From contig JAHFEJ010000011.1 of NCBI GenBank assembly GCA_023248535.1, forward strand, positions 15,868 through 53,863: 37,996 bases of DNA, in the 5' to 3' direction. This stretch comes from Nitrospinales bacterium (GTDB lineage Bacteria > Nitrospinota_A > UBA7883 > JACRGQ01). Positions 1-37,996 of the stretch are shown piece by piece. A model generated the notes under the pieces. That model was given only the letters and a program-made list of their open reading frames with translations, was not told the DNA's origin and did not search any database. Numbering within the stretch: the stretch's first letter is position 1; the number at the start of each line of letters is the position of its first letter. A program made the position numbers and the translations under genes.

Positions 1-1
1 A

Positions 2-382
2 AAGCCGGTTCCGGTATTATTCGGGCAATTCCTATTAAACAGCAATGTCATTACCTCCCGCCAGCTTATGAACGCGATTGAGATACAGATAAACCAAAAC
101 CAGCTTTTCGGCGAGATCGGCAGGAAGCTGGCGATGCTTACCGATGAACAGGCGGTGTTGGTGGTAAGCGCCATCTGCAATAACAGGCCGCCCGGATTCG
201 AAGGGCTGAAGTTCGGCGAGGCGGCGCGCCGGATGGGTTTTATCACCGAGGAAGACATAGCGGTGATCATCGATGTGCAGAAGAAATCGAAAAAGAAAAT
301 CGGCCAGATTTTGGTGGAGACCGGCGCGCTGACGGCGAACGAGTGCGAGCTGCAATTGCAGAAGTTCATCCTTCTCCGGTGA
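2..382 (+). CDS. three-repeat GspE-N/MshEN-like domain protein, 5' end outside window
   Basis: The reading frame is open back to the first base, so the protein begins upstream of the window. The ATG at 68 is internal, because residues before it (VLFGQFLLNSNVITSRQL) are clearly part of the domain. The visible chain has three similar units: FGQFLLNSNVITSRQL, FGEIGRKLAMLTDEQA and FGEAARRMGFITEED, followed by IGQILVETGALTANE. This helix-turn pattern (hydrophobic G-x-hydrophobic, then hydrophobic-T-x-E) resembles the N-terminal domain of type II/IV secretion ATPases. It also occurs as stand-alone repeats in deltaproteobacterial proteins, some with a CheX-like partner domain. No enzymatic motif is visible, and it ends in a basic segment and LLR. 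A small regulatory or c-di-GMP-type binding role is possible but not shown. The family assignment is by eye. Confidence 0.6.
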   Translation, partial: KPVPVLFGQFLLNSNVITSRQLMNAIEIQINQNQLFGEIGRKLAMLTDEQAVLVVSAICNNRPPGFEGLKFGEAARRMGFITEEDIAVIIDVQKKSKKKIGQILVETGALTANECELQLQKFILLR

Positions 383-394
383 CGTTCCTTATTG

Positions 395-544
395 TGTCAT
401 CCCGCACTTGATGCGGGATCCAGATATATTTTCACGGCTCTTCCCTTGATTGGCACACGCCATAGCATGTACATCGGCCCATCGGGCCGATTAGAGGGAA
501 GTATTGATAATATTTCTGGGTGCCGGGTCAAGCCCGGCATGACA
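395..544. repeat. 150-bp inverted-repeat element with hairpin arms
   Basis: Two 33-nt arms (395-427 and 512-544) are imperfect inverted copies of one another, sharing the outer TGTCAT and the CCAGA core. Each arm folds on itself: CCCGCA/TGCGGG around CTTGA at 401-417, and GCCGGG/CCCGGC around TCAAG at 522-538. Between them is a third perfect hairpin with ATCGGCCC/GGGCCGAT arms at 473-491. No gene fits this gap. The arms are of the dispersed TGTCATnCCGnnCTTGA palindrome type common between genes in many bacteria, and a related copy begins at 29089. Confidence 0.65.
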
Positions 545-622
545 GAGAAGGTTGGCCCACGGAACTGATGTATGTAATAGGTGTGCTTACCGATGGGTAA
601 GGACATCTGATACAATCGCGGC

Positions 623-2222
623 ATGAGTCAGGAAAAATGCTCGCATAAAGGATGTGGGCGGGATACTAATCGATCAGTTTCCAAAGATGGGAAATGCATT
701 TTCCATTGCGAAAAGGATGATTGGTTCACAACCAATGCAAAAGGAGAGCAGGACTGGTGCAAAGGCGGAGAGAAGGTAAAAGCCTTCTGGGCCGCTTTCA
801 GTGAAGAGTGGGCTGATAAGAAAAATTCCGATTTCTCCTGGTTTGTTTTTCCTAACTTCACCCATGATGCTGAATTTATAAAAAATAGAGGCCACCGCCA
901 ATTAAACGGAAGAGAAGTCCATGAAGCTTTGAGTTTTGGCAATACGCGCTTTCTTGGGTTGGCAAGTTTTCCAGGGTTCACTTTCAACCAAAGTGTCTAT
1001 TTTTCCTATGCCACCTTCGAACAGGATGCCTCTTTCGAGAATGCCGATTTCACGCATGATGCCGATTTCAGGGGGGGCCACCTTTACGCAGAATGCCGAT
1101 TTCCACCTGGCATCCTTCAACCAGGGTGCCTCTTTCGTGGAGGCCACTTTCACGCAGGGGGCGAATTTTAGTGATGCCATTTTTGCACAAAACCATACAT
1201 TTGAGTCAGCCAGATTTAATCAGAGGGCATTGTTTGATGGGGTATCTTATGAAAATGAAGAGACAACCACGAAACATGGAGGGACGTTCAATGGTTGTAC
1301 TTTTGAGGGGGATGTTTCTTTCACTAACATTGCCACCCGCTCTAAAATCAGTTTCCACGGCATTACCTTTCATAAACGATTTACTGTGGGAGCCATAGGC
1401 GGCATTCCAGTACGTCTAGAAGCCCTCGAATTAGTAGACTGCACCTTCGAGAGGGATGCGAACGTCCACATCGGCAGCCTAATTATCGATAAACTTGAGT
1501 TCTCGCAGCTTAGAAATCTATCCCCTCTAGTGAAATTTGTGAATATAGCCGTTAAGCAGCAATTTGTATTGGAGGATTCAACCCTCAGCGGCGCGGAGCT
1601 AAGCAACGTTGTCTTGGCAAAAAATGACAAGAAGGAAAATTGGGAGGCGGCTATCAAAATAGCCCTTTCATCCTTCACCAAGACGGCTTTCAACAATGTG
1701 CAGTGGGGCAAGGTAGAGAGAATAGATGCCGACCGCGATACCTTCCGCCAACTCAAGGCGGCGAACGAAGACCAGAAAAATTATCTTCAGGCGAACGAAT
1801 TCTACATGATGGAGATGAAGAAGTACGGCAAGGAGATACATGGGCGCAAGGATAAGCGGCAAGAGCGGGTTGAATTCTGGCTTGGGGACAAACTCTCGAA
1901 ATTTTCCAACGACTGGGTGCGCCCGATCGTTTGGCTTATCGGCCTAACCGCTCTTTTTTATGCCTTTACCTTTTGCGCCGAGCTAAAAACGGAAGCGAAT
2001 ACATTATGGCTAGCCTCTCAAGGGCACAATGGAGAGTTTTTGGTCCAACTCCCCCCAATTGTGTATTGCGAGACCAATAGGTTCTTTACCTTCATGAACC
2101 CGTTGGAGACAAAATACAATGATCTTAATGTCCCGGCGTCTATCTGGGTTTTCTATAAAGTTTCCGCCGGTTTGGTTATTTATCAGATCATCGTTTCGCT
2201 TCGGCGCAAGACGCGGCATTAG
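623..2222 (+). CDS. pentapeptide-repeat membrane protein, frameshifted at a G7 tract
   Basis: The first frame (623 to about 1072) encodes an N-terminal Cys/His cluster (C6, H8, C11, C25, H28, C29) of the sort often found ahead of pentapeptide repeats, then repeats of A-x-F type. At 1071-1077 there is a run of seven G, after which the repeats continue in another frame (ATFTQNADF, ASFNQGASF, ATFTQGANF). That frame stays open to 2222. Removing one G joins them without a break into about 533 residues. The C-terminal third has a charged region, a hydrophobic segment near WVRPIVWLIGLTALFYAF and a second near the end (SAGLVIYQIIVSL). The layout therefore suggests a cytoplasmic beta-helix attached to a small membrane domain. 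If read unshifted the first frame stops at 1171. It may be a sequencing slip, a phase-variable tract or a real pseudogene. Function is unknown. Confidence 0.7.
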
Positions 2223-2313
2223 CTGGGGGTATTCTTTGGCGCTGGCGGCCAACAAAGCATAGCCGCTGGCGCGGCGAATCCGCGGCAGGAGTGCCGCCGC
2301 CACCGGGCGGGGA

Positions 2314-3093
2314 TCAGGAGTGCAGCAGCCAGGCGATGAGGACGACGGCGGCCAGCGCGAAGCGGTAATACACAAAATTGTGCAGCGGGTGCTTACGCAG
2401 GTAATTCATCAAAAAGCCGATGGCGAAGAAGCCCGAAATCGAGGCGGCGACGAATCCCGCCCCTACCAGCGACATGTCGAACGCTTCGTGATGTTTGGCC
2501 ATCTTTACCGTGTGCAGCAGCGTCGCCCCGGCGATAATAGGCGTTGATAACAGAAACGAAAAGCGGGTGGCCGTTTCGCGCGTGAGGCCGCGGAAGAGGC
2601 CTGCCGTGATGGTGCTGCCGCTGCGCGATACGCCGGGGATCAGCGCCACCGCCTGCGCGAAACCGATGATGACGGCGTCTTTCATCGTTATGTCTCCGCC
2701 GGTGCCGCTGTTCCGCTCCCCCCTTTTTTCCGCCATCAGCATAATGATGCCGACGCCGACGAGCGTACACACGATGATGATCGGGCTGCGCAGCGCGTGT
2801 TCCACCCATTTTTGCAGCAGCAGTCCGGCGATACCGGCGGGGATGGTGCCAACAATGACCAGCGTCAGCGTTTTGTGGTCTTTCAGCAGGAGGTTCATCC
2901 AGTCCTTCCAAAAGTAAGCGATAAGGGCAAAGAGCGTGCCGCCGTGCAGCGCCACGTCAAAGCTTAGCGTATCCAGTTCGCCGCCCCAGCCAAAGAACCA
3001 CGGAAAAAGGATAAGGTGCGCCGTGCTGCTGACCGGAAAAAATTCCGTAAACCCCTGCACAAGGCCCAATACTATTGCCTCGAAAATTTCCAC
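2314..3093 (-). CDS. uppP: undecaprenyl-diphosphatase
   Basis: This integral membrane phosphatase converts undecaprenyl pyrophosphate to the monophosphate, recycling the lipid carrier for peptidoglycan and O-antigen synthesis. At 259 residues it has the usual family length. Both signature motifs are present: QGFTEFFPVSSTAH at residues 13-26 (E17 is the conserved acid) and PGVSRSGST at 153-161 (R157). About eight hydrophobic segments are visible. The start is a GTG at 3093 with AGGAG eight bases upstream. It is the last gene of the leftward operon, 26 bp after lpxB. The pairing with lpxB makes sense as a cell-envelope group. Confidence 0.95.
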   Translation of the reverse strand: MEIFEAIVLGLVQGFTEFFPVSSTAHLILFPWFFGWGGELDTLSFDVALHGGTLFALIAYFWKDWMNLLLKDHKTLTLVIVGTIPAGIAGLLLQKWVEHALRSPIIIVCTLVGVGIIMLMAEKRGERNSGTGGDITMKDAVIIGFAQAVALIPGVSRSGSTITAGLFRGLTRETATRFSFLLSTPIIAGATLLHTVKMAKHHEAFDMSLVGAGFVAASISGFFAIGFLMNYLRKHPLHNFVYYRFALAAVVLIAWLLHS

Positions 3094-3119
3094 GCTGATG
3101 ACTCCTGTCTATTTTTGAT

Positions 3120-4262
3120 TCAATGCCTGTTCAGGCGCGAAGTGATGATGGCAGCCGCCCGCTTGGCCGCGCCGGTGTCTCCCAATTGATGCCGGACGGC
3201 ATCCATCTCCGCCCGTTTTTCGCGCAGGCGTTCCGGTGATGAAAGCAACGCGAGAGCTTCCCCGGAGACGGCCTCCGGCGTAAAGTTCATTTGGTAAAGT
3301 TCCTTTGCGATCTCGCGCCCGGCGATAAGGTTCGGCAGGCCGCCGAATGAGATGGTCACCAGTTGCATCACCAGATGGTAATTCAGGGTGGAGGTGCGGT
3401 AGACGATGACCATTGGCGCGCCATAGATGGCGGCTTCCAGCGTGGAGGTGCCCGATTTGGTGATGAGCAGGTCGCAGGCGGCCATCACATCGTGCGAGCG
3501 TCCCTTGACGATGTTCACATACGGCCTCTGCCCGACCATCCCGCGTATTTTCTCCTCGGACATGTGGTGCGCCACCGGCAGAACAAATCCGGCGTCGGGA
3601 CGTTCGCGTTTGATGATGTCGATTGATTCAATCAGCGTGGGCAAGTTGTGGCCTATCTCACTTTTGCGGCTGCCGGGAAGGATGCCGACCATCGTGGCGC
3701 AGCCGGGCGGCAGCAGCTCGCGCTTGAGCGCGGGGCGGTCCTTTGCGAAGTCGATCTCGTCCAGCATCGGGTGGCCGATGAAGCGGGCGTCTATGCCGCG
3801 CCCTTTGTAAAACGTCTCTTCAAAGGGGAGGATGACCATCATGGTATCGACCCACTTTTGCACCGCTTTGATGCGGTATTGCCGCCACGCCCAGAACTGC
3901 GGGCAAACGTAGTAAAAAACCGGCACTCCCGCCATATGTCCGGCGCGGGCGACGCGGAGGTTGAAATCGGGATAATCGATAAGGATGATGGCGTCGTATT
4001 CCCGCTGTTTTACCCGGGCGCGGATGTCGAGAAAAACGCGGAGAAAATAACCGATTTTTTCCAGCATCTGCACCAGCCCGATGCTGGCCATATCGCGGCA
4101 GTGCTGGATGATATGCAACCCTTCTGCAACCATCCGGTCGCCGCCGACGCCGTGGAATTCGGCATCCGGCATGACCATTTTGATCTCGCGCATCAGGCGC
4201 GCGCCGTAGATCTCGCCGCTCTCCTCCCCCGCGATTATCAGGAATTTCATCGCGGCCGTCAT
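3120..4262 (-). CDS. lpxB: lipid-A-disaccharide synthase
   Basis: A GT19 glycosyltransferase that joins UDP-2,3-diacylglucosamine to lipid X to form the lipid A disaccharide, at the inner face of the cytoplasmic membrane. The 380-residue length is typical. Motifs seen are the N-terminal nucleotide-fold start AGEESGE (usually GEPSGD), GVGGDRM, IDYPDFN, GILPGSRKSEI and the sugar-nucleotide region KSGTSTLEAA. Its ATG at 4262 overlaps the stop of the TatD-radical SAM gene by four bases. A second ATG at 4250 (MKFLIIAGEE) is also a credible start, because AGGTGGG sits directly before the first ATG. No other lpx gene is in view. Its presence marks the organism as an LPS producer. Confidence 0.95.
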   Translation of the reverse strand: MTAAMKFLIIAGEESGEIYGARLMREIKMVMPDAEFHGVGGDRMVAEGLHIIQHCRDMASIGLVQMLEKIGYFLRVFLDIRARVKQREYDAIILIDYPDFNLRVARAGHMAGVPVFYYVCPQFWAWRQYRIKAVQKWVDTMMVILPFEETFYKGRGIDARFIGHPMLDEIDFAKDRPALKRELLPPGCATMVGILPGSRKSEIGHNLPTLIESIDIIKRERPDAGFVLPVAHHMSEEKIRGMVGQRPYVNIVKGRSHDVMAACDLLITKSGTSTLEAAIYGAPMVIVYRTSTLNYHLVMQLVTISFGGLPNLIAGREIAKELYQMNFTPEAVSGEALALLSSPERLREKRAEMDAVRHQLGDTGAAKRAAAIITSRLNRH

Positions 4263-5644
4263 CCCACCTGGTCGAGGCGGCGGAGGCGGAATTTTACCCG
4301 GAGCGTTTCTTCGGCCAGCCGCCGCACGGCCTCCATATCCACCCCTTCCACCGGGCCGACGGCGCTGACAACCGTTTCGGGCAGCAGGTCGCGGCAGCGT
4401 TCCGCAAAGGCAAGCAGCGCGGGGAACGCGTGTTGTTTGTCGTTTGGATGGCAGATGCGGTTGTATGTTTCCCGGTCCGGCGCGTTGAGTGATATGGAAA
4501 CGGTATCCACAAGCCCCGCCAGCTCCGGCACGATGTCGCGTTTGTTAAGCAGGCTCCCCTGCCCGTTGGTGTTAAGCCGGACTTTGAGGCCGCGTTTTTT
4601 CATCTCCACCGCGACCTCTTTGATCACCTCCAGCCGCATGGTCGGCTCGCCAAAGCCGCAGAGCACCACTTCATCGGGGCGTTGCGCGCCAATGGCGGCG
4701 ATGATCTCGGCGGCGGAGGGGTCTCTGCTGGTGCCGAGGTAATGCCCTTGCACGGTGGGGTTGTCGAGCCGGGGGCAGAAATCGCACATATTGCTGCAAT
4801 CGCGCGTGACGTTTACGTAAAGGGAATTGCGGATTTGATAAACGATTTCGGCCCGCGCGGGTTTTGCACCGAGGAAGAGTTTTTGAAAGTTGTTCAGGGT
4901 AAGGCGCGCGAGGTCTTCCAGCGTCACGCCGCGCACTGCGGCGAGAACTTTGGCGGTTTCAACGAGGTAGCCGGGGTCGTTCCGTTTGCCGCGAACCGGC
5001 TGCGGCGCAAGGTACGGGCAGTCGGTTTCTATCAGCAGTTTTTCGGCCGGTACCACTTTTGCCGCATCCCGCAGGTTTTGCGCTTTGGGGTAGGTGACGT
5101 TCCCTGCGAAGGAGACGTACATCCCCAGTTTCACGGCTTCTTCGGCCTCGCGCGGCCCTTCCGAGAAGCAGTGCATCACGCCGCCGCTGATGGGATCGAT
5201 TTCTTCTTTGAGAATGGGGAGGATGTCGGCGAAGGCGTCGCGGCAGTGGATGATGACCGGTTTTTTCGCCTCGCGCGCGATTTTCAGATGGCGGCGGAGC
5301 GCGGCCTTCTGGTCATCCGCTTCTGCGCGGTGGCGGAAATAATCAAGCCCGGTCTCGCCGATGGCGACTATCCGCTCGTGCCGGGCCAGGGCGGCGACTG
5401 TTTCGTAATCGGCTTCGGTTATTTTAGAAACCTCGTTCGGGTGCACCCCGGCGGCGGCATACATGTTGGAATACCGTTCCGCCAGCGCCACCGCGCCGCG
5501 GGCGGAGGGGATGTCGTAGGCCACATTGAGGATGAGGTGCTCTTTCAAGCGCGCCGCCACTTCGTGGACATCGGCGGCGAAATCGGGATTGTTGAGGTGG
5601 GCGTGCGAATCGGCGAAGCGGGGAACGCGAACGGAGCTTTCCAT
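4259..5644 (-). CDS. TatD-family metal hydrolase fused to radical SAM domain
   Basis: A two-domain protein of 461 residues. The first ~255 form a TatD-type metallohydrolase: HxH at 14/16, E97 in AIGETGLDYF, H133 in IIHCRDAF, H158 in MHCF and D208 in ETDCPYLAP. All metal ligands are intact. The second part (from ~265) is a compact radical SAM domain with the CxxxCxxC cluster at C283, C287 and C290, then the glycine-rich GFGEPTMR and a later SISLNAPD strand. It matches the known TatD-linked radical SAM family, whose substrate is not established. The ATG at 5644 is preferred over the GTG at 5653 because GGGGAAG lies at proper spacing before the ATG. The gene sits between purA and lpxB in the operon. 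TatD members are 3'-5' exonucleases or D-aminoacyl-tRNA-type hydrolases, so a nucleic acid role is only an inference. Confidence 0.9.
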   Translation of the reverse strand: MESSVRVPRFADSHAHLNNPDFAADVHEVAARLKEHLILNVAYDIPSARGAVALAERYSNMYAAAGVHPNEVSKITEADYETVAALARHERIVAIGETGLDYFRHRAEADDQKAALRRHLKIAREAKKPVIIHCRDAFADILPILKEEIDPISGGVMHCFSEGPREAEEAVKLGMYVSFAGNVTYPKAQNLRDAAKVVPAEKLLIETDCPYLAPQPVRGKRNDPGYLVETAKVLAAVRGVTLEDLARLTLNNFQKLFLGAKPARAEIVYQIRNSLYVNVTRDCSNMCDFCPRLDNPTVQGHYLGTSRDPSAAEIIAAIGAQRPDEVVLCGFGEPTMRLEVIKEVAVEMKKRGLKVRLNTNGQGSLLNKRDIVPELAGLVDTVSISLNAPDRETYNRICHPNDKQHAFPALLAFAERCRDLLPETVVSAVGPVEGVDMEAVRRLAEETLRVKFRLRRLDQVG

Positions 5645-5649
5645 CGGCG

Positions 5650-8187
<2,538 letters not shown>

Positions 8188-8191
<4 letters not shown>

Positions 8192-9777
8192 AGCTTGATG
8201 GCCCAGGCTTTCAGCACGTTCTCGATTTTCAGCAAGCCGTCGATAACATCCTTCGAGACCTCGGAATCGACGCTGATGATGCTGATGGCCTCTTTCAGCG
8301 GCGCGGTACGGCCGAGGTTGAACTGGCCGATGTTGATCTTGTTCTTGCCCAAATAGGTGCCCACCGCGCCGATGACCCCCGGCCTGTCGGTGTTGGTGAA
8401 CATGATGAGGTTCCCTTCGGGAATGGCGTCGATGCGGATGTCGTTGATGTTCACGATCCGCGGCTCGTTCTTGCCGAAGATGGTGCCGGCGATGGTCTGT
8501 TCGCCTTCATCGGTCGCCACGCGCAGCGACAGAAGGCCCGCATAGTCGTGTGCCTTTTTGCTGACGGTGGTTTTCACGTCGATGCCGCGCTCTTTCGCCA
8601 GGAACGGCGCGTTGACGTAGTTTACCTCCAGCCCCATGACCGCGAGGAACCCCTTGAGGGCGCTGGTGGCCAGCGGTTTCATATCCACATCGGCGATCTC
8701 GCCGCTGGAGGAAATCTCGATCTCCTTGATGCCCTTGCCGCTTATCTGGGCGATGAAGCGCCCCATCTTCTCGGCGAGGGTGAGGTACGGCTTTATCTTT
8801 TTCAGAACCTCGGGGTCGACATCCGGCACGTTCACCGCGTTCATGATGATCCCCTGCTCGAAGAAGGTGACCAACTGTTCGGCGATGGCCACGGCCACGT
8901 TTTCCTGCGCTTCGTTGGTGCTGGCCCCCAGGTGCGGGGTGCAGATCACCTGCGGCAGCGCCAGCAGCGGGTTGTCCGCCGCCGGAGGCTCCTGCTCGAA
9001 CACGTCCAGGGCCGCGCCCCCCACATGCCCGCTCTTGATGGCCTCGGCTAAGGCGGTTTCGTCTATGATGCCGCCGCGCGCCGCATTAATGATGCGCACG
9101 CCTTTCTTCATCATGGCGAACTGTTTCGCGCCGACCATATGTTTGGTTTCCGGGGTGAGCGGCGAATGGATGGAAATGAAATCGGCCCGTTTATAAACTT
9201 CGTCCAGCGAAACCAACTCAACGCCCAGTTCGGCGGCTTTATCCTTGGAGATGAACGGATCGAAGGCGATCACCTGCATCTGGAAGCCCTGCGCCCGGCG
9301 GGTCACGATGGAGCCGACGCGGCCGATACCGACGATGCCGAGGGTCTTGCCCAACAGCTCGGTACCGATCAGCTTGCGGTCCCATTTCCCGGCCTTGATG
9401 CCGGCGGTTCCCTGCGGGATGTTGCGGGCCAGCGCGCACATCAGCGCAACGGCGTGTTCGCCGGTGGTGACGGTGTTGCCGCCGGGGGTGTTTTCCACCG
9501 CGATGCCGCGTTTGCTGGCGGCGGGGATATCGACGTTATCCACCCCCGCCCCGGCGCGCCCGACCACCTTGAGGTTTGTGGCGGCGGCTATGACCTCCGC
9601 CGTCACCTTGGTGGCGGAACGGATGACGAGGCCGTGGTACTGCGCGATCACGGCGAGAAGCTCTTCCTTCTTCATGCCGACCTTCACGGTGACATCGATG
9701 GCGGCGCTCTTTTTCAGTATTTCGATGCCGTTATCGGAAAGTTCGTCGCTGACGAGGACTTTGTATTTTTCAGCCAT
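8188..9777 (-). CDS. serA: D-3-phosphoglycerate dehydrogenase, long ACT-containing form
   Basis: Oxidises 3-phosphoglycerate with NAD+ to 3-phosphohydroxypyruvate, the entry to serine synthesis. The 529 residues show the catalytic/NAD layout of 2-hydroxyacid dehydrogenases: GRAGAGVDNVD, the nucleotide fold GKTLGIVGIGRVGS, SIHSPLTPETKHM, the catalytic Arg in INAARGGIIDE and the catalytic His in CTPHLGAS. An intervening domain and an ACT domain (about 455-529) follow, as in the long form, where serine feedback is common. The ATG at 9777 is preferred over the adjacent GTG at 9780, as GAGGTG sits at good spacing. It overlaps the upstream aminotransferase stop, consistent with the two enzymes working in sequence. 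Confidence 0.96.
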
Positions 9778-10925
9778 CACTTCACCTCGAACCCTTCGTG
9801 CAGCACCGCTTCCGCCGCGCCGACGCCCGCACCGAAATTGACCTTGTGGCCGAATTTGTGCAGCGCCATTTCAATGGAGGAGAGCGCGATCACCATGTCG
9901 AACTCGCCGAAATAGCCAAGGTGGGCGATGCGGATGATCTTGCCTTCCCACTGATCCTGCCCGCCGGCGAAGGTGACACCGAAGTTGTCGCGCAACGCCT
10001 TGACGAATTTCTTTCCGTTGACCGCTTCCGGCAGGTACACGCCGGTCATCGCCTCGGTGGGGGACTTGGTGACCATCTTCAGTCCCAGCGCGTCGGTGCC
10101 GGCGCGGACGCCTTTCGCCAGCAGCTCGTGCCGCGCGAATATTTTGGGGTAGGTCTCCTCTTCCATCATGGTGAGGGCTTCCAGAAGGCCGTTCACCAGC
10201 GATACCGCCGGGGTGTAGGCGGTGGTCTTGTCTTTCAGGTTTTTGCGTTCCTTTTTGAGGTCGAAGTAGAACTTGCTGTTCTTCACCTTGTCGGCCTTGG
10301 CCCACGCCTTGTCGCTGAGGGCGATAAAGCCGAGGCCCGGGGGCATCATCATCGCCTTTTGGCTGCCGCAGATGAGGATGTCCACGCCCCAGTCGTCCAT
10401 CGGGATGTCGAACACGCCGACGCCGGTGATGCCGTCCACCACGAGCAGCACGTCGCGCTCTTTGGTGATCGCGGCCAGCTCCTTGATCGGCATTTTCACG
10501 GTGGTGGAGCTTTCGGTCGCCTGTATCAGGATTCCCTTGATGTCCTTGTCGGCATCGAGGCGCTTCTTGATGTCCTGCGGGTCGACGGCGTTGCCCCACT
10601 CGATCTTCACTTCATCCACCACCAGGTCGAAGGCCTGCGCGATTTTCGTCCAGCGTTCGCCGAATTTGCCGCCGTTGACCGAGATGACTTTCTCGCCTTT
10701 ATTGAAGCAGTTCACGACGGCGCTTTCCATCGCGCCGGTGCCGGACGAGGAGAGGATGATCACATCCTGTTTTGTGTGGAACAGCCCCTTGAGCTTTTCC
10801 GCCGCCGCGCCGAACACCGCGCTGAACTGCGGCGTGCGGTGATGGATGATCGGCTGGGCCATCGCCAGCAGGATTCTTTCGGGAACCGGCGTGGGGCCGG
10901 GCGAAAGCAGATAGTTCTTTTTCAT
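9777..10925 (-). CDS. class V aminotransferase (serine-pyruvate/alanine-glyoxylate type)
   Basis: A PLP enzyme of the alanine-glyoxylate/serine-pyruvate aminotransferase branch, 382 residues. It opens with LLSPGPTPVPERIL. The cofactor Asp is in VVDGITGVG, and the Schiff-base lysine is K190 in DILICGSQKAMMMPPG. The C-terminal RIAHLGYF carries the usual substrate-binding Arg. Sitting directly before serA with overlapping stop and start, it most likely supplies the transamination step of serine synthesis (phosphohydroxypyruvate to phosphoserine) or a serine/glyoxylate exchange. A classical SerC sequence is absent here. AAGGAG five bases before the ATG at 10925 fixes the start. The GTG at 10931 overlaps that ribosome site and is rejected. 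It is the first gene of the seven-gene leftward operon. Confidence 0.9.
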   Translation of the reverse strand: MKKNYLLSPGPTPVPERILLAMAQPIIHHRTPQFSAVFGAAAEKLKGLFHTKQDVIILSSSGTGAMESAVVNCFNKGEKVISVNGGKFGERWTKIAQAFDLVVDEVKIEWGNAVDPQDIKKRLDADKDIKGILIQATESSTTVKMPIKELAAITKERDVLLVVDGITGVGVFDIPMDDWGVDILICGSQKAMMMPPGLGFIALSDKAWAKADKVKNSKFYFDLKKERKNLKDKTTAYTPAVSLVNGLLEALTMMEEETYPKIFARHELLAKGVRAGTDALGLKMVTKSPTEAMTGVYLPEAVNGKKFVKALRDNFGVTFAGGQDQWEGKIIRIAHLGYFGEFDMVIALSSIEMALHKFGHKVNFGAGVGAAEAVLHEGFEVK

Positions 10926-10973
10926 TGTCACTCCTTATAAAATTTCAATCAGCCATTAATTTTTTCTTAGCCG

Positions 10974-11004
10974 AAAAAACGCGGCCCGCTCCCCGGGGGG
11001 CGGG
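10974..11004 (-). terminator. intrinsic terminator after the zinc-ribbon/RDD pair
   Basis: On the minus strand a GC-rich hairpin (10985-11004, CCCGC/GCGGG-type arms with one G-U pair) is followed three to five bases later by a run of six T (10979-10974). It lies 30 bp past the RDD stop and before the aminotransferase start, so it separates two leftward transcription units. Confidence 0.7.
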
Positions 11005-11033
11005 TCAAGGGGGGTATTATAGGAAGGAAAGGG

Positions 11034-11495
11034 TCAAATTTCCAGCACTACCGTGCCGGCAATTTTGTCGTGCCATGATTGACGGTGGCGGTCCATCCCG
11101 GCCCACAAGTAGCCCAGCCCGAAGAGGAACCATGAGAAGGCGTATCCCAACGTCCTTAATACGGCGCGGAAGCCGTCGACTTCACCCCCATCAATCGCCA
11201 CCACTTTGATGCCGAAAATCCGCTTCCCGGGGGTTTGGCCGCCGTGGGTGAGGAAGTAGACGAAATAGACGGTGAAAAACAGCATGTAGAAAATGAAGGC
11301 GGCAAGCACAAAGCGGAAATCGCCATCCAATCCGGCGCCATGCACGGCCCGGTAAACTTCCGACGCCCCCCAGATGGCGAGACGCGCGGCGAAATAGCAG
11401 ATCAGGTTATCGATCACGAAGGAGGAGAGCCGGACAAAAAATCCGGCATAAGGCGCCGTATTGTTCGCCACGAAGGTGGCGGGGTTGGCTGGCAT
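11034..11495 (-). CDS. RDD-family membrane protein
   Basis: A small integral membrane protein of the RDD family. The family arginine and aspartates are visible in FVRLSSFVIDN, and the second hallmark is GQTPGKRIFGIKVVAIDGG. Three hydrophobic segments are seen (around FVIDNLICYFAARLAIW, FVLAAFIFYMLFFTVYFVYFL and LGYAFSWFLFGLGYLWAG). The ending HRQSWHDKIAGTVVLEI is a standard RDD finish. Members have been linked to Na+/H+ transport or envelope stress, but the role is generally unknown. Start choice is uncertain. The ATG at 11495 has GAGG close upstream. A TTG at 11546 would overlap the zinc-ribbon stop by eight bases and add 17 residues. It is co-transcribed with the zinc-ribbon protein. Confidence 0.85.
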   Translation of the reverse strand: MPANPATFVANNTAPYAGFFVRLSSFVIDNLICYFAARLAIWGASEVYRAVHGAGLDGDFRFVLAAFIFYMLFFTVYFVYFLTHGGQTPGKRIFGIKVVAIDGGEVDGFRAVLRTLGYAFSWFLFGLGYLWAGMDRHRQSWHDKIAGTVVLEI

Positions 11496-11538
11496 TTCCT
11501 CGAACGTATAGGCGGCCGAGGCGGCGCCATGGGGAGGA

Positions 11539-12477
11539 TTAATCAAGTTTCAGATCGCTCAAATCGATATCGATATCGAAGTCGTCTTTTTTCTTTTCTT
11601 CTTTTTTCGGTTCCGCTTTAGCTTCAGGCTTATCCTGGGCGGACAGATCAAGGTCGTCCAGGTTCAGGTCGATGTCGAGGCCGTCCATCATGTCAAAATC
11701 ACCGCCGGGAGCGGGCGCCTTCGGCGGCGCCGGTTTTTCTTTGGCTTGGGTAATTTCAATGTCTCCCAAGTCGATATCGGCCACAGCCTCTTTGGCGGGA
11801 GGCGGCGCGGGCTCTGCACTTTCGGATATACCGAGGTCAAGGTCTCCCAGCTCGATGGCCACTTCCTCTTCTTTGGCGGGAGGGGCGACGGTTTCCTCGA
11901 TTTCCCCCAAGTCGGGCGCTTCTGTTTTTTCCGCTGGCGCGGGGGGTTCTTCCATGGAACTCAGGTCAAAATCGATCCCGCCCAGTTCAATATCGCCGAC
12001 ACTTTTCTTTACTTCCGGGGCCGCCTGCTGTTTTGCCGGTTCGGCGGCGGGTTCAGCCCCGAGGTTTATTTCTTCCTCTTCCACCGGCGGCAGCGAAATG
12101 GATGCGGTTTCGTCCGCCGATTCCCCCAGGCCGCTCAAGTCGAGATCATCGTGCCCCAGGTCAACCCCGCCCCCAATGTTGGTGAAATCGGTATCGGAGG
12201 CGATGGCCGCTTCAAAGCCCGCGGTGCCGGAGAGCTTTTCGGTTGTGGAGGTTTCCGATAATTGGGCGGCGTCAAGCGGTTCTTCCACCATGGTGGCCGT
12301 TTCCGCCATTGCCGCCTGCGGGGAGGCCTCGCGGCGCAATGTCGCCATGAGGCCGACCGAGCTGTATTGGGGGAAATCGATCCCCAACTCGGTTTTGTGC
12401 ACCGAAAGGTCGTTACCGCACTTTTTGCAGGTGTTGAGGTACTCAAAACTTGCGAAGTTACATTTTGGGCATTTCAT
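11539..12477 (-). CDS. zinc-ribbon protein with acidic DLDL-type repeats
   Basis: Residues 1-22 form a zinc ribbon with ligands C3, C6, C17 and C20. The rest (about 290 residues) is low complexity. Linkers rich in Ala, Pro, Glu and Lys separate short acidic-hydrophobic motifs: HDDLDLSGLG, GDIELGGIDFDLSS, IELGDLDLGIS, DIDLGDIEITQ, LDIDLNLDDLDLSA and the C-terminal DIDIDLSDLKLD. There is no signal peptide or membrane helix, so it is probably cytoplasmic. The repeated motif looks like a set of short linear docking sites rather than an enzyme. The gene is followed directly by an RDD membrane protein. Similar zinc-ribbon proteins with long acidic tails occur in deltaproteobacteria. Function is unknown. 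Confidence 0.85.
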   Translation of the reverse strand: MKCPKCNFASFEYLNTCKKCGNDLSVHKTELGIDFPQYSSVGLMATLRREASPQAAMAETATMVEEPLDAAQLSETSTTEKLSGTAGFEAAIASDTDFTNIGGGVDLGHDDLDLSGLGESADETASISLPPVEEEEINLGAEPAAEPAKQQAAPEVKKSVGDIELGGIDFDLSSMEEPPAPAEKTEAPDLGEIEETVAPPAKEEEVAIELGDLDLGISESAEPAPPPAKEAVADIDLGDIEITQAKEKPAPPKAPAPGGDFDMMDGLDIDLNLDDLDLSAQDKPEAKAEPKKEEKKKDDFDIDIDLSDLKLD

Positions 12478-12909
12478 CTAGCTGATTACTTTATCATATT
12501 TTTCGCCAATACCAAATGTTGCCGCAACGTGGCCGGTTTTTCAGCCCTGTTGGAATTAGAGGGGGATAATATCCGCGCACCCGGCCCGGATTATTCAGGG
12601 CGCCGCGGAAATAAGGAGGGGCTTTCCCGTAGCATTTATCACGATTCAGGGAACGGAAAACCGCATGGCTAAAATTTTTTGCTTCGCGCTTGATTTCTAC
12701 GATGGCTTCGTCTATAAATGGCGGGCGTCCTTGGGAAGGGGCGCAATGCAGGGGGACAGTTATTAGACTGTAAGATGCAGGAGAGGACAGCGCGTCATGT
12801 GGGGAAGCACCGTGTCGGGCCTTTTTGTTTCTAAGGCGCTTGTGCGCGCCGATATGCCGGCTTTGCCTTTCCATCATTCCGCCTGTTCATCCATGGTTGA
12901 GGCGGATAA
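12478..12909. other. 432-bp divergent intergenic region upstream of the complex I operon
   Basis: This gap separates the leftward zinc-ribbon gene from the rightward complex I operon and should hold both promoters, but I see no convincing -35/-10 pair. It has small hairpins: ACAGT/ACTGT around TATTAG at 12756-12771, and GGCGC/GCGCC near 12834-12850. A 33-codon ATG frame at 12665 has no recognisable product. A leftward open frame (12494-12877) lacks a ribosome site and resembles no family I know. The stretch around 12745-12771 resembles debris often left near REP-associated transposases. That is a weak impression. Confidence 0.4.
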
Positions 12910-14916
12910 ATGAAGGTACTTTTCAGTTCCTGGCTGGATGTCATCGTCGATAACCGCGGCAAGGCGCGGGATGCGTGGGACGACGCCAAGGTAAAACTTC
13001 CCGAAACATACGACGTCGCGCGGAAAATGACCGCGTTCATGGGCTGGGGCGGCATCGTCATTCTTGACGAGCCGTTCGATATCGTGGAAATGGCCGCCAA
13101 TTACGTCAAAGCCCTCCAAAAGAGTTCATGCGCCAAGTGCTTCCCCTGCCGGGTCGGCACGAAGGTGATGGAAGATATCTTCGCCCGCATCGTCGCCGGT
13201 CAGGGGACCGAGGGAGACCTCACCCAGCTTGAGGGGCTGTGCGAAACGATTTCGCGCAACAGCAAGTGCGGCATCGGCCAGCTGGGACCGGGGCCGATCG
13301 TCGATTCCTTCAAATATTTCAGGAAGGAATACCAGGAGTACGTGCTCGGCAAAAAGAAGGGGCCGGGCTATTTCTATCCCAACAAGACCACGGCGCCCTG
13401 CACGGCGGCCTGCCCGACCGGCATGGATATTCCCTTATATATAGAACAGATCAAGGAGGGGGATTTCGCCGGTTCGCTGGCTACCATCCGCACGGCCAGT
13501 CCGATGGCCTGCTCGCTGGGCCGCGCCTGCTTCCACCCCTGCGAAAACAACTGCCGCCGCGAAAACGTGGAGCGCTCGCTGGCGATCTGCAAGCTCAAGC
13601 GCTTCGCCTGGGATTACGAAGACCTGCACGCGGCCGAAAAGCCGGGCAATCCGAACCGGCACACCCGTCCTGAAAAAGTGGCGGTGATCGGCGCGGGGCC
13701 GTCGGGTCTCTCCGCCGCGTACTACCTGCTTTTGGAAGGCTTCCCTGTCACCATATTTGAAAAATTGCCGACGCCCGGCGGCGCGGCGTGGACCGGCATT
13801 CCGCATTACCGCATCCCGAAAGATGTCATGATGCGCGAGGTTAACTACATTGAAGATCTCGGCGGCGAGATCAAGTACAGCGTAACCTTCGGCAAGGACG
13901 AGACGTTCGCCTCGCTCCGCGCCAAGGGGTACAAGGCGTTTTTTGTGGCGACCGGCGGCGACCTTTCCAAGGCGATGGGCGTGGAAGGGGAAGACAAGAA
14001 TTACCAGGGGGTTTACGGCGGTATCGCGGCTCTTAAAGAGATCGTCGAATTCACCACCAAGGATGCCGTTCCGAATCCCGCCATCAAGGTTCCGGTACTG
14101 GCCAAGCCGAAAAAGGTGCTGGTGGTGGGCGGCGGCAACACGGCGATGGACTGTGTGCGAAGCTGGATACGCCTCGGATGCAAAGATGTGAATATCGTCT
14201 ACCGCCGCACCAAGAAGGAACTGCCGGCCGACCCGCACGAAGTGCACGAGTCTGAAGACGAAGGGGTGAATTACTGCTTCATGCTGGCCCCGACCAAGCT
14301 GGTGGCGGATGCCGGCGGCAAGGTCATCGGCCTTGAATGCCAGAAGATGGAAATGGGGCCGCCGGACGAATCGGGCCGCCGCAAGCCGGTGCCGGTGCCG
14401 GGATCCGAACATCTGGTCGAAGGGGATATGGTCATTTCCGCCATCGGGCAGGACTGCGATATTTTCTTCCTCAAGGAGGTGCCGGACGTGAAAATCACCA
14501 AGTGGAAGACCATCATCACCAATGAAGAGACATTCCAGACCGCCGTGCCGGACATCTTCGCCGGCGGCGATGTCGTTTCGGGGCCGCTGAATCTGGTAAC
14601 CGCCGTTGGTCACGCGCGGCGCGCCGCCCAGTGCATGGGGCAGTTCCTGCGGGGCGAGCCGGTTGGCATCAGTGATGAGCAGCGGATGGAGAAGGTTATC
14701 GCCACCATCGGCGTGTACGACAAGAACGAAAAAATACCGCTTCCCGGCGGCTGGGCGCGGCAGGAGATGCCGATTTGCGACCGTCAGGACAAGATCGGCT
14801 CCTTTAAAGAAGTCGAGCTTGGTTATTCGCTGGAAGCGGCGGTTGATGAAGCGAGCCGCTGCATGCGCTGTTACGTGGTGGGCATGGCCTGTGTGCCGGA
14901 GGGAGCATCCAAATGA
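12910..14916 (+). CDS. NuoF iron-sulfur domain fused to GltD/SfrB-type FAD-NAD(P)H oxidoreductase
   Basis: A 668-residue fusion at the head of the complex I operon. Residues ~1-140 correspond only to the C-terminal NuoF region that binds cluster N3 (CAKCFPC, C74/C77/C80, and C120). The FMN/NADH fold of NuoF is absent. Residues ~155-600 are a GltD-like module: cysteines C164, C168, C201, C207, C211 and C215 for iron-sulfur centres, an FAD fold VAVIGAGPSGLSAA (257-270), and a second nucleotide fold VLVVGGGNTAMD (403-414) with YRRTKKELPA. The two Arg of that last motif suggest NADPH. The closing FAD motif is at DIFAGGDVVSGPLNLV. A C-terminal CMRC (651-654) follows. The architecture matches SfrB of the Geobacter NADPH oxidoreductase. 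It starts at the ATG with GAGG upstream and overlaps nuoG by four bases. It most likely replaces NuoE and NuoF as the electron-input subunit. Confidence 0.88.
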   Translation: MKVLFSSWLDVIVDNRGKARDAWDDAKVKLPETYDVARKMTAFMGWGGIVILDEPFDIVEMAANYVKALQKSSCAKCFPCRVGTKVMEDIFARIVAGQGTEGDLTQLEGLCETISRNSKCGIGQLGPGPIVDSFKYFRKEYQEYVLGKKKGPGYFYPNKTTAPCTAACPTGMDIPLYIEQIKEGDFAGSLATIRTASPMACSLGRACFHPCENNCRRENVERSLAICKLKRFAWDYEDLHAAEKPGNPNRHTRPEKVAVIGAGPSGLSAAYYLLLEGFPVTIFEKLPTPGGAAWTGIPHYRIPKDVMMREVNYIEDLGGEIKYSVTFGKDETFASLRAKGYKAFFVATGGDLSKAMGVEGEDKNYQGVYGGIAALKEIVEFTTKDAVPNPAIKVPVLAKPKKVLVVGGGNTAMDCVRSWIRLGCKDVNIVYRRTKKELPADPHEVHESEDEGVNYCFMLAPTKLVADAGGKVIGLECQKMEMGPPDESGRRKPVPVPGSEHLVEGDMVISAIGQDCDIFFLKEVPDVKITKWKTIITNEETFQTAVPDIFAGGDVVSGPLNLVTAVGHARRAAQCMGQFLRGEPVGISDEQRMEKVIATIGVYDKNEKIPLPGGWARQEMPICDRQDKIGSFKEVELGYSLEAAVDEASRCMRCYVVGMACVPEGASK

Positions 14917-17489
14917 GTCACGCCCCCGCCGAAACGAAGAGCATGGTTACGCTGACCGTCGACGGTAAAACCGTCGAAGTGAAAAAGGGAACCACCATCC
15001 TGCAGGCGGCGCGCCGCGTGGGCAAAAAGATCCCCACGCTGTGCTACCTGGAGAAAACCCATCCCATCGGCTCCTGCCGCGTCTGCTCGGTGGAAGTGGC
15101 GGGTGTGGACGGCCCGGTGATGAGCTGTACGACGCCGGCGGCCGACGGCATGGCCGTCACGACCGACAGCGAAAAGCTGAAGGAATTCCGGCGGAACATG
15201 GTTCAGTTCATCCTGGTCAACCATCCGCTCGACTGCCCGGTCTGCGAACGGTCCGGCGAATGCACGTTGCAGAACCTCACGTGGGGACTGGGCATCCAGA
15301 AACATGACTGGGCCACCACCAAACACGAGAAGAAGCCAGTGGTCGACTGGGGCCTTATCCGCTACGACCAGAATCTCTGCGTGATGTGCGAGCGGTGTGT
15401 CCGCATCTGCAACGAAGTGCAGGGGATCGACGCCTACCGCATTGACGGCAACGGCTATTCCGCGAAGATCAACACCAAGGATGGCAAGCCGCTGGATTGC
15501 GATTTCTGCGGCCAGTGCATTTCCGTCTGTCCGGTGGGGGCGCTTTCCAGCGGCATGTATTTTTCTGGCCGCTCGTGGGAGATGACGCGTACGCCGACCG
15601 TTTGTCCGCACTGCGCCGTCGGTTGCAGTTTTGAAGTGAATGTGAAGAACGGGAAGATCGTGCGCGTGACCAGCGGCAACGCGCTGGGCAACAACAAGGG
15701 AAACCTCTGCGCGCGTGGCCGCTTCGGATACGAGTTCGTGCAGCAGGGCGACCGCCTCACCGCGCCGATGATACGCCGCGGCCACGGTTTTGAAACGACC
15801 GATTGGGATACGGCGTTCGCATATATCGCCGAAAAGCTGAACGAATACCGGGCGGCGGGGAAAAACGCCTACGCCGGCCTCGGCAGCGAGCGCGCCACCA
15901 ACGAAGACAACTACGTGTTCCAGAAATTCTTCCGCGAAGCCCTCGGCTCCGGCAACATCGACAACCTGGCCAATATGGCCGGCCACGGCACCGCGGCCGG
16001 CGTTTTCGAACAGTTCGGCGACTTCCCGATGACCGTTTCATTCGACGAACTGAAGAAGGGAAACCTTTTTGTGTTCATCGGGCTTGACGGCAGCAACGAA
16101 AACCCGGTGGTGAGCAATCACATCCGCGAAGCGATCTACGGGCACGGCGCCGAAGTGGCCCTTGCTTACAGCAAAGAGGCTTTCTTCCTGCCATCTCCCC
16201 GGATGAAGCTGACCTACGGGTATGCCGATATGCATGAATTCACCGTCGCGCTCACGGGCGATCTGGTGGCCGCCATCAAGGCGGGCGGGGGCATCTCCGG
16301 CGGTGCGGTGGTCACGGCGGATTTTGAGCAGCGGCTCAACGCGGATCTTGCCGGTGCGCGGGCCACGCTGGATGGCGCGCTGGCCGCGCAGGTTGCCCAG
16401 CTCGCGGCCCTGATAAAGAAGAAGCAAAAACCGGTGTTCCTCATCGGGCAGGAGGCCCAGCGCCATCCGCGGGCCGGCGCCATCGTGCGGAACATCGTGA
16501 ACCTCGCCAAAATCGCCGGCGGCAGGGTGATGGTGATGCGCGAATACTGCAATTCCCAAGGGGTTAACGATATGGGGGTGGCTTCGAACGTCCTTCCCGG
16601 TTACCGCAAGGAAACGCGGCAGGAGCTGGGGGTTTATGCCGACCTCTGTACGCTTATCAACAACCACGAGACGAAGGCGCTTATCATCGCCGATGAGGAT
16701 GTGCTTCGCCGCCATGCCGATTTCGTGAAATTCCGCGAAGCGATGGACAAGGTGGAATTCGCCATCGTGGTGGATCAGTTCTATTCTCAGACCGCCATGG
16801 CCGCCGATGTTGTGTTGCCGTCGTGCACCGCCCTTGAAAAGGACGGCACATTCACCAACATCGAAGGGCGTATTCAATGGATCCGGCCGGCCGTCGCGCC
16901 GGTTGGCAACAGCCGCCCCACATGGCGGATCTTCGCCGATCTGGCCAAGGCGATGGGGCGTGATTTCGGCTACCGCTCCACCGCCGACGTTTCCGCGGAG
17001 ATCGCCGCCACGGTGCCGGGATACGGCGCGATCATGGATGGCGGCATGACCGATTTCTCCGCGCTTGTCCACGGTTCGCCGTCGCTTTCGATGGCAAGCC
17101 CGGCCCCGATGAAAAAGCCGGCCGCGGGCGAACTGGTGTTGCTGCCCGAGCACAACCTCTTTGTGATGGGGATATACACCGATTACTGTCCTTCCCTGCG
17201 CCACCTGGTGGGAAAGCATTACGCCGATTTCCATGTGGAGGGGAAGCCGTACGCCGATATCAATCCGGCCGACGCCGATGCCTTGGGCCTCAAAGCCGAG
17301 GATACGCTGTTGTTCAAGGCGCCGAAGCGGGAGTGGAAGGGGCGCGTCCGCCTGAGCGGGGCCGTAAAGCCGGGTTCCGTGCGCATTCCCGATGAAATGG
17401 ACCAGTCGCCGTCCCTTATAATGACGGCAGGCGGCCGCGAGATACAATGCCGCAATCTGTTGGGTCTCATGGGGGTGGAAAAATGCTGA
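14913..17489 (+). CDS. nuoG: NADH-quinone oxidoreductase subunit G (SfrA-like)
   Basis: The large iron-sulfur subunit of the peripheral arm, 858 residues. Cluster ligands are complete: 2Fe-2S C44, C55, C58, C72; the His-ligated cluster H104, C108, C111, C117; two ferredoxin-type sites C156/C159/C162/C166 and C196/C199/C202/C206; and the extra cluster of the molybdopterin-oxidoreductase domain C231, C234, C238, C266. The remainder is a molybdopterin-oxidoreductase-like fold. In complex I proper this fold usually has no cofactor. Size and order relative to the previous gene also fit SfrA, so the pair forms an SfrAB-like electron-input unit placed in a nuo operon. It starts at the ATG overlapping the previous stop (ATGA) with GGAG upstream. 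Confidence 0.92.
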   Translation: MSHAPAETKSMVTLTVDGKTVEVKKGTTILQAARRVGKKIPTLCYLEKTHPIGSCRVCSVEVAGVDGPVMSCTTPAADGMAVTTDSEKLKEFRRNMVQFILVNHPLDCPVCERSGECTLQNLTWGLGIQKHDWATTKHEKKPVVDWGLIRYDQNLCVMCERCVRICNEVQGIDAYRIDGNGYSAKINTKDGKPLDCDFCGQCISVCPVGALSSGMYFSGRSWEMTRTPTVCPHCAVGCSFEVNVKNGKIVRVTSGNALGNNKGNLCARGRFGYEFVQQGDRLTAPMIRRGHGFETTDWDTAFAYIAEKLNEYRAAGKNAYAGLGSERATNEDNYVFQKFFREALGSGNIDNLANMAGHGTAAGVFEQFGDFPMTVSFDELKKGNLFVFIGLDGSNENPVVSNHIREAIYGHGAEVALAYSKEAFFLPSPRMKLTYGYADMHEFTVALTGDLVAAIKAGGGISGGAVVTADFEQRLNADLAGARATLDGALAAQVAQLAALIKKKQKPVFLIGQEAQRHPRAGAIVRNIVNLAKIAGGRVMVMREYCNSQGVNDMGVASNVLPGYRKETRQELGVYADLCTLINNHETKALIIADEDVLRRHADFVKFREAMDKVEFAIVVDQFYSQTAMAADVVLPSCTALEKDGTFTNIEGRIQWIRPAVAPVGNSRPTWRIFADLAKAMGRDFGYRSTADVSAEIAATVPGYGAIMDGGMTDFSALVHGSPSLSMASPAPMKKPAAGELVLLPEHNLFVMGIYTDYCPSLRHLVGKHYADFHVEGKPYADINPADADALGLKAEDTLLFKAPKREWKGRVRLSGAVKPGSVRIPDEMDQSPSLIMTAGGREIQCRNLLGLMGVEKC

Positions 17490-17839
17490 ACCAGTACATT
17501 CCCGTTCTTGTAATGACGCTGGCCGCATGCGGCACGGCGGCCGGCATGATCATAGCGACCACGATCATAGGCCCGAAGAGGGAATTTGAAGAGAAGATGG
17601 AGCCGTTCGAGTGCGGCGTGTCGCCGGTCAGCGATCCGAAGAGCCGTTTCGGCGTGCGGTTCTACCTCGTGGCGATGTTGTTTATCGTGTTTGATATTGA
17701 AGCCGTGTTTCTCTTCCCCTGGGCGGCGGTGTTCCGGGAACTGGGCATGTTCGGCTTGGTTGAAATGCTGGTCTTCATCCTGGTGTTGACGGTTGGCCTC
17801 GCCTATGTGTGGAAGAAGGGGGCTTTGGAATGGGAGTGA
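17483..17839 (+). CDS. nuoA: NADH-quinone oxidoreductase subunit A
   Basis: A 118-residue membrane subunit with three transmembrane helices near the quinone cavity of complex I. It has the loop KMEPFECGVSPVSDPKSRF and the second-helix acids in FDIEAVFLFPW. The chosen ATG at 17483 overlaps the nuoG stop by seven bases and gives the normal N-terminus (LNQYIPVLVMTL). An upstream in-frame ATG at 17447 lies wholly within nuoG and adds non-family residues. Confidence 0.96.
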   Translation: MLNQYIPVLVMTLAACGTAAGMIIATTIIGPKREFEEKMEPFECGVSPVSDPKSRFGVRFYLVAMLFIVFDIEAVFLFPWAAVFRELGMFGLVEMLVFILVLTVGLAYVWKKGALEWE

Positions 17840-17841
17840 CA

Positions 17842-18366
17842 ATGGAAGAGCAAAATATTGAAGCCGCGCTGGGTGACAGCGTGATCCTCACCCAGGTTGA
17901 TAAGGTCATCGGCTGGGGAAGGAAATACTCGTTTTTCCTCTATCCGTTCATCACCGCCTGCTGCGGCATGGAATTCATGTCGGCGGCCGCGTCCCGCTAC
18001 GACCTCGACCGGTTCGGCGCGGCGCTGCCGCGTTTTTCGCCGCGCCAGGCCGACCTGCTGTTCGTGGTCGGCACCATCAGCCACAAGCAGGCCCCGATAC
18101 TCAATAAGGTATATAACCAGATGGCGGAGCCCAAGTGGGTTTTTGCCTTCGGCGCGTGCGTCTGCAGCGGCGGCATGTACAACAATTACGCCACCGTGCA
18201 GGGGATCGATACCATCCTGCCGGTGGACGTGTATGTACCGGGTTGCCCGCCCCGTCCCGAAATTGTGATCGACGGGCTTATCAAATTGCAGGAACTGGTG
18301 GCCAACGAGCGCTCGTCCAAGTGGCCGCGCGGCAAATCCCAATACGATCCGAAAGTGAAACGCTGA
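17842..18366 (+). CDS. nuoB: NADH-quinone oxidoreductase subunit B
   Basis: A 174-residue peripheral subunit that carries the last cluster, N2, which passes electrons to quinone. Ligands are the adjacent C40-C41 pair (PFITACCGMEFM), C106 (FGACVCSGGMY) and C135 (PGCPPRPE). The ATG at 17842 is chosen because GGGAG lies five bases before it. A possible ATG at 17830 overlaps the nuoA end. The C-terminus overlaps nuoC by one base. All features required for function are intact. Confidence 0.97.
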   Translation: MEEQNIEAALGDSVILTQVDKVIGWGRKYSFFLYPFITACCGMEFMSAAASRYDLDRFGAALPRFSPRQADLLFVVGTISHKQAPILNKVYNQMAEPKWVFAFGACVCSGGMYNNYATVQGIDTILPVDVYVPGCPPRPEIVIDGLIKLQELVANERSSKWPRGKSQYDPKVKR

Positions 18367-18851
18367 TGGGACGCCTGATCGACCTGTGCAAGCAGAAGCT
18401 GGGCGGCGCGGTGCTTTCCGCGCACGAACAGCATGGCGACGAGACGGTGGTGATCCGCAAGGACGCCATGCTGACGGCGTTGCGCTGGTTGCGGGACGAT
18501 AATGACACGAAATTCGATTTCATGATGGATTTAACCGCCGTGGATTATTTCGGCACGCGGCCGCGCGACGAACGCTTCGAGGTGGTCTATCACCTCTTCT
18601 CCCTCACGCACAACCACCGCCTCCGCGTGAAGATTCCGGTTGCCGAAGCCGATCCCGCCGTTGAGTCCGCCGCCACCGTCTGGAAGGCGGCCGACTGGTT
18701 CGAACGCGAGGTGTGGGACATGTACGGCATAGTATTTAAGGGGCATCCGAACATGAAGCGGATACTCCTCTATGAGGAATTTGAAGGGCATCCGTTGCGG
18801 AAGGACTATAACATCCGCAAGCGCCAGCCGCTTATCGGACCGGAGAACTGA
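18366..18851 (+). CDS. nuoC: NADH-quinone oxidoreductase subunit C
   Basis: The 30-kDa-type peripheral subunit, 161 residues, separate from NuoD rather than fused. It has the family motif around DWFEREVWDMYGIVFKGHP and the finish EGHPLRKDYNIRKRQPL. The ATG at 18366 shares its first base with the nuoB stop. A much longer open frame reaching back to 18135 lies within nuoB and is not part of the protein. Confidence 0.95.
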   Translation: MGRLIDLCKQKLGGAVLSAHEQHGDETVVIRKDAMLTALRWLRDDNDTKFDFMMDLTAVDYFGTRPRDERFEVVYHLFSLTHNHRLRVKIPVAEADPAVESAATVWKAADWFEREVWDMYGIVFKGHPNMKRILLYEEFEGHPLRKDYNIRKRQPLIGPEN

Positions 18852-18855
18852 GGCC

Positions 18856-20055
18856 ATGGAAAATAAAAACCGGCTTGACCTGAATACGGAACTGATGGTT
18901 CTGAACATGGGGCCGTCGCACCCGGCCACCCACGGCACCGTCCGCTTTTTCCTCAAGCTCGACGGCGAAAAAGTCGTCCACATGGAGACGGAGATCGGCT
19001 ACCTCCACCGCGGCTTTGAGAAGCATTGCGAGAACGGCACCTGGACCCAGGCCTTCCCGTTCACCGACCGGCTGAATTATTGCAGCGCTCCGCAGAACAA
19101 CGTCGCCTATGCGCTGGCCGTGGAGAAGCTGCTTGGCGTGACGGACAAGGTGCCTCCCCGCGCCGTTTACATTCGCACCATCATGTGTGAACTCTCCCGT
19201 ATGGCCGACCACTACACCAACCTGGGCGCGGCGACCCTTGAATTGGGGGCGCTCACCGCGTTCATCTACTTCGTCGAAGCGCGCGAACTGACGTGGGACC
19301 TCATCGAATCGGTCTGCGGCGCGCGCCTTACCTCAAACTACATCCGGGTGGGCGGCCTGGCTTCGGATCTGCCGGAAGGTTTCGCCGCCCGCGTGAAAGA
19401 GGTGTTCGCCAAGAACCGCGTTTTTTGGGATGAGTTCGACAAACTGCTGACCCATAACCGCATTTTTCTCGACCGCATGCGCGACACCGGCGGTATTTCG
19501 CGGGCGGACGCCATTTCCTACGCGTTTACCGGCCCCTGCCTGCGCGCGGCCGGCGTTGAATACGACGTCCGCAAAGCGTTCCCGTACCTCGCCTACCGCG
19601 ATGTTGATTTTGACATCCCCATCGGCACCACCGGCGACAACTTCGACCGGTACCTCGTCCGCATGGAGGAGATCAAGCAGAGCATGCGCATCGTCGAGCA
19701 GTGCCTGTTGCAACTGCCGTCCGGCCCGATCAACATCAACGACGCGTCGGTGCGCAACCCAAGCAAGGAAGACGGCAAAACGTACATGGAGTCGATGATA
19801 TTCCATTTCAAAAACACCATCGAAGGGATACAGGTGCCCAAGGGGGAAGCCTATGTCGCCACCGAGGGAACCAACGGCGAAGTCGGGTTCTATCTCGTTT
19901 CGCAGGGCGGCGGCAAACCGTGGAAATGCCGTGTGCGGCCCCCCTGCTTCGCGCTGACGCAGGCGATAGGGCATATGTGCACCGGGCACTATTTATCGGA
20001 CATCATTCCGACGTTCGACATGATCAACCTTATCGGCGGGGAGTGTGACCGCTAA
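18856..20055 (+). CDS. nuoD: NADH-quinone oxidoreductase subunit D
   Basis: The 49-kDa-type subunit, 399 residues, related to the large subunit of NiFe hydrogenases. With NuoB it forms the quinone-binding site. The quinone-site His (H26) is in GPSHPATHGTVR, and the matching Tyr (Y75) is in FTDRLNYCSAP. The C-terminus IGGECDR is conserved. The ATG at 18856 follows nuoC after four bases with a GAGG-like sequence. The first four Cys of a hydrogenase are absent, as expected for complex I. Confidence 0.97.
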   Translation: MENKNRLDLNTELMVLNMGPSHPATHGTVRFFLKLDGEKVVHMETEIGYLHRGFEKHCENGTWTQAFPFTDRLNYCSAPQNNVAYALAVEKLLGVTDKVPPRAVYIRTIMCELSRMADHYTNLGAATLELGALTAFIYFVEARELTWDLIESVCGARLTSNYIRVGGLASDLPEGFAARVKEVFAKNRVFWDEFDKLLTHNRIFLDRMRDTGGISRADAISYAFTGPCLRAAGVEYDVRKAFPYLAYRDVDFDIPIGTTGDNFDRYLVRMEEIKQSMRIVEQCLLQLPSGPININDASVRNPSKEDGKTYMESMIFHFKNTIEGIQVPKGEAYVATEGTNGEVGFYLVSQGGGKPWKCRVRPPCFALTQAIGHMCTGHYLSDIIPTFDMINLIGGECDR

Positions 20056-21167
20056 TGTTTGACTACACCTATCTGCCGTCGCCAAACCTTATCCCCTCCC
20101 TCGTGGAGATGATGCTGAAGATAATGTTTATCTTCACTATGAACATGGGAGTGTTCGCACCGGTGCTCGGTTGGGTTGAACGCAAGCAGTCCGCCTTGAT
20201 GCAGGACCGCATCGGCGCAAACCGGGCCGACATATTCGGCTTCACGCTGTTCGGCCTGCTGCACATAGCGTCCGACGCCCTGAAGCTGCTGGTGAAGGAG
20301 GATTTCATTCCCCGGGGAGCCGACAAGCCGCTGCACTACCTGGCGCCGTTCATCGCGGTGGTGCCGGCCTTGGTGGCGTTCGCGGTCATCCCCTTTGGGG
20401 GCAAGTACATGTTGTGGGGGCACGAGGCGAATCTGGTCATCGCCGACCTGAATGTGGGGATGCTTTACATTTTCGCCGTGGCGTCGCTGGCCACCTACGG
20501 CGCGGTGATCGGCGGCTGGGCCTCGAACAACAGCTGGTCGCTGCTGGGCGGCCTGCGCGTCGGCGCGCAAATGCTTTCGTACGAAGTGGCGATGGGGCTT
20601 ACCCTCGTCGGCATTTTCATGGTGTACGGCAGCTTGCAACTGACGACTATCGGCATGGCGCAGGAAAACTTTTTCCGCTGGGGCATTTTCCTCCAGCCCC
20701 TCGGCTTCATCCTGTTTATCGCCTGCGCCTTGGCGGAAAACAAGCGGACGCCGTTCGACATACCGGAGGCGGAATCCGAACTGATCGCCGGTTATTTCAC
20801 CGAATACTCGGGGCTGAAGTTCGCCATGTTCTGGATGGCGGAGTTCCTTGAGATGGTGACCATCGCGGCGGTGCTGGTGGCGCTTTTCTTCGGCGGGTGG
20901 CACATCCCGTTCATTACCCATCAGGGGCTTATTGATGCAATGGGCCATTTGTTCGGCCCCAATTTCGGCGCGATAGCGGCGATGCTGATTCATGCCGCCG
21001 TGTTCTGGATCAAGGTTGTCGCCTGGATCGTGATCCTCATGCTCATCCGCTGGTCGCTGCCGCGTTTCCGGTTCGATCAGGTGATGAGGCTCGGATGGAA
21101 GATCGTCCTGCCGCTGGCGCTGATGAATATCGTATTGACGGGCTTAATTATTTTGGCGGTGCGGTGA
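20055..21167 (+). CDS. nuoH: NADH-quinone oxidoreductase subunit H
   Basis: A 370-residue membrane subunit with about eight or nine helices, bridging the quinone cavity and the antiporter arm. Recognisable segments are WVERKQSALMQDRIGANRA near the N-terminus, GGLRVGAQMLSYEVAMG, and ENKRTPFDIPEAESELIAGY with the conserved acidic cluster. The ATG shares a base with the nuoD stop (TAATG). The stop overlaps nuoI by one base. Confidence 0.96.
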   Translation: MFDYTYLPSPNLIPSLVEMMLKIMFIFTMNMGVFAPVLGWVERKQSALMQDRIGANRADIFGFTLFGLLHIASDALKLLVKEDFIPRGADKPLHYLAPFIAVVPALVAFAVIPFGGKYMLWGHEANLVIADLNVGMLYIFAVASLATYGAVIGGWASNNSWSLLGGLRVGAQMLSYEVAMGLTLVGIFMVYGSLQLTTIGMAQENFFRWGIFLQPLGFILFIACALAENKRTPFDIPEAESELIAGYFTEYSGLKFAMFWMAEFLEMVTIAAVLVALFFGGWHIPFITHQGLIDAMGHLFGPNFGAIAAMLIHAAVFWIKVVAWIVILMLIRWSLPRFRFDQVMRLGWKIVLPLALMNIVLTGLIILAVR

Positions 21168-21742
21168 TGGCGGCGAATTACAAGAAGGTCAACCGGGGCG
21201 TGACGCTCACCCTGTGGGAGCGGCTTTACGTTATGGAAGTGCTCCGCGGCATCATCATAACCGGCCGCCACTTCATCCGGAACTGGGTATCCACCTTCCG
21301 GTCGTATATGAGCGGCAACCCGGCCGGCCGTGGCATTATGACCATCTACTATCCGGAGGAAAAACCGGTGTTGCCGGAGGCGTACCGCGGCCGCCCCATG
21401 CTGGTGCGCGCCGTGGATGGCAAGGAAAAGTGCGTGGCCTGCGGCCTGTGCGAAGTGGCTTGCCCGGCCAAGTGCATCACCATCGTCGGGGCGATGCGGC
21501 CGGATGGCACCCGGTATCCCGAAACGTATATGCTTGACGGCGCGGTTTGCATTTTCTGCGGCCTGTGCGAAGAGGCCTGCCCGGAGGAAGCGATAGTGAT
21601 GACCCACAACTACGAAGGGCTGGTTGAATATGACCGCAGCCAGATGTTGTACGGCAAGGAAGCGCTGTTGGTGCCCGAAGAGAAGCTCAAGGGACGCCTG
21701 GATTACATTCGGCGGAGGATGTACAACAAATGCAACTACTGA
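21167..21742 (+). CDS. nuoI: NADH-quinone oxidoreductase subunit I
   Basis: A peripheral 191-residue protein with two ferredoxin-type 4Fe-4S sites (N6a and N6b), C89/C92/C95/C99 in CVACGLCEVACP and C128/C131/C134/C138 in CIFCGLCEEACP. It moves electrons from NuoG to NuoB. An amphipathic N-terminus (WERLYVMEVLRGIIITGRHF) anchors it to the membrane. The ATG at 21167 overlaps the nuoH stop. The coding end overlaps nuoJ by 13 bases. Confidence 0.96.
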   Translation: MAANYKKVNRGVTLTLWERLYVMEVLRGIIITGRHFIRNWVSTFRSYMSGNPAGRGIMTIYYPEEKPVLPEAYRGRPMLVRAVDGKEKCVACGLCEVACPAKCITIVGAMRPDGTRYPETYMLDGAVCIFCGLCEEACPEEAIVMTHNYEGLVEYDRSQMLYGKEALLVPEEKLKGRLDYIRRRMYNKCNY

Positions 21743-22227
21743 TTTTCTACGGGTTCGGCTTTTTGGCCCTGTTTTCGGGGATCGCGATGATCATGTCGCG
21801 CCAGCCGGTCACCTCCGCCTTGCTGATGATCCTGAACATGTTCTGCCTGGCCGGTCTTTACGCCCAGCTTGGCGCCCACCTGATCGCCGCGTTGCAGGTG
21901 ATGGTTTACGCCGGCGCCATCATGGTGCTGGTGCTTTTCGTCATCATGTTCCTGAACCTGCGCGAAAAGGCGGGCATTGTTTCAAAACACGGGGTGATGA
22001 CGCAGGCCGTGGGCATCGCGGTGCTCGGCTTTGTGATCACCGCCATGGTTTCAAAGCTCGATATGGCGAAGCTCCCCGCCGCGAAAGCGCCTGCCGCCGA
22101 TTTTGGATCGGTAGTGGCCATCGGCCGGGTGCTGTTCACCGATTATCTGCTGCCGTTTGAAATAACCTCGGTTCTCCTGCTCGCGGCTATCGTGGGCGCG
22201 GTGGTTCTGGCTAAGAGGAAGGTTTGA
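21730..22227 (+). CDS. nuoJ: NADH-quinone oxidoreductase subunit J
   Basis: A 165-residue membrane subunit with five predicted helices. It has the third-helix motif [21 protein letters not shown] with the conserved Tyr, which contains the pi-bulge important for coupling. A short Ala/Lys-rich loop ([12 protein letters not shown]) lies between helices 4 and 5. The start at 21730 lies inside the nuoI end, implying coupled translation. Confidence 0.93.
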
Positions 22228-22229
22228 CC

Positions 22230-22541
22230 ATGGACATGCCCGTACCGTTACACCATTACCTGATCCTCTCCGGGATATTGTTCAGCGTGGGGGTGGTGGG
22301 GGTTCTCACCCGCCGCAACGCGATTGTCGTCTATATGTGCATCGAGCTGATGCTGAACTCCGTCAACCTGACACTGATAGCGTTTTCGCGCCAGCTAGGC
22401 GACCTCAACGGGCAACTTTTTACGTTCATGGTTATGGCCGTGGCCGCCGCCGAGGCGGCCGTTGGCCTGGGGATCATAATTGCATTGTTCAGGAACCGCC
22501 AATCCGTTGATGTGGACGACGTGAACCTGCTGAAAGGATGA
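22230..22541 (+). CDS. nuoK: NADH-quinone oxidoreductase subunit K
   Basis: A 103-residue subunit with three helices, related to MrpC/MnhC. The two conserved membrane glutamates are present in [13 protein letters not shown] and [16 protein letters not shown]. The ATG at 22230 with GGAAGG upstream is preferred to the TTG at 22224, which overlaps the nuoJ stop. It is the last gene with typical composition before the MrpD-like block. Confidence 0.94.
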
Positions 22542-24010
22542 TGACGTTGAAAACGATAGTTTCAATAGTTCCGTTATTGGCGATTCTGACATCGTTGTTG
22601 GCCGCATTTGGCATTTTTGCGCTTCGAAAGTCGCCAAACTGGAGGGAAGGTTGCAGCATATTGGCGGCAGTGGTGAAGTTTGGCCTGGTTATGTCGCTGT
22701 ACCCCTTGATCAGGGATGGATATACGGTTGAGTGCCCGATTGTAACTTTTCCCGCCGGCATTCTGCCCAATCTCGGCTTTGCCCTGCGCGTGGACGCCCT
22801 GGGATTTTTATTTGCCGCCGTCGCCTCGTTCCTTTGGATTTTAACGACGTTGTACTCGATCGGTTATATGCGTACATTGAAGGAGCATGCGCAGGCCCGG
22901 TACTACGTATGTTTTGCCTTGGCCCTGACGGGCGCTCTGGGCGTGGCGTTTTCCGGGAATTTATTGACGCTGTTCCTGTTTTACGAGTTCATCACCGTGT
23001 CCACATACTTATTGGTGGTTCATGAAGAAAATGAGGAGGCTTACGCCGCCGGCACCAAGTACCTGACCTATTTGATGGGAACCGGAAAGCTGTTTTTTCT
23101 TCCGGCGATTATTTTTACTTATGCGTTGACGGGGACTTTGGACTTTAAAGTGGGCGGGGTTTTTGCGGGCGTCAGCCCGTTTTGGGCTGGGTTGACCCTT
23201 ATCTTGTTCGTGGCCGGGGTCGCCAAGGCCGGTCTCATGCCTTTCCATAATTGGCTGCCTTCGGCAATGGTGGCCCCGACTCCCGTTAGCGCGTTGCTGC
23301 ATGCCGTGGCGGTGGTTAAAGCCGGGGTGTTTACCATTGTCAGAATTGTTTTGTCCATATATGGCGTTGGGTTCTTGGATAATCTGGGCCTTGGAATATG
23401 CATGGCGTTTGTTGCCTCCATTACCGTGGTCGGCGCATCGATTATCGCCTTGCGTCAGGATAATTTGAAGATGCGGCTGGCCTACTCGACCATTTCACAG
23501 CTCTCTTACGTCATATTGGGGGTCATGTTGCTGTCCCCGGACGGCGTCAAGGGAAGCATTCTGCAGATCGTGGCCCATGCTTTTGGAAAGATCACTTTGT
23601 TCTTTTGCGCCGGGGCGATATACGTTGGCATCCATAAAAAATATATAAGCGAGATGGCGGGTATCGGAAAAACGATGCCATGGACCATGGGAGCGTTTAC
23701 CGTAGGCGCCTTTAGCATGATTGGGGTTCCCCCCTTGGCTGGCTTTGCCGTGAAATGGAGGCTGTTGCTGGGATCGATGGAGGCGCACCAAATCCTGATT
23801 GTGGGGGTGTTGCTGGGTAGTACGCTGTTAAACGCGGCTTATTTTCTGCCGATCTTAAAGACGGCGTATTTTGACGAATCCGCCGATGCGGCCCATCAGC
23901 ATGAAGCTCCTTTGATTATGAGGGTTGCCTTGGTTACAACCGCGGTGGGAACCATTTTGGTCGGGTTATATTCGGATTTTTTTGTAAGTTTGCTTAAGGG
24001 ATTAGCTTAA
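22538..24010 (+). CDS. MrpD-like antiporter-type subunit in NuoL position (first copy)
   Basis: A 490-residue proton-conducting membrane transporter of the NuoL/M/N-MrpA/D superfamily, with about 14 helices. It is closest by eye to MrpD-type proteins found in clusters with other D-like subunits, not to standard NuoL. Functional residues are intact: E150 ([11 protein letters not shown]), K230 ([15 protein letters not shown]), H237, H255 ([13 protein letters not shown]) and K261. It lacks the long C-terminal lateral helix of NuoL and ends after the fourteenth helix. The ATG at 22538 overlaps the nuoK stop; a second ATG follows at 22541. Leucine TTG/TTA and ATT codons are more frequent than in nuoA-K. 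Confidence 0.85.
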
Positions 24011-24037
24011 CTTGGAACGGGCGGGGCGAGGGTCAAA

Positions 24038-24289
24038 ATGAAGCCGGACAAACTGATTTTATCGGTGCTGGAAAAGCTTAAGGATCGGGGCATGAAGTTA
24101 TTTTATATTACCTTGGTCTTGCTGGTCATCGTGGACGTTTTTGTCCCGAAGACGGAGCCGGAGTTTCCGGGCCACACATGGGTTGGTTTTTACGCATTTT
24201 ATGGTTTTATATCATGCGTGCTGATCATCGTTATTTCGAAGGCACTCGGGAAACTGTTTTTGTTTAAGAAAGAAGATTTTTATGATTGA
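24038..24289 (+). CDS. small two-helix membrane protein between MrpD-like subunits
   Basis: An 83-residue protein with two hydrophobic segments (about residues 20-36, LFYITLVLLVIVDVFV, and 49-69, FYAFYGFISCVLIIVISKAL) joined by a PKTEPEFPGHTWVGF loop. The C-terminus KKEDFYD is acidic. I recall similar short proteins with a final ED-Y-D motif beside MrpD-like pairs, which suggests an accessory subunit. There is no named family I can assign. GAGGG precedes the ATG at normal spacing. The end overlaps the next gene by eight bases, so it is translated with the membrane arm subunits. Confidence 0.75.
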   Translation: MKPDKLILSVLEKLKDRGMKLFYITLVLLVIVDVFVPKTEPEFPGHTWVGFYAFYGFISCVLIIVISKALGKLFLFKKEDFYD

Positions 24290-26039
24290 TTACCTGAGTC
24301 CCTCCTGGGTCTATTTGCTGGGCGCCTTGGCCTTGCCGCTGGTGCGGAAATATCGCGCGGCTTACCTTTTGGGCATTCCGGTTGTGGCGGGCTTGTTGTG
24401 GCTTCTATTGCCCTTCGGCAACCATCATGTTTTTGATTTCATGGGTCAGCATATAGTGATGACGCGGGTTGACGCGTTAAGCCGCCTGTTCGTATTGGTT
24501 TTCGTTCTGGCGTCCTTCTGCGGGGCCGTTTATGGGTTGCATGAAAAGGACCGCACCGGTATGTGGATGGCGGCATACTTCTATGTTGGCGGCGCCATGG
24601 CGGTCGTTTTCGCCGGGGATTTGATAACCCTCTTTATTTTTTCCGAAGTGATGGCATTCTCCTCCCTTTTACTGATTGTTTTTGATAAATCGGATAAGGC
24701 GCTTAAAGCCGGGTTCCGCTATATTCTGGTGCATATTTTTTCCGGTGTCTGCATGGTGGGCGGCATCGCGATTCATGCAAGCCAGACGGGAAGCGTAGCC
24801 TTTGAGGGTCTGGGAGTTTCCGGCTTGGGCGGCCAATTGATTTTGGTGGGCTTTTTGGTGAATGCGGCCGTGCCCCCGCTGTCGGCGTGGCTTTCAGACG
24901 CGTATCCGGAGGCGACGGTCGTGGGAGCCGTATTCTGTTCGGCGTTCACCACAAAGACCGCCGTTTATTGCCTGATGCGCGGGTTTCCGGGCACCGAGAT
25001 TCTCATCTGGATGGGCGTATTCATGGCGCTTTACGGCGTCGTTTACGCCGTGTTGGAAAACGACATACGCCGCCTGTTGGCGTACCACATCATCAGCCAG
25101 GTCGGTTACATGGTCGCCGGCGTGGGCATGGGCACCGAAATGGCCCTGAACGGCTCGGGCTCGCATGCGTTTACCCACATTTTGTACAAGGGACTGTTGT
25201 TCATGGGCGCCGGCGCGGTGATCCATGTAACGGGCAAGAGGAAGCTGACCGAGTTGGGCGGAGTTTATAAATTCATGCCGGTCACCATGACGTTGTACAT
25301 GATCGGCGGGTTTTCAATCTCCGCATTTCCCCTGTTCAGCGGTTTTGTCAGCAAGTCGATGGTCGTGGCCGCCGCGGAGCACGAGCATTTGTTGCCCGTC
25401 TATTTGTTGTTGACCCTGGCCTCCGCCGGGACTTTTCTGCATACCGGATTGAAGCTTCCTTTCTACACGTTTTTCTATCAGGACTGGCGGGGGGAACCGT
25501 TGAAGGAGGCGCCCGTCAACATGCTGGTCGCGATGAGCCTCATGGCGGCCATGTGCATCGGCATCGGGATGTTTCCGGGGCCGCTGTACGCGCTGTTGCC
25601 CCACCCGGTTCATTTCGAACCGTACTCCGCCTGGCACGTGGTCAGCTCCCTTCAGGTGTTGATGTTTACGGGCTTGGGCTTTTATGTTTTGCTAAAAATG
25701 CTTACCCCGGAACCCGGCGTCAGCATGGACACCGAATGGGTTTACCGCAAAGGGGGCTATGTTATCGGCCGCGGAATCACCACGGGCATCGTCTTTTTGG
25801 ATTCAATTACGAACAACCTTTACCTGAGCGGTTTTGTGGCGGTTAAACGGATATCCCAATGGGGCCACTGGGTGGATGTCAACATTGTCGACAGGGCCGT
25901 AAACGACATCGCGGGCTTCTTTATGCGGGTTAGCGAATCGGCCCGGCAAATGCAGTCCGGCTTGTTGCGCGGATATGCCTTTACCATGGCGCTCGCGTTT
26001 GTCCTGTTGGCCAGCTATTACCTGTGGGGGGGTAAATAA
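24282..26039 (+). CDS. MrpD-like antiporter-type subunit in NuoL position (second copy, NuoL-like tail)
   Basis: A 585-residue membrane protein of the same superfamily but a different branch from the previous one. The fifth-helix acid is kept (E122, FIFSEVMAFSS). At the seventh-helix position normally occupied by lysine the sequence has N194 (FLVNAAVPPLSAW), as I recall for some MrpD-like groups. K225 (FTTKTAVY) and the LAYHIISQVGYM region are conserved. Beyond residue ~490 the chain adds ~90 residues. These include an amphipathic stretch (WGHWVDVNIVDRAVNDI), then SARQMQSGLLRGYAFTMAL and a final helix, matching the end of NuoL with its lateral helix and last transmembrane segment. It probably takes the distal NuoL place. 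It starts inside the end of the small gene. Confidence 0.85.
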   Translation: MIDYLSPSWVYLLGALALPLVRKYRAAYLLGIPVVAGLLWLLLPFGNHHVFDFMGQHIVMTRVDALSRLFVLVFVLASFCGAVYGLHEKDRTGMWMAAYFYVGGAMAVVFAGDLITLFIFSEVMAFSSLLLIVFDKSDKALKAGFRYILVHIFSGVCMVGGIAIHASQTGSVAFEGLGVSGLGGQLILVGFLVNAAVPPLSAWLSDAYPEATVVGAVFCSAFTTKTAVYCLMRGFPGTEILIWMGVFMALYGVVYAVLENDIRRLLAYHIISQVGYMVAGVGMGTEMALNGSGSHAFTHILYKGLLFMGAGAVIHVTGKRKLTELGGVYKFMPVTMTLYMIGGFSISAFPLFSGFVSKSMVVAAAEHEHLLPVYLLLTLASAGTFLHTGLKLPFYTFFYQDWRGEPLKEAPVNMLVAMSLMAAMCIGIGMFPGPLYALLPHPVHFEPYSAWHVVSSLQVLMFTGLGFYVLLKMLTPEPGVSMDTEWVYRKGGYVIGRGITTGIVFLDSITNNLYLSGFVAVKRISQWGHWVDVNIVDRAVNDIAGFFMRVSESARQMQSGLLRGYAFTMALAFVLLASYYLWGGK

Positions 26040-26041
26040 GC

Positions 26042-27589
26042 ATGTTCCCCATCCTTACCACTGTGATCCTCATCCCGCTGATTGGCGCCGCGATCCTTCT
26101 CTTGGTGCCGAAAAAGAGCGAGAACCTTATCCGCGCTATCACCTTGCTGACGGCGATCATTGATTTCGCCGCGTCGTTACCGCTTTTTTTCGATTTTGAG
26201 GAAGGTACCGCCGCCATGCAGTTCGCCGAGCGGGTGCCGTGGATACCTTCATGGGGCGCCGAATATTCGTTGGGGCTGGATGGCATTTCGCTTTTCATGG
26301 TGTTGCTGACAACCTTTACCTGCGTCGTTGTCTACCTGGCGACCTGGACGGCGGTTGACAAGCACGTCAAAGAGTTCAACATCGCCCTGCTGGTGCTCCA
26401 GACGGGAATGGTGGGCGTTTTTTGCGCGCTCGATTTTGTGCTCTTCTATGTTTTTTGGGAGCTGATGCTGATCCCGATGTATCTGCTCATTGGCATATGG
26501 GGGGGGAAGAACAGGATTTACGCCACGGTCAAATTTTTCATTTATACAATGGGCGGCTCGGTGTTGATGCTTTTCGCGATACTGGTTCTTTACTTCCAGT
26601 ACCACTCCCAGACCGGAGTTTATACATTCGACATTCTTAAATACCACTCGTTCGCGATCAGCGAGACCCTCCAGTATTCGCTGTTCCTCTGTTTCTTCAT
26701 AGCGTTCGCGATAAAGGTGCCGGTCTGGCCGTTCCACACGTGGTTGCCGGACGCCCACGTCGAAGCGCCCACCGCCGGTTCCGTGATACTCGCCGGCATC
26801 CTGCTGAAGATGGGCACATACGGTTTCCTCCGGTTTTCACTGCCCATATTCCCCGATGCCTCCCTTTCCGCCGCTTGGTGGGTAAGCTGGCTTGCCATCA
26901 TAGGAATAATTGTTGGCGCCCTCATGGCGCTGGCGCAGACCGACATTAAAAAGCTGGTGGCGTATTCCTCCGTAAGCCACTTGGGATTCGTCGTGCTGGG
27001 CACGTTCGCATTCACGGCGCGGGGCATTTCGGGCGGTATTATGCAGATGATCAACCACGGGATATCGACAGGCGCGCTGTTCCTTTTGGTCGGCATATTG
27101 TACGAAAGGCGGCATACGCGCCTGATAGCCGAATATGGCGGCATTTCGAAAGTGATGCCAAAATTCGCCTTCGTATTTATGATCGTTGCGCTTTCCTCTA
27201 TTGGACTTCCGCTTACCAACGGGTTTATAGGCGAGGTGATGATTTTAGTCGGAGTTTTTGAAGCTAACGCATTGTACGCGGCGCTTGCCGTGGCCGGCGT
27301 TTTGCTGGGAACGGCATACATGCTCTGGACGTACCGGCGCGTGATATTCGGCGAGTTGACCAACGAAAAGAACAAGACGTTGCCGGATATGAACGTACGC
27401 GAGGTAATCTACATGACGCCGCTGATCGTAATGATCTTCCTGCTGGGGGTTTATCCCAATCCGGTGATCCGCAAAATGGAAGCCAGCGTGACCAATCTGG
27501 TCGCCACCATGGATAAAGCAAAAGAGGCCCGGCTGGCGCATCCCGCCGCCCTCGCCGCCAACCTTGATGTGGATAAGAAGAGGGACTAA
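26042..27589 (+). CDS. nuoM: NADH-quinone oxidoreductase subunit M
   Basis: A canonical 515-residue antiporter-like subunit. The helix-5 glutamate is in FYVFWELMLIPMYLL, and the helix-7 lysine in AIKVPVWPFHTWLPDAHVEAP. The broken-helix region is AGSVILAGILLKMGTYG, and helix 12 is in LVAYSSVSHLGFVVLG. Both N- and C-termini are of normal form, with a short charged Lys/Ala tail. Codon use returns to the GC-rich style of nuoA-K. The start is two bases after the second MrpD-like stop, behind a G-rich ribosome site, and the stop overlaps nuoN by one base. Confidence 0.96.
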   Translation: MFPILTTVILIPLIGAAILLLVPKKSENLIRAITLLTAIIDFAASLPLFFDFEEGTAAMQFAERVPWIPSWGAEYSLGLDGISLFMVLLTTFTCVVVYLATWTAVDKHVKEFNIALLVLQTGMVGVFCALDFVLFYVFWELMLIPMYLLIGIWGGKNRIYATVKFFIYTMGGSVLMLFAILVLYFQYHSQTGVYTFDILKYHSFAISETLQYSLFLCFFIAFAIKVPVWPFHTWLPDAHVEAPTAGSVILAGILLKMGTYGFLRFSLPIFPDASLSAAWWVSWLAIIGIIVGALMALAQTDIKKLVAYSSVSHLGFVVLGTFAFTARGISGGIMQMINHGISTGALFLLVGILYERRHTRLIAEYGGISKVMPKFAFVFMIVALSSIGLPLTNGFIGEVMILVGVFEANALYAALAVAGVLLGTAYMLWTYRRVIFGELTNEKNKTLPDMNVREVIYMTPLIVMIFLLGVYPNPVIRKMEASVTNLVATMDKAKEARLAHPAALAANLDVDKKRD

Positions 27590-29040
27590 TGGTTATTGTG
27601 CCGCCTTCCATCGACTTGGCCGCCGTAGGGCCGGAATTGATTTTGACCGGCGCGGCTTCGCTGCTGCTGCTTGTCGGCGTGTTCCTGAAAGAACAGAGCC
27701 GGTTCCTCAATCCGTGGATCGCCCTCCTCGGCGTCATTCTGGCCGCCGGTTGCGCTTCCAGTTCGCTGTTCCCGCACACCACCTTTCAGGGGATGTACGC
27801 GGCCGACCTGTTCACCCGCTTCTTCAAGCTGCTGTTCCTGCTCGGCACCGGCATGACCATCCTTATCTCCATCAAATACACCGCCGACGAGCAGATCGAG
27901 CACGCTGAATATTACGCGCTACTGCTGTTCGCCACCATCGGCATGATGCTGATGGCGGCCGCCTCCGACTTGGTCACCGTGTTTCTCGGCATCGAGACGC
28001 TTTCCCTTTCGCTGTACGTCCTCGCGGGCTACACCCGCACGCGGCTCGTCTCGAATGAGGCATCGCTGAAGTACTTCCTGCTGGGCGGCTTCGCCACCGG
28101 CTTCCTGCTGTATGGCATTGCGCTGATTTACGGTTCCACCGGCCACACCAACCTTGCCAAGATAGCCTACGCCGTTTCGCACGGCAACCTGAACACCGGC
28201 CTGCTCACCATCGGCGCGTTGCTGTTGCTGGTGGGGCTTGGTTTCAAGGTGGCGGCGGTGCCGTTCCACCAGTGGACGCCGGACGTGTATCAGGGTGCGC
28301 CCATTCCGGTTACGGCCTTCATGTCCGCCGGACCCAAGGCGGCGGTGCTGGCGGTGATGATCCGCGTGTTCGAGCAGTCGATAGCCTTTATGAATGTGGA
28401 CTGGACCGTCTGGATCACCATTCTGGCGATCCTCACCATGACGGTGGGTAACATCGCCGCGCTGGTGCAGTCCGACGCCAAGCGGATGCTCGCCTTCTCC
28501 TCGATATCCCACGCGGGGTACGCGATGGTCGGCATGGCCGCCGCCAGCCGCGAAGGGTCGAGCGCGGTTCTTTATTACATGCTGGTCTACACGTTCATGA
28601 ATATCGGCGCGTTCGGTATTCTGGCGCTGGTGGCGCGGCAAAACGAACAGCGGACCGCCATGCGCGATTTCACGGGGTTCGCCTACAAAAACCCGGCGCT
28701 GGCGTTTATTATGACCATTCTCGTCTTTTCGCTGGCCGGCATCCCGCCGATGGCCGGCTTCATGGCGAAGTTCTACATCTTCATGTCCGCCATCAAGGCC
28801 GGGCAGAATTTCCTGGTGCTTGCGGCGGTGCTGAACTCCGCCATCGGCATCTACTACTACCTCCGCTTCGCCATCTACATGTACATGAAGGAAGATGAAG
28901 CGCCGAGCACCCTCCCGCCGCTGCGCGCGTCGCTGGGGCTTATCCTGGCGCTGGTGATATCGCTCTACGGCGTCATCCGCCTCGGCGTGCTCCCGGCGGA
29001 ATACCTCGATTTCGCGGGCAAAGCGCTCCTCACTTTCTAA
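27589..29040 (+). CDS. nuoN: NADH-quinone oxidoreductase subunit N
   Basis: A 483-residue antiporter-like subunit closest to the NuoA/J/K group. It has FLGIETLSLSLYVLAGY with the helix-5 glutamate, GLGFKVAAVPFHQWTPDVYQGAP with the helix-7 lysine, and FMSAGPKAAVLAV with the helix-8 lysine. About 14 hydrophobic segments are present. The ATG at 27589 shares a base with the nuoM stop. It is the last gene of the operon, and a strong terminator follows 20 bases after the stop. Confidence 0.96.
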   Translation: MVIVPPSIDLAAVGPELILTGAASLLLLVGVFLKEQSRFLNPWIALLGVILAAGCASSSLFPHTTFQGMYAADLFTRFFKLLFLLGTGMTILISIKYTADEQIEHAEYYALLLFATIGMMLMAAASDLVTVFLGIETLSLSLYVLAGYTRTRLVSNEASLKYFLLGGFATGFLLYGIALIYGSTGHTNLAKIAYAVSHGNLNTGLLTIGALLLLVGLGFKVAAVPFHQWTPDVYQGAPIPVTAFMSAGPKAAVLAVMIRVFEQSIAFMNVDWTVWITILAILTMTVGNIAALVQSDAKRMLAFSSISHAGYAMVGMAAASREGSSAVLYYMLVYTFMNIGAFGILALVARQNEQRTAMRDFTGFAYKNPALAFIMTILVFSLAGIPPMAGFMAKFYIFMSAIKAGQNFLVLAAVLNSAIGIYYYLRFAIYMYMKEDEAPSTLPPLRASLGLILALVISLYGVIRLGVLPAEYLDFAGKALLTF

Positions 29041-29060
29041 ACGGTTGCCGCTGATACACA

Positions 29061-29088
29061 GGCCGGGCTAAACCCCCGGCCTTTTTTT
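29061..29088 (+). terminator. intrinsic terminator of the complex I operon
   Basis: GGCCGGG (29061-29067) pairs with CCCGGCC (29075-29081) around a seven-base loop and is followed by seven T (29082-29088). It lies 20 bp after the nuoN stop. Confidence 0.9.
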
Positions 29089-29204
29089 GTCATGCCGGGC
29101 TTGACCCTGGAGTGGTGGGATAAATATGCGGCGGCGAAGCCTGCGGAGCCAGCCGCGCACAGTCCGCCACGGAAATACCCTTCAAGGGTGCGGCACCCAG
29201 ACAT
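29089..29204. repeat. second copy of the TGTCAT palindromic repeat, interrupted
   Basis: The left side (TGTCATGCCGGGCTTGACCC, from 29089) is the reverse complement of the right arm of the element at 395-544. The expected continuation, CGGCACCCAGA-ATAT, is found about 80 bases later (29191-29205). The two parts are separated by extra GC-rich sequence that itself holds inverted repeats (GCGGC/GCCGC, and GGGTGC/GCACCC at 29186-29198). It looks like the same repeat family split or extended by an insert. There is no coding evidence. Confidence 0.5.
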
Positions 29205-29225
29205 ATTCTCAAAGCTCTCTTTCTT

Positions 29226-29320
29226 GGTGGGTACCCATTTTAATGGGTACTTCATGCCGCGAGGCATGACCGCTTTCTTGGCGCGTTGCGCCAATGTACC
29301 CAATAAATTGGGTACCCACC
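29226..29320. repeat. 95-bp cloverleaf-like palindromic element
   Basis: It is bounded by a perfect 12-bp inverted repeat (GGTGGGTACCCA at 29226-29237 and its complement at 29309-29320). Inside are four near-contiguous perfect hairpins. Arms GTACCCATT/AATGGGTAC are at 29231-29250. TCATGCC/GGCATGA with loop GCGA is at 29252-29269. TTGGCGC/GCGCCAA with loop GTT is at 29278-29294. GTACCCAAT/ATTGGGTAC is at 29296-29315. Hairpins 1 and 4 are near copies and overlap the outer repeat, so the strand can fold either as four separate stems or as a closed cloverleaf. It contains no gene, terminator or recognised transposon end. Confidence 0.75.
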
Positions 29321-29433
29321 GGAGGCGAAAGCGCTCGGATAATATTTCCGCCGCTCCTTGCTCAAGACCCGCACGGCAAGGGGGAGTATTCCCCCGGCTC
29401 CCGTTCTGCCCTGCTTGTGCCGCTCTTGCGCGC

Positions 29434-29453
29434 TGCTATCGCCCGTGATAGCA
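29434..29453. promoter_or_regulatory. hairpin just ahead of hicA, possible operator
   Basis: A perfect 7-bp inverted repeat (TGCTATC/GATAGCA, loop GCCCGT) ends eight bases before the hicA start. HicB-type antitoxins with ribbon-helix-helix tails bind such palindromes to repress their own operon. Its location suits that role or a translation-limiting hairpin over the hicA start. The role is inferred only from position. A further GGGGGA/TCCCCC hairpin lies at 29380-29395. Confidence 0.4.
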
Positions 29454-29460
29454 TATCTGT

Positions 29461-29712
29461 GTGTCAAAAACACGGAAGCTTTATGAAAAGGCTTTGCACA
29501 GCCCCCAGAACATGCGGTTCGAGGAAATTTGCCGATTGGCGGAATCATTCGGATTTCACCTCAAAGGGGGCAAGGGAAGCCACCGCGTTTTTAGCCGTCC
29601 CGGAACAGATGCGATGCTGAATTTCCAAAATGTCGGCGGCTTTGCAAAACCGTATCAGGTTAAACAGCTTCTCAAGGTTGCCGAAGAATACGATCTGAAA
29701 CTGGAGGAATAA
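29461..29712 (+). CDS. hicA: HicA-type mRNA interferase toxin
   Basis: An 83-residue protein of the HicA double-stranded-RNA-binding fold. The catalytic His is H41 in GGKGSHRVFSRPG, the standard GSH motif. An N-terminal helix (FEEICRLAESFGFHLKGG) and a C-terminal helix (VKQLLKVAEEYDLKLEE) complete the beta-alpha layout. HicA toxins cleave mRNA in the cytoplasm. This one is a little longer at both ends than minimal members. The start is a GTG at 29461 without a clear ribosome site, which may keep expression low. It is followed after one base by the antitoxin gene. All toxin residues look intact. Confidence 0.88.
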   Translation: MSKTRKLYEKALHSPQNMRFEEICRLAESFGFHLKGGKGSHRVFSRPGTDAMLNFQNVGGFAKPYQVKQLLKVAEEYDLKLEE

Positions 29713-29713
29713 T

Positions 29714-30043
29714 ATGCGTTACCCGATCAAGGTGTTTTACAGCGAAGAGGATAAAGGGTATATCGCCACGGTTCCCGACCTGCCCGGCTGTTCCGCTTTT
29801 GGCGAAACGGAAGAGGTGGCGGTGCGGGAAATTAAAACCGCCTCAGCCCTCTGGCTCAGCGCAGCCAAAAAGGAGAAAAGGAAAATCCCCGCCCCTTCCA
29901 AAAGGAGCCGGTTCAGCGGGCGCATCCTCGCGCGGTTGCCGAAGTCGTTGCACGAAGATTTGGCGGAAAGGGCGAAGGATGAAGGGGTAAGCCTTAATCA
30001 GCTGGTGGAATACCTGCTTTCCAAAGGCCTCACCGCGAAATAG
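29714..30043 (+). CDS. hicB: HicB-type antitoxin
   Basis: A 109-residue partner of HicA. The N-terminal ~50 residues are the partly degraded RNase-H-like HicB domain (VFYSEEDKGYIATVPDLPGCSAFGET), which blocks the toxin. A basic linker (KKEKRKIPAPSKRSR) follows. The C-terminal part FSGRILARLPKSLHEDLAERAKDEGVSLNQLVEYLLSKGL is a ribbon-helix-helix DNA-binding domain of Arc/HicB type. It therefore probably represses the pair. AGGA before the ATG gives a better ribosome site than that of hicA, consistent with antitoxin excess. Confidence 0.9.
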   Translation: MRYPIKVFYSEEDKGYIATVPDLPGCSAFGETEEVAVREIKTASALWLSAAKKEKRKIPAPSKRSRFSGRILARLPKSLHEDLAERAKDEGVSLNQLVEYLLSKGLTAK

Positions 30044-30113
30044 AGTAACAGCAATAAATAGAGCCGATGTTCCCTGTTTCCGCCGAAGCAGTTCTTGCAG
30101 GCAAATTTAATGT

Positions 30114-30701
30114 TTACAGCGAGAGGTGCTTGAGGGATTTCTTGAGGAGGTCGGCCAGCGAGGCATCCGGCGATTCGGCGGTGATCTTCAGCAAAGCCTT
30201 TTCGGCATCTTTTTTCTGATACCCCAGGTTCACCAGCGCGGCAAGCGCGTCGGCCATGTTGCGCTGCGCTTCGTTTTCGGGCGCGGCGCTTATCGCGGAG
30301 GGGCCGAATTTATCTTTCAACTCAAGGATGATCCGCTCGGCGGTTTTTGCGCCGACGCCGGGGATTTTTGAAAGCCTCGTTTTGTCGCCGGTCACGATGG
30401 CGTTTTCCAGCGCGTCCGGCCTCACCCCCGAAAGGATGGCGCAGGCTAGGCGCGGCCCGATGCGGGTGACGGATACCAGCTTGAGAAACATCTCCTTTTC
30501 GTCGCGGCTGGCGAAACCGTAGAGGTGCAGCGCATCCTCGCGCGCTATGGTGACGGTCGGCATCTGGGCTGGTTCCCCTTCGCGCGGAAGCGATTCGTAT
30601 CCCGCCAGCGTAATGAAAAGGCGGTAGCCGACGCCCCCCGCCTCGATAACGGCATATTGCGGCTTTTTTTCCAGCAGCGTTCCACGCAGATGGGCGATCA
30701 T
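30114..30701 (-). CDS. ruvA: Holliday junction DNA helicase subunit RuvA
   Basis: A junction-binding subunit that recruits the RuvB motor; 195 residues. The N-terminal OB domain (MIAHLRGTLLEK... AGGVGYRLFI) is followed by two helix-hairpin-helix motifs: FLKLVSVTRIGPRLACAILSG and LSKIPGVGAKTAERIILELKDK. A flexible linker and a C-terminal RuvB-contact domain (ADALAALVNLGYQKKDAEKAL) complete it. The ATG overlaps the ruvC stop by four bases. No ruvB follows in the window; the next gene downstream is the convergent hicB. Confidence 0.96.
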   Translation of the reverse strand: MIAHLRGTLLEKKPQYAVIEAGGVGYRLFITLAGYESLPREGEPAQMPTVTIAREDALHLYGFASRDEKEMFLKLVSVTRIGPRLACAILSGVRPDALENAIVTGDKTRLSKIPGVGAKTAERIILELKDKFGPSAISAAPENEAQRNMADALAALVNLGYQKKDAEKALLKITAESPDASLADLLKKSLKHLSL

Positions 30702-31240
30702 CCCCTAACTCCCCGTTTGATGCGGCGTACGGTTGGCGCGGCTTCCTTCACCATCGCCAATCTGCGGCGCATCGGCGTGGCGTGCAGGTGCGTGACCGCC
30801 ACGGCCAGCGCATCGGTTACGTCTTCCGGCTTCGGTATCTCTTTCATGTTCAGCAGGCGGCAGACCATCGCCGCCACCTGTCCTTTTCCGGCGTGCCCCG
30901 CCCCCACCAGCGCTTTTTTCACCTGCAATGCGGTGTACTCGTTAAACGGGATATTTTGAACCAGCGCGGGTAAGAATGCCGCCGCGCGCGCATGTCCCAG
31001 CACCAGCGCCGACCTGGCATTCTCGGCAAAGAAGACATTTTCCACCGCCACCTCGTCTGGCCGGTATTCGATAACCAGTTCGGCATAAGCCTCAAAAAGG
31101 TATTTCAGCCGGTGATGAAGTTCTTTTGATTGTGGCGGCTTCACCACGCCCCACGCCACCGCCGAGAGTTTCCCTTTTTGCTCTTCCACGATGCCGTAAC
31201 CGGCCACGCGGCTGCCGGGATCGATGCCGAGCACCCTCAT
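30698..31240 (-). CDS. ruvC: crossover junction endodeoxyribonuclease RuvC
   Basis: Resolves Holliday junctions by paired nicks. The four catalytic acids are present: D7 (LGIDPG), E67 (VAVENVFF), D140 and D143 (EDVTDALAVA). At 180 residues it is slightly longer than usual, with a basic tail (MRRRLAMVKEAAPTVRRIKRG). It lies 10 bp after yebC and overlaps ruvA, the common yebC-ruvC-ruvA order. Confidence 0.96.
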   Translation of the reverse strand: MRVLGIDPGSRVAGYGIVEEQKGKLSAVAWGVVKPPQSKELHHRLKYLFEAYAELVIEYRPDEVAVENVFFAENARSALVLGHARAAAFLPALVQNIPFNEYTALQVKKALVGAGHAGKGQVAAMVCRLLNMKEIPKPEDVTDALAVAVTHLHATPMRRRLAMVKEAAPTVRRIKRGVRG

Positions 31241-31250
31241 CAGCCGAGGC

Positions 31251-32003
31251 TCACTCGTTGGCCAGCGCCTCCATAATGGCGTCGGGAATATCGAAGTTGG
31301 CGTACACCTTCTGCACGTCGTCGTGATCGTCCAGCGCTTCCATCAGCTTGAGCATCGAGCGCGCCTTGTCTTCGTTCAGCGCCACCGTGCTTTGCGGCAC
31401 CATCATTATTTCCGCCAACGTCGGTTTCAGATTCTTCTTTTCCACCGCCTGTTTCACCGATTCGTAATCCTCCGGCGCCGTGACGACTTCGTAGTTCTCC
31501 GGCAAGGTGTGCATGTCTTCCGCGCCGGCGTTTATCACCAGCTCCATCAAGTCGTCTTCTTTTATCTGATCGTGCGGAATGACGATCATCCCCTTTTTGT
31601 GGAACATCCAGTTCACGCAGCCGACCTCGCCCATGCTGCCGCCCAACTTGGTGAGAATGGAGCGTATTTCGCCCACCGTGCGGTTTTTGTTATCGGTCAT
31701 GGAGCTTATCAGCAGCGCCACCCCGCCGGGACCGTATCCTTCATAGGTGATTTCGTCATAGGTCGAACCTTCCAGTTCGCCGGTTCCCTTTTTAATGGCG
31801 CGGTCAATGGTGTCGTTCGGCATGTTGGCGCCCTTGGCCTTGTCGACCGCCGTCCGCATCCGCGGGTTCGCGTTGAGATCGCCGCCGCCCAGGCGGGCCG
31901 CCACGGTGATTTCCTTGATGATCTTGCCCCAGAGCTTGCCGCGCTTGGCGTCGGCCGCCCCTTTTTTGTGTTTTATTGTCGCCCACTTTGAATGACCGGA
32001 CAC
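31251..32003 (-). CDS. yebC: YebC/PmpR/TACO1-family protein
   Basis: A 250-residue family member. Signature segments are the N-terminal [24 protein letters not shown], followed by [40 protein letters not shown] and [20 protein letters not shown]. The family was long annotated as transcriptional regulators. Recent work on the YebC/TACO1 group points to a ribosome-associated role relieving polyproline-type stalls. The start is a GTG at 32003 with GGGGG at normal spacing. It is first of a three-gene operon with ruvC and ruvA. Confidence 0.95.
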
Positions 32004-32148
32004 GGTAAACCCCCTCGAATAGTCGATAACGTTAAGCGCCCATCCGGCGCGCCAATCTGTGCGATTTCCGCATTAAAGTCTATCACATCCCAAAAGAATG
32101 CGCGCTGGGGGCAATGCGGGATTACAATAAAAAGAAGGAGACCCCGCC
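32004..32148. other. divergent intergenic region between yebC and rtcB
   Basis: 145 bp that must contain promoters for both the yebC-ruvC-ruvA operon and rtcB. Only the rtcB ribosome site (AAGGAG, seven bases before the ATG) and the yebC one are clear. I see no strong promoter hexamers, no RtcR-type operator that I can recognise, and no RNA gene. Confidence 0.4.
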
Positions 32149-33588
32149 ATGCCCAAGCTCGAGATCAACCGCATCGGGAAAAACCTGTGGGAAATACCCG
32201 CCCGCGCCAAAAAGGGAATGAATGTTCCGGCCCGTATCTACACTTCGGCGGAAATGCTTACGGCCATCGATGAGGCGGCGCTGGAGCAGGTATCCAACGC
32301 GGCGATGCTCCCCGGCGTCGTGCTCAACACGCTGGCGATGCCGGACATCCACTCCGGCTACGGCCTGCCGATAGGCGGCGTGATGGCGACCGACCCGGCA
32401 TCCGGAGTGGTTTCCCCAGGCGCGGCGGGATACGACATCAACTGCGGCGTACGGCTGATGAAAACCCCTTTCGTAAAAGAGCAGATCATGCCGCTGCGCG
32501 AAATGCTGGCCGATCTCCTCGCCGCCCGCATACCGGCCGGTGTCGGGCGCGGAGGGCTGATCGACCTTTCCGACGCCGACTACCGCGCTATAGCGGAAAG
32601 CGGCGTGGCGTGGGCGGTGCGTCGTGGTTTTGGGTTAAAGGATGACATTACCCACACCGAATCGGGCGGTGCGCTGGAGGGGGCCGATCTCGAAGGGGTG
32701 GGCGGGCACGCGAAAAAACGGGGGCGCGATGAGATGGGGACGCTTGGCGGCGGGAACCACTTTGTGGAGATCCAGTACGTCGATAAAATCTACAACCCCG
32801 AAATCGCCGCCGCCTGGGGGCTGCGTGAAGGGCAGATCACCTTGATGATACACACCGGATCGCGCGGGTTCGGCCATCAGGTGGCGACCGATCATCTGAA
32901 GTCGATGGGACAGGCGATGCGGAAATACGGCATCACCGTGCCGGACCGGGAGTTGGCTTGCGTACCGGTGGATAGCGGCGAGGGGCGCGAATATCTCGGC
33001 GCGATGCGTGCCGCGGCCAACTACGCCTGGACCAACCGGCAGGTGATCATGCACCTCGCGCGCGAAGCGCTTTCGGAGGCGATGGGGGTGTCGCCCGATT
33101 CGATGCCGCTGCTTTACGATGTGGCGCACAATATCATAAAGCTTGAAAAGCACGAAGTGGAGGGAAAGACGCGGATGGTGATGGTGCATCGAAAAGGGGC
33201 CACCCGCGCATTGGGACCCGGGCACCCCGAACTGCCCGGCGCATATAAAAACACCGGCCAGCCGGTGCTGATACCGGGTGATATGGGGCGGATGTCCTAC
33301 CTGCTGGCGGGGACCCAAACCGCGATGGAGCAGACCTTTGGCAGCAGCTGCCACGGGGCGGGGCGCGCTCTGAGCCGTCATGCCGCCGCCAAAAAAGGGC
33401 GCGGCCGGAATCTGCGCCACGAGATGGCGGATCAGGGAGTGGCGGTGCGGTCTGCGGAAAAAGGAACGCTGGCTGAAGAGATGCCGGAAGCCTACAAGGA
33501 TGTTTCGCAGGTGGTGGATGTGGTGACCGCCGCCGGTCTGGCGCTTCCTGTAGCCCGCATGCGCCCGATTGCCGTTATCAAAGGGTAG
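32149..33588 (+). CDS. rtcB: RNA-splicing ligase RtcB
   Basis: A GTP/Mn2+-dependent RNA ligase joining 3'-phosphate (or 2',3'-cyclic phosphate) and 5'-OH ends, used in RNA repair. The 479-residue protein has all catalytic marks: GYDINCGVR (D96, C99), GTLGGGNHF (N203, H204), HTGSRG (H235), YDVAHN (H327), the guanylylated H402 in SSCHGAGR, and the C-terminal RPIAVIKG with its nucleotide-binding lysine. The ATG at 32149 follows AAGGAGA. It stands alone: no archease, RtcA or RtcR-like regulator is adjacent. Confidence 0.96.
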   Translation: MPKLEINRIGKNLWEIPARAKKGMNVPARIYTSAEMLTAIDEAALEQVSNAAMLPGVVLNTLAMPDIHSGYGLPIGGVMATDPASGVVSPGAAGYDINCGVRLMKTPFVKEQIMPLREMLADLLAARIPAGVGRGGLIDLSDADYRAIAESGVAWAVRRGFGLKDDITHTESGGALEGADLEGVGGHAKKRGRDEMGTLGGGNHFVEIQYVDKIYNPEIAAAWGLREGQITLMIHTGSRGFGHQVATDHLKSMGQAMRKYGITVPDRELACVPVDSGEGREYLGAMRAAANYAWTNRQVIMHLAREALSEAMGVSPDSMPLLYDVAHNIIKLEKHEVEGKTRMVMVHRKGATRALGPGHPELPGAYKNTGQPVLIPGDMGRMSYLLAGTQTAMEQTFGSSCHGAGRALSRHAAAKKGRGRNLRHEMADQGVAVRSAEKGTLAEEMPEAYKDVSQVVDVVTAAGLALPVARMRPIAVIKG

Positions 33589-33622
33589 GGGTTAAAGTTC
33601 AAGACATTGATATATAGCGAAA

Positions 33623-33628
33623 TATAAT
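33623..33628 (+). promoter_or_regulatory. possible -10 hexamer for the ferritin-like gene
   Basis: A perfect TATAAT within an AT-rich stretch, 81 bases before the ferritin-like start and 35 bases after the rtcB stop. No good -35 element is found at 16-18 bases, so this would be a weak or activator-dependent promoter. Confidence 0.3.
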
Positions 33629-33709
33629 CCGACTTGCCAGATAGGGTATTTCCCTTTAGAATGTAGAAGAGACAATGTTGATCTCTTTACACCTATTGGA
33701 GAATATGTT

Positions 33710-34246
33710 ATGAAAAGGAATGAGTTAGAGCCTCTATCGACCCGCGAGGTTTTGAGATGCGCCCTGCAAAGCGAAAAGATAGCTTCCGAGAATTATAGCG
33801 CCATTGGCGAAATAATGCTTAGCTCCTATAACTTCGGAATCGCCCAGCTCTTTTTTGAAGCGGCGAACGTGGAGAAAGGGCATTTTCGCCGGCTTCAAAA
33901 GGCCCTCAAACGGTTATACGGCATTGTCATAACCGATTCGACACCTCTCCCCTTCAGTGTAAAGTGTGCCCCGGGCAGCGGCGATAACGCCTGCCTTGTG
34001 GATATCCAGACCGGTATGGGGGAGGAGGAGGCCATCCGCTACATGGAAGAGGTGGAGCGGGCCGCTGAGAAGTATTACCTCGAAGCGGTGGATAAAACCG
34101 ACCGGATGGATATGAAGGTGTTATTCAGGACGCTGGCCAAGGAGGAAGGAAGGCATTGCCGTTCGATCCGCAGAATCGCCCGTAAGGCGGCGAAGCGCGA
34201 TCCCGCCAAAATCTTCAACCGTGTGGCGCCGGAAACGATGCATTGA
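33710..34246 (+). CDS. ferritin-like/rubrerythrin-type diiron protein
   Basis: A 178-residue helical protein with two ExxH metal motifs in the right order for a four-helix diiron bundle. The first is E55-K-G-H58 (ANVEKGHFRRL), preceded by glutamates E22/E27. The second is E146-G-R-H149 (LAKEEGRHCRSI), preceded by VERAAEKYYLEA (E117/E120). There is no rubredoxin-type CxxC domain at either end, so it is not a full rubrerythrin. An insert (CAPGSGDNACLVDIQ) lies between the halves. A role in oxidative stress or iron handling is likely by family, but the substrate is unknown. GGAG sits eight bases before the ATG. Its 3' end has been duplicated downstream. Confidence 0.8.
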   Translation: MKRNELEPLSTREVLRCALQSEKIASENYSAIGEIMLSSYNFGIAQLFFEAANVEKGHFRRLQKALKRLYGIVITDSTPLPFSVKCAPGSGDNACLVDIQTGMGEEEAIRYMEEVERAAEKYYLEAVDKTDRMDMKVLFRTLAKEEGRHCRSIRRIARKAAKRDPAKIFNRVAPETMH

Positions 34247-34460
34247 TCAGTGCGAGCTGAGTAAAAAAAGCCGGTCAATCCCGGCTTTCTTTATTCGATG
34301 AGATGAGAATCAAGCTGGCAATATTGCCAGCTTATTGAATTGCAATGCGTTCCGAAGTCAATTATAGCGCAGAGGTGCTATTTCCGTCTCGATTTGCGGG
34401 GAGCATGGGGCCGGGGAGCGCGATGAGAACCACCAACTTTCATGACTACTTCCTCCAATT
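34133..34460 (+). repeat. direct duplication, copy 1 (ferritin 3' end plus downstream segment)
   Basis: This covers the last ~38 codons of the ferritin-like gene, its terminator, a perfect 22-bp palindrome at 34312-34333 (arms AAGCTGGCAAT/ATTGCCAGCTT) and ~125 bp beyond. The same order recurs at 34529-34850 with scattered substitutions and small indels. The noncoding half is better conserved than the coding half. Copies are separated by 68 bp of unique AT-rich sequence. Confidence 0.8.
34267..34292 (+). terminator. intrinsic terminator of the ferritin-like gene
   Basis: AAAGCCGG (34267-34274) pairs with CCGGCTTT (34281-34288) around six bases, followed by a short T-rich tail. It starts 20 bp after the stop codon. 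Confidence 0.75.
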
Positions 34461-34528
34461 TAATGTTTTAAGCAATGATATGTTTATCGGCGCTTGCTTT
34501 AGTGGACTTGATAGGAATTTTCATTAAG

Positions 34529-34640
34529 CTGACCGATGAGGAAGGCAGACATGGCCGATTGATTCGCAAGATCGCTCACGAGGCGGTTAAGCAACCCCGG
34601 CAAAGCCTACGGTAACGTGGCGCTTGGGACGATGCACTGA
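34529..34640 (+). pseudogene. remnant of the 3' end of a ferritin-like gene
   Basis: The sequence from CTGACCGATGAGGAAGGC to GATGCACTGA matches the final ~114 bases of the intact gene at 34133-34246, including the ExxH coding segment (GAGGAAGGCAGACATGGCCG) and the terminal codons. Frame-breaking indels and the absence of any upstream coding part show it is non-functional. It arose by tandem duplication with loss of the 5' portion. Confidence 0.8.
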
Positions 34641-34660
34641 CACGGACAGGCCGGGTAATA

Positions 34661-34687
34661 AAAGCCGGTTAACCCGGCTTTCTTTTT
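34661..34687 (+). terminator. duplicated intrinsic terminator
   Basis: AAAGCCGG (34661-34668) pairs with CCGGCTTT (34674-34681), followed by CTTTTTT. It has a longer T tract than the original at 34267. Confidence 0.7.
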
Positions 34688-34977
34688 TCGATGAGAATTA
34701 AGCTGGAAAAGTTGCCAGCTTATTGAATTGCTATGCGTTCCGCAGACGGCACTAGCACAAGTGTGCTATTTCCGTCTCGGTCTGCGCGGAGCATGAGGCC
34801 GCGGAGCATGACTAGCGCCACCAACTTTCATTGCCGTTTCCTCCAAATTGCAGGTTAATTTCCTATGTATTTCATATCGGCAATTCTTCCAGATGACTAA
34901 AGAGAATAATTTGACTAATTTCTGTTGTGGGAATACAAAGGTTTCAGCGGACAAGGGTTAACTCATTCTATTTATGA

Positions 34978-36018
34978 TCATTCCACCGTTACGCTGATGA
35001 CGCCGAGGATGCGGAGCAACCGTTTAATGGTCTCGTTTTTCCAGGCGGAATATCGCCGTAACGCTTCTTCAGCATAGCCGGGGCCTCCCATCAACAGATG
35101 TTGCCCCTGCTCCTCGCCGGAAAGCCTGCCGATTTTCACCCGCAGGGTTCCCTCATCGAACGCCACGAAACCGCAGTTGTAGGAGCCTTCCATTTTGGCT
35201 TCATCGCAGATCGTCTCTGTTTCCCGCTGCACCCGCACGCTCCGCAGTTCCATCATCCGCTTACGCGCCTCCTCGCGGTGGCGGTTAACCGGAAAGCCGC
35301 GGAGAAATTCGCGGTATTCCGCTTCGGCATCGCGCTTTTTATAAGGTTCGTATTCCAACTCGTCTTTCAACGCCAGCGCTTCGGCAACCCTTTCGCTGGA
35401 CGCATGGCCGCGCAAAAACTCGGCCCAGGCGATAATGCTGCCGGTCATTTTCACTTCATCGAATATAAGGTCTTCAATCGCCGCCTCCGCGGCCCGGACC
35501 ATTGGGTGATCCGGAAAATCCTCAATGAAGTGCGTATAGTCCTCAATACTGTTCTGGTGCGCGACCGAGAGGAAGAGAAGGTCGTCCATCCTCCGCGCCG
35601 CCTCGGCGGTGTAAGGATTTTCCGGGTAATTAACGATGAAGACGGCGTAATCCCGCATGGTGTTTTTCTCCAGGTACCGGCGGTACCGGATATAAGCGAC
35701 AGTTTCCAATGCGCGGGCCGCGAAGCGGTTGCCGGGGCTCTCCTTGATATATTTATCCAAAAGGCTTTCTTTACCGGTTGCCAGCGCTTTTTTTCTGGTA
35801 CTTTCAAAAATAATTTCACCCGGCTCAAGTGGTTCGGGGAGCTGCGTGGTGTCCGGTGCCTGAAGTTCGGCGGAAGGTTCCCCCGCATCGGCGGCCGGCA
35901 TGGGTGCGGGTTCGTCCGCCTTCGCGGCGGCGTAAAAAAGGAATATGACGGCAAGCGCCGCCATGGCGGTCCGCCGGAAGAAGGCGGGCGCGGGTTGCAT
36001 AAGTGTCTGGCTTTTCAT
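34978..36018 (-). CDS. secreted helical-repeat (TPR-like) protein of unknown function
   Basis: A 346-residue precursor. The start at 36018 gives a basic N-terminus, a hydrophobic core (AALAVIFLFYAAA) and an AKA cleavage-type site before DEPAPMP, so it is exported. A Pro/Ala-rich spacer (~40-70) precedes a largely helical region. That region has recurring segments of ~40 residues (YIKESPGNRFAARALETVAYIRY, FIVNYPENPYTAEAARRMDDLLF, FIEDFPDHPMVRAAEAAIEDLIF, FLRGFPVNRHREEARKRMMEL), a TPR/Sel1-like pattern as in outer-membrane assembly lipoproteins. There is no lipobox. The final part has two Cys (ICDEAKMEGSYNC) that could form a disulfide. A longer frame to 36102 has no family support. Scaffolding in the periplasm is a guess. 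Confidence 0.75.
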   Translation of the reverse strand: MKSQTLMQPAPAFFRRTAMAALAVIFLFYAAAKADEPAPMPAADAGEPSAELQAPDTTQLPEPLEPGEIIFESTRKKALATGKESLLDKYIKESPGNRFAARALETVAYIRYRRYLEKNTMRDYAVFIVNYPENPYTAEAARRMDDLLFLSVAHQNSIEDYTHFIEDFPDHPMVRAAEAAIEDLIFDEVKMTGSIIAWAEFLRGHASSERVAEALALKDELEYEPYKKRDAEAEYREFLRGFPVNRHREEARKRMMELRSVRVQRETETICDEAKMEGSYNCGFVAFDEGTLRVKIGRLSGEEQGQHLLMGGPGYAEEALRRYSAWKNETIKRLLRILGVISVTVE

Positions 36019-36185
36019 ACCGTGTCCGGCACAAACTCCCGCCACGCCCGATGCTCTGTCATCACACGGCTGATTATAGTGAACCCTCCCGTTTTTTACC
36101 ACCGTACCCTGTGTGGCGGCCGAATGCTGGTATACCGCTTTCTTTGCGCTTCCCTTTTTCCCCGGCGCAAATTAAAGTATCCGCT

Positions 36186-37205
36186 ATGGTTAAAACAGTT
36201 GCGGTGGCCGGCGCTTCCGGCTACACAGGCATTGAGGCGCTGAAAATTCTCGCCCGGCATCCCGGCGTGAAACTTCTTGCCGCCTCCGCCCAGACGTATG
36301 CGGGGAAACCGCTTGCGTTGCTCATGGGGGCGGGAGCGCCCGATATGAAATTTTGCGCCGCCGATGCGCCGGAAATTGACGCGGCTGAGGTAATTTTTTC
36401 CTGCCTGCCGCATGGATCCGGCGCGGAGAACATCGTAAAGTGGCGGCAACAGGGAAAAGTGGTGTTCGATCTCTCGGCCGATTTCCGTCTGAAGGATCCG
36501 GCGCTTTACGATAAGTGGTACGGCCACGCGCACGCGGCCCCCGATCTGCTCAAGACCGCGGTGTACGGCCTGCCCGAGGCGCGGCGGGATGCCATAAAAA
36601 ACGCCGATCTTATCGCCTGTCCCGGCTGTTTTGTCACCGCCACATTGCTGGGACTGCTCCCCGTGGTGCGGGCCGGGTGGGTAAAGCCAACCATATTTGT
36701 GAGCGCCGTTTCCGGCACAAGCGGCGCGGGGCGCAAGAGCGAGGCCGCGTACTCCTTCTGCGAAGTGAACGAAAACCTCTACGTCTACGGCGCGCCAATA
36801 CACCGGCATACGCCTGAGATGGAGCAGGAGCTTTCCCTCGCCGCCGGCAAGGAGATGCATGTCTCTTTCGTGCCGCACCTCGGCCCCTTCAACCGGGGGA
36901 TACATGCTACACTCTTTGCCGAGCCGGCCATCCCGCTCAGCCAGGCCGAGATGACAAAGTATTACGAGGATTTTTATTTCGCCTCGCCGTTTGTAACCGT
37001 TACCGCTGAAAACCCGCAACTGAAAAACGTGCGGGGAACCAACCACTGCCACATCAGGCCGCTGCTGGACGAGCGGACCGGCAAGCTGCTGGTGTTCAGC
37101 GTCCTTGACAATCTAATCAAGGGGGCGGCTGGCCAGGCGGTGCAGTGCTTCAATATACGGTTCGGCTTGGCTGAAACCGACGGTCTCCCCATGCCTCCCG
37201 TCTAA
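36186..37205 (+). CDS. argC: N-acetyl-gamma-glutamyl-phosphate reductase
   Basis: NADPH-dependent reduction of N-acetylglutamyl phosphate in arginine/ornithine synthesis. The 339-residue protein has the nucleotide fold VAVAGASGYTGIEALKIL at the N-terminus, FSCLPHGSG, DLSADFRLKD, the catalytic Cys in ACPGCFVTAT, AVSGTSGAGRKS, and the catalytic-region His in HTPEMEQEL and FVPHLGPFNRG. The ATG at 36186 matches family starts. An open frame to 36003 adds unrelated residues. No other arg gene adjoins it. Confidence 0.96.
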   Translation: MVKTVAVAGASGYTGIEALKILARHPGVKLLAASAQTYAGKPLALLMGAGAPDMKFCAADAPEIDAAEVIFSCLPHGSGAENIVKWRQQGKVVFDLSADFRLKDPALYDKWYGHAHAAPDLLKTAVYGLPEARRDAIKNADLIACPGCFVTATLLGLLPVVRAGWVKPTIFVSAVSGTSGAGRKSEAAYSFCEVNENLYVYGAPIHRHTPEMEQELSLAAGKEMHVSFVPHLGPFNRGIHATLFAEPAIPLSQAEMTKYYEDFYFASPFVTVTAENPQLKNVRGTNHCHIRPLLDERTGKLLVFSVLDNLIKGAAGQAVQCFNIRFGLAETDGLPMPPV

Positions 37206-37235
37206 CACGGCTCACCGCGCATGGCGCGAACCGTG
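37206..37235. terminator. hairpin between argC and the cytochrome gene, possible bidirectional stop
   Basis: CACGG/CCGTG arms (37206-37210 and 37231-37235) enclose GCGC/GCGC (37217-37227), directly after the argC stop and between converging genes. No T tract follows, so termination is plausible but not proven. Confidence 0.4.
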
Positions 37236-37280
37236 CATCGATCCCCCGCGCCGCCTTCTTACGCCCTTTCGCTTCAAGCC

Positions 37281-37664
37281 CTACTTGGCGTATTTGCAGT
37301 TACAGAGCTGCCGCAGGTGTTTCACCAGTCCGCGGATATCCTCTTTTTGCAGTATCGTGTTGTGGGAGGGCATCGCTGAATTAAAACCGGTCGCTTCGCC
37401 GCCTTCGCTGATTGTTTTGAACAGCTGTTCATCGGTGCGTTTGCTCATGTATGCGCCGTCGGTGTGGTTGCGGGGCGGAACCTCCAGCGTTTCGGCCAGT
37501 TGTCCTTTGCCGTCGCCTTCCCTGCCGTGACACATGGAGCAGTAAAGCTGGTAATTGTTTGCCGCATTGCCCAGCTCATCCTCAACCGCCAGCGCGGGGC
37601 TGGCTGCAAATGCCGAGATAGCAAGCGTGAATATGCCGAGCGATGCCAAAAACCCTTTCTTCAT
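37281..37664 (-). CDS. periplasmic small c-type cytochrome
   Basis: A 127-residue precursor. A signal peptide (MKKGFLASLGIFTLAISAFA...ALA) is followed by a monoheme class I cytochrome c. The heme site is C42-S-M-C45-H46 and the likely sixth ligand is M98 in FNSAMPSH. The C-terminal helix (EDIRGLVKHLRQLC) is typical. The tail LCNCKYAK adds two extra Cys. It would carry electrons in the periplasm, but no partner is encoded next to it. The gene is leftward, converging on argC, with GGAGGAG before the ATG at slightly long spacing. Confidence 0.9.
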   Translation of the reverse strand: MKKGFLASLGIFTLAISAFAASPALAVEDELGNAANNYQLYCSMCHGREGDGKGQLAETLEVPPRNHTDGAYMSKRTDEQLFKTISEGGEATGFNSAMPSHNTILQKEDIRGLVKHLRQLCNCKYAK

Positions 37665-37685
37665 AATACTTCGTCTCCTCCCTGC

Positions 37686-37862
37686 TTATTTTTTCCTGTA
37701 AACGTTTAGCCCAATCTTTTCATTTCGGTCCGGGATCGAAATGTTCCCTTCCGTCGAAGCGATGATGATGGTCTTGCCCGACGAGGAGGGGCCGAATTCC
37801 TTGGTCAGATCCACCTTTATGGTGAGAATGTTGCCTTGAACGGCCATTTCAACGTTTTTCAT
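37686..37862 (-). CDS. conserved small protein of unknown function
   Basis: A 58-residue protein starting at the ATG at 37862 behind AAGGGGAAG. The sequence is beta-rich (VEMAVQGNILTIKVDLTKEFG) with a GPSSSGKTIIIASTEGN core and a charged end (IPDRNEKIGLNVYRKK). I recall close relatives in several Gram-negative groups but no assigned role. The SSSGKT stretch resembles a phosphate-binding loop, but the protein is too small to be an NTPase. It is upstream of and parallel to the cytochrome gene with 21 bp between, so the two are probably co-transcribed. Confidence 0.75.
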   Translation of the reverse strand: MKNVEMAVQGNILTIKVDLTKEFGPSSSGKTIIIASTEGNISIPDRNEKIGLNVYRKK

Positions 37863-37996
37863 GTTTTCTTCCCCTTTTGTCTGAAGCAATTATAAATAGT
37901 GATACAAGCTGTTATCTTAACGCATCTTGTTGTATCGTGAAAATACTTCACCTGCGGAATTTACGAAATTTGCCGCAGCCAGCGGTATGCCGCCCC

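Follow-up and report, generated by a model that had tools for sequence, protein, structure and literature searches.

The 95-bp cloverleaf that lies between nuoN and hicA in the window (the whole 37,996-nucleotide stretch of a Nitrospinales genome that was analysed) is read here, with a probability of about 0.93, as a REPIN, a non-autonomous mobile element of RAYT / TnpAREP, an HUH single-strand tyrosine transposase. It is an inverted doublet of GTRG-tagged REPs with a two-hairpin spacer, and by analogy with related systems it would most likely be mobilised by a RAYT. An earlier, sequence-only reading had listed a mobile element end, a recombination target and a structured RNA as possible roles; the mobile direction was right, but the element appears to be a whole non-autonomous REPIN in many copies rather than one end of something larger.

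The element and its surroundings

The features of the site, in window coordinates, are as follows.

29226-29320, plus strand: whole cloverleaf, read as a REPIN, 95 bp (sequence, covariance-model match)
29226-29230, plus strand: left REP tag GGTGG, with the GTGG tetranucleotide (GGTRG in 32/32 aligned copies)
29231-29250, plus strand: outer arm H1, 20-nt near-palindrome GTACCCATTTTAATGGGTAC (alignment helix 2)
29252-29269, plus strand: inner hairpin H2, TCATGCC..GGCATGA, TTCATGCCgcgaGGCATGA (alignment helix 3)
29278-29294, plus strand: inner hairpin H3, TTGGCGC..GCGCCAA, TTGGCGCgttGCGCCAA (alignment helix 4)
29296-29315, minus strand: outer arm H4, the right-REP palindrome, 20-nt near-palindrome GTACCCAATAAATTGGGTAC (alignment helices 5 and 6)
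29316-29320, minus strand: right REP tag CCACC, which is GGTGG on the minus strand (sequence, alignment)
29088-29219, plus strand: the left-hand half of a CGTC-type (TGTC-tagged, dRS3-like) repeat that brackets the element (sequence, motif scan beside other copies)
29088-30110, no strand: 1.02-kb block of REPIN and hicAB, absent at the orthologous nuoN|ruvA site in two same-genus genomes

All four stems noticed earlier within 29226-29320 are present, flanked by GGTGG and CCACC, with H2 and H3 separated by a short linker. What had been described as a 12-bp closing inverted repeat is actually a 25-nt pair (29226-29250 with 29296-29320, 92% complementary) made of the outer arms and their tags, and it is the sole inverted pair that a repeat search reported around the site. 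As in REPINs, a GT[AG]G tetranucleotide abuts the palindrome foot, and two inverted REPs with their spacer form a unit whose length falls within the range of about 60-120 bp expected of such elements. According to PMC3116915, PMC3733652 and PMC6006769, GTAG-type REPs and REPINs are recognised by a GT[AG]G that abuts a palindrome, in inverted doublets, and both are tied to RAYT/TnpAREP.

The element is preceded by nuoN (27589-29040, Proton_antipo_M) and by a terminator-like hairpin after that gene, seen in the sequence at 29061-29088, and is followed by hicA (29512-29712, HicA_toxin) and hicB (29714-30043, HicB). The left bracketing repeat reads TGTCATGCCGGGCTTGACCC ... GGCACCCAGACATATTCTCAAAGCTCTC and is interrupted by about 82 nt (29108-29189, with GCGGCGGCGAAGCCTGCGGAGCCAGCCGCGCACA), apparently an insertion, like pieces of which are found at other loci. 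Elsewhere in the window, at 395-544, another inverted TGTC-tagged (CGTC/dRS3-like) pair encloses cloverleaf-arm remnants.

Fold stability and covariation

The earlier claim that the fold is beyond chance was borne out, since 29226-29320 as DNA reaches a minimum free energy of -35.5 kcal/mol where shuffles give -12.9 +/- 2.3 (z -9.8; 0/200 shuffles as good), and folding as RNA with flanks (29206-29340) gives z -7.6. The comparison of related copies for covariation, which the same reading had proposed, was made on a MAFFT alignment of 32 copies against shuffled data and gave strong covariation for the cloverleaf: 90.9% of cells are paired (78.8 shuffled), both sides have changed in 115 cells (33.5 shuffled; 0/500), and the covariation score is 0.307 (0.106 shuffled), a signal that is lost once the partners are slid by 1-3 columns. 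H1 is paired in 96.9% of cells, with both sides changed in 7/8 pairs, and H3 is paired in 96.4% across the alignment.

Two alternative folds had been suggested, and both are possible on paper in the window copy, but the family supports the cloverleaf only. The long hairpin that pairs H1 with H4 is rejected as a conserved fold, with a covariation score of 0.107 against 0.095 shuffled and 79.4% of cells paired against 78.3. Energy folding yields separate hairpins in 7/7 other copies folded, and the long stem is preferred by the window copy only, since its outer arms are almost alike in type; a homodimer/heterodimer distinction of this sort is made for REP dimers in PMC3733652. The closing 5-bp GGTGG/CYACC stem is likewise rejected as a true helix, having no covariation of its own, and is better read as a tag because A.C mismatches arise where GGTAG faces CCACC.

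The copy family in the genome

The sequence-only reading had counted a lack of related copies among the things that would speak against it, and copies were found in about 73 distinct places in the element's own genome (G000; covariance-model matches at E<1e-6, hand count from the match list). BLAST with a 151-bp query yielded 95 strand-wise matches there, and a covariance model built from 32 copies gave 134 strand-wise matches, with the window copy (C26:45093-45187, E 5.0e-17) fifth in rank. When parsed as GGTRG + hairpin ... hairpin + CYACC, the copies have the layout GGTRG, 20-nt palindrome, hairpin, hairpin, 20-nt palindrome and CYACC, and mostly measure 91-97 bp. As expected of REPINs, they are numerous and, in the window copy and the handful of others inspected, intergenic.

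The outer arms have many sequences, among them GTACCCAAT, GTACACAAT, GTACACGTT, GTACATGC and GTGCGACA, and further CGCGGACA, GACGGACA, GGGCGAAT and GGTCGACA, and they keep their length and complementarity despite this diversity; hybrid doublets that mix arm types are also present. The inner arms are of a few types only (CATGCC, CGGCCC, TTGGCGC and TTGCCGC), those of H2 being CATGCC and CGGCCC. Two hairpins are held by the 38-56 nt spacers of 36/37 own-genome doublets, a set assembled in part through resemblance to the window copy, against 13% of shuffles, and units beside RAYT genes, chosen without regard to such resemblance, often have a two-hairpin spacer too. The copies themselves were partly picked by a model or parser that embodies the architecture, and the RAYT-flanking units are independent of the model. 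In five copies, the loop of the H4 hairpin contains a similar insert (GATGGCCTATACCGGCGCGGAT...CCTCCCGA), with the stem complementary on either side:

H4-loop insert copies: L010, L017 (about 4800-4980), L026, L040 (about 1640-1710) and L020 (about 2880-2960)

RAYT genes and their flanking repeats

The genome has eight Y1_Tnp matches and six RAYT genes, the latter counted as places that match the protein of the RAYT on contig C125 (G000:C125:61010-61498). Three RAYT proteins, including that of C125, score 80.0, 83.8 and 80.4 against the NCBIfam model NF047646 (REP-associated tyrosine transposase; cut-off 80). In the PDB, the C125 protein matches TnpAREP 4er8 alone (E 1.2e-5), and its score against Pfam Y1_Tnp, 21.5, falls just under the cut-off of 23. 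The HxH, WQ, DR pair and YI motif are conserved in an alignment of 14 RAYTs. D and R stand at the E100/H101 equivalents, which PMC6006769 reports for subclasses 2.5 and 2.7 (its subclass 2.5 of TnpAY1 being RAYT group 3); together with WQ, HxH and the YI motif they liken these RAYTs, which come from a Nitrospinota-like family unnamed in the text of that paper, to 2.5 / 2.7 by motif.

GTRG-tagged hairpins lie at most 200 bp away on both sides of 16/16 family RAYT genes examined, an arrangement found for 1.8% of random placements in the window. As in REPIN systems, the genome has a RAYT gene flanked by the same REP type as the element, and the flanking arm sequences are RAYT-specific:

C125 RAYT: GTACCCA/GTACACA arms on both sides
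C47:696 RAYT: flanking arms GTACAGGC
C91:23986 and C47:39671 RAYTs: arms in common, GTCACACA/GACACGTT
C91:14775 RAYT: flanking arms CACGGACA

The arms of the window copy are of the C125 type, and because of these matching flanks the C125 RAYT is the likely enzyme for this copy. A tandem array of four units, spaced at about 102 bp and with the final unit inverted, adjoins this gene (L018:2752-3151, that is G000:C125:61551-61950). A second, longer Y1 transposase-like ORF, a 235-aa frame without a match to the C125 query, was observed at L050 (G000:C99:9724-9891) near GGTAG hairpins of type GGGCGGGTTTTAAACCCGCCC.

Proposed mechanism

The following scheme is modelled on TnpAREP of E. coli, Stenotrophomonas and Marinomonas (PMC8266576). 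When the DNA is single-stranded, for example on the lagging-strand template, each arm would fold as its own hairpin, and the two inner hairpins would turn the strand into a four-armed cloverleaf. A RAYT would bind the folded single-stranded REP, selecting its site through the GTGG or GTAG foot together with the hairpin, and its tyrosine would nick beside the hairpin; strand transfer to another place would then spread copies through intergenic DNA. Most likely, the inner hairpins allow each REP to remain an arm of its own, and we infer that they space the two REPs in a suitable geometry and work against the formation of a single long hairpin. A stronger version, in which the inner hairpins serve as third and fourth recognition arms and the intermediate must be a four-armed cloverleaf whose arms are all read by the RAYT or a partner, seems doubtful; if it were true, arms would be exchangeable between RAYT families only within a clade-specific four-armed architecture.

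Distribution, empty sites and alternative explanations

The covariance model finds copies in 8/11 genomes of the family and 4/7 genera, namely in G000-G003 of the same genus and in G005, G007, G008 and G010 of the same family, and none in the family genomes G004, G006 and G009 or in 29 other genomes (12 of the class, 17 more distant). In the relatives the four-armed layout recurs with different arm sequences. An exact-pattern search with H3 matched mostly Nitrospinota MAGs, the named ones mainly from groundwater, which points to Nitrospinota as the phylum of the window, and its matches in Nostoc, Clostridia and Betaproteobacteria may be chance palindromes.

Presence and absence vary between relatives, as they do for REPINs, at the three sites compared. 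In G001 and G002, nuoN and ruvA are joined directly, without window positions 29088-30110; the pstA|pstB site is empty in G002 and has other repeats in G003, and the L028 site is empty in G003 and has other sequence in G001 and G002. Because the 1.02-kb block absent at nuoN|ruvA includes hicAB, that event need not involve the REPIN alone. The hicA/hicB toxin-antitoxin pair (29512-30043) thus lies within a block that two sister genomes lack.

The nuoN|ruvA comparison also bears on an alternative, a structured non-coding RNA or mRNA 3'-end element selected for an RNA function as stabiliser or attenuator. The very stable fold and the covariation in 4/4 arms would suit such a role, but G001 and G002 lack the element at the orthologous site, it is located 3' of the terminator-like hairpin of nuoN and has copies in many unrelated places, no curated covariance model of Rfam matched it near threshold, and the GTRG tags and RAYT flanks would be left unexplained. 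This explanation is therefore judged quite improbable, and the structured RNA put forward earlier gained no independent support, although single copies may be co-opted for RNA function. A tRNA or tmRNA was ruled out, none being predicted by ARAGORN.

It is still less probable that a DDE transposase mobilises the element as a MITE whose terminal inverted repeats would be the bracketing TGTCAT...CAAAGCTCTC repeats or GGTGGGTACCC. Inverted TGTCAT...CTCTC repeats do bracket many copies, but the tandem cloverleaf arrays and RAYT-flanking units are without such brackets, the tag and hairpin signature tracks Y1/HUH genes, and no target-site duplication is evident at three inspected sites. Integron integrases use folded single-strand sites of about this size, yet a recombination or integration site that acts in folded single-stranded form (attC-like, phage attachment or recombinase target), a role proposed earlier that likewise found no independent support, is scarcely credible given copies dispersed in intergenic DNA, arm sequences that vary widely and still match those at RAYT genes, and no integrase recognised among the examined neighbour genes of the window copy.

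Comparison with known systems

RAYTs and REPINs are widespread in bacteria, yet the mode of REP spread is unproven, and six RAYTs with their own arms, together with hybrids, arrays and empty sister sites, constitute a natural experiment for RAYT-REP specificity. REPINs and REPtrons are already known, and there are earlier reports of structured spacers. A literature search, made mostly without subscription papers, returned no GTAG-type doublets in which two enclosed hairpins are a constant feature, no REPINs in Nitrospinota and nothing on a RAYT with a cloverleaf.

With the TnpAY1 of subclasses 2.5 / 2.7 (PMC6006769), the system described here shares an HxH preceded by D, the WQ, D/R and YI motifs and perfect canonical REPs with GT[AG]G. 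It resembles the E. coli BIMEs with TnpAREP (PMC8266576; 4er8) in a REP plus inverted REP, tandem copies and a TnpAREP homologue. In contrast, E. coli REPs need a bulge (PMC8266576) and the arms here are near-perfect palindromes, and the tag differs from that of BIMEs, the left one being GTGG in most cases and the right one frequently GTAG. The bracketing repeats share the TGTC tag, AT first stem pairs and CCA tail with CGTC-type REPs / dRS3, as these are defined in PMC3733652, and are distinct from the REPIN that they bracket.

The closest parallels are the REPINs and GTAG-type REP HH dimers associated with RAYT (Bertels and Rainey 2011, PMC3116915; Di Nocera 2013, PMC3733652), which have in common with the present family a GTRG tag at the palindrome foot, an inverted doublet of about 90 bp, homo- and heterodimers, clusters and tandem arrays, while RAYT genes flanked by repeats are shared with REPtrons. 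Unlike in those dimers, the arm sequences here are unusually diverse for one genome. REP dimers are reported to have spacers whose ends complement each other or which have small stem-loops at one end, and two stem-loops are reported for the CGTC-3 dimers of A. tumefaciens; the spacer of the P. fluorescens REPIN pairs into one long hairpin, whereas the spacer here forms two separate conserved hairpins. This conserved two-hairpin spacer is the distinctive feature of the REPIN described here and suggests a role for the spacer beyond that of filler.
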